Below are positions 1 through 35,058 of a stretch of 35,058 nt of DNA, one piece after another; the stretch's first letter is position 1, and each line of letters begins with the position of its first letter. This DNA is from a virus: IMG/VR virus record IMGVR_UViG_3300027899_000421, positions 1 through 35,058 of that record; one strand, written 5' to 3'. The notes under the pieces are model-generated. The model had not been told where the DNA came from. It did no database searches and saw only the letters and a program-made list of their open reading frames with translations. Made by a program: the position numbers and the translations under genes.

Positions 1-65
1 TAATTGGTTTTATTCTAGTCTATTTTCTATTTATCACAGAATATAGACTAGAATAAAACCAATTA
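1..65. repeat. Perfect 23-bp inverted repeat, 19-nt loop
   Basis: Bases 1-23 are the exact reverse complement of bases 43-65, with a 19-nt AT-rich loop between them. The element lies 32 nt beyond the stop codon of the last minus-strand gene (98-640), so it is placed where the leftmost operon would end. A long AT-rich stem without a following U-tract is not a classical intrinsic terminator. It could be an RNA-processing or stability hairpin, a bidirectional terminator, a protein-binding palindrome, or an assembly artefact at a contig edge. Confidence 0.85.
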
Positions 66-97
66 TAATAAAAAGCCAAGCTAAAAAATATAATCCA

Positions 98-640
98 CTA
101 AGCATATTGTATCCATTCAGGGGTTTCACGTTTTTTCCAAGAGAACATTCGTTGCTTCTCGCCATTGTAATAATTCTTATAAGATTGAACTGAGTTACCT
201 GGAACTTTATATTGTTCAGGCATAGCAGGAGTTGGTTCAGACCAAGGGGAATTCAATGATATGTTTTTAGGTAGACCAGCCAAAGGTTTTAGTAGCATAG
301 AACATTTGTGCACCTTCTCATAACGATATGTATATTCATTTAGTAGTGCAACGTACATATCAAATAACCATAGATAGTTTCTGGCAGATTGTCGTGCCCA
401 TACTGCTGAAGGATGATTAATGTGGGTAGCTGAATAGAGAGCAGTATCACGATCATCTGATAGTAACCATCTCTTTACATTACGACCAGTAGCAGTTTTA
501 CCTATTACCTGATTGCCATCTAATACGCGATGAGCAGTAGAAAGTAATTGAGCGTACTCGAGGATCATCTTTACGCAATGTTTATCCACATGCATTTCTG
601 CACACTTTTTAGTGTTGGGGGATAAGTAGAAAATATTCAT
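98..640 (-). CDS. Conserved phage protein of unknown function (180 aa)
   Basis: The N-terminus reads MNIFYLSPNTKKCAEMHVDK and is followed by a helix containing KMILEYAQLLSTAHRVLDG. I recognise this pattern from uncharacterised proteins common in T4-like marine phages. The conserved His/Asp/Lys cluster (HVDKHCVKM) and several aromatic-rich stretches suggest a folded soluble enzyme or nucleic-acid-binding protein. Relatives are sometimes annotated loosely as DNA repair glycosylases, but I see no denV-type active site and assign no function. It is the last gene of the leftmost operon, downstream of tRNA-Gly, and is followed by the inverted repeat at 1-65. The ATG at 640 is the only sensible start. 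Confidence 0.75.
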   Translation of the reverse strand: MNIFYLSPNTKKCAEMHVDKHCVKMILEYAQLLSTAHRVLDGNQVIGKTATGRNVKRWLLSDDRDTALYSATHINHPSAVWARQSARNYLWLFDMYVALLNEYTYRYEKVHKCSMLLKPLAGLPKNISLNSPWSEPTPAMPEQYKVPGNSVQSYKNYYNGEKQRMFSWKKRETPEWIQYA

Positions 641-657
641 ATTACCTCATAATAAAA

Positions 658-731
658 TGGAGCGGGATACGGGGATCGAACCCGTGACCCAAGTTTGGAA
701 AACTCTTATGTTGCCATTACACCAATCCCGC
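658..731 (-). tRNA. tRNA-Gly (anticodon UCC)
   Basis: The minus strand folds into a complete 74-nt cloverleaf. The acceptor stem is GCGGGAT/ATCCCGC, followed by discriminator U73 (normal for bacterial tRNA-Gly) and an encoded CCA. The D arm carries the usual GG in its loop. The anticodon loop reads TTTCCAA, giving UCC. The T arm is CGGGG-type with TTCGATC. The 27-43 position of the anticodon stem is a mismatch. It reads GGA codons, and sits between two protein genes in the same operon. Confidence 0.93.
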
Positions 732-756
732 ATTAAATACATTATAACTTAAATAT

Positions 757-942
757 CTATTTTTGTACAATATTGTTTGATGTAGCAATTTTTGCCTGAG
801 TTTCGGCGTTTACTTTTGCCCAGTATTCTGAGTCATCCTTCTTTTTCTTTTCACCAAAGATTCTATCCATACCCTCGTCAAATGCTTTAGATCCTGCTTT
901 CGATTGGATTGAATCTCCAGTTATATCATTTTTAGCTGCCAT
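757..942 (-). CDS. Small basic/acidic hypothetical protein (61 aa)
   Basis: I place the start at the ATG at 942 (MAAKNDITGDSIQSK), 2 nt after the stop of the preceding gene. An in-frame TTG at 954 would overlap that gene and has no better ribosome site. The protein is hydrophilic, with a central Lys cluster (GEKKKKDDSEYW) and no membrane segment or known motif. It resembles short conserved T4-like phage proteins of unknown role. It lies just upstream of tRNA-Gly in the same transcription unit. Confidence 0.6.
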   Translation of the reverse strand: MAAKNDITGDSIQSKAGSKAFDEGMDRIFGEKKKKDDSEYWAKVNAETQAKIATSNNIVQK

Positions 943-944
943 AC

Positions 945-1589
945 TTAGTCCCAAAGATTTTGATAATATTTTCCAAACAGTTTTAAACCATTTGTAATTC
1001 TATCTTGATGTTTCCTAAGAGCGTCAAAATCTACTTTAAATGTATGATTAGGACCTTTCTCTAATGTGCTGCATGTAGGATTGTCTTTGCTTTTGGTCCA
1101 CACATGATCTATTTCACCTGAATAGTATTGCTCTTCCCAATCATCCATACAAAGTTGCTCAAAGGACCAAATCATTTGGTCCAAAATGTAGTCCCAGCGC
1201 CTAAAATAATTACCATCAGAGTCCCACTCATTCTTTTTCGCTGCTAGTGCTGATTTAGTAGTGCTCCGGAGGTTCTTGGGGACATCTTCGTCATCAGTAT
1301 TTGGTGCACCATGCTTATGTTCTTTTAGTTGCTTAAGCATAGGCAGAATGATAGGGCTCAGAGTAGAGTCCATAGACCAAGTATCGTACTTATCAATCTT
1401 AACATATTCAATACGAGGATGGAGGATGTCAAATAGTTTCATCCAAGCAGTGCATATAGGTTCTAATGCTTTATTGATTGCTACTATGATTGGTTCATCA
1501 TAATCAATCTCACGCCAAAAGAAGATCTTTTCAGCAATGGTGTATGGACTTACCCAATGATCTCTATATTTGCTTATGTATACTTTCAT
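945..1589 (-). CDS. Conserved T4-like phage protein of unknown function (214 aa)
   Basis: The protein starts MKVYISKYRDHWVSPYTIAE and contains the blocks HPRIEYVKIDKYDTWSMD and APNTDDEDVP. I recognise these from a family of uncharacterised proteins widespread in T4-like and other large phages. It is rich in Trp, Asp and Tyr and has no signal peptide or membrane helix, so it is probably a soluble cytoplasmic protein. Its start overlaps the cupin gene stop by one base (TAATG), implying translational coupling. I do not know its function. Confidence 0.8.
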   Translation of the reverse strand: MKVYISKYRDHWVSPYTIAEKIFFWREIDYDEPIIVAINKALEPICTAWMKLFDILHPRIEYVKIDKYDTWSMDSTLSPIILPMLKQLKEHKHGAPNTDDEDVPKNLRSTTKSALAAKKNEWDSDGNYFRRWDYILDQMIWSFEQLCMDDWEEQYYSGEIDHVWTKSKDNPTCSTLEKGPNHTFKVDFDALRKHQDRITNGLKLFGKYYQNLWD

Positions 1590-1933
1590 TACAATTCCTT
1601 AATGTAACCCACGGTTTCTCGTTGAATGTCTTCGTGATTAAGTTCTGCCCAATATATTTCAAATGCAACGGTATTCTCAAGTGCTTCAAACTGGTGATAC
1701 TCTCCGGGTTTAACTTTTGTGTATTGGCCCGCAGTTAGAATAGTTTCATCTATTAAAGTATTCTTCCAAACCCTTACCTTTAATTTTCCTGACTCAACAA
1801 AGAAACCATTCCATTTTTGTTTGTGGATATGTTTACTGCAAACGCCACCTGCTTTAATCTTAATACGATGAAATTCTAAACTAGGATTTGCTTCGATTAA
1901 AAAGGTATCGCCCCAAATTTTACTTTGGATCAT
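1589..1933 (-). CDS. Small single-domain cupin protein
   Basis: This is a one-domain beta-barrel protein of 114 aa. A cupin motif 1 stretch, CSKHIHKQKWNGFFVESGKL, is followed by a motif 2 region GQYTKVKPGEYHQFEA. His residues in H-x-H-like and EYHQF positions could bind a metal. I chose the ATG at 1933 because GGAG lies 6 nt upstream; ATGs at 1945 and 1939 are in frame but lack a ribosome site, and 1945 nearly abuts the tRNA. Comparable phage cupins resemble mannose-6-phosphate isomerase-like or sugar-modifying cupins, but the substrate here is unknown. Confidence 0.8.
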   Translation of the reverse strand: MIQSKIWGDTFLIEANPSLEFHRIKIKAGGVCSKHIHKQKWNGFFVESGKLKVRVWKNTLIDETILTAGQYTKVKPGEYHQFEALENTVAFEIYWAELNHEDIQRETVGYIKEL

Positions 1934-1948
1934 GCACATCTCCATAAA

Positions 1949-2023
1949 TGGTAGCGGGAGCTGGATTCGAACCAGCGATCTCTAGCTTATGAGGCTAGCG
2001 GGTTGCCACTTCCCTATCCCGCA
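1949..2023 (-). tRNA. tRNA with CAU anticodon (Met-type, initiator-like 1-72 mismatch)
   Basis: A 75-nt cloverleaf with encoded ACCA end. The anticodon arm is CTAGC-CTCATAA-GCTAG, giving CAU. The T arm is GCTGG-TTCGAAT-CCAGC and the variable loop is AGATC. With A73 as discriminator, position 1 is U and position 72 is U, so the 1-72 pair is not Watson-Crick, a hallmark needed for formylation of initiator tRNA. However the anticodon stem lacks the three G-C pairs typical of initiators. It could be an unusual initiator, an elongator Met tRNA, or an Ile tRNA needing lysidine at C34. Confidence 0.9.
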
Positions 2024-2028
2024 ATAAC

Positions 2029-2223
2029 TTATAATTCTTCTAATGACTCGATTTCTTTTACTAAGGTGTCTAAATCAGATTCACCTGAAATGATTGATGA
2101 TCGATCCACATTTTTACGTTGTGTTGCACCTACTTCATTTTCTTTTGGACCGTGGTATGGAAGAGTTTCAATAACTCCACCATTCTTAATAAATTCCTGC
2201 ATTGCTAATTCAAAGTCGCTCAC
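2029..2223 (-). CDS. Small acidic conserved phage protein (64 aa)
   Basis: A 64-residue protein beginning MSDFELAMQEFIKNGGVIET, followed by a PYHGPKENE segment and an acidic helical C-terminus. The pattern is familiar from short conserved proteins in T4-like cyanophages, without a known function. The start is GTG at 2223, preceded by AAGGGG about 10 nt upstream. A TATAAATA box immediately precedes the start codon, described separately. It is followed by the CAU tRNA. Confidence 0.7.
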   Translation of the reverse strand: MSDFELAMQEFIKNGGVIETLPYHGPKENEVGATQRKNVDRSSIISGESDLDTLVKEIESLEEL

Positions 2224-2231
2224 TATTTATA
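2224..2231 (-). promoter_or_regulatory. Possible T4-like late promoter box TATAAATA
   Basis: The octamer matches the T4 late promoter sequence exactly, but it directly abuts the GTG start codon at 2223. Transcription from it would give a nearly leaderless message and remove the AAGGGG ribosome site. It may be coincidence in AT-rich DNA, or could drive the downstream tRNA genes late. Confidence 0.25.
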
Positions 2232-2235
2232 CCCC

Positions 2236-2586
2236 TTATTTAGAAAAATACATTTTAGCTTGTGCTTCTGAACATTTATATTTCTTACCAGCATTTTCAA
2301 AGATGAATGGATATGCTTTACCACGAGTATTATAACCAACTAATGTTTTACCACACTTAGAAGTCTTAGAAAGACCTTTAGTAGCCATCATAAACTCTAA
2401 CACTGAGTCTTCTTTAGTTTTTGCACCGATTACTTTAGCTTCCATTTTAGTGCTGAAAGAACCTGCACTGAAACTGATGTTGCCAATTTTAATTTCAATA
2501 CCGTTATCTTTAGCATATTTAGACAAAATAGCAGAGATATCTTCACGTACGTTTTTAAGATTTACCTTGTTGAATTCTTTAATCAT
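2236..2586 (-). CDS. Hypothetical protein with basic C-terminal domain (116 aa)
   Basis: The start is the ATG at 2586 (MIKEFNKVNL). GAGGAG lies upstream, and the in-frame TTG at 2604 is part of that ribosome site. The protein has an N-terminal helical region, a beta-rich middle (GIEIKIGNISFSAGSFSTK) and a Lys-rich C-terminal part (KCGKTLVGYNTRGKAYPFIF, then KKYKCSEAQAKMYF) with two Cys residues. This suggests a small nucleic-acid-binding protein. It is the first gene after an early-type promoter at 2623-2652. No function is assigned. Confidence 0.7.
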   Translation of the reverse strand: MIKEFNKVNLKNVREDISAILSKYAKDNGIEIKIGNISFSAGSFSTKMEAKVIGAKTKEDSVLEFMMATKGLSKTSKCGKTLVGYNTRGKAYPFIFENAGKKYKCSEAQAKMYFSK

Positions 2587-2622
2587 AATATATTTACTCC
2601 TCAATTAATTTAATATAAAGCT

Positions 2623-2652
2623 ATTATACACTAAATAAGAATTAAAGTACAC
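2623..2652 (-). promoter_or_regulatory. Early-type phage promoter (copy 1)
   Basis: On the minus strand GTGTACTTTAATTC (2652-2639) is followed by exactly 10 nt and TATAAT (2628-2623). It drives the gene starting at 2586 and, by read-through, the leftmost operon including the two tRNAs. It begins just before the stop of the 64-aa gene at 2642, which it overlaps. Confidence 0.88.
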
Positions 2653-2836
2653 ACTTATTTTTAATAACTTCATCAAATAATACACCTAATCTTGTTGCCA
2701 ATTCTTTCTGATCAGGAGTCATTGATTCATTCAATTTCCTAGACTTTTCTTCCATGTATTTGGTGTAAGTAGCGTATTCTTCTACTGACATATCATCCGA
2801 TATATCGCGACTTCCTCTAGTTGCTGAATGATCCAT
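2642..2836 (-). CDS. Small charged hypothetical protein (64 aa)
   Basis: A 64-residue hydrophilic, mainly helical protein (MDHSATRGSRDISDDMSVEE at the start, ending DEVIKNKCVL). It has no membrane segment or known motif. AAGGAG lies upstream of the ATG at 2836. It has its own early-type promoter (2867-2896), and its last codons run into the next promoter (2623-2652), so it appears to be a single-gene early unit. Such short early phage proteins often act on host processes, but that is general knowledge and not seen here. Confidence 0.7.
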   Translation of the reverse strand: MDHSATRGSRDISDDMSVEEYATYTKYMEEKSRKLNESMTPDQKELATRLGVLFDEVIKNKCVL

Positions 2837-2866
2837 AATTTAACTCCTTTATCAATTTATAGAAAC

Positions 2867-2896
2867 ATTATATCACAAATAAGAATTAAAGTACAC
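2867..2896 (-). promoter_or_regulatory. Early-type phage promoter (copy 2)
   Basis: GTGTACTTTAATTC (2896-2883), 10 nt, then TATAAT (2872-2867), 31 nt upstream of the ATG at 2836. It lies between the stop of the DUF932 gene (2922) and this gene. Confidence 0.88.
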
Positions 2897-2921
2897 CCTT
2901 ATTTGTGTTTTTGCAAATTAA

Positions 2922-3848
2922 TTATGCAGCCATTGCTAGTAATTCATCAGCGATTGCAATCTTACGTTGAGAGTTAGCACCAAACCAAGAGTTGAATAGA
3001 CGGTTGTTTTGGTTACGACCAGCTTCCCAATCAGAATACTGAGTGAAGGCATTTAGTAAACCGAAACCAGTGCCTTTAGCAGATTCTAGATCAGAACCTA
3101 ATGCATCACCATTAAACAACTCTAGAACTCGTGCTGATTGACGACCTAAGTTAACTGGATCATTGTCAAACATCTTAGCAAGGAATTCAGTAGCCATTTT
3201 ATTTGACATTTTTAATTTTGCAAGAGCTTTCATTGCTGCAGTATGAGAAGCTAGAGATTCGTATACACCTTCTAGTTTAAGTTTAGCTTGACCAGCATCG
3301 AATACTGAGTTGTGACGAATAACCACATCTGCATGGCCTTGAGTAGCCATTGACAATGTGTTATTGCATACTACACGAACTGTAGTAAGACGTGCTTGAG
3401 TAGCTAATGAACCATCACATGAAGATGATAGAAGGATGTAAGGTTTGCTGATATCACCAGCGATGTTGATTTCACCGTCAATCTTAGCCATTGCCCAGTA
3501 ACGTTTACCGTCATGAAGAACACCAGCAGTTTCCAACTTAGCAGTGCCTTCAACATAATCTGCAAAGAACTCCAACACTTCACGTGGTTGAACTAATTTG
3601 TAGTTATCTGATACTACTGAAAGACCAACTTCCGTATCCTTACGGTATACGATGTTCTTATTATTAAGAACGATATTACCATTTTGAACTGGAACTGTAT
3701 CCAATTCGAAGTCCAAACCAGAAGCTTGTGCCCAAGTTTCCATGTCTGAGTTTTCGTCAAGCTTAGCACCTAGACCGTGCCAAGGAGTTTCACCAACATA
3801 AGCCATTGCATCTGCACCTGCTGCTGTTTTTGCTATTTCATGAGCCAT
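2922..3848 (-). CDS. DUF932 / phage-plasmid-like protein (308 aa)
   Basis: The N-terminus MAHEIAKTAAGADAMAYVGE continues TPWHGLGAKL, the typical opening of the DUF932 (phage/plasmid-like protein, TIGR03299-type) family, whose members are about 300 aa. Later conserved blocks are present, including KRYWAMAKIDG, LLSSSCDGSLATQARLTTVR and RVVCNNTLSMA. Family members occur in phages and plasmids and are sometimes abundantly expressed, but their biochemical role is unknown to me. The gene has its own early-type promoter (3892-3921), a GGAG ribosome site before the ATG at 3848, and forms a monocistronic unit. Confidence 0.9.
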   Translation of the reverse strand: MAHEIAKTAAGADAMAYVGETPWHGLGAKLDENSDMETWAQASGLDFELDTVPVQNGNIVLNNKNIVYRKDTEVGLSVVSDNYKLVQPREVLEFFADYVEGTAKLETAGVLHDGKRYWAMAKIDGEINIAGDISKPYILLSSSCDGSLATQARLTTVRVVCNNTLSMATQGHADVVIRHNSVFDAGQAKLKLEGVYESLASHTAAMKALAKLKMSNKMATEFLAKMFDNDPVNLGRQSARVLELFNGDALGSDLESAKGTGFGLLNAFTQYSDWEAGRNQNNRLFNSWFGANSQRKIAIADELLAMAA

Positions 3849-3891
3849 AATATAATCTCCGTTTGTTGTGTATTAATCAATTTAAGATACT

Positions 3892-3921
3892 ATTATATAC
3901 CAAACGGGAATTAATGTACAC
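3892..3921 (-). promoter_or_regulatory. Early-type phage promoter (copy 3)
   Basis: GTGTACATTAATTC (3921-3908), 10 nt, then TATAAT (3897-3892), 44 nt upstream of the DUF932 gene start. Its upstream edge coincides with the stop codon (3921-3923) of the small membrane-protein gene, so coding and promoter sequences touch. Confidence 0.88.
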
Positions 3922-4067
3922 TACTTTTTACATTCTTTTTCAGTTAAACACATACCAACCAATAAGGCAAATGTAAACCACCAAGGATTCCAACCTTCCC
4001 ACCCCACTAGATATGCAGTACCACCTAAAATAATTAGGTTATAGATTGCTATGACAAATATATTCAT
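3921..4067 (-). CDS. Small membrane protein (48 aa)
   Basis: A short open frame from ATG at 4067 to TAG at 3921-3923 encodes 48 residues. The N-terminal hydrophobic segment (MNIFVIAIYNLIILGGTAYL) and a second one around WWFTFALLVGMCL are separated by a Trp/Gly loop (VGWEGWNPW). The tail is Lys-rich. This looks like a helical hairpin in the inner membrane. Its start overlaps the stop of the formate-THF ligase gene by one base (TAATG), the junction used throughout this genome, which supports it being real. Function unknown. Confidence 0.7.
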   Translation of the reverse strand: MNIFVIAIYNLIILGGTAYLVGWEGWNPWWFTFALLVGMCLTEKECKK

Positions 4068-5626
4068 TAGTTAATTCCTATAATTTTACCGTTAATAACA
4101 TCAATGTTCTCCGCTGCTGGGATTTTTGGCAGACCCGGCAAAGTGATTACATTACCTAATTTGACTACAATGAACCCAGCTCCTGCTCTTAGTTCCACAT
4201 CATTCACCCAAACAAAGTTCTGTCCTGGTACGGGCAGTATTGATTTATGAGTCTTTGAAACACAGATTGGGAATTCACCATACTTGTCTTGCCAGTCCCT
4301 AAGCTTCACTTGCACCTCTAATGGGAATAATACATCCTTAACTCCATATACTTTCTTGGCCACCTTAGAGATCTTATCGGTGAAACGATCAGATGAGTCA
4401 TAGATGTATGTTGCTTTGCCGTCTGACTTAGATGCAGTACAGATAACTGAATTAGCTAGATCAAGAGCACCAGCAGAACCTTTACCCCAATGATTTGATA
4501 CTACACAGTCATCAGCATATTCTTTAGCGTTATGTTGAATGTAATCTAGATCCTCTTGGGTATCATCTTTGAATTTGTTAATGCATACCACAGTTCTAAG
4601 ATTAAAGTTGTCTCTCATGTTTAAGATATGAGCTTTAAGGTTATTGAATCCTACGCTTAGATCACCATCACCGTGGTGTTTAAGAGCTCGCACAGTAGCC
4701 ACAATAACAACAACATCTGGGTTTAAACCAGAAGATCTACGTTTAATGTCTAGGAACTTTTCAGCACCTAACTCAGAGGCAAATCCTGCTTCAGTTACTA
4801 CGTACTCACCAAGTTTCATTGCAAGGTCAGTAGCTATGACAGAGTTACATCCGTGAGCTATGTTGGCAAATGGCCCACCATGTACCAGGGCTGGATTGTT
4901 CTCTAAAGTCTGTACCAAGTTAGGTTTGATAGCATCTACAAGTAAAGCAGCCATTGCTCCCGCCACCCGGAGGTCCCCAGAAGTGACCTCTTTTTCCTTA
5001 TTGTATCCTATTACTATACGTGCTAGGCGGTCCCTGAGGTCACCCGGTGAGGTCGATAAACATAAGATAGCCATCACTTCTGATGCTACCACAATATCGA
5101 ACTGATCTCTTAACGCCCGGTCATTCATATCAATAACTCTACGCCACGTAACCTTATCAATACCTAATTCATTACCTTGCCAGATATGGTTATCAATCAT
5201 TGCTGCTAGTAAGTTATGAGCAGAAGCAATTGCAGCAAAGTCACCAGTAAAATGCAGGTTGATCTTATCTGATGGAGCCACCTGAGAGTAACCACCACCA
5301 GTAGCTCCACCCTTGATGCCAAAGACAGGACCAAGAGCAGGTTCACGGAGACAGACAATTGACTTTTTACCGAGTTTGCATAAAGCATCTGATAAACCAA
5401 TAGTCGTAGTGGTCTTACCTTCACCAGCAGGTGTAGGATTAATAGCCGTAACAAGAACTAACTTAGCTTTACGTGGTAAGTCGTTTAATTTAGACGCATC
5501 TATTTTGGCAATATGTCGGCCATAGAATTCACATGCATCATGTTTATTAGTAAGACCTAGACCATACGCTAAAACTTCTATTTGTTCTAACTTAGCTTCT
5601 TGATTAATTAGAAAATCAGGATTCAT
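4067..5626 (-). CDS. fhs: Formate-tetrahydrofolate ligase
   Basis: This enzyme joins formate and THF using ATP to make 10-formyl-THF in the cytoplasm, feeding purine and one-carbon metabolism. The P-loop region TAINPTPAGEGKTTTTIGLS is intact near residue 60-75, followed by the family blocks REPALGPVFGIKGGATGGGY, DFAAIASAHNLLAA and HGGPFANIAHGCNS, and the C-terminal VELRAGAGFIV. The length of 519 aa is somewhat below the usual ~556, with a compact N-terminus. I chose the ATG at 5626 (MNPDFLINQ), which sits inside the end of the upstream small gene; a TTG at 5641 is possible. As a phage gene it is best read as an auxiliary metabolic gene alongside thyX and nrdAB. Confidence 0.95.
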   Translation of the reverse strand: MNPDFLINQEAKLEQIEVLAYGLGLTNKHDACEFYGRHIAKIDASKLNDLPRKAKLVLVTAINPTPAGEGKTTTTIGLSDALCKLGKKSIVCLREPALGPVFGIKGGATGGGYSQVAPSDKINLHFTGDFAAIASAHNLLAAMIDNHIWQGNELGIDKVTWRRVIDMNDRALRDQFDIVVASEVMAILCLSTSPGDLRDRLARIVIGYNKEKEVTSGDLRVAGAMAALLVDAIKPNLVQTLENNPALVHGGPFANIAHGCNSVIATDLAMKLGEYVVTEAGFASELGAEKFLDIKRRSSGLNPDVVVIVATVRALKHHGDGDLSVGFNNLKAHILNMRDNFNLRTVVCINKFKDDTQEDLDYIQHNAKEYADDCVVSNHWGKGSAGALDLANSVICTASKSDGKATYIYDSSDRFTDKISKVAKKVYGVKDVLFPLEVQVKLRDWQDKYGEFPICVSKTHKSILPVPGQNFVWVNDVELRAGAGFIVVKLGNVITLPGLPKIPAAENIDVINGKIIGIN

Positions 5627-5771
5627 CGATGTCCCAGTCAATTATAATTCTCACAATACCCAATTCCAGAATTGCAGCTTGGGCTTCCCAATAAAAGGTT
5701 AAACCAATTGCAAATCCAGAAATGAATTCCAAACCAAAAACACATTTACCAATTTCACCTAATCTTATCAT
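5616..5771 (-). CDS. Small membrane protein (51 aa)
   Basis: A short frame from ATG at 5771 to TGA at 5616-5618 encodes 51 residues. One hydrophobic stretch around residues 9-27 (KCVFGLEFISGFAIGLTF) is followed by a second, less hydrophobic one (AAILELGIVRIIID). It overlaps the fhs start by 11 nt, consistent with translational coupling. No homologue is recognised. The coding call rests on its position, the overlap style and hydrophobic pattern, so it is less certain than its neighbours. Confidence 0.5.
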   Translation of the reverse strand: MIRLGEIGKCVFGLEFISGFAIGLTFYWEAQAAILELGIVRIIIDWDIDES

Positions 5772-5831
5772 ATAAGTTCCTAATTGATTTCAATATCTTT
5801 TTAGAGAGAGTAACAGGTTCTTCCTTCACTT

Positions 5832-6290
5832 TTACTCTGCTACTCCTGTAGACTTTTTTGTCTTAGGTTCCTTAGGAGCTTTTGTTGGAGGAGGTACTTG
5901 CACAAATCCTAAATCATACACTAATTGATGAGTGATCTTTTTGTATTTTTTGTTAAGAGTCTGATCCTTAACAGAAAGCAATAACTCGGCTTCTGATGGA
6001 TGGACACCCTCTAACAATTGAATGAATAAATCTTCACGACGTACTGCTGGAAGATCTGCTCTACAGAATACGTAGAATCGTTTCAATTCCTGGCGTAAGA
6101 TACCCATACTCATACCGATAGGAGCAGGATCTGGTTTGTAAGGTGGATCCCCTTCAGGTAATAGGAACTTCTTAGCAGGATCAAACGCAAATTGAAACAA
6201 TAGCGTAAGAGAAGCATCACCTTTAAGTTTAGTTAGAAGTTCAGGGTTATCATTAATTTCAGTTAGTAATTCAGGTAAATATTTTTGCAT
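5832..6290 (-). CDS. Conserved phage protein, DUF6433-like (152 aa)
   Basis: The helical protein includes LTLLFQFAFDPAKKFLLPEG, then PPYKPDPAPIGMSMG and a block LRQELKRFYVF. I recognise these as the signature of a family found next to rnh in T4-like marine phages (DUF6433, from memory). The C-terminus is a Pro/Lys-rich tail (PPPTKAPKEPKTKKSTG), likely disordered and positively charged. Its ATG directly follows the stop codon of the RNase H gene, implying coupled expression. Its place next to a replication nuclease suggests a DNA-metabolism role, which is inference only. Confidence 0.8.
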   Translation of the reverse strand: MQKYLPELLTEINDNPELLTKLKGDASLTLLFQFAFDPAKKFLLPEGDPPYKPDPAPIGMSMGILRQELKRFYVFCRADLPAVRREDLFIQLLEGVHPSEAELLLSVKDQTLNKKYKKITHQLVYDLGFVQVPPPTKAPKEPKTKKSTGVAE

Positions 6291-7196
6291 TTAAAAATCC
6301 TCTAGATCATCCAATAATAAATGGCATTTGTTTTTAATAAGATAATTCATGATTGACATCTTATCACCTAGAACTTTTTTGTTCTCATAACTATCTATAA
6401 TAGTTTTTGATACGTCTTCAGGAATAAATTCAAAATCAACAAGAGTTTGATTACGATCCCAGTTACGGCGTTGCTCATCATTCTCACAAGCATCTTTACC
6501 TAGTTCCATAAAGCGTGCAAGTTTCTTAGCAGTAACCGCTGTTTGGCGATCTTCGGCATTGATAAACACATCATCCTTACTGAATATATTAGGGATGCCG
6601 TCACCACCATCACCACGTACTGTATGCTCAATTAAGTATTCACCTAACTTACCACCTTCAATGAACTTCTTCTGCATAGGAGACCATTGACGGACATTAG
6701 AATACTTCTGTAGCTGTTTAAAATCCTTATCACTGGATACTATTAGGACCTTCTGGGGCTCTTCCATTAGACCTTGTTGTATGTAACCATTAGACTGAGT
6801 CCACTTAGTTAGCACAGCCACTACATCATCGGCTTCGCAGCGTTCTAAATGTAATACCTTATAGGGAAAGTATTTTTCAAGGTCTTCACGAATAGAGGAT
6901 AGAGTTTCAAATACAAACTTCCAATCAAGATCAGACTTATCACGAGCCTTAGCACGACCAGCTTTATAGAATTCAAACACTTCCTTACGCCAGTAGTTAC
7001 GGCCATCACAAGCAATAACTAACTCACCGTATTCTTTACCATATTTCTTTTTATAGAATTTAATGGATGACAATACAGCATGACGAATAATGTTGATTGA
7101 CTCTTCAACCTTTTCTTGTTTAGCATTACGAATAAGATCTGCTTGAAAGGCAAAGATGTTGGACAGCACTACCTGATTGTAGTCTAATATAATCAT
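6291..7196 (-). CDS. rnh: T4-like RNase H (5'-3' exonuclease, flap nuclease family)
   Basis: In T4, RNase H removes RNA primers and some adjacent DNA from lagging-strand fragments. At 301 aa this matches the T4 protein length (about 305). The metal-binding acidic residues of the FEN/5' nuclease fold are visible: MIILDYNQ at the N-terminus, IACDGRNYWRK near residue 80, ERCEADDVVAVL near 137, and SSDKDFKQL near 170. A helix-hairpin-like region follows (GDGGDGIPN). The start overlaps the stop of the 379-aa gene (TATAATG). It works with the gp61-like primase at 27404. Confidence 0.93.
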   Translation of the reverse strand: MIILDYNQVVLSNIFAFQADLIRNAKQEKVEESINIIRHAVLSSIKFYKKKYGKEYGELVIACDGRNYWRKEVFEFYKAGRAKARDKSDLDWKFVFETLSSIREDLEKYFPYKVLHLERCEADDVVAVLTKWTQSNGYIQQGLMEEPQKVLIVSSDKDFKQLQKYSNVRQWSPMQKKFIEGGKLGEYLIEHTVRGDGGDGIPNIFSKDDVFINAEDRQTAVTAKKLARFMELGKDACENDEQRRNWDRNQTLVDFEFIPEDVSKTIIDSYENKKVLGDKMSIMNYLIKNKCHLLLDDLEDF

Positions 7197-8335
7197 TATA
7201 TAACCCTCAATAAGATGGTGTCTGAATTGATACGGCCATTCATCTTAGTAGTTACTGTTGTAAGCTTACTAAGGATCTTTGCTAATTGCATTTTACCTCC
7301 ACCCATTACCTCAGCAATGGTTGCTGCAGGTTTACGTAAACCATTCTGTGCGCTGACTTCAGGATCCCATCCTTGAATACTCGTACCCTTTACACTAAAC
7401 CCACTAGAACCCGTTGCATAGTAAACACCAAGCTTTTTGTTCTTAGTGTTATAGATCCATAACTGATTTGCACCTACAATCTTAGTAGGATGGATACTTG
7501 TTAACTCGAGTTCAGGGAACTCTTGTAAGTATTGCATCTTAGCTACCTGAACTCCAGCTGGTTTCTCTTTACGTTTACGTGGCATACGATTTGCTTTTGC
7601 AGTCAATACCTGAGTTTCAGAGTCAGTAACAATAGATTCTACAAATGATTGGAATTTCTTGATTTGCACCTTTGATAGGAATGCATAACCTTCATTTAGG
7701 TCTTCATCATTACCTTCAAGCACTTCATTCAATTCTTTCAATAGTGGTTTATAGAATGCTGCAACCTTTTTAGTAACAGCAGACGATAAACCATTCTTGA
7801 TGGCGTACTCTTTAAAAGAGAATGAGGATGATTTGTTTTGTACAAACTTGTCAATCTCATAATCAATTTCAGCCATGTGTTTACGAGCAACTTCAGTTAC
7901 ACGGTCAAGTACACTTGGAGTTATAATGCCTAGTGCTTCAGCCACTTTCTTTTCCTCTAGTTTTTCTTCTAGTTTGTCGGTGTACTTGGCTTTGATTGTA
8001 GCAAGACGAGAATCGATTAGAGCCTTATGCTCATCAGACAAGTACTGTTCACGTACTACCAATCGCATTAGAGTTGCCAATTGGTTGGTCTCAAAATCAG
8101 ATGCAAGATTGAAGTACTTGATGTACTCATCTTTCTTAGATTTCTTGAGGTACTCAATACCGAACTTGGTTAACTTAGATGACTCCTCGTTGGCATTATA
8201 CCAATTAAGTGCCAACATTAAGTCTACCTTGTAGTTGTCTTTTGTAACAATAGGTTCACCCACACCACCACGCTGGGCAGCAAGTGCTTTATCTAGTTTT
8301 TCTCTTTTACGTTCAAGTTGTGCTTCTGTTGCCAT
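7196..8335 (-). CDS. Conserved T4-like marine phage protein (379 aa), function unknown
   Basis: The first two-thirds are charged and helical, with coiled-coil potential (KYTDKLEEKLEEKKVAEALG region). A basic patch ANRMPRKRKEKPAGV follows around residue 255. The C-terminal part is more globular, with blocks such as IYNTKNKKLGVYYA and FSVKGTSIQGWDPE. I recognise this architecture from uncharacterised proteins encoded beside rnh in T4-like cyanophages and pelagiphages. The basic linker suggests nucleic-acid contact. It is first in an early operon (promoter 8367-8396) with rnh, the DUF6433-like gene and fhs. Confidence 0.8.
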   Translation of the reverse strand: MATEAQLERKREKLDKALAAQRGGVGEPIVTKDNYKVDLMLALNWYNANEESSKLTKFGIEYLKKSKKDEYIKYFNLASDFETNQLATLMRLVVREQYLSDEHKALIDSRLATIKAKYTDKLEEKLEEKKVAEALGIITPSVLDRVTEVARKHMAEIDYEIDKFVQNKSSSFSFKEYAIKNGLSSAVTKKVAAFYKPLLKELNEVLEGNDEDLNEGYAFLSKVQIKKFQSFVESIVTDSETQVLTAKANRMPRKRKEKPAGVQVAKMQYLQEFPELELTSIHPTKIVGANQLWIYNTKNKKLGVYYATGSSGFSVKGTSIQGWDPEVSAQNGLRKPAATIAEVMGGGKMQLAKILSKLTTVTTKMNGRINSDTILLRVI

Positions 8336-8366
8336 GTTTTAGTCTCCTAGACTCGATTAAGATACT

Positions 8367-8396
8367 ATTATATAACGTAATCGAATTAATGTACAC
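8367..8396 (-). promoter_or_regulatory. Early-type phage promoter (copy 4)
   Basis: GTGTACATTAATTC (8396-8383), 10 nt, then TATAAT (8372-8367), 32 nt upstream of the 379-aa gene. It lies immediately after the stop codon (8399-8401) of the glycosyltransferase gene. Confidence 0.88.
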
Positions 8397-8398
8397 TA

Positions 8399-9058
8399 TT
8401 ATTTTGACTCATCACGATATTTTTCCCATAACGCTACTAAATCTTTCCTAGCATGTGGTGATTTTGGTTCTTTAAACCAAGCAGGAGCCCATGGTTGAGA
8501 AGACATTTTAGTAAAATGAAGTTGCCAAATATCTTCCTCTTTTAATTTTTCACCATCCAAACAATTCCATCTAGGATCAAGATTACAGATGAGTTCAGGT
8601 TTTGCCATTTTCTTAGATAGGATATGATGAATTGTGGGGATATTTTTCATATCAGAAATGGGTGGAATATATGCCTGTAACGCAGCGCAATCCATTAGCA
8701 TCACTGAGTACTCCATTTGCTTTCTCCAATGCACGTATCTTGCCTTAATGGGTTTATGATCCATGCCTTCATTAAACAGTACGGAGATATCCCTAAGATT
8801 TAACATATCTACATCAGTGAAAATTGCTTTACCCTTAAACCCGCATAACTCAGGAATAGCCCAACGGAATGCAGTAAATGGTGTAGCCCATTTAGAGGTA
8901 TCCCACCCGTACAGGGGTGACTCAGGATCACTTGATTGTCTTAACCAAATAATCTCTAAATCCTCTGTACAGTGTTTCCTTAGGGAGTACTCATAGGTAC
9001 GTTCTGCTTCAATATCATCACCATTAAATGATGATCCAATGAAAAGTTTAACCGGCAA
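8399..9058 (-). CDS. Putative glycosyltransferase, GT8-like (219 aa)
   Basis: The N-terminus (KLFIGSSFNGDDIEAERTYE) and the block GFKGKAIFTDVDMLNLRDIS carry a DxD motif (TDVDM), as in retaining nucleotide-sugar transferases of the GT8/glycogenin type. Later, DPRWNCLDGE and LHFTKMSSQPWAP resemble the C-terminal metal-binding HFT region. It probably adds a sugar to DNA, a virion protein or the host surface; the acceptor is unknown. The start is a TTG at 9058, overlapping the dsbA stop by 11 nt. No ATG is available until deep inside the domain. Confidence 0.75.
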   Translation of the reverse strand: MPVKLFIGSSFNGDDIEAERTYEYSLRKHCTEDLEIIWLRQSSDPESPLYGWDTSKWATPFTAFRWAIPELCGFKGKAIFTDVDMLNLRDISVLFNEGMDHKPIKARYVHWRKQMEYSVMLMDCAALQAYIPPISDMKNIPTIHHILSKKMAKPELICNLDPRWNCLDGEKLKEEDIWQLHFTKMSSQPWAPAWFKEPKSPHARKDLVALWEKYRDESK

Positions 9059-9302
9059 GGTTTACGATCTCTTCATAAAGAGTTTCAATCTCATCAAAGG
9101 CAGCAGACTCAACGTCCATGTTTTGTTTATAATAGATGTTTGCTAACTTACTAACGGTCTTCTTTGGTAACTCAAAAGACTCAGATAAGTCTGCAACTAT
9201 TTCCTTAATGAGATCATTTTCTGCAGCAATGCGGGTTTTACTATTGCTAATTTCCTGCAAGGCGCTTTTGAATTTCTTACGGTCTACTTCATTACTAATC
9301 AT
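9048..9302 (-). CDS. dsbA: DsbA-like double-stranded DNA-binding protein (T4 dsbA homologue)
   Basis: T4 DsbA is an 89-aa dsDNA-binding protein that modulates late transcription. This 84-aa protein shares its layout: a Lys-rich N-terminal helix, KTRIAAENDLIKEIVADLSE, then LPKKTVSKLANIYYKQNMDV and a C-terminal acidic helix ending EIETLYEEIV. I use the ATG at 9302 with GGGAG upstream; the GTG at 9314 is part of that ribosome site. It is not the thiol-disulfide oxidoreductase of the same name. It lies within the small-gene early operon. Confidence 0.8.
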   Translation of the reverse strand: MISNEVDRKKFKSALQEISNSKTRIAAENDLIKEIVADLSESFELPKKTVSKLANIYYKQNMDVESAAFDEIETLYEEIVNLAG

Positions 9303-9304
9303 AA

Positions 9305-9586
9305 TTACTCCCACACTGAAAATGTTTTAACTGAGTCCCAACGAAAGGATCTCCATGCTTGCTTTTCTAGATCCCAAACTTTACACGCAGTTGGAGCAAC
9401 ATTGGTAACGCCTTCTGAGATAGTTTCAGGTTTTTCTTTAACTGGAGTGACTGCGGGGATAAGGTTTTCCGCAAGAGTGCACAACATTTTTCGTTCAGTA
9501 CCATCTGCTTTTGTGAATTCAACTAAAACTCCTTTGTTATCGTTATCATATAATACTGCTAATACATCTTCAACCACAACTGACAT
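9305..9586 (-). CDS. SH3-barrel-type phage protein (93 aa)
   Basis: The pattern VLVEFTKADGTERKMLCTL near residue 20-38 and a C-terminal VWDLEKQAWRSFRWDSVKTF block match a small family in T4-like phages often annotated as an SH3 beta-barrel fold protein. The fold is small and basic, plausible for binding nucleic acid or a protein partner. The middle is a proline-rich linker. It is coupled by one-base overlap to the preceding 57-aa gene and lies upstream of dsbA. Confidence 0.75.
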   Translation of the reverse strand: MSVVVEDVLAVLYDNDNKGVLVEFTKADGTERKMLCTLAENLIPAVTPVKEKPETISEGVTNVAPTACKVWDLEKQAWRSFRWDSVKTFSVWE

Positions 9587-9759
9587 TACGCAGCCTCCTT
9601 CTCTCTCTTAGAAGTCAATGCTTTCTTTTTAGCTGCAGCGTAATCTAGCTCAGCACTAATCATAGCATTCTTGAATAACCTGCGTTCTTCTTTATCAAGA
9701 ATAGTTGACAGGATTTTCTTGATTGGTTTACTTAGGTTGAAATTACTATCTGCTTTCAT
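9586..9759 (-). CDS. Small basic helical protein (57 aa)
   Basis: An open frame from ATG at 9759 to TAA at 9586-9588 encodes 57 residues (MKADSNFNLSKPIKKILSTI at the start). It is strongly helical and Lys/Arg-rich (KEERRLFKNAMISAELDYAA, then AKKKALTSKREKEAA). A good ribosome site (AGGAG) precedes the ATG, and the stop overlaps the next start (TAATG). It looks like a small DNA- or RNA-binding protein, similar in style to short conserved phage proteins. Function unknown. Confidence 0.7.
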   Translation of the reverse strand: MKADSNFNLSKPIKKILSTILDKEERRLFKNAMISAELDYAAAKKKALTSKREKEAA

Positions 9760-9768
9760 TTGTTTCTC

Positions 9769-9975
9769 CTAGATGATAAGACCTAAGGCATAGATTGCCA
9801 ATAGACCAAGATTAACGACAAATAATTGTTTGTCCTTGACACGCATTGCCCAGATCAACCAGATGGCTGAGGCTAGATTCAATACGTAGATGTTTAGAGG
9901 GGTAACTTGGAGACTCGTTAGAAGAGCTCCGTAGAGGGTAACTGCAGTAGCAGTCCATTTGATTGCATTATTCAT
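9769..9975 (-). CDS. Small three-helix membrane protein (68 aa)
   Basis: Three hydrophobic segments are visible: residues 6-24 (around TATAVTLYGALLTSL), 27-44 (LNIYVLNLASAIWLIWA) and 50-68 (LFVVNLGLLAIYALGLII), joined by a short basic turn (MRVKDKQ). The sequence resembles a small conserved marine-phage membrane protein (DUF6552-like, from memory). Its start overlaps the preceding 45-aa gene by 8 nt. The role is unknown; it could alter the inner membrane or be holin-like, but nothing here proves it. Confidence 0.75.
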   Translation of the reverse strand: MNNAIKWTATAVTLYGALLTSLQVTPLNIYVLNLASAIWLIWAMRVKDKQLFVVNLGLLAIYALGLII

Positions 9976-10105
9976 TGTAAAAGCACCATATAGTTGAAAA
10001 GCGCTTTGTGTCAGCGAAGCGACTAGCGGTTTCTAAATCATCAAACCACATAAAGAATTCTCCATCGCCTGCACCTTGATATTCAACTTTATATCTATTA
10101 CGCAT
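9968..10105 (-). CDS. Small hypothetical protein (45 aa)
   Basis: I start this protein at the ATG at 10105 (MRNRYKVEYQGAGDGEFFMW), which has GAGGAAG about 8 nt upstream and overlaps the previous gene's stop. Longer in-frame starts would lie wholly inside the preceding gene and are unlikely. The predicted peptide has a beta-alpha-beta character with aromatic residues (FFMWFDDLETASRFADTKRF) and resembles short phage proteins of unknown role. Confidence 0.65.
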   Translation of the reverse strand: MRNRYKVEYQGAGDGEFFMWFDDLETASRFADTKRFSTIWCFYNE

Positions 10106-10406
10106 AAGAAACTTCCTCACCTGTAAAAATATCAATAACGGTTTCACCAGCAAATGCAGCTTGCATTTCGAATTTTTCTTCGTCTGAGTAACCAAACTTA
10201 CGACGGTTAGAGATGTACTGTTCTAAGAAAGCATCGTCTTCTTTATTTTTGGTAGAGATGCTGTCATAAAGACATTCTGATGTGATGTAACCTGCAACAC
10301 ATAATTCAGCCAAGATATCTTTTGGTGGAACTGTGTCGTTTGAAACCCAACGAATAATGTTGTTATCCATGTAGGTATTTTCGAAATGTTGTTTTGCTGT
10401 TTTCAT
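10098..10406 (-). CDS. Hypothetical early protein (102 aa)
   Basis: The start is the ATG at 10406 (MKTAKQHFENTYMDNNIIRW), with AGAAGG upstream; the ATG at 10424 overlaps that ribosome site. The protein is acidic and mainly helical, with no signal peptide or membrane helix. It is the first gene behind an early promoter (10443-10472) and heads an operon of small proteins through dsbA to the GT8-like gene. Its leader ends AAATATATT before the ATG, as does that of the gene at 2586. Function unknown. Confidence 0.7.
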   Translation of the reverse strand: MKTAKQHFENTYMDNNIIRWVSNDTVPPKDILAELCVAGYITSECLYDSISTKNKEDDAFLEQYISNRRKFGYSDEEKFEMQAAFAGETVIDIFTGEEVSYA

Positions 10407-10442
10407 AATATATTTCCTTCTCATTTATTTAATTTATAAGTA

Positions 10443-10472
10443 ATTATAAGCTAAATACGAATTAATGTACAC
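10443..10472 (-). promoter_or_regulatory. Early-type phage promoter (copy 5)
   Basis: GTGTACATTAATTC (10472-10459), 10 nt, then TATAAT (10448-10443), 37 nt upstream of the ATG at 10406. It lies 13 nt beyond the stop of the 57-aa gene. Confidence 0.88.
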
Positions 10473-10485
10473 TGTTATTTGCAAA

Positions 10486-10659
10486 TTAATACGTTTCTTT
10501 TACTATGTAATACACATCTAAAGGATACTTTTCTTTGAATTCTTCTGTTGAAATGTAAGCATTTAATTCTGCCATCTTGAAGAACTTTCTTGATTCAGAC
10601 GTAATATGTGTCTTTTTATTTACCACACTTAAATACACTGAAGTTGCTTTGCCGGCCAT
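10486..10659 (-). CDS. Small early protein (57 aa)
   Basis: An open frame from ATG at 10659 to TAA at 10486-10488 encodes 57 residues, beginning MAGKATSVYLSVVNKKTHIT and ending YPLDVYYIVKETY. AAGGA lies upstream of the ATG. It is flanked by two early-type promoters, so it forms a single-gene early unit. The mixed beta/alpha, basic composition fits a small regulatory or host-takeover protein, but I see no recognisable family. Confidence 0.75.
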   Translation of the reverse strand: MAGKATSVYLSVVNKKTHITSESRKFFKMAELNAYISTEEFKEKYPLDVYYIVKETY

Positions 10660-10686
10660 ATTGATTCCTTTATCAATTAAAGATAC

Positions 10687-10716
10687 ATTATAACATACTA
10701 CTCAATTAAAGTACAC
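10687..10716 (-). promoter_or_regulatory. Early-type phage promoter (copy 6)
   Basis: GTGTACTTTAATTG (10716-10703), 10 nt, then TATAAT (10692-10687), 28 nt upstream of the ATG at 10659. It starts at the base next to the stop codon of the S11 peptidase gene (10717-10719). Confidence 0.87.
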
Positions 10717-11439
10717 CTATATCTGTGAAATAAATTCTGCTTCTGGAATTCTTGTTCTAGGACTTTTAGATCCTAGCACCACCACTATGCGTTTTCCCTT
10801 ATCAGTATTCATAGACATAACGATACACCCACCTGCTTTGCGGGTCCATCCAGTTTTACTTACTTGGATGTTGTGAGTATTTCCTATAAGAGGATTGGTG
10901 TTTTTGAATACAAACCATTTGTGTTTGATTTTTATTTCTATTGCGGAATTTTGAGTTATATCGATGAGTTCTGGATGTTTTTCTGCTTCTTGTACTAGTA
11001 GTATTAATTCATTTGCTGTAGAGACATTGCGTCTATCAAGACCAGTTGAATCATATACTTTACTTTTACCCATTCCTAGTGTTTGCAATTTACTATTCAT
11101 ATTAGAAATGCACGATTTATATCCACTAGGATAGGTTCTACATAATAAATCCGCGGCGGTATTATTACTTCTAACCATTGCCATAGTCATTAATTCTCTT
11201 CTAGAGATAGAACCAAAGGCATCTGTATCTACCTTATCATCTAAATTTACATTAGATTCAAGCACCACTATAGAAGTCAAAAGCTTTGTAATACTAGCAA
11301 TAGTACGAACTTTATCGGGATTTTCTGAAGCTAATACAATACCATGCTCATCAGTAACCAACCACGATTTAGCAGTTAGATTTAATGAATAAGCATTAGT
11401 ACTTATTAGCAACAACAAACATATCAATAAACGATCCAT
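10717..11439 (-). CDS. Secreted D-alanyl-D-alanine carboxypeptidase/endopeptidase (peptidase S11, PBP7-like)
   Basis: S11 enzymes cut D-Ala-containing peptide bonds in peptidoglycan in the periplasm. All three catalytic motifs are present: SITK (in VRTIASITKLL, near residue 50), SNN (in AMVRSNNTAADLL), and KTG (in IQVSKTGWTRKAGG). An N-terminal hydrophobic signal (MDRLLICLLLLISTNAYS) directs export. At 240 aa it is short and lacks the C-terminal PBP5-type domain, so PBP7-like endopeptidase activity is more likely. I use the ATG at 11439; a GTG at 11454 is also in frame and neither has a clear ribosome site. It ends the curli-like block, and could open peptidoglycan for pore assembly or aid lysis. 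Confidence 0.9.
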   Translation of the reverse strand: MDRLLICLLLLISTNAYSLNLTAKSWLVTDEHGIVLASENPDKVRTIASITKLLTSIVVLESNVNLDDKVDTDAFGSISRRELMTMAMVRSNNTAADLLCRTYPSGYKSCISNMNSKLQTLGMGKSKVYDSTGLDRRNVSTANELILLVQEAEKHPELIDITQNSAIEIKIKHKWFVFKNTNPLIGNTHNIQVSKTGWTRKAGGCIVMSMNTDKGKRIVVVLGSKSPRTRIPEAEFISQI

Positions 11440-11444
11440 ATAGT

Positions 11445-11474
11445 ATAATAACACTAAAAAGATTTATTGTACAA
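11445..11474 (-). promoter_or_regulatory. Weak early-type promoter before the S11 peptidase
   Basis: TTGTACAATAAATC (11474-11461), 10 nt, then TATTAT (11450-11445). Spacing matches the strong copies exactly, but the boxes differ at several positions. The -10 box is only 5 nt from the ATG at 11439, so a transcript would be almost leaderless. Confidence 0.4.
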
Positions 11475-11475
11475 T

Positions 11476-13500
11476 TTATTTACTAGTTGCTCTAAAGGTA
11501 CCATCCCAGGATTCGGGTTTACCTTCTTCCATTCTTTCTATCATATTTTTGTAGTACTGTCTCATCTCAACAGGACCGTCTGCTGCTAGTTGCTTGGCTA
11601 GGAATATAGCACCTTCCCATTCACCCTCATAATAACCCATTAAATATTTCTTATGTAGTTTATAATGCTCAGGCTGATAGGTTGCAAGAGTGAATATCTT
11701 AACACCTTCAGTCTTACCCTTAACAGCAATGCAATCTAATTCAACCGTTGGGTATTCATCTTGAACTTGTTCTGCGGTTAAAGAACCAATAATCATTTTT
11801 ACACCATATGGTTTTGATTGGCCTTCTAATCTTGAAGCAAGGTTAACACTATCACCTAGGCAGGTGTAGTCAAAACGCTGACTAGAACCCATATTACCAA
11901 CCACAACAGTGCCTGTATTAATACCGAGTCCCATACCAAACGCAGGTATGCCCTCCTCTTTAATTTCTTTATTGAAATCATCTAAGCTCTCCATCATTTG
12001 TAATGCAGTTTTCACTGCCAATTTGGCATGATTTGGAGTATCTAATGGTGCATTCCAAAATGCCATTTGAGCATCACCAATATACTTATCTAGTGTACCC
12101 TCATTCTCTATAATCTTTGCTGTCATAGCGGTCATATAGCGATTCATAATCTTAGTTAGACCTTGTACATCCTTACCATAGTGTTCAGAGATCGTAGTAA
12201 ACCCACGAACATCAGTAAACATAATAGAAAGTTCTCTAGATTCACCACCAAGAGCCAATAATTCAGGATTCTTTTGTAACTTCTCAACCATTGCTGGTGA
12301 TAGGTAACTGCCGAATTGTTTCTTAATTTGTAATTTTTGATTTAATTCTGTTATAAACTTAACGGTAAATACGTGTGTATAAACCACAATAAGAGCAATA
12401 ATGGGAAACACAGAGTCAAGCAAGTAACTGTAACGATCGAACGCGAAAATACTACCATAATAACAACCAGCAATGATAGCAATAAAAGGAATGTAACCAT
12501 ATTTCCACCTTGTCAAATAAATTGCAACAATTGATAAAACAATAACTAATAAGATCTCTACACCATCAGACCAATCTGGTCTACTAATATTAGTACCAGT
12601 TATTAATGTATCTATAATGGTTGATTGTAGATGATGCGGATAGACCCCACCGGTGGGAGTTCCGACCGGGTTAGAAAGGCCTTTAGCTGTTGTTCCGAGA
12701 ATAACGGTAACTCCACCGAAGTCCTTTGGAAGATCAGCCAAAGAATATTGATTTGGCTTGGTTGACCAGTCCACCCAGATTCTTCCTTGAAGATCTGTCT
12801 CGACTTTTCTAAATTTGGGTATTCTGACCGCCTCAATACCAGACTCGTTGGACTTGACTTGAAAGCTGGGATCTCCGACTGCCACTCGCAAAGTCTCAAG
12901 GGCGATACTTGGGTACAGTAAGCCATTACTTGCAATGACCATAGGAACACGACGAGTGACACCATCAATTTCTGGAAGTACATTTACTACTCCAATCCCC
13001 GCTGCATTACTATTAATAGAATCTATATTAGGTAAAATGCTTGGGTAATTAACTGCAAAGTTAGATGCAGGTATTCCAATTTCTGAAACACCTGGACGGA
13101 ATGGAATTCCCTTCTGTTTATCAGTTGATCCTGCTTGAGGGAATACTACTGCGTATTTTTTTAAGACAGCAGTGAGCTTATCATCTTGTCCAAACCTATC
13201 ACGATCAGGAAGATAAAGGTTAGCAACGACCAACCCAGCGCCATGAGAATAAAGATCTTCAATAATGTTTGCATATTCGCCTCTCGGAAAAGGAAATTGA
13301 CCATATTTCTCTAAAGATTTATCGTCAATATTAACTACACTTACTTGAGTAGATGTAGTGGTTTGCTTACTAACAATTAGCGTATCAAAATAACGAAGAC
13401 GTACAGATTCTACAAATGAAGGATCTGACATTCTTAATGTTATTAATAAACATAATGTAAGTAGTGCTAACCACGGACTTAAAAGAACTTTCTTAAGCAT
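11476..13500 (-). CDS. CHASE2-domain transmembrane adenylate cyclase (class III)
   Basis: The protein (674 aa) has an N-terminal helix (about residues 8-24), a periplasmic CHASE2 sensor (about 28-310, with VVNIDDKSLEKYGQFPFPRG and GGVYPHHLQSTIIDTLI), three hydrophobic helices (about 315-385), and a C-terminal class III cyclase domain (about 420-600). Both metal-binding Asp are present (FTDVRGF and KYIGDAQMAFWNAP), as are the Lys of DKYIGD and the transition-state Asn and Arg (GDSVNLASRLEG). It should be catalytically competent and make cAMP from ATP, probably as a dimer, in response to an envelope signal. It lies 15 nt from the nuclease gene. CHASE2 cyclases in bacteria often neighbour FecR-domain genes, as here. 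I know of no characterised phage example. Confidence 0.93.
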   Translation of the reverse strand: MLKKVLLSPWLALLTLCLLITLRMSDPSFVESVRLRYFDTLIVSKQTTTSTQVSVVNIDDKSLEKYGQFPFPRGEYANIIEDLYSHGAGLVVANLYLPDRDRFGQDDKLTAVLKKYAVVFPQAGSTDKQKGIPFRPGVSEIGIPASNFAVNYPSILPNIDSINSNAAGIGVVNVLPEIDGVTRRVPMVIASNGLLYPSIALETLRVAVGDPSFQVKSNESGIEAVRIPKFRKVETDLQGRIWVDWSTKPNQYSLADLPKDFGGVTVILGTTAKGLSNPVGTPTGGVYPHHLQSTIIDTLITGTNISRPDWSDGVEILLVIVLSIVAIYLTRWKYGYIPFIAIIAGCYYGSIFAFDRYSYLLDSVFPIIALIVVYTHVFTVKFITELNQKLQIKKQFGSYLSPAMVEKLQKNPELLALGGESRELSIMFTDVRGFTTISEHYGKDVQGLTKIMNRYMTAMTAKIIENEGTLDKYIGDAQMAFWNAPLDTPNHAKLAVKTALQMMESLDDFNKEIKEEGIPAFGMGLGINTGTVVVGNMGSSQRFDYTCLGDSVNLASRLEGQSKPYGVKMIIGSLTAEQVQDEYPTVELDCIAVKGKTEGVKIFTLATYQPEHYKLHKKYLMGYYEGEWEGAIFLAKQLAADGPVEMRQYYKNMIERMEEGKPESWDGTFRATSK

Positions 13501-13515
13501 CTACTACTCCTTGTA

Positions 13516-14271
13516 TTACCAATCCTTCAAATTACCAGGCTTTGTTTCAAGTGCTTTCATATTAGTTGGTAATGTTGGAAAGAAATTAATTTTAGTATAA
13601 GATTCTAATTCAGCAATTGATACAACATAATCACCCATCGTTTTTGGATCAAGCTTTTCATTTGGGAACATGAATGCAATTGCTTTACCTGATTTTGGTT
13701 CTATAATAATCTTCCATACGAATGAAGGAATTAATACTCCCTTACCCATTGTTTTAGAATCTTTATCATATAACGTACCAGTTACTACATACACTTGACC
13801 ATACTTAGTTGCCCATGTACGTGTGTACTCTTCAAGATATTTCCAAATTCCACGGTTATTACCCGGAGATTGTGGCATCATATTAGTTAAAAAGAATGAT
13901 TCAGACATTACTTTAGAATCATATACAAAGTTTGCTGCAGGCGCCATATGGCCACGATCCAAACCTGCACCCTTATAATCTTCTAGTGTTGCTCTAAATT
14001 GTGCTGGTATTTCTGGATCTTCTCTGAAATCGTCCTTACGTCCTGCTGTTTTTACCGCAATATTGGAAGCTTTAATTGTTTCTACTACGTAGTCTGCACC
14101 TTTTGTATTGTAGTTATATTCAAGGGCATAACCAGTTTTACAAAGATATTGGTTGTTACCATCTTTAATAACAGGTGCACCATAAATTACATGTTGTGGG
14201 CATTTCGTGTCAATCGGATTTGCTAATACTAAATTTACAAATAATAAAAATACTAAACCTAATTTTTTCAT
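13516..14271 (-). CDS. Secreted DNA/RNA non-specific endonuclease (NucA/EndoG family)
   Basis: This is a beta-beta-alpha metal nuclease. The catalytic DRGHMAP motif is intact (GAGLDRGHMAPAANF, near residue 105-119), and the metal-ligand Asn segment follows (MMPQSPGNNRGIWKYLEEY). A clear signal peptide (MKKLGLVFLLFVNLVLA) predicts export to the periplasm or beyond. The length of 251 aa is normal. It sits between the FecR and cyclase genes in the curli-like block. A periplasmic nuclease could destroy incoming DNA of competing phages or scavenge nucleotides; both ideas are inference. Confidence 0.93.
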   Translation of the reverse strand: MKKLGLVFLLFVNLVLANPIDTKCPQHVIYGAPVIKDGNNQYLCKTGYALEYNYNTKGADYVVETIKASNIAVKTAGRKDDFREDPEIPAQFRATLEDYKGAGLDRGHMAPAANFVYDSKVMSESFFLTNMMPQSPGNNRGIWKYLEEYTRTWATKYGQVYVVTGTLYDKDSKTMGKGVLIPSFVWKIIIEPKSGKAIAFMFPNEKLDPKTMGDYVVSIAELESYTKINFFPTLPTNMKALETKPGNLKDW

Positions 14272-14299
14272 ACTATGTTCTCAGAGATTAAAGTTTTAT

Positions 14300-15328
14300 T
14301 TATTTAGATTGTTTTATGGTAATAGTGTTAGTAGTACTATCAGAATTCTGCGTTTTAACTATTTGACCATCTTGGATAATTGTAATATTATAACCTCGAT
14401 CCTTGTTGATTAATACTGTAGCGTTCTGCGTAATAGATCTAGTTATTTGCCAATAAGTTGTCTTATCAAACACATATGTTTTAGTACCTGAATTATATCC
14501 TGCTCCAAATGTGTCCATAAGTGCATCATCAAATGCATTAGACAAATAATCTACATTTAATTCATTAATATCTAATTCATCAAATTTTGCATATGGATCT
14601 ACCCATACTCTAACCTCTAATGCATTCTTATCTAATTCAGAAAAACTTAATGCATCACTTGACGCTTTACTATCTTCTATTAATTGTTTCAATATTTCTT
14701 TTGGTGGTTTCACAATCAACATATTGTCAATCATGGATTCAGATAGATTTAATATTGTAGGGGTAGAAGGTTTAGTTTCTGAATTGGTTGTGAATGTTGC
14801 TTGGAATGGTTTATTTAATAATACTATTCCAGCCGTCGTTAACACATCAATTGCTCCAACTGAACCGTCGGGATTGGGCAATAAGATAACTAATGACTGA
14901 CCTATTTCGTCAACAGTCATGGTGAATGCGGTACCTCGAACGGCTACGGTAGCAGTAGGAGTATTGATTGACACATTTTTACTATTGTTGTGGGCAATAT
15001 TACCAGACGCGTAACGTACAGTTCCTAATGCTACCTTTAGAGCAAGTTTACCTGCGCCCTTAGATTTAGCGTCATATACAAAATCATCAATGGTTAGTTT
15101 AGAATGTTCTGTGACACGGACTTTAGTATCATCTTGAAATGTAATCCCAATGACGCCGTTTCCAGTACTAACATTGTCCATAGACTCGATGCCAACATTT
15201 AAGCCAGCATCGATCTTGGATTTTTGTCGCTGAATCTCACCTAATCCCTTTTCCTCCGTGATCTTACCGATCGCGGCGTAAGAACTAGTGCTGAGTAATA
15301 GTAGTACTAGTGCCAGTACCCGTAACAT
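14300..15328 (-). CDS. Periplasmic FecR-domain protein (342 aa)
   Basis: After a signal peptide (MLRVLALVLLLLSTSSYA), the protein carries a FecR domain at about residues 45-160: ITFQDDTKVRVTEHSKLTID, then GTVRYASGNIA and SINTPTATVAVRGTAFT. Unlike classical FecR sigma regulators, it has no cytoplasmic anti-sigma part or membrane helix, so it is likely soluble in the periplasm or secreted. The remaining 180 residues are Thr/Ser/Asp-rich with no known fold. It overlaps the curlin-like gene by 44 nt and precedes the nuclease and CHASE2-cyclase genes. It may be a partner or ligand of the CHASE2 sensor. Confidence 0.9.
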   Translation of the reverse strand: MLRVLALVLLLLSTSSYAAIGKITEEKGLGEIQRQKSKIDAGLNVGIESMDNVSTGNGVIGITFQDDTKVRVTEHSKLTIDDFVYDAKSKGAGKLALKVALGTVRYASGNIAHNNSKNVSINTPTATVAVRGTAFTMTVDEIGQSLVILLPNPDGSVGAIDVLTTAGIVLLNKPFQATFTTNSETKPSTPTILNLSESMIDNMLIVKPPKEILKQLIEDSKASSDALSFSELDKNALEVRVWVDPYAKFDELDINELNVDYLSNAFDDALMDTFGAGYNSGTKTYVFDKTTYWQITRSITQNATVLINKDRGYNITIIQDGQIVKTQNSDSTTNTITIKQSK

Positions 15329-15992
15329 TGAGTATCACGCTGTTAGGATTGGTAGTACCATTTTGAAGTACTGATAATGAGTTATTTGAACCAATAATAC
15401 TAGTTTGAATATTATGACCACCAGTTTGTGATGTGCCATTAGCACCAATCTGGGTTGTAGTAATAGTATTTGAACTACCAGTCACAGTAAATGCGTTGGT
15501 TGTATTCTTACTATTAATATTATTTGTCATCGCATTTGAACCACCAGTAATAGTTGCCAAGAAATTATAATTTCCAGCATCATTTGTGGTACCAATGTTT
15601 AACCCAGTCGTATTATTGTCACCAGTAACTGATAAGTTTAATGTACCAGAACTAGTACCCATATTACCCATGTTCAAATTAGTAGTATTTGAGTTACCGT
15701 CTTGACTAAGTGTTGCAGTAGAATTACCACCAATAAAATTACCAGTGATGGAGTTATTCATACCATTTTGGTCAATAGTTAAACTCATACTATTTCCGTC
15801 AATAACAAATGAAGGACTGCTAATATCTGCACTATCTCCCACTTGGTTATTAGAACCTGTTTGTGTAATACTGACTGTTGAATTGTCAGCATTCGTTTGG
15901 TCAATATAGACTGAGTTACCGCCTGAATCAACCGCCAATGCACTACTACTTAATAACGAAGCCATAATGAAAGTAATTAGTTTACGTTTCAT
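15285..15992 (-). CDS. Curlin-repeat secreted protein (CsgA/CsgB-like)
   Basis: A signal peptide (MKRKLITFIMASLLSSSALA) is followed by about 215 residues of Asn/Ser/Thr/Gly-rich imperfect repeats, each about 22-25 residues. Units such as NSTVSITQTGSNNQV, NSMSLTIDQNGMNNSI and NSTATLSQDGNSN follow the curlin pattern S-x5-Q-x-G-x-x-N of amyloid subunits CsgA and CsgB. At least five units are recognisable. It lies 6 nt downstream of csgG, so it is the obvious candidate substrate of the CsgG/CsgF pore, possibly forming extracellular amyloid-like fibres. The later repeats are degenerate, so fibre formation is not certain. Confidence 0.85.
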   Translation of the reverse strand: MKRKLITFIMASLLSSSALAVDSGGNSVYIDQTNADNSTVSITQTGSNNQVGDSADISSPSFVIDGNSMSLTIDQNGMNNSITGNFIGGNSTATLSQDGNSNTTNLNMGNMGTSSGTLNLSVTGDNNTTGLNIGTTNDAGNYNFLATITGGSNAMTNNINSKNTTNAFTVTGSSNTITTTQIGANGTSQTGGHNIQTSIIGSNNSLSVLQNGTTNPNSVILNVTGTGTSTTITQH

Positions 15993-15998
15993 TGCCTC

Positions 15999-16772
15999 TT
16001 ACTCCTCTTGTTTAAATTTCCAAATACCTTTTTTTGAACCTTGATATATCATTTCCTCAACTGCATTATCAATTGCAGATTTCAAAGCATAAACACCTGG
16101 TTCATTTGAAGTTACACCAAATTCACTCTCAAAGTTTTTAGTACCACTATCATAAAACTTAAATACTGCTACTGATTCTGCAACACTAAGAATTTTCTTC
16201 TCAGAGTTTACGGTCAGCAATACTTCTCCAGTACTAACACTTACAACTCGAATACTTACCGTCACCATATCTTCTTGGTATTGGGTGTTAGGGCCAATAC
16301 CTAAATATCTTACACCAAATCCACCAGTCTTAACATTGGTGTCATATGAAACTATAGCACCTTCAATCAACATTCCTGCATATAAAACAGTTCTTAATGG
16401 AGTTACATCTCTTACTTCTTCTCTTGCAGATCTAATTAGTTGTCTTTCTTTTAAAAGATTGTCAAGACTGACTCTTTCTACAACTCTAAACCATTTTCCA
16501 TCACCTACATCTTGTAATGATTTAAGTAATAATGTTTCTCCGCCCTGTGTTACTGCCGATGATAACTTAGCAATTTGACCACCATCTTTTCTTTGCCCAG
16601 TCTTATCAGTAAATGAATATACACCAACAACTATTTTACCACCTGCGGGTTCAGGTATTACCCGTTTAGTTTTGGTTAAACCGGATGCTTCAGGTTGATC
16701 CTGTTGAAATTTTACAGGTGTACCAACACAACCACTTAAGCATAACAATAAGAATAATACTATTAATCTCAT
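15999..16772 (-). CDS. csgG: CsgG-like outer-membrane secretion pore lipoprotein
   Basis: CsgG forms a nonameric outer-membrane channel that exports curli subunits. The lipobox LCLSGC is at residues 10-15, giving a lipidated Cys. The body matches CsgG throughout: GKIVVGVYSFTDKTGQ, LDNLLKERQLIRSARE, the barrel segment SYDTNVKTGGFGVRYLGIGP with NTQYQ, RVVSVSTGEVLLTVNSEKKI and TSNEPGVYALKSAI. In the constriction loop the residues aligned with E. coli Tyr51, Asn55 and Phe56 appear to be Gly, Lys and Leu, so the eyelet would differ. The length (257 aa) is near the normal 277. It follows csgF by one base. Confidence 0.93.
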   Translation of the reverse strand: MRLIVLFLLLCLSGCVGTPVKFQQDQPEASGLTKTKRVIPEPAGGKIVVGVYSFTDKTGQRKDGGQIAKLSSAVTQGGETLLLKSLQDVGDGKWFRVVERVSLDNLLKERQLIRSAREEVRDVTPLRTVLYAGMLIEGAIVSYDTNVKTGGFGVRYLGIGPNTQYQEDMVTVSIRVVSVSTGEVLLTVNSEKKILSVAESVAVFKFYDSGTKNFESEFGVTSNEPGVYALKSAIDNAVEEMIYQGSKKGIWKFKQEE

Positions 16773-16773
16773 A

Positions 16774-17214
16774 TTAAAACTTAAATTGTCCTATGGGAAT
16801 CTGTACTTGAGTAATATTACCATCAACATCAGTTACAGTTAGTGATACCATATCCGCAACTTTTGTATATTGAATTGTATTGCCTTCAATAGTTACTGTT
16901 CCAGAATCCTTAGGATTTTCGCCAAATAAATTGTTAACTAATTGTGTAGACAATTGAGCATAAACTCTGCTCTCAAAGTTATTAAGAAACTTCTGCAAAT
17001 TAGTATTCTTAGATGCAGCGGCAGCGTCTTTAGCATCTTGTAAGCGTTTAGATTCTATTGATTGTTTACGAGAGGTCTCAGTATTCTCAATTGTCTGAAT
17101 ATGAGATGAATATCCTATCCCACTAAAGGAAGGACTTTTGAATGCAAAATCTAATTCAGCTGCGTGCGCATTACTGATCAGTAGTAGACTTACTATTATT
17201 ATTTTTGTGAACAT
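16774..17214 (-). CDS. csgF: CsgF-like curli assembly factor
   Basis: CsgF binds the outside of the CsgG pore and inserts its N-terminus into the channel. After the signal peptide (MFTKIIIVSLLLISNAHA), the mature start AELDFAFKSPSFSGIGYSSH matches the conserved CsgF pore-plugging segment (FxFxNPxF in E. coli). The Ala/Lys-rich linker is followed by a helix (FLNNFESRVYAQLSTQLVNN) and a beta-rich C-terminus (VSLTVTDVDGNITQVQIPIG), as in CsgF. At 146 aa it is close to the E. coli length of 138. It overlaps the preceding membrane-protein gene by 44 nt. No csgE is seen nearby. Confidence 0.92.
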   Translation of the reverse strand: MFTKIIIVSLLLISNAHAAELDFAFKSPSFSGIGYSSHIQTIENTETSRKQSIESKRLQDAKDAAAASKNTNLQKFLNNFESRVYAQLSTQLVNNLFGENPKDSGTVTIEGNTIQYTKVADMVSLTVTDVDGNITQVQIPIGQFKF

Positions 17215-17455
17215 TGTTGTTTTCCTGATCTCTCAAAGATAAAATAACATTCACTTTTTGATTAAGCCTAATTAGATCGTTATCGAGCATTCTAATACGA
17301 TCTATCAACTCAATTAATACTTTATTTGATTCACCTATAACTGGATCTATGTCTTCCGTTACCCACTTCCAAATGTAATATACAAAATACCCAAGTCCAC
17401 CAGCTGCTATAATTGGAAAGCCATACTTATTAATTGCTTCTACTAATTCTTGCAT
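17171..17455 (-). CDS. Small single-TM membrane protein, paralogue A (94 aa)
   Basis: I start it at the ATG at 17455, with GGGAAGG 7 nt upstream and a TAATG overlap with the preceding gene; an upstream in-frame start at 17470 is less likely. The sequence opens MQELVEAINKYGFPIIAAGG, continues with one membrane helix (LGYFVYYIWKWVT), then an amphipathic segment LIDRIRMLDNDLIRLNQKVN and an Asn-rich tail. It is visibly similar to the protein at 17631, so the two are paralogues. The position directly upstream of csgF suggests a shared function, perhaps a holin-like or pore-associated inner-membrane partner. Confidence 0.8.
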   Translation of the reverse strand: MQELVEAINKYGFPIIAAGGLGYFVYYIWKWVTEDIDPVIGESNKVLIELIDRIRMLDNDLIRLNQKVNVILSLRDQENNNVHKNNNSKSTTDQ

Positions 17456-17631
17456 TAATCGCCTTCCCAAATTTGTTTGGGTGGTTGTTTCTTAAATGTA
17501 ATTACACCATCTACTATTTCTGCTTTAAATAGATCGCCATCTTTTAAATTTATTTTATCAGCAATTAATTCATGATCCATTTGAATAGAACCATCTTCTA
17601 ATAATCTAAAATAGTAATCTATAAATCTCAT
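17455..17631 (-). CDS. Small AbrB/SpoVT-like protein (58 aa)
   Basis: A frame from ATG at 17631 to TAA at 17455-17457 encodes 58 residues. It overlaps both neighbouring genes by one base (TAATG at each end), strong evidence for a real gene. The stretch DGSIQMDHELIADKINLKDG followed by DLFKAEIVDGVITFKKQ resembles the swapped-hairpin AbrB/SpoVT fold of small DNA-binding regulators and antitoxins. The match is by pattern only. It lies between the two paralogous membrane proteins; it may regulate the block or be a structural coupling peptide. Confidence 0.65.
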   Translation of the reverse strand: MRFIDYYFRLLEDGSIQMDHELIADKINLKDGDLFKAEIVDGVITFKKQPPKQIWEGD

Positions 17632-17906
17632 TAGTCTCTCCTTGCGTCAGATTGCTCTGCTCTTGCAATTCGATCTAAATCTGGTGGAATACCTAAAGCA
17701 TGGGATACTTTAGTATCAATACGAATTACATCATGGTTCATTGCTGCAACACGTCTATCTAAGGCTTTAATGATTCCACTCATTCCTCTAACCCCGCCGG
17801 TTACACCTTCTAATATGAACTTAATAGTTAGGAATACAAAGTAGCCTGCTGCGCATGCTCCGGCAATGGGAAAACCCACATCTCCTATTAAACTTAATAT
17901 GTCCAT
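17631..17906 (-). CDS. Small single-TM membrane protein, paralogue B (91 aa)
   Basis: The protein begins MDILSLIGDVGFPIAGACAA, with a membrane helix through GYFVFLTIKFILEGV, then a soluble helix containing IIKALDRRVAAMNHDVIRID and a basic/acidic tail. The shared pattern GFPI-(A/G)-rich-GYFV followed by a D-x-x-IRxD/LN helix identifies it as a paralogue of the protein at 17171. No ribosome site is visible; a TATAAATA box lies 4 nt upstream of the start. It opens the secretion block. A holin-like or pore-associated role is inference. Confidence 0.78.
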   Translation of the reverse strand: MDILSLIGDVGFPIAGACAAGYFVFLTIKFILEGVTGGVRGMSGIIKALDRRVAAMNHDVIRIDTKVSHALGIPPDLDRIARAEQSDARRD

Positions 17907-17910
17907 GTAT

Positions 17911-17918
17911 TATTTATA
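17911..17918 (-). promoter_or_regulatory. Possible T4-like late promoter box upstream of the curli-like block
   Basis: TATAAATA matches the T4 late promoter octamer and lies in the 20-nt gap between the coiled-coil membrane protein (stop 17927) and the 91-aa gene (ATG 17906). Because only 4 nt separate box and ATG, the first gene would be leaderless, but csgF, csgG and later genes would be transcribed late. Confidence 0.35.
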
Positions 17919-17926
17919 CTGGGGTG

Positions 17927-18997
17927 TCATTCAGGGGTGATTCTTCTTCCTACAGAATCATATTCTATTACTTTACCCGATTTAGTTAGTTCTATTTCTG
18001 TTGTATTAATAGAAATAGTTGGCTTTTGAATTTGTTCTATTTCTTCTTCAATAGTTTTAGATGCATCATATTCCCGTTCTGCTTCGGCTCTAGCATCATC
18101 TAAATTAAATTTAGGATCCCATTCTGATTTTGCAGGTTCTTCATTTAGTTCTTCAAAGAAGTCATCCCATATTATTTGATCCATATCCTCTTCAGTCCAT
18201 TCTCCATATGGATTAGTATCTGAATCTGGTTCTTCTTCTTTACTAATATGTTTGAGAGACCAGTTAGCAGCTACAAGCATTAGAACGGCAAGTGGATCGA
18301 ATACAGATACAATCATTAGGATAACAATCCTGACGGCCTTCTCTAGGAAGGATTGATCTAGATTGTCACCATAGATTAAAGCAGCAATATACTTAATTGG
18401 TCCTACTTCTGCTTCGACTTTCCTGAGCGTACTTGCGATTGGGGCTCTTTCTTCGTTGAGCTTACTGATTTCGCTTTGACTGGCTTGGATTGTGCGGTAG
18501 AGTTCTTTACGCTCTCTGGCTTGGGACTTTCTGATAGAGACGGATCTTCCCACCCCCTTGTCGGTTGTGTCGTTAGCGGTTCTGGCAATGGTTTGATCCA
18601 CTTGAGAATTAAGTTGAGTAATTGTTTTACGTGCTTCACTAATAGTCTCCTTTTCAGTTTTAATTTTTTCGTCGATTAATGCAACCTTAGCTGCAACATC
18701 TCCTGTTGGTACTGCTTGATCCAAATGAGCCTTAGATAGGTAACCAAAGATACCCATACTTGTAAGAGTCATAAGAATAATTAGCGCCACCATGAAATAA
18801 GACTTCATCATGATTGGTACTTCTTTCCAATTCCTATATAACCAGGAGGCCACAACAAGTTTTGCAACTTCTAGGGTGCCACCCATGATAACAATTGGAA
18901 TAATTGCGGCTGAGAATATTGCCGCAAGACCAGCAATAGAATAGTAAGCCGCAACTGCCGATAAAGTCAGCGCGGTAACAAACATTAAGTATATCAT
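17927..18997 (-). CDS. Conserved phage membrane protein with coiled coil (356 aa)
   Basis: I place the start at the ATG at 18997, which has GGAAGG upstream and an ATGA overlap with the preceding gene; the ATG at 19027 lies inside that gene. Two N-terminal hydrophobic helices (MIYLMFVTALTLSAVAAYYS, then FSAAIIPIVIMGGTLEVAKL) precede a third (MVALIILMTLTSMGIFGYL). Next comes an extended coiled coil (about residues 90-205), a fourth helix (ILMIVSVFDPLAVLMLVAAN) and an acidic cytoplasmic tail. The architecture is familiar from uncharacterised marine T4-like phage proteins. It may scaffold envelope complexes. It directly precedes the secretion block. Confidence 0.82.
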   Translation of the reverse strand: MIYLMFVTALTLSAVAAYYSIAGLAAIFSAAIIPIVIMGGTLEVAKLVVASWLYRNWKEVPIMMKSYFMVALIILMTLTSMGIFGYLSKAHLDQAVPTGDVAAKVALIDEKIKTEKETISEARKTITQLNSQVDQTIARTANDTTDKGVGRSVSIRKSQARERKELYRTIQASQSEISKLNEERAPIASTLRKVEAEVGPIKYIAALIYGDNLDQSFLEKAVRIVILMIVSVFDPLAVLMLVAANWSLKHISKEEEPDSDTNPYGEWTEEDMDQIIWDDFFEELNEEPAKSEWDPKFNLDDARAEAEREYDASKTIEEEIEQIQKPTISINTTEIELTKSGKVIEYDSVGRRITPE

Positions 18998-19740
18998 TTT
19001 ATTTCCTTCCAGTAGATAATTTCCCATCTACCATCATAGTGTTCAACTAAAGCAGAACATGATTCTACCCAGTCTCCATCGTTCATATAGATTATACCAT
19101 TTACTGTTTTAATCTCTGGTGTATGGATATGACCGCAAATTACTCCGTCAAACCCACGTCTTTCAGCATACTTTGTAATATTTTCTTCAAACTTAAATAC
19201 AAACCCGATAGCACCTTTAACTTTATGCTTTAGGTACTTACTTAAACTCCAATACCCAAATCCCATTTTGTGTCTGATAAAATTATATCGATTATTAATC
19301 CATAATGCAACATCATATGCCTTATCGCCTAATAACCCAATCCATGGTGCTAATGTAGATATCCCGTCAAACAAATCTCCATGTGTAATCAACAATCTAT
19401 TACCATCAATATCTCTGTATTCAGCTTGGTTACATAATTTAATATTACCAAGAGAAAACTGGTTAACAAATGGTCTTAAAAATTCGTCATGATTGCCGGT
19501 AACATATGTTACTTTTACACCGTGTTTACTATATCCAAGAACCTTACGAATAACATTAGTGTGCGACTGCTTCCACTTAAACTTGTTTTGCTTAATCTTC
19601 CAACCATCAATAATATCTCCTATTAGAAATAGGTTATCACACATATGGTTCTTTAAAAAGTTATTAAGCAAATCCGCTTTAGTGTCATTTGTGCCTAAAT
19701 GCAAATCTGATATACAAATTGTCTTATACTTGGTTGTCAA
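18994..19740 (-). CDS. Calcineurin-like phosphoesterase, LpxH-like
   Basis: All metallophosphoesterase motifs are present: ISDLHLGTND (residues 9-18), LIGDIIDGW (about 40), VTGNHDEFL (about 80), a LITHGDLFDG block (about 115) and the C-terminal GVICGHIHTPE (about 200). Spacing and the DGW/HIHTPE variants match the LpxH/UDP-2,3-diacylglucosamine hydrolase branch of lipid A synthesis, though substrate cannot be fixed from motifs. The length (248 aa) fits. The start is TTG at 19740, overlapping the preceding gene by 17 nt, with GGAG upstream; no ATG is available. It could modify host lipid A or nucleotides during infection. Confidence 0.85.
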   Translation of the reverse strand: MTTKYKTICISDLHLGTNDTKADLLNNFLKNHMCDNLFLIGDIIDGWKIKQNKFKWKQSHTNVIRKVLGYSKHGVKVTYVTGNHDEFLRPFVNQFSLGNIKLCNQAEYRDIDGNRLLITHGDLFDGISTLAPWIGLLGDKAYDVALWINNRYNFIRHKMGFGYWSLSKYLKHKVKGAIGFVFKFEENITKYAERRGFDGVICGHIHTPEIKTVNGIIYMNDGDWVESCSALVEHYDGRWEIIYWKEIK

Positions 19741-20131
19741 TTTTTACATGGCTCCAGTGTACACGACAATTAATGATACCATTGTACCATTCATTTGGAT
19801 TTTCTAATACTCGCTTGTCAAACTGTTCACGAGCTTCCAAATAATTTGCTGTGCCTTTATTCAGACAATAGTAAAGGATCTCTCGTTTGAAAGCTTCTTT
19901 ACCCAATAATTCTATATCATTTTTTAATTCAACGGAGGATGACCAATAGTCTCTCCAATCTGATTCAACGGTAAAACGTTTCTTTTTACCTTTTACTTGT
20001 TTGGTCTTTTTTGATTTTGTAGTTTTTAACCCTATATACTTTTTATTTGTTTGAATGTTTGTTATTAAATATACAAAGGCCAAATATTTAGGGTCAATTT
20101 CTTCTACTGGTTGGTTATTATAATACCACAT
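19724..20131 (-). CDS. GIY-YIG-like putative endonuclease (135 aa)
   Basis: The N-terminal region reads FVYLITNIQTNKKYIGLK, a (G)IY...YIG arrangement typical of GIY-YIG nucleases, followed by a Lys-rich segment (KKTKQVKGKKKRFTVESDWR) and a conserved helix (LLGKEAFKREILYYC, then LEAREQF). The catalytic Arg and Glu positions are plausible (WRDYW, EAREQ) but I cannot align them securely. It is short and free-standing, like phage-borne GIY-YIG proteins that act as homing-type or repair nucleases. It overlaps the zinc-ribbon gene by one base and the LpxH-like gene by 17 nt. Confidence 0.7.
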   Translation of the reverse strand: MWYYNNQPVEEIDPKYLAFVYLITNIQTNKKYIGLKTTKSKKTKQVKGKKKRFTVESDWRDYWSSSVELKNDIELLGKEAFKREILYYCLNKGTANYLEAREQFDKRVLENPNEWYNGIINCRVHWSHVKIDNQV

Positions 20132-20277
20132 TAGTTGTTGTCATAATCCTCTTCCTCATAGATATCGCCCCCACATACTGGGCAATATACTATATCAGAT
20201 GCAGTGATATCCTCATCTTTTACTGTTATCTTACCATGCGCATCGCAATGATCGCATTCGAAATATCTAATTGCCAT
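20131..20277 (-). CDS. Small zinc-ribbon-like protein (48 aa)
   Basis: A short frame from ATG at 20277 to TAA at 20131-20133 encodes 48 residues. Two cysteine pairs, FECDHC near residue 8-11 and YCPVCGGD near residue 32-35, form a CxxC-x20-CxxC zinc ribbon, followed by an acidic tail (EEEDYDNN). It overlaps both neighbours (11 nt with the 89-aa gene and one base with the GIY-YIG-like gene), which supports it. It may bind nucleic acid or a transcription partner; function unknown. Confidence 0.8.
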   Translation of the reverse strand: MAIRYFECDHCDAHGKITVKDEDITASDIVYCPVCGGDIYEEEDYDNN

Positions 20278-20536
20278 TTGCTATTTCCCGTAATTTAATA
20301 TTTAAAACAAAATTTTCAACAACCAACTTTGTTATAGTGGCAATCATAATTTCTCGTTCATCTACTGTATATTTATCAAACTGGTTAACTACACTCATTG
20401 CAATAAGTTTATATGAATCTTCTTCAGAAACATGCAACATACCCCAATCAATAGTATCTTCACTTTCTATTTCTTGAGCCAATTTAGCAATGCGTTCAAT
20501 ATAAACTTGTACAGCTGCGGTAGAATTTTCGTACAT
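20267..20536 (-). CDS. Small helical hypothetical protein (89 aa)
   Basis: An all-helical, acidic protein of 89 residues beginning MYENSTAAVQVYIERIAKLA, with no membrane helix or recognised domain. Its start overlaps the nrdB stop by one base (TAATG), so it is translated with the ribonucleotide reductase genes. It could be a small partner of NrdAB, but there is no direct evidence. Short proteins follow nrdB in many T4-like phages. Confidence 0.65.
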   Translation of the reverse strand: MYENSTAAVQVYIERIAKLAQEIESEDTIDWGMLHVSEEDSYKLIAMSVVNQFDKYTVDEREIMIATITKLVVENFVLNIKLREIANGN

Positions 20537-21522
20537 TATTCTTTACTCCAAACATCGTTCCATGAACCACTTAAGGCGCCCTTGGCATAATCAGTAACTC
20601 TATTCTCAAAGAAGTTACCATGAACTGGAGCATTAATCATCTCTTCTACCCAAGGTAATGGATTCTTTTTAACTTTAAATATACCTTTCATACCTAGACT
20701 AATTAAACGTCTATCAGCTATATATCTAATATAGGTTTTAACATCATCGGCTTTAAGTTCTCTCATATCACCTTCAGCATAACATAGGTCAATAAACTTA
20801 TCTTCTAATTCAACCATCTTTTCTGCAATGGTATAGATTTTACCCTTTAATTCATCATTCCAAATCTCATTGTTTTCTTTAATGAATTCTTTAAATAATC
20901 TAATCATATTCTCAGCATGCATTGTTTCATCAACAATAGACCAAGTAACAATCTGACCCATGCCCTTCATCAAACCATGACGAGGGAAGTTGAGCAACAT
21001 AATGAATGAACTAAATAACTGCATGCCTTCAGTGAAAGCAGAAAAGACAGCAATATGACGAGCAGTAGACTCAAGTGTACCATTTTTCGAACTAAGATCC
21101 AAAACATAATCGTGTTTGTCTTTCATGGCCTGGTATTCTAGGAACTGATTATATGTAGATTCAGGTAATCCTAGAGTTTCAATTAGATGACTATAAGCCG
21201 CGATGTGTAATGCTTCACGCGCAGCAAAGCCCATCAGCATCATTCTAATTTCTGGTTGTGGGAAATATGGTAGATAGTTCTTAACATAACCACCCGCCAC
21301 ATCAATATCACCTTGAGTAAAGAACCTAAAGATATTAGTTAGGAAGTCTTTCTCATTCTTATTAAGTTTCTTTTTCCAATCCTTTACGTCTTCCATCATT
21401 GGTACTTCAGTATGCAACCAATGCGCTTGCTCATGTTGTAACCATGCGTCATACGCCCATGGGTAGTTAAATGGTTTGAAGTAACTACGCTCTGACATTA
21501 AATTCGATTTATTCTTAACCAT
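20536..21522 (-). CDS. nrdB: Ribonucleoside-diphosphate reductase beta subunit (class Ia)
   Basis: NrdB houses the di-iron centre and tyrosyl radical that starts ribonucleotide reduction. The first metal ligand Asp (FFTQGDIDV) lies exactly 31 residues before the second (AAREALHIAAY), the same spacing as Asp84/Glu115 in E. coli; the His three residues later and the radical Tyr seven residues later are also conserved. Additional ligands occur in SIVDETMHAENMIRLF. The length of 328 aa is slightly short but normal for phages. It lies 6 nt downstream of nrdA and provides dNTPs for phage DNA synthesis. Confidence 0.96.
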   Translation of the reverse strand: MVKNKSNLMSERSYFKPFNYPWAYDAWLQHEQAHWLHTEVPMMEDVKDWKKKLNKNEKDFLTNIFRFFTQGDIDVAGGYVKNYLPYFPQPEIRMMLMGFAAREALHIAAYSHLIETLGLPESTYNQFLEYQAMKDKHDYVLDLSSKNGTLESTARHIAVFSAFTEGMQLFSSFIMLLNFPRHGLMKGMGQIVTWSIVDETMHAENMIRLFKEFIKENNEIWNDELKGKIYTIAEKMVELEDKFIDLCYAEGDMRELKADDVKTYIRYIADRRLISLGMKGIFKVKKNPLPWVEEMINAPVHGNFFENRVTDYAKGALSGSWNDVWSKE

Positions 21523-21528
21523 TTTATC

Positions 21529-23325
21529 TTATCCTTCGCAAGCTAAACATTCATTGCCTTCAGCTAGCGATCTTAAATCGATCTCTGCGATGACTTCTCT
21601 TTCAATCTTTTTACTTACCTTGTCTGCTTTAGCAATCTTATCAGAACGGCAGTAATACATAGTCTTAAGTTTATTTTTCCACGCCATGAAGTGAACTGCA
21701 TGAATATACTTAATGTTGCTATCTGGTCTAAAGAATACATTTAAGCTTTGTGCCTGATCTATATATTCTTGACGATCAGCAGCATGTTGTACTACCCAAC
21801 GTTGATCGATCTCCATTGATGTTTTATAAACGTCCTTAGTATAATCATCCATCCAGGTTAGATGCTGTACTGAACCATCATTAGCAATAATAGAAGACCA
21901 TGTTTCGTCATACCATCCATCATTATGGTTTTCTGCTTCAGCTTTAACTACTTTATCTAGGAACTGGTTCTTATGTAAATGAGATCCACTTAGAGTATCT
22001 TGTCTATAAGCATTAGCCCTGAAAGGTTCGATACTAGGACTAGTGTTCCCCATGAGAATAGAACTGGAAGCGTTAGGAGCAATAGCCATAAGATGAGAAA
22101 AACGATTGCCTGTTCCAATTGCGTCTGGCGCCTCGCCGCGTTCTTGACCCAATACTTTGTTTGCTTCATCTAGTTTACCTCTAACATGTTTGAATATGCC
22201 TTTATTTAATCCTGTTGCTAACGCGCTTTCCCAGGGAATTCCTTTCTTTTGGAGTAACGCATGCCATCCCAAAGCACCGATACCAATAGAACGCTCACGA
22301 CTGGCACTATAGCGAGCACGAGCAATGGTATCAGGAGCATTGTCAATAAAATATTGTAAAACATTATCAAGCATTTCAGCAATATCTTTAAGAAAGAGAG
22401 GATCTTTTTTCCAATTATCATAGTACTCCAAGTTTAGTGAGGATAAACAACATACTGCTGTTCGTTCTTCATTCGTAGGTAAAATAATCTCTGAACATAG
22501 GTTCGATTGATGAACCTTAAGACCAAGATCTTTTAAGTGTTGAGGTAATTTACGGTTTGACTCATCAATAAAATGTAGATAAGGTTCACCAGTTTGCATA
22601 CGTAACTCAAGTATTTCTTGCCATAATGCCTTTGCAGATACGGTCTCACGAACTTCATTTGAATGCGGATCAATAAGATCCCATGAATCGTCTGCTATAG
22701 CATCTAACATACACGCTTCAATAATATCCATAAACTTATCAGAGATATTAACGCCGTGGTGTAGATTAAGTGCCTTCATATTCTGATCGCCAGTAGCTTT
22801 ACGCATCTGAATGAACTGCATAATATCAGGATGGTCAATGTTTAGGTACGCTGCATATGAACCACGACGAGTCTTACCTTGACGATAAGCCAATGACGAT
22901 GCATCATAGATCTTTAAGTGTGGCATAACACCAGTAGAGATTGCATCAGCAGAACGGATACCGAAACCGATACCTACACCGCCTCCCATCATTGACAACC
23001 AATTGGTCTCTGATAGATTATCTACTAAACCTTCCGCAGTATCTTCAATATAATTCAGGAAACATGAAATAGGTAAGCCGCGCTTAGAACGGCCAAAAGA
23101 TAGGATAGGAGTGGCGTAAGATAACCAGTGCTTAGATGAATACTCATAAAGACGCTGAGCATGCTCAGGATTGGAACCAAACGTGCTACTAACATATGCA
23201 AATCTTTCTTGTGGGCTAGTTTCGTCATCTCTTAAATAACTCTCCTTTAGTCTAATTCTTCCTAATTCATCAAACAATGAATCACGTGAATAGTCTACAT
23301 TTATACCGTGGACGGTTTGTTCCAT
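21529..23325 (-). CDS. nrdA: Ribonucleoside-diphosphate reductase alpha subunit (short form)
   Basis: This catalytic subunit reduces ribonucleotides to deoxyribonucleotides. The catalytic Asn-Cys-Glu triad is intact (SNLCSEIILP), as are the redox Cys pair partners (PISCFLNYIED and AVCCLSSLNLE) and a C-terminal CxxC tail (ECLACEG) for re-reduction. At 598 aa it is much shorter than the ~750 aa of T4 or E. coli NrdA. It opens near the start of the barrel domain and appears to lack the N-terminal ATP cone, so dATP feedback inhibition would be lost, as in some other phage reductases. It pairs with nrdB 6 nt downstream. Confidence 0.95.
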   Translation of the reverse strand: MEQTVHGINVDYSRDSLFDELGRIRLKESYLRDDETSPQERFAYVSSTFGSNPEHAQRLYEYSSKHWLSYATPILSFGRSKRGLPISCFLNYIEDTAEGLVDNLSETNWLSMMGGGVGIGFGIRSADAISTGVMPHLKIYDASSLAYRQGKTRRGSYAAYLNIDHPDIMQFIQMRKATGDQNMKALNLHHGVNISDKFMDIIEACMLDAIADDSWDLIDPHSNEVRETVSAKALWQEILELRMQTGEPYLHFIDESNRKLPQHLKDLGLKVHQSNLCSEIILPTNEERTAVCCLSSLNLEYYDNWKKDPLFLKDIAEMLDNVLQYFIDNAPDTIARARYSASRERSIGIGALGWHALLQKKGIPWESALATGLNKGIFKHVRGKLDEANKVLGQERGEAPDAIGTGNRFSHLMAIAPNASSSILMGNTSPSIEPFRANAYRQDTLSGSHLHKNQFLDKVVKAEAENHNDGWYDETWSSIIANDGSVQHLTWMDDYTKDVYKTSMEIDQRWVVQHAADRQEYIDQAQSLNVFFRPDSNIKYIHAVHFMAWKNKLKTMYYCRSDKIAKADKVSKKIEREVIAEIDLRSLAEGNECLACEG

Positions 23326-23339
23326 AATTACCTCAGTTG

Positions 23340-23753
23340 TTATTTTGTTCTTTCGGCTACTAATTTTCTTAAACTTGATGATGAGAAACGGTGTTCTCTT
23401 TTGTTGAAGTATAATTGAATTCCTCGGCGCTTACAAATATCTTTCCCCGTAAAATCTTTATCTCTATACTCATCACCTAGTACTCTTATATCTATATGAA
23501 ACATTTCTAGGATATCTTCAAGATCCCTTTCAGTCTCATATACTACTACTTCATCTACATATTTTACTGCACTTAATTGTACTTGTCGTTCTACAATAGT
23601 TTGTACTGGAGAATTCTTTTCAGATCTATCTATAGACGGGTCTGTTTGTAATCCACAAATAAGATAATCACAATGTTCCTTTGCTTCCCTTAACATAGCA
23701 ACATGGCCAGAATGTAATAAATCAAATGTACTACATGTAAATCCAACTATCAT
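23340..23753 (-). CDS. TagD-like glycerol-3-phosphate/sugar cytidylyltransferase
   Basis: The nucleotidyltransferase motif HxGH is at LLHSGHVAML (residue 13-22), following MIVGFTCSTFD. A central segment (ERQVQLSAVKYVDEVVVYET) and the C-terminal HRFSSSSLRKLV (in place of RTEGISTT) match the small TagD/adenylyltransferase family (about 130-140 aa). It would activate glycerol-3-phosphate, ethanolamine phosphate or a sugar phosphate with CTP or ATP. Its start overlaps the glf stop (ATGA), linking it to the sugar genes upstream. Substrate is uncertain. Confidence 0.85.
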   Translation of the reverse strand: MIVGFTCSTFDLLHSGHVAMLREAKEHCDYLICGLQTDPSIDRSEKNSPVQTIVERQVQLSAVKYVDEVVVYETERDLEDILEMFHIDIRVLGDEYRDKDFTGKDICKRRGIQLYFNKREHRFSSSSLRKLVAERTK

Positions 23754-24766
23754 AATGTATTTCTCTTCAAAAATTCTTTAGCAGTAGAAAATGCTGATGA
23801 TATTGCCATGTCCATATCTATGTAGACATACATACCACAGCGACCAATAAACTCCATATTAGGAGGTGTCATTTCTCTGTACTTTTTATATATATCTCTG
23901 TTTGTGCCTTCCAAATCCTTAACTGGATAATATCTTTCAAAATTATTTTCTTTATAATCACATGGTTCTTCATAAGTAATACTGGTCATAGAGTCGTTAA
24001 CTCCATGCTCAGGGAAGTTTTTCCATTCTGTCATTCTTGTATATGGACCGCTATGAGTAAAGTTAACACAAGGAACTGGAAGCAAAACAGGACTAGGTAT
24101 ATCCACGTGATGGAATTTAATTGACCGATATGGTAACTCGCCATGCACATAATCAAAATACTGATCGATTGGCATACTATTGAATATAAAATCATACTGT
24201 GCGTTTGACTCTTTATCATACTCTACTCCTAGTTGTACATCAATATCATCATGGTCAAAAATGTTTTGAAATACTTTTGTATAACCATGTTTTGGCATCA
24301 TTTGATAACGATCATTTGGGAAATACAATTCATTCATATCATCACGAATAGGTACGCGAGATAGGATAGATGGATCAAGTTCCTCAATCTCTTTACCCCA
24401 CATCTTTTTGGTATATGGTCGAATGAATGTGTCGATGATATTCTCTTCACCAACAATTTCTTTAGTTTCTTTATTGACTGGAAGTGTAACATAACGACCA
24501 TCCTTAAGGATAGCTTTTACTTTATGTTGATATGGTACCCATTCACCAAACCGACGTAACCAATTAACTACACCTAAATTATTTGTATGAAAGATATGAG
24601 GACCATATTTGTGAATACGAATGCCATGCTCATTTTCATAGTCATAACAATTACCAGCAATATGGTCTCTCTTATCAATCACTGTTATAAAATGACCAGC
24701 ATCAGCAAGTGTACGTGCAATTGCTGCTCCCGAAAAACCTGCTCCTACAACTAATATTTTAGACAT
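23750..24766 (-). CDS. glf: UDP-galactopyranose mutase
   Basis: Glf converts UDP-galactopyranose to UDP-galactofuranose using reduced FAD. The Rossmann dinucleotide fold opens KILVVGAGFSGAAIARTLAD, followed by the family signature VIDKRDHIAGNCYDYEN and GIRIHKYGPHIFHTNN. Later blocks FIRPYTKKMWGKE and YFPNDRYQMMPKHGYTKVF, and a C-terminal EFIGRCGMYVYIDMD, fit the enzyme. The length (338 aa) is slightly shorter than the usual ~370. It overlaps the upstream GT-like gene by 16 nt. With galE and the GT-like protein it forms a galactofuranose route in the phage. Confidence 0.95.
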   Translation of the reverse strand: MSKILVVGAGFSGAAIARTLADAGHFITVIDKRDHIAGNCYDYENEHGIRIHKYGPHIFHTNNLGVVNWLRRFGEWVPYQHKVKAILKDGRYVTLPVNKETKEIVGEENIIDTFIRPYTKKMWGKEIEELDPSILSRVPIRDDMNELYFPNDRYQMMPKHGYTKVFQNIFDHDDIDVQLGVEYDKESNAQYDFIFNSMPIDQYFDYVHGELPYRSIKFHHVDIPSPVLLPVPCVNFTHSGPYTRMTEWKNFPEHGVNDSMTSITYEEPCDYKENNFERYYPVKDLEGTNRDIYKKYREMTPPNMEFIGRCGMYVYIDMDMAISSAFSTAKEFLKRNTL

Positions 24767-25797
24767 GCATCAATCTCCGCTTTTTGTTTTGCTTTATCTA
24801 AAGGATGTAGTTTATATATGGCTGCTTTCTGATCATCAGCAACATCTTCTAATTCACGATCATTCATGTTTACGATATCTTTTGCTTGAATATTAGCAAG
24901 ACTTTCATCTCCATAATATAAGATCATTTCTTTTGGATCACCAATCAAAATAGAACCTGCATCCGCAACTTGTAATGGACGGGCTCTCCACCAACCAGAT
25001 CCCGCATGGAAGTAACCTGGCATTAGAATACCCCATTGTTGAGAGTAGATGGATACCATTACGTCTTCTGTTACACGATCCTGACCATCCTTACGTGAAC
25101 CATATTGTTTTAATGGCCATGTTGTCTTATCTAAGCCTTGAGCCTTCAACCATTTCTTAGTCTTATCTTGTACAAGACCAGCAAAGTTGAATACACGTTC
25201 TTTAACTGGAGTGTCATCAAAGAATAATGTACCACCTATTTCTTCTGGTTTACGATTCAAGTGATAAGGATTTGGATTATAAGAGAATAGTAACTCTTTA
25301 GGATAATCAATCAAGAGCCCCAGGTCACCCCCAGAGAATGCAGATATCAACATACGATTAGTTTTAGAAGCCACTTTTTGTATTGAACCTATCAATACAT
25401 CAGCATAGTTTTCAACATCATCTGGAATTGATGCATGACCATCTTTAACGTACTTACGGAATAGTTTCTCTTTGTCTTCTAGAGCTAATAGACCAGAGTA
25501 GATTGAATCTACTTGCCAATCATCAAATGCTAGAATACAATTTGGTTTGACATGGATTGCCCATAGAGCGTTATAGACAAACCCAGCAAACCCAGATGGA
25601 TTATGAATGAAACAGATTACCTCATCATATTCATCTAGTGATTCACCGATATTTACTGCTCGTTGTGTTACCGTATGGCCCATATCCTCTAGACAATGAA
25701 TCAATGAGTAATGTGATGGAACTACTTTAAGCTGCTGAGACTCATAGAAGTCCTTTGTGCATTGTAACTTATTCATTCCCGTAATCAATATATTCAT
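24751..25797 (-). CDS. Putative glycosyltransferase-like phage protein (348 aa)
   Basis: No certain family is visible. The N-terminal MNILITGMNKLQCTKDF and NPSGFAGFVYNALWAIHVKP resemble the first Rossmann-like domain of GT-B glycosyltransferases. The C-terminal GILMPGYFHAGSGWWRARPL and QVADAGSILIGDPKEM resemble the sugar-nucleotide-binding half of that fold. Its context with glf and galE supports a sugar-transfer role, possibly with UDP-galactofuranose as donor. I recognise similar uncharacterised proteins in T4-like marine phages. It heads the long operon behind promoter copy 7. Confidence 0.6.
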   Translation of the reverse strand: MNILITGMNKLQCTKDFYESQQLKVVPSHYSLIHCLEDMGHTVTQRAVNIGESLDEYDEVICFIHNPSGFAGFVYNALWAIHVKPNCILAFDDWQVDSIYSGLLALEDKEKLFRKYVKDGHASIPDDVENYADVLIGSIQKVASKTNRMLISAFSGGDLGLLIDYPKELLFSYNPNPYHLNRKPEEIGGTLFFDDTPVKERVFNFAGLVQDKTKKWLKAQGLDKTTWPLKQYGSRKDGQDRVTEDVMVSIYSQQWGILMPGYFHAGSGWWRARPLQVADAGSILIGDPKEMILYYGDESLANIQAKDIVNMNDRELEDVADDQKAAIYKLHPLDKAKQKAEIDACLKY

Positions 25798-25810
25798 AAA
25801 ATCTCCAACG

Positions 25811-26746
25811 TTAAATGATATTATATACTAAACTTGAATTAAAGTACACATCTTTTAGTACATCTCTTTTTAATTCTACTTCATAAGCAGATCTACACAT
25901 ATCTTCTAGAGTATGAGTAATTCGTAACCCATCAAATTGATTATCAACAGTAAGAATTGCAGGATCACCGGCTCTTCTTTCAGCCATAAACACTTTAAAG
26001 TCTTTGCCTGATACATTTTTCATGGTCTCAATAACATCTTCTACTGAGTAACCTTTACCTGAACCGATACACTCATATGGAGTATTCTTAGGTCCAGTTG
26101 CAATAGCAACTTCAATGGCTGAAGCTAAATCTACAACGTGGATATAATCACGAACACATGTACCATCTGGTGTATCATAATCAGAACCAAAAATACACAT
26201 ACTTTTCCTAGTACCAACCGCGCATTCAGCCGCGATACGGATCAAGTGAGTAGCAGTTCCTTGTTGCATATTTTCACCATCAGAACCAGCAACATTAAAG
26301 AAACGGAATATTGTATATCCTTCGGCTTGTTCTTTAATAACATCTTCTGCAGCAACTTTTGATTTTGCATACGGAGATTGAGGATCAAATGCACCAGCAG
26401 TAGAAGCAAAGATGAAATGAGTATCCTTATCGATCTGTGATAACATATTCATAGTGCCATTTAAATTGGTATCATAATAATATGCAGGTTTGCTCATTGA
26501 CTCTTCAACAGAAATAACTCCAGCAAGATGGACAATAGCATCAAACTTTTCATCTACATCTACTCCACGAACATCTGCAAAGATTACACGAGTAACCCAC
26601 TTAGAAACATCATTCTGTTCAAGATTGATGTCTAATCCTATTACTTCATAACCACGCTCAAAAAGCACCTTACAAACGTGAGATCCGATGTATCCGGTGC
26701 ACCCGGTGACTAAAACTTTAGGCTTTTTCATCATTAATTCACTCAT
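25811..26746 (-). CDS. galE: UDP-glucose 4-epimerase-like SDR
   Basis: The NAD-binding motif TGCTGYIGSHVCKVLFERG and the catalytic YxxxK (SPYAKSKVAAED) with the upstream Ser/Thr (FASTAGAFD) mark an extended short-chain dehydrogenase of the GalE type. RDYIHVVDLASAI and YECIGSGKGYSVEDVI are typical GalE blocks. At 311 aa it is shorter than the usual ~338 and its last residues (VYFNSSLVYNII) are encoded by promoter sequence. The ATG at 26746 overlaps the thyX stop; ATGs at 26734 and 26731 are alternatives. It would supply UDP-galactose to glf. Confidence 0.9.
   Translation of the reverse strand: MSELMMKKPKVLVTGCTGYIGSHVCKVLFERGYEVIGLDINLEQNDVSKWVTRVIFADVRGVDVDEKFDAIVHLAGVISVEESMSKPAYYYDTNLNGTMNMLSQIDKDTHFIFASTAGAFDPQSPYAKSKVAAEDVIKEQAEGYTIFRFFNVAGSDGENMQQGTATHLIRIAAECAVGTRKSMCIFGSDYDTPDGTCVRDYIHVVDLASAIEVAIATGPKNTPYECIGSGKGYSVEDVIETMKNVSGKDFKVFMAERRAGDPAILTVDNQFDGLRITHTLEDMCRSAYEVELKRDVLKDVYFNSSLVYNII
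25820..25849 (-). promoter_or_regulatory. Early-type phage promoter (copy 7), inside galE 3' end
   Basis: GTGTACTTTAATTC (25849-25836), 10 nt, then TATAAT (25825-25820), 22 nt upstream of the ATG at 25797. Unlike the other copies it lies within a coding frame: it encodes the last residues of GalE before the stop at 25811. It heads the operon running through glf, nrdAB and probably into the curli-like block. Confidence 0.87.
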
Positions 26747-27419
26747 TTACGAAGTCTCCTACCATTGGGAATATTGCTGCTATAGCACATGCACACTCTC
26801 TTGCTACTTCCACGTGTTCTTTCTGAGTACCATTACCAGAACGAACTTCAATAAAATGGATCCAAGAACGTAAAGTACCATTCATGTACATACGAGAAGT
26901 AGTTAAACCTTCAGGAAGAACTGCTCGTGCTTGTTCCTTAGCGATACCATTAGTAATTGCCCAATTATATATCTCGCGAACATTACGAATAAGTTCTAAT
27001 TGTTTCATATTCCATAATTCTTTAAGTTCACGATCTTCAGTCTCTACTGAATTCTGACGATTGACTGTATCTTGAAGACGAGCTTCACGAGTTACAAAGT
27101 CTAGATCTTTAGTTGGATCTGCGTATCGTTGACTGAACTCTTGGAATGAGAATGAACGATGACGTAGGATTTGTCTAGCAATATCACGAGTAGTTTCAAT
27201 CTCCATACAAACTGAAACCATTTCTAGTGGTGACCAATGAGCATGCTTAATAAGATACTTAATCAACTTTTCTGCAGTCTCCATATTAAGTTGATTACTA
27301 GGATTGGAAACTCGGGCACAGAATGCAATAAGATCCTGTACATTTTCCAGCCCATCTTCAACCATCTCATCTGCTGGTTTACTATAACTAATTAACTTTG
27401 CTTTCACACTTTTCTCCAT
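26739..27419 (-). CDS. thyX: FAD-dependent thymidylate synthase
   Basis: ThyX makes dTMP from dUMP using methylene-THF and FAD. The signature RHRx7S is at RHRSFSFQEFSQRYADP (around residue 83-99), with a typical C-terminal block ARAVLPEGLTTSRMYMNGTL containing the conserved Arg and Leu residues. The length (226 aa) is normal. It overlaps the primase stop by 16 nt and is followed by galE. As a folate user it links to the formate-THF ligase gene in the same window; unlike ThyA it regenerates THF directly. Confidence 0.96.
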   Translation of the reverse strand: MEKSVKAKLISYSKPADEMVEDGLENVQDLIAFCARVSNPSNQLNMETAEKLIKYLIKHAHWSPLEMVSVCMEIETTRDIARQILRHRSFSFQEFSQRYADPTKDLDFVTREARLQDTVNRQNSVETEDRELKELWNMKQLELIRNVREIYNWAITNGIAKEQARAVLPEGLTTSRMYMNGTLRSWIHFIEVRSGNGTQKEHVEVARECACAIAAIFPMVGDFVNE

Positions 27420-28420
27420 TCATTGTATCTAAGTAATGCTGCTAAACCTTGGTAGGTGTTTTTATTTATGGTTTCTAAAATGTCCTCTGGGGATTTACCA
27501 GATAAAACCATCTCATTAATATCTTTCTCTGTTACATTATCTGGCCATAAACAAATAGAATAACCTTTGTCAATATAACCTTTTACTTGCTTCATAATTT
27601 CTTTATTGCGTGGTTCATTATCAGGAATTAGAGTTACATTAGACTTAATACTTCTAAAGATCTCGATATCAAGAGTAGAACCTGCTACTGCCAAACCATT
27701 AGGTAGGAATAATGAATCGATTGGACCTTCAGTAACATACACTCGTTTAGAATAGTCTACTCTTTCTAGACCATAAACCTTTTCGGCATCATCATCAATC
27801 TTAATAGAGAAGTACTTAGGTTCCTCATTACCAAATGCTCGACCTTGAAACATGAAACACTTACCATGCTCATTAAAGAATGGGATAACCAAACGAGGTA
27901 CATCATTCTCCATGTTAGAGAATTTATTCTTACCAAGAGCAGTGTTAGTAAATGTTTTAAACTTAGGAGCAAAGTAGAATAGATTCCACTTATCTCTAGG
28001 GATCTTACGTTTGATTAGGTATGCTAAAGCAGGATGGGTTACTGGTAATCTATCAACAGAATCAATAGAATCCAAGATACCATCTTTTAGTTCTACAGGA
28101 TAGATGTCCTCTAGGGTTACTTTCACGTGATCATTATGATTTGATGTGTTCTCTTTATAGCGTTCAAGTACATAGTCTGCATAGAGACCAGAATCAATAC
28201 GTTTTAAGAGATTACCGAAGTTACATGATAGACCACAGTTATGACACTTATACATAAGAACTGTCTTATGAAGCATTACATAACCACGGGCTTTGCGGGG
28301 GTCTTTCTTAGAGTCACCACATACGGGACAGGAGAAGTTCCAATAATTAGCGGACTTCTGTTTGAAGTTTCTTAGTTTGTACGACAGTAATGAAACAAAC
28401 TTGGTATCAATATAAAGCAT
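27404..28420 (-). CDS. DNA primase, T4 gp61-like
   Basis: The primase makes RNA primers for lagging-strand synthesis. The N-terminal zinc-binding domain shows CPVCGDSKK and KCHNCGLSC pairs (residues 31-68). The central TOPRIM region includes RVYVTEGPIDSLFLP with the key Glu, and VTLIPDNEPRNK with the acidic metal-binding cluster. The architecture and 338 aa length match T4 gp61 (342 aa). I use the ATG at 28420, preceded by GGAG; a GTG at 28432 is part of that ribosome site. It heads the unit behind promoter copy 8 with thyX and galE. Confidence 0.93.
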   Translation of the reverse strand: MLYIDTKFVSLLSYKLRNFKQKSANYWNFSCPVCGDSKKDPRKARGYVMLHKTVLMYKCHNCGLSCNFGNLLKRIDSGLYADYVLERYKENTSNHNDHVKVTLEDIYPVELKDGILDSIDSVDRLPVTHPALAYLIKRKIPRDKWNLFYFAPKFKTFTNTALGKNKFSNMENDVPRLVIPFFNEHGKCFMFQGRAFGNEEPKYFSIKIDDDAEKVYGLERVDYSKRVYVTEGPIDSLFLPNGLAVAGSTLDIEIFRSIKSNVTLIPDNEPRNKEIMKQVKGYIDKGYSICLWPDNVTEKDINEMVLSGKSPEDILETINKNTYQGLAALLRYNEWRKV

Positions 28421-28442
28421 ATAATTCTCCACTCATATGAAG

Positions 28443-28472
28443 ATTATACACTATATTCTATTTAATGTACAC
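28443..28472 (-). promoter_or_regulatory. Early-type phage promoter (copy 8)
   Basis: GTGTACATTAAATA (28472-28459), 10 nt, then TATAAT (28448-28443), 22 nt upstream of the primase ATG at 28420. The 3' end of the upstream box diverges slightly from the other copies. It divides the virion-gene region from the replication genes. Confidence 0.85.
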
Positions 28473-28492
28473 TACTTTTTACATTAAATTTA

Positions 28493-28522
28493 TTGTACTT
28501 TAATTCTTTTTGATGATATTAT
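28493..28522 (+). promoter_or_regulatory. Opposite-strand copy of the early-type promoter
   Basis: On the plus strand TTGTACTTTAATTC (28493-28506) is followed by exactly 10 nt and TATTAT (28517-28522). It matches the eight minus-strand copies in sequence and spacing, and lies back to back with copy 8. No plus-strand gene follows, so a transcript would run antisense into the 140-aa gene at 28547. Confidence 0.5.
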
Positions 28523-28546
28523 ATCTATACAGAGGCGGTCAAGTAA

Positions 28547-28969
28547 TTAATTAATTATCTTTTCAGCAAGATAACCGAACACAGTTGCTCCGCCGATAAC
28601 TAACCATCTCCATGTTTCTAAAACATTAACACGAGCAGCTAAGACATTAATCTTAGTTTCGATCTCTTCTTTGATTTCAGCATGGCCTTTGGCAGAAGCA
28701 GCGGCCGATTCAGTCAATCGTTGGTCAATAGCAGCCTCAACTTGATCGATCTTGTCACAGATCTCTCTAGAAACCGTAGTGATACGAGAATGCATCTCTT
28801 TGATGTCATCATCAGTTCTATCATTAATCTTTTCTAAAGAATCTAATCTAGAATCGTGGACGGCAAGAAGCTTACTGATACTATTAGATAGTTCTGTAAG
28901 CTTTTCTATATTAGTATCTAAACGACCTACAACGGATTCTAGGACTTTTACTTGTGCATCAATGGTCAT
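28547..28969 (-). CDS. Coiled-coil protein with C-terminal membrane helix (140 aa)
   Basis: Almost the whole protein is heptad-rich coiled coil (residues 5-115, e.g. LDTNIEKLTELSNSISKLLA), ending in one hydrophobic helix (WRWLVIGGATVFGYLAEKI). This is the layout of XhlA-type haemolysin/holin-associated proteins and of a conserved T4-like marine-phage family. It overlaps the Rz-like gene by 11 nt, so a lysis or membrane-anchoring role is plausible. No motif proves a function. Confidence 0.75.
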   Translation of the reverse strand: MTIDAQVKVLESVVGRLDTNIEKLTELSNSISKLLAVHDSRLDSLEKINDRTDDDIKEMHSRITTVSREICDKIDQVEAAIDQRLTESAAASAKGHAEIKEEIETKINVLAARVNVLETWRWLVIGGATVFGYLAEKIIN

Positions 28970-29567
28970 TGTAGATCTTCTCTTGTGTTTTAATCCATTC
29001 TTGTAAGGCTTTTAATTGCTCAGCAGTTTCATAATATAAAATATAATTGCTTACTACTGTTTCGAGGGTGGTAGAGAGTTTAAGTCCGGAGGGGGAATCA
29101 TCAACTCCTCTGGCGGGGTCGGGAATTTCATTTTTACTGGCACTATTGTGGAGCACGATATAAGACTGAGGGATAGTGCACCCAGCATCAGACTTTTCAG
29201 TAATATATTTTGGCACTTCCTTAATGATAACATCGCCTTTCTCCTTAATCACTTTTGTTTTATTGATGTATTTAATAACTATATCTTTACTAGCTATAGC
29301 AGATAGATTATCTTTCTTATCGACTTCTGCTTGTAGTTCCGCTACTCGTTCTCTCCACATCATTTCTGTAGAGTAACCGCCATAGAAGTAGATACCTAAT
29401 AACATCAATACAACCGATGCTATTTTTATGATATTAGCATGTGGTTTAAGTACTGGGATAACTCCACCAAATGAACCAAGTAGATATCCAGCTACTCCAA
29501 GCCCAAAAAGTGCTAAGATTACAAAATACATTAAACTATCTGGTAATAAAGTTAGTAGCCACATCAT
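28959..29567 (-). CDS. Rz-like inner-membrane spanin (202 aa)
   Basis: Spanins connect inner and outer membranes and fuse them in the last step of lysis. Two N-terminal hydrophobic helices (about residues 12-35 and 46-63) are followed by a coiled coil (AELQAEVDKKDNL). The C-terminal half shows the Rz pattern: GCTIPQSYIVLHNSA, then LKLSTTLETVVSNYILYYET and QLKALQEWIKTQE. Two membrane helices instead of one is unusual for Rz and would require the N-terminus to be periplasmic. No separate Rz1 lipoprotein is evident here. It overlaps its upstream neighbour by 4 nt (ATGA). Confidence 0.75.
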   Translation of the reverse strand: MMWLLTLLPDSLMYFVILALFGLGVAGYLLGSFGGVIPVLKPHANIIKIASVVLMLLGIYFYGGYSTEMMWRERVAELQAEVDKKDNLSAIASKDIVIKYINKTKVIKEKGDVIIKEVPKYITEKSDAGCTIPQSYIVLHNSASKNEIPDPARGVDDSPSGLKLSTTLETVVSNYILYYETAEQLKALQEWIKTQEKIYNDH

Positions 29568-30142
29568 TTTATAGGACTCGCTCTACGGGTTAATGAAAGA
29601 ACTCCACCATTTTTCTTTTTATACTTATATAGATCTTTTGGCCTAATTGCTGGTTCATCTGTTGAAACCCCAGCTCCAGTAATATTAGGAGTAGTACCGC
29701 CTGGTGCACCAAATCCCATGGTAGCAACTCCGCCACCACCAATTGAATCTTCTTTAATTTTTGATTCAAAGAATTGATGTACTTCAATCTCTTCTTCAAC
29801 TAAAGTAACAGTATCTAACATCTTAATTAGTTTATCTACGTCTTCAGCTAGTGGAGTAGTTCTACTATTATAAGATTCTTTTACCAACCATAATGCAGCA
29901 ATAAGATTCTTAGTCTTGTTGTCTCCACCTGGAAGACGATTTAAAATCTTTTTAATATTAAAAACTAATCTAGTCAAATATGTATAAGCTTCTTTTTGCT
30001 CGCCCTCTAATTTAGAGGTCTTAATTAAGTTGTTACCATCTTTGTCAATAATTCCAAGTTTAAACGCAGGAGTCTCCGTAAATGGAGTCACCAGCATGCT
30101 TAATACTTTATAAGCTATTAAATTGTCTACAATTCTTGGCAT
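29564..30142 (-). CDS. Conserved T4-like phage protein (192 aa)
   Basis: A mostly helical protein with a conserved N-terminal half (MPRIVDNLIAYKVLSMLVTP, then LEGEQKEAYTYLTRLVFNIK) and a Gly-rich C-terminal region (GGGGVATMGFGAPGGTTPNI) ending in a basic stretch (LYKYKKKNGGVLSLTRR). I recognise the helical part from uncharacterised proteins encoded near structural genes in T4-like marine phages. A virion or assembly role is likely from position. It starts in a TAATG overlap with the 125-aa gene. Confidence 0.75.
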   Translation of the reverse strand: MPRIVDNLIAYKVLSMLVTPFTETPAFKLGIIDKDGNNLIKTSKLEGEQKEAYTYLTRLVFNIKKILNRLPGGDNKTKNLIAALWLVKESYNSRTTPLAEDVDKLIKMLDTVTLVEEEIEVHQFFESKIKEDSIGGGGVATMGFGAPGGTTPNITGAGVSTDEPAIRPKDLYKYKKKNGGVLSLTRRASPIK

Positions 30143-30519
30143 TAAATTTTCCTTAGGACTTCTATAATAGTTTCATCTAATGGTATATTATACAGTTTAA
30201 TTCCTAATTCAGGTATCGTTTCAGGCATTCTCTGCAAATATACTAAAAATGTAGTTAAAGAATCCCAACAATCTTTATCTATTTTAGTAAATAGCATATA
30301 TGTGGTATTATCACCAAACACATTATAAAGAACGATAATATGATTAAGTATTAATCGTTCTCTTAGTTCACCATTTGTTTTATACCTAAAGAATAACTTC
30401 TTAAGATATAGAAATCTTTTTAGATCTTCTTCAAATTCAATAAGACTAGTACATTGCGGATTATCATAATGATGCATCGCATGCAGTAAAAAGTTTTCTT
30501 CAGTAATAATATTATCCAT
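30142..30519 (-). CDS. Conserved T4-like phage protein (125 aa)
   Basis: The protein is helical, with the pattern NFLLHAMHHYDNPQC near the start and a Lys/Arg-Phe-rich helix (FEEDLKRFLYLKKLFFRYKT). NHIIVLYNVFGDNTTYMLFT and the ending LDETIIEVLRKI follow. Similar proteins occur next to structural genes in T4-like marine phages; the role is unknown to me. It lies just downstream of a strong terminator (30521-30553) and may need its own promoter or read-through. Confidence 0.75.
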   Translation of the reverse strand: MDNIITEENFLLHAMHHYDNPQCTSLIEFEEDLKRFLYLKKLFFRYKTNGELRERLILNHIIVLYNVFGDNTTYMLFTKIDKDCWDSLTTFLVYLQRMPETIPELGIKLYNIPLDETIIEVLRKI

Positions 30520-30520
30520 A

Positions 30521-30553
30521 TCAAAAATAAGCCAGAGTATTTCTACCCTGGCT
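30521..30553 (-). terminator. Intrinsic terminator after the structural gene
   Basis: On the minus strand AGCCAGGGTA, a GAAA tetraloop and TACTCTGGCT form a 10-bp stem with one G-U pair, followed by a T-rich run (TATTTTTG). It lies 17 nt after the stop of the 434-aa gene and ends 2 nt before the start of the 125-aa gene. The stable GAAA-capped stem and position make it a good terminator. Confidence 0.85.
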
Positions 30554-30569
30554 TTGTTTTATTATTTTA

Positions 30570-31874
30570 TTAATCGTCTTGGAACTGTAGATCGTCAGCT
30601 TGGTCACCAGTAATAGAACCCATAGCAACTAGAGTTTCATACTGAACACGACCAGCACGACCACCAGTACCAACAGTACGACGAACCCATCCAGCATGAG
30701 CTAAACCAGTTGGACTTTCACCAGTTTCATTACCACCACCAACGTTAGCAACTGCGGTAGCTGCACTAGCTGCTGATGTCAAGAACATTTTTCTATCTGA
30801 GCCGTTAGTACCAACAAAAGTAATATCAACCGAAGTTCCAGCGGTTGCTAGAGCTGAAGTACGAGCTAACTTGAATGTAGTAGCACCAGTTCTGATAACA
30901 AACATTGTTTTATCATTAGTTAAATGATTAGTAAATGTATGAGAAGCACCAGCTGGGCTGCCACTTAAACCAATAACTACTGGGCTTTCTGCAACTGAAT
31001 CTGCATATGAAGCCGCTAATTTAAATGTATTAGCACCAGTTTTAATAATGAAGTAGTAGTTGCCAGTAGTTAAACCAGTTGGAGCAGTACCAGCACCATC
31101 ATTATAGCGAACATAATCACCAGTAATGAAAGGATGTGCTGCTGAAGTAACTTCTTCAGTTGACAGATTAAATGCAGCAAATCCAACAGTAACTGCATCA
31201 AAGTGTGGACGATCACCAGCACCAATAGTAAAGTTAACTGAATCGCCAGTAACTAAATAATGAGATCCACTATATGTAATAGTGTCATTAGTATTAAACA
31301 TTGTTGATGGAATTGTCAATGTAGGAGTATTCAACGATACTGCCGGAACCGTTTCATAAGAACTACCAACGTTAGTCATTGTAATTGCTGTAACTACACC
31401 ACCTGAAATAGTTGCTGTTGCAGCTGCACTTGAACCGCCACCACCAGTGATTGTTACAGTTGGTGCTTCAGCATATTGAGTACCGCCAGAAGCTACACCA
31501 ATTTCAACAACACGACCAGCACTGTCAAATGATTCATAAATGTCTACACCAAATACTTTGTTAGAATCGCCATGTTTACCAGAAGGTGAACCAGATGATT
31601 CAGCAGCTGCTACAGATGCTGGTTTCTCAGATAATGTATATGATGCGCCAGCAGTAACAACTGCAATTGCACCACCATTAATACCTGATTCAACTTTAGC
31701 AACTGTGTCGCTGGTAATTGTTACGATTTGATAATCAACACCGTCTGCACGAATGTAATTACCGATGTCTGCTTCTGTAGTAAAAAGCGTGCTTGAACCA
31801 GTTACTACGCCGGTATCGGCAATAGCAATTGTTCCAGTAGCTGATTTACTATCTCTATTTCCCCATAGTGCCAT
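30570..31874 (-). CDS. Virion structural protein (434 aa)
   Basis: The N-terminus MALWGNRDSKSATGTIAIAD matches a structural protein family of T4-like cyanophages. It is Gly/Ala/Thr-rich, with repeated beta modules (DYVRYNDGAGTAPTGL, GNYYFIIKTGANTFKLAASY and a second TFKLA copy). The C-terminal block GWVRRTVGTGGRAGRVQYET ending in ITGDQADD is shared by several cyanophage virion proteins. It is likely a capsid decoration or other head-surface protein, but could be a tail or fibre component. A T4-like late promoter and an AAGGAG site precede it, and a terminator follows, giving strong late expression. Confidence 0.85.
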   Translation of the reverse strand: MALWGNRDSKSATGTIAIADTGVVTGSSTLFTTEADIGNYIRADGVDYQIVTITSDTVAKVESGINGGAIAVVTAGASYTLSEKPASVAAAESSGSPSGKHGDSNKVFGVDIYESFDSAGRVVEIGVASGGTQYAEAPTVTITGGGGSSAAATATISGGVVTAITMTNVGSSYETVPAVSLNTPTLTIPSTMFNTNDTITYSGSHYLVTGDSVNFTIGAGDRPHFDAVTVGFAAFNLSTEEVTSAAHPFITGDYVRYNDGAGTAPTGLTTGNYYFIIKTGANTFKLAASYADSVAESPVVIGLSGSPAGASHTFTNHLTNDKTMFVIRTGATTFKLARTSALATAGTSVDITFVGTNGSDRKMFLTSAASAATAVANVGGGNETGESPTGLAHAGWVRRTVGTGGRAGRVQYETLVAMGSITGDQADDLQFQDD

Positions 31875-31896
31875 TTTATTACTCCTTGTTATTTTT

Positions 31897-31904
31897 TATT
31901 TATA
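31897..31904 (-). promoter_or_regulatory. T4-like late promoter box
   Basis: TATAAATA at 31904-31897 precedes a short leader with AAGGAG and the ATG of the structural gene at 31874. Distance (about 22 nt from box to start) suits a late promoter, where transcription starts a few bases after the octamer. It is the best of three such boxes in the window. Confidence 0.7.
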
Positions 31905-34841
31905 TTAAACTCTAGCGCCGGATTTTGACCCAGCTGGACGACCGCGTCCGCGTTTTACTGCTGCTGGTTTGGCCGTTTTTACATCGTCCTCGCCCTCTTC
32001 ACTATCTTCACCTGCGCCATAACTATGTCCTTTGACATTCTTAACTAGAGAAACTTTACTGTCTTTCTCTTTGCTATAGTCATACTTGTCTAATCTTCTT
32101 TCACGATCCGCTGCTAACTTATCTCTTAAGTCATCAGCTTTACCTTCGGCTAATTGAGCCATAAATTCTGAATATGTTAACATTGTATCTTCTTTAGCTA
32201 ATCTGTTTGCTGCTTTATCAATACCACTTACTCGTTTAGACATTGTTTTAAAGTTTTTAGAACGAGCAGCTTTATCTTCTGGATTACCTGCTTGTCTACC
32301 TGCATCCATACCGCGGAAACCAATATCAGTTGCAGCTTTATGTACATATGACTTTAATGTGTCTTTTGAGATTTCGTCAAGTTGGTCATAAGCTTCAGTC
32401 TGCATGAACTCTTCAACTTCTTCTTTAGTCAATCTAGAAATAGCTTGATTCATACCTTTAGTACGATTAGCAGTTTTTCTTACTGCAACTGGGTCATGAG
32501 CATAAGCAAATGCATCTTTATCACCACGGCCGCCTTTAAAGTTAACAGATGATGTATGTTTCATTAGTTGGTCATGCGCTTTTTTAACGTAATTACCAAG
32601 AGTCTTTTTATCTACTTCATCTAACTGATCGTATGCTTCAGTTTGCATGAACTCTTCAACTTCTTCTTTGGTTAGTTTATCAACTGCTTTAGCTATACCA
32701 ATAGAACGTTTTTTTGAATCTTTTAAAGCTTTATGACCAAGTTTATCTAATAAATCGCCTGGTTCTTCTGATTTATCCCAAGCCATATTAGCCATTACTC
32801 TGTTTTTACCATGACTCTGTACTGCTTTTCCAACATATGATTTTAGAGTGCCTTTTGAAAGTTCATCTAACTCTTCAACTTCTTCGCCATATACTTTTTT
32901 CATGGCTTTATTAAGACCATCTTTACGTTTTTTAGAGATATCACCTTTACCAGCAAAGGTATCTTGAATACCTTTTGTGATACCTTTTTCTAGATATGAA
33001 CGCATTGTGCCTTTTGATAATTCAGATAAGATCTCGCATTCTTCGCCTAACTCAACTTCTTCGTTTTGTTTAAGCTTCTGCATCTTACCTTGAATCATTT
33101 GCATTTTACGTTGATGAGTCTTAACTGCAGTATCGTCACCTGCTTTATTAGCAGCAAGAGCTTTTTCCATATGGCGATCATGTGCTTGACGAAGACTAGC
33201 CATCTTGTCTCTACCCCATGCAGATTCATTAATATCTTCTTCAACTTCTTCTTTAGAAAGCTGTTTAGTTTTTTGCATTGCTTTACCAGCTAGGTTAGCA
33301 GCTTTACCAGAACCTTGTTTGTTCTTGCTAGACATTTTTTGCCAGTCACCTTCATGAGACCAAGCAATAACTTTACCTTTTTCGTCTCTCTTAACGGTAT
33401 CAACTGCTTCGTCCATATCTTCTTTATTCATTTTTTGTGCCGCCTTTATAACACCTGCATTACGTTTAGAAATTTTGTCTTTGATTGCTTGTCTTTCTGC
33501 ATCAGTAGCTTTATTACCCTTAGAGTGAGCTAAATCATAATGTAAGTCATTGCCTTGTGCAAATGCTTTATGAGCATATGAAGTTAAAGTATCTTTTGAG
33601 ATCTCGTCAATCTGTACTGATTCTGTTAAATCTGCATGCATAGATTTATGAGGAGATTTGTTAGTATGATTTTTAAAATCAATAGCTGATTGTGCATTTT
33701 TAAATTTGAAAACAATACCTTTATCGGTGTTACCAGCAAATTCAGCACCATGTTTATCTATTCCAGAACGAACATGTTCTATATCTTTTGGATGAGAAAC
33801 TTTTCCATATTTTTCACCAGTGTCAACATGTACCAAATGCTCTTCTGTTATATTATCTTCTTTAATTTTTGATTGTGCTCTATAAACACCAGAAGCTCTT
33901 TTATCTGCTTTATCCATATTAGTTTGTGCCTTGTCGTAGTTGCCACGATCTTGTGCACGATCTGCAGCCATAAAATGTTTACCAGCTTCTTTTTCAGCTT
34001 TCTTTGAATACCTATTAAGCAATTTATTAGATAACTCATCTAACTCTTCAACTTCTTCTTTAGCTAGTTTATCAACTGCTTTGGCAATACCTTTTTGGCG
34101 TTTTGTGCCTCTGTCATAATCAGATTGGTCACCATAATGTTCTTGGTCTCTACCAGAACGTTCTGCATCTTGAGCTGCTGCTTTTACATATGAACCTAAA
34201 GTCTTTTTAGATAATTCATCTAACTCTTCAACTTCTTCTCTAACTGGTTCATCGGAGTTAGTATAAGAATGTTTTAATTCTTTATATTTGTCAAAACTTG
34301 CTTGATGTTTATTCATATGTTTAGCAAGAATACCATAACGGGCGGTTTGTGCATTAGCAAGATGTCTCTTAGCTTGAGTATGATTACCTGCTTGTGAAGA
34401 TGCATGGGCTTTATCAACTAGACCTTTAAATAGTTCACCGGTTTCTGCTCTTGAAGCTTCATCTAACTCAGTTTCTTCATATTGTAATGAATCATCACCA
34501 CGAACTTGTTTAACTGCTTCGTTTTTGGCGGGTTTCTTTTCCTTGGCTAACATATCTCTAACTTTACTTAGTGTACCTTGATCTTTACTAGAAAGACGGG
34601 CTAGTGCTTCTTTTTCTCTTCGTTTTTCTTCTGAAGCAGCCCAAGCATCATTTGACTCATTCTTTTGTTTAGCATAATAAGCAGCTAAAGCCATTTCTTT
34701 ACGCTTAGCAGCAGACTTACCTGCAAACTTAGGATCATCTGACTTAACAAAGTCGCTAATCCATGCGCCAGCATCGGCGTCTTTTGAAAGGACTTCATTG
34801 ATTTGCTCATCAATTGTTTTAAAGGATAAGAATGATTTCAT
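31905..34841 (-). CDS. Large tandem-repeat protein with AT-hook-like C-terminus (978 aa)
   Basis: The start is the ATG at 34841 (MKSFLSFKTIDEQINEVLSK) with GGAG upstream. The N-terminal 120 residues are a distinct helical domain. About seven repeats of 60-110 aa follow, each opening with a LDELSKxTLxSYVxKA block and closing with GIxKAxxKLxKEEVEE (examples at about residues 215, 265, 425, 615, 665, 755 and 825). A C-terminal KRGRGRPAGSKSG is an AT-hook-like minor-groove motif. The highly charged helical repeats suggest a filamentous or head-core protein that contacts DNA. The same repeat occurs in marine T4-like phages, without a known function. Confidence 0.8.
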   Translation of the reverse strand: MKSFLSFKTIDEQINEVLSKDADAGAWISDFVKSDDPKFAGKSAAKRKEMALAAYYAKQKNESNDAWAASEEKRREKEALARLSSKDQGTLSKVRDMLAKEKKPAKNEAVKQVRGDDSLQYEETELDEASRAETGELFKGLVDKAHASSQAGNHTQAKRHLANAQTARYGILAKHMNKHQASFDKYKELKHSYTNSDEPVREEVEELDELSKKTLGSYVKAAAQDAERSGRDQEHYGDQSDYDRGTKRQKGIAKAVDKLAKEEVEELDELSNKLLNRYSKKAEKEAGKHFMAADRAQDRGNYDKAQTNMDKADKRASGVYRAQSKIKEDNITEEHLVHVDTGEKYGKVSHPKDIEHVRSGIDKHGAEFAGNTDKGIVFKFKNAQSAIDFKNHTNKSPHKSMHADLTESVQIDEISKDTLTSYAHKAFAQGNDLHYDLAHSKGNKATDAERQAIKDKISKRNAGVIKAAQKMNKEDMDEAVDTVKRDEKGKVIAWSHEGDWQKMSSKNKQGSGKAANLAGKAMQKTKQLSKEEVEEDINESAWGRDKMASLRQAHDRHMEKALAANKAGDDTAVKTHQRKMQMIQGKMQKLKQNEEVELGEECEILSELSKGTMRSYLEKGITKGIQDTFAGKGDISKKRKDGLNKAMKKVYGEEVEELDELSKGTLKSYVGKAVQSHGKNRVMANMAWDKSEEPGDLLDKLGHKALKDSKKRSIGIAKAVDKLTKEEVEEFMQTEAYDQLDEVDKKTLGNYVKKAHDQLMKHTSSVNFKGGRGDKDAFAYAHDPVAVRKTANRTKGMNQAISRLTKEEVEEFMQTEAYDQLDEISKDTLKSYVHKAATDIGFRGMDAGRQAGNPEDKAARSKNFKTMSKRVSGIDKAANRLAKEDTMLTYSEFMAQLAEGKADDLRDKLAADRERRLDKYDYSKEKDSKVSLVKNVKGHSYGAGEDSEEGEDDVKTAKPAAVKRGRGRPAGSKSGARV

Positions 34842-34842
34842 A

Positions 34843-35058
34843 TTACGCTCCAACGTTTTTTGATAAAGATTTTAATTGCCATGCATGCATTTTATGAGCA
34901 TCGATTCTTTCTGCTGCAAATACTGCAATACCATGTTCATGTAATGCTTCTGCTAAATCATGTACTTTTTCTAATGACTCTAATACTTGGGTATTCACTA
35001 CTAATAAGTTACTAAACATATTATTATATGCAGTTGGCATCATACCATCTTCATTAGC
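34843..35058 (-). CDS. C-terminal part of an edge-truncated conserved protein
   Basis: The reading frame is open to the window edge (first codons ANEDG, then MMPTAYNNMFSNLLVVNTQV) and ends at a TAA just before the ATG of the repeat protein. The visible 71 residues are helical (VLESLEKVHDLAEALHEHGI, then AERIDAHKMHAWQLKSLSKN). There may be a longer N-terminal part beyond the edge; the internal ATG at 35043 is an alternative short start. The position next to virion genes suggests a structural or assembly role. No family is identified. Confidence 0.65.
   Translation of the reverse strand, partial: ANEDGMMPTAYNNMFSNLLVVNTQVLESLEKVHDLAEALHEHGIAVFAAERIDAHKMHAWQLKSLSKNVGA

Follow-up and report, generated by a model that had tools for sequence, protein, structure and literature searches.

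A conserved curli-like gene module with a putative late promoter and a FecR–CHASE2 cyclase pair in T4-like phages

Seven genes, coding for two small membrane proteins (MEM1 and MEM2), CsgF, CsgG, a curlin-repeat protein, a FecR protein and a CHASE2 adenylate cyclase, were found in viral loci in an order and with a linkage that is far beyond chance. In the window, by which the whole analysed stretch of viral DNA with a length of 35,058 nucleotides is meant (IMG/VR record IMGVR_UViG_3300027899_000421), they are located between positions 10717 and 17906, and strong sequence evidence points to a late operon with a T4-type promoter at MEM1.

Clusters of this kind have been reported before. CsgG and CsgF were already published for pelagimyophages (PMC7029224) and for the methylophage Melnitz (PMC9004378), and in 2022 a more extensive cluster, which adds curlin, FecR and adenylate cyclase and has a ‘histidine kinase’ ahead of them, was described in pelagiphages, where phage curli clusters were reported to be widespread in the ocean (PMC9599517). 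The statement of the initial annotation that csgG and csgF alone had been reported is outdated in view of these shared clusters, and the initial finding chiefly amounts to a new and distant representative of a known cluster kind. A literature search retrieved no publication on the late promoter, the curlin-like tail of FecR, the holin-like and non-kinase identity of the MEM proteins or the pairing of FecR with a CHASE2 cyclase in bacteria, and the obligatory MEM1/MEM2 pair also appears to be previously undescribed.

The block was initially annotated as ten genes in one orientation, and all ten ORFs of 10717..17906 were confirmed by an ORF check as present, intact and located on the minus strand, with Pfam support for seven of the ten identities. 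They are transcribed in the order MEM1, 58-aa peptide, MEM2, csgF, csgG, curlin, FecR, nuclease, CHASE2 cyclase and S11 peptidase. Ribonucleotide reductase, thymidylate synthase, primase and baseplate-like genes flank the module, a gene set as expected for a T4-like phage.

Viral loci were gathered with two queries (80 by CsgG and 80 by MEM2), all their genes were scored with profiles, and a locus was regarded as well flanked if at least 8 kb were present on both sides of the anchor (CsgG or MEM2). The complete core of MEM1, MEM2, csgF, csgG, curlin, FecR and CHASE2 cyclase was present in 28/28 csgG-anchored and 26/26 MEM2-anchored well-flanked loci, so that the proposed co-occurrence of csgG and csgF with the cyclase, FecR and curlin genes was borne out, and linkage of the flanking genes to csg genes held for MEM2, whose query yielded no well-flanked locus devoid of them. 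The 55 loci with the seven-gene core fall into 40 clusters at 90% CsgG identity, and purifying selection was detected on all seven core genes tested (dN/dS mostly 0.02–0.3). In 29 loci csgG and the MEM1/MEM2 pair are encoded on different strands and are still linked, the pair being positioned beyond the cyclase gene where inspected; a second curlin is carried by approximately half of the loci. It is supported that these genes are a real, selected and, by prediction, exported module.

The reading that bacterial DNA was joined to a phage contig by an assembly or binning error has practically no probability. No support for it was found, though some bacterial MAG bins hold such contigs, and both ends of the block are bridged by independent contigs (L010 upstream; L098, L100 and L103 downstream), which argues against a chimera. 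The base composition of the window is even, and the same arrangement recurs in dozens of independent contigs as well as in the isolate phages HTVC008M and Melnitz, whose genomes refute an artefact.

The putative promoter core TATAAATA is located at 17911..17918 on the minus strand and ends 4 bases ahead of the MEM1 start codon. Three exact copies, all on the minus strand, are present in the window versus 5.9 expected; with a copy number below expectation a single copy is weak by itself, and the evidence lies in its position across relatives. One further copy in the window was found just upstream of a baseplate-like gene, and motifs of this type are common in AT-rich DNA. Among same-strand loci the exact motif is found at most 90 nt from MEM1 in 59/100 (2.4 from shuffles), and the relaxed form ATAAATA/CTAAATA within the same distance in 84/94 (10.3 from shuffles). 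Before internal genes the relaxed motif was recorded at 0/128 loci for MEM2, 0/111 for CSGG and 1/99 for FECR. If MEM1 and MEM2 are positioned on the other strand, the motif precedes csgF in 14/25 loci, versus 1/90 when csgF follows MEM2. HTVC008M displays the motif at -12 of the tape measure gene, gp2, gp4 and gp48, which served as positive controls, and csgF and the cyclase gene have it at -12 too. The module is probably switched on late in infection, and such a promoter would narrow its purpose to the end of infection.

Of the curli components, csgG (15999..16772, minus strand) codes for a predicted outer-membrane pore lipoprotein with an LSGC lipobox (Pfam CsgG, E 2.1e-54), and its family profile matches the solved E. 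coli CsgG over the full length with 243 bits. The product of csgF (16774..17214, minus strand; Pfam CsgF, E 6.5e-20) carries a signal peptide; its profile was aligned with only the first 54 residues of E. coli CsgF (6l7a, E 0.0024), and the protein has a predicted CsgG-binding N-terminus. The curlin-repeat protein (15285..15992, minus strand; Curlin_rpt, E 2e-5), likewise with a signal peptide, is the candidate fibre subunit. The initial annotation had regarded it as the candidate substrate, and indeed it possesses true curlin repeats, Curlin_rpt being matched by 47/48 relatives. Its AlphaFold model consists almost entirely of strands (pLDDT 84, pTM 0.80), and a Foldseek search with this model gave no significant match (best E 0.16), several of the top rows being what we take to be beta-helices.

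In E. coli, CsgE gates and feeds CsgG. The absence of csgE, noticed initially, was confirmed insofar as the CsgE profile found no match in the window and 11 related phage records (12/12), some of which may be fragments, and CsgE is reported to be absent from alphaproteobacterial curli systems as well (PMC9599517). Overall, the module resembles E. coli curli (CsgABCDEFG) in its CsgG pore, a CsgF with conserved N-terminal region and curlin repeats, but differs from it by the addition of FecR, the CHASE2 cyclase and MEM1/MEM2 and by the lack of a detectable CsgE in the phage records searched.

MEM1 (17631..17906, minus strand), the first gene of the module, codes for a predicted inner-membrane protein of 91 aa with one TM helix, a coiled coil and a conserved DARRD C-terminus; it is 42–79% identical among relatives and present in every fully flanked locus. 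MEM2 (17171..17461 or 17171..17470, minus strand) is its paralogue, as had been suspected. Both proteins were assigned to phrog_18771 (E 1e-32 and 1.5e-35, respectively), each with one hydrophobic stretch close to its N-terminus as well as a predicted coiled coil. The holin family phrog_4898 was matched by 9/12 MEM2 members (best E 1.8e-6), and in three members inspected more closely it was restricted to the first ~20 residues (of 62 positions) or absent. MEM1 and MEM2 are hence described as holin-like inner-membrane proteins and not called holins. In published pelagiphage clusters these small genes are labelled ‘histidine kinase’ and FecR is labelled an iron regulator (PMC7029224, PMC9004378, PMC9599517). 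The kinase identity was rejected, as the proteins are too short and possess no kinase domain: neither HisKA nor HATPase_c was matched by 12 MEM2 members (82–148 aa) or by MEM1 of the window. The 58-aa peptide encoded between both genes (17455..17631, minus strand) had been called ‘AbrB-like’ by eye, a label which could not be upheld, since no profile in Pfam, PHROG or NCBIfam was matched.

The gene at 14300..15328 (minus strand; Pfam FecR, E 2.2e-8) codes for a protein with a signal peptide that looks like a FecR-curlin hybrid. A signal-peptide-like helix (residues 2–15) leads straight into the strands of the FecR domain (~20–180), and a linker with pLDDT <50 (225–271) is followed by C-terminal curlin-like strands (277–342), which form a separate domain in the AlphaFold model (pLDDT ~85). 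A C-terminal IxIxQ is present in 92/103 distinct phage FecR proteins versus 3.9 expected. As proof of kinship between FecR and curlin such a plain count was dismissed as unspecific, because CsgF ends are scored as well (30/121); profile-profile comparison was used instead and alone carries weight for this link. With hhalign the last 75 FecR residues were aligned C-end to C-end with both curlin families (E 3.4e-4 and 1.4e-4; scores 25.3 and 23.4) in a short match of 41 aa, while the controls scored at most 14.1 (60 comparisons with permuted columns), at most 13.3 (other module ends) and 18.9 (FecR domain versus curlin). Q340 is invariant among 51 diverse sequences. Pfam Curlin_rpt run on the FecR tail gave no call, and no solved structure was matched significantly when the FecR family was used as a sequence query.

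In structure comparison the FecR domain fold matches PupR (6ovk, Z 15.4), a likeness shared with the FecR/PupR anti-sigma proteins of cell-surface signalling. The phage protein has no N-terminal anti-sigma region and no TM segment besides its signal peptide, and owing to the lack of the anti-sigma region a role as iron regulator is unlikely. A further likeness, to an adhesin cell-surface anchoring domain (5ix9; 73 residues superposed, Z 7.2, 27% identity), is confined to part of the FecR domain and, with Z under 8, may reflect a common arrangement; 5ix9 is presumably a domain of the MpAFP ice adhesin. Altogether the FecR protein, similar at its C-terminus to the terminal repeats in the curlins of its own phage, looks like a fibre-linked envelope protein, and its C-terminal curlin-like segment could serve as a CsgB-like nucleator. 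Such a tail would offer a concrete route for wiring an envelope sensor to amyloid.

The CHASE2 class III adenylate cyclase (11476..13500, minus strand; CHASE2, E 1.9e-37, and Guanylate_cyc, E 1e-20) is occupied at each of its six catalytic positions (D430, K472, D476, T546, N553 and R557), which we take to be the two metal-binding Asp, the substrate-binding Lys and Thr/Asp and the transition-state Asn and Arg; across 84 relatives, D430, K472, D476 and R557 do not vary. FecR next to a CHASE2 cyclase is a bacterial pairing. In Alphaproteobacteria ~12/20 CHASE2 cyclase loci contain a FecR-profile match at a distance of up to ~5 kb, one of these matches resting on a short ORF, and with ~68 FecR copies in ~78 Mb of the same genomes only ~0.009 would be expected per 10 kb locus. 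Together with a Burkholderia biofilm operon of FecR and a CHASE2 kinase (PMC5192318), these loci back the sensor-cyclase pair suggested at the outset. The phage resembles this BiofilmReg operon in that a secreted FecR-domain protein adjoins a CHASE2 membrane sensor. In Burkholderia, however, FecR is combined with LysM and CHASE2 with a histidine kinase, whereas the phage has a FecR with curlin-like tail and a CHASE2 cyclase. In the FecR proteins that accompany CHASE2 cyclases in bacteria, the tails, several of which are incomplete, have no IxIxQ-type end.

A bacterial curli operon with FecR, cyclase or MEM genes was sought in Alphaproteobacteria, and none was present among the three csgF loci read, in agreement with the published statement that FecR and cyclase are absent from bacterial curli operons; CsgF itself was detected in only 5/289 alphaproteobacterial genomes. 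Since the FecR–CHASE2 pair is bacterial and the three bacterial csgF loci read possess neither gene, two bacterial units appear to be brought together in the phage. A scan of genome contigs with CsgG gave no donor, as the matches were mostly phage contigs in bacterial bins.

Two further genes of the block are optional cargo and not part of the core, given their occurrence in 10/54 (nuclease) and 2/54 (S11 peptidase) anchored loci. The nuclease (13516..14271, minus strand), a secreted DNA/RNA non-specific endonuclease (Endonuclease_NS, E 2e-56) in which a DRGH motif and a signal peptide were recognised by eye, varies in presence and position. The S11 peptidase (10717..11454, minus strand; Peptidase_S11, E 4.7e-39), which has a signal peptide and directly follows the cyclase in a few relatives, is closest to the D,D-endopeptidase PbpG, and PRK11669, a D-Ala-D-Ala endopeptidase, was matched with E 4.6e-44, below the model cut-off. 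Of the coherent exported module proposed initially, the seven-gene core was retained, while the two envelope enzymes had to be taken out as variable.

Our preferred reading, held tentatively and at somewhat less than even chance, is that of a late envelope operon which exports a surface amyloid, monitors its state via FecR and CHASE2 cAMP signalling and is coupled to lysis and release. The operon, read from the MEM1 promoter, would span the host envelope. Late in infection curlin would be exported through the CsgG pore with CsgF as plug or chaperone and assemble at the surface; FecR would be the fibre base or cap, its curlin-like end joining the fibre and its FecR domain staying in the periplasm. 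CHASE2 would read FecR and set cAMP synthesis, and MEM1/MEM2 may tie the module to the state of the inner membrane and to lysis. As an outcome, amyloid assembly at the surface would be monitored from inside and coupled to lysis timing and release, probably at egress, and the optional cargo (PbpG-like endopeptidase, secreted nuclease and LpxH-like hydrolase) would open the envelope or clear DNA. We know of no link between cAMP and lysis in the likely hosts. The more specific version of a self-monitoring viral amyloid, in which FecR as fibre base or cap reports the state of fibre or pore to the CHASE2 cyclase and the holin-like pair couples this signal to lysis, is doubtful. The link between FecR and curlin and the obligatory holin-like pair do, however, name proteins and residues testable in cultured HTVC008M and Melnitz. 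Points against the preferred reading are the CsgE profile without a match, the shortness of the FecR-curlin match, a holin match of ~20 residues and the lack of clumping with Melnitz (PMC9004378).

The same observation on Melnitz, a curli-bearing phage in whose cultures no cell clumping was seen, weakens the idea of aggregation under those conditions. It bears directly on the proposal (PMC7029224, PMC9599517) that surface amyloid clumps neighbouring cells, so that released virions meet hosts immediately, the sensor and holin-like parts only tuning expression. True curlin repeats are conserved and late timing would suit release, but the constant retention of MEM1, MEM2 and cyclase is left unexplained, and this capture of siblings is rather unlikely. 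Nor is it likely, and less so than capture, that the module is a lysis timer only, as a role in lysis argued for Melnitz (PMC9004378) might suggest, with CsgG, with or without CsgF, as an open outer-membrane pore aiding depolarisation and lysis, and curlin and FecR gating the pore without any fibre. CsgE not found in 12 records, holin-like MEM proteins, the late promoter and a PbpG-like endopeptidase nearby would fit; curlin repeats kept in 47/48 relatives under purifying selection, and doubled by a second curlin in about half of the loci, speak against it.

Less probable again is superinfection exclusion, proposed in part in PMC9599517, in which, late in infection, the surface of the infected cell would be coated or altered by curlin and pore proteins, and incoming DNA would be destroyed by a nuclease in the periplasm. 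Signal peptides on curlin, CsgF and FecR and the secreted nuclease in the window are consistent with it, but the nuclease is variable among relatives and late promoters would come late for a function that usually acts early. A promoter of late type ahead of the first gene also disfavours the early, cAMP-driven host reprogramming considered in the initial annotation, with the curli genes as passengers. It has the filled active site of the cyclase in its favour, whereas constant co-inheritance with csg genes tells against it, and it must be considered highly improbable.

Compared with the pelagiphage type VIII secretion cluster (PMC9599517), HTVC008M and Melnitz, the window shares the core order from small membrane genes through csgF, csgG, curlin and FecR to the cyclase. 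It represents a distant lineage, with CsgG 43–45% and cyclase 38–40% identical to those of HTVC008M and Melnitz, and carries the nuclease at the position where both isolates have a second curlin. Unlike theirs, its module ends in the S11 peptidase and includes the 58-aa peptide between MEM1 and MEM2, which occurs in a minority of loci.

The first gene of the curli-like module, MEM1, which encodes a small holin-like membrane protein, is preceded by a late motif, the core of a T4-type late promoter, in the arrangement NATAAATA-N4-ATG (window 17906-17918), and in the isolate phage HTVC008M the same arrangement places the late motif at -12 of several annotated start codons. Since a late motif at this distance from the ATG would leave almost no 5' leader, leaderless late mRNAs from such starts are possible.

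In many relatives MEM1 is adjoined, in some on the opposite strand, by a membrane and coiled-coil protein of the type encoded here at 17927-19027 (366 aa), for which profile searches returned no clear family. Also upstream of the module lies a gene for an LpxH-like metallophosphoesterase (18994-19740), recognised by a profile match to the UDP-2,3-diacylglucosamine diphosphatase model (E 4e-13, under the model's cut-off). Other phages repeatedly carry homologues close to the module, some of them between FecR or the second curlin gene and the cyclase, and lipid A may be the target of this enzyme. Elsewhere in the window, a heptose-phosphate adenylyltransferase-like gene (23340-23753; phrog_7878, E 4.9e-37) may hint at modification of the LPS core by this phage.

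Within the module, the curlin gene shares 44 bases (15285-15328) with the FecR gene, so that the C-terminal curlin repeat and the FecR signal peptide are encoded by the same DNA; such overlaps are frequent among relatives (median about -59, with ORFs called from the first start). In one clade of phage cyclases (those of loci L072, L078 and L002) the substrate position is Asp and the transition-state Asn is replaced by Ser, the latter exchange occurring in 26 of 84 phage cyclases, and judging from these substitutions the activity of the clade may differ.

Contigs bearing the phage module were also present inside bacterial MAG bins (L084-L096; Rhodobacteraceae, Flavobacteriales, Pelagibacter and others), where csgG can thus be mistaken for a host gene. 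A csgG-like gene was further encountered in OR851715.1, a 1499-base record named Salmonella phage S.Kent 1-2-1, which is possibly bacterial DNA within a phage record.
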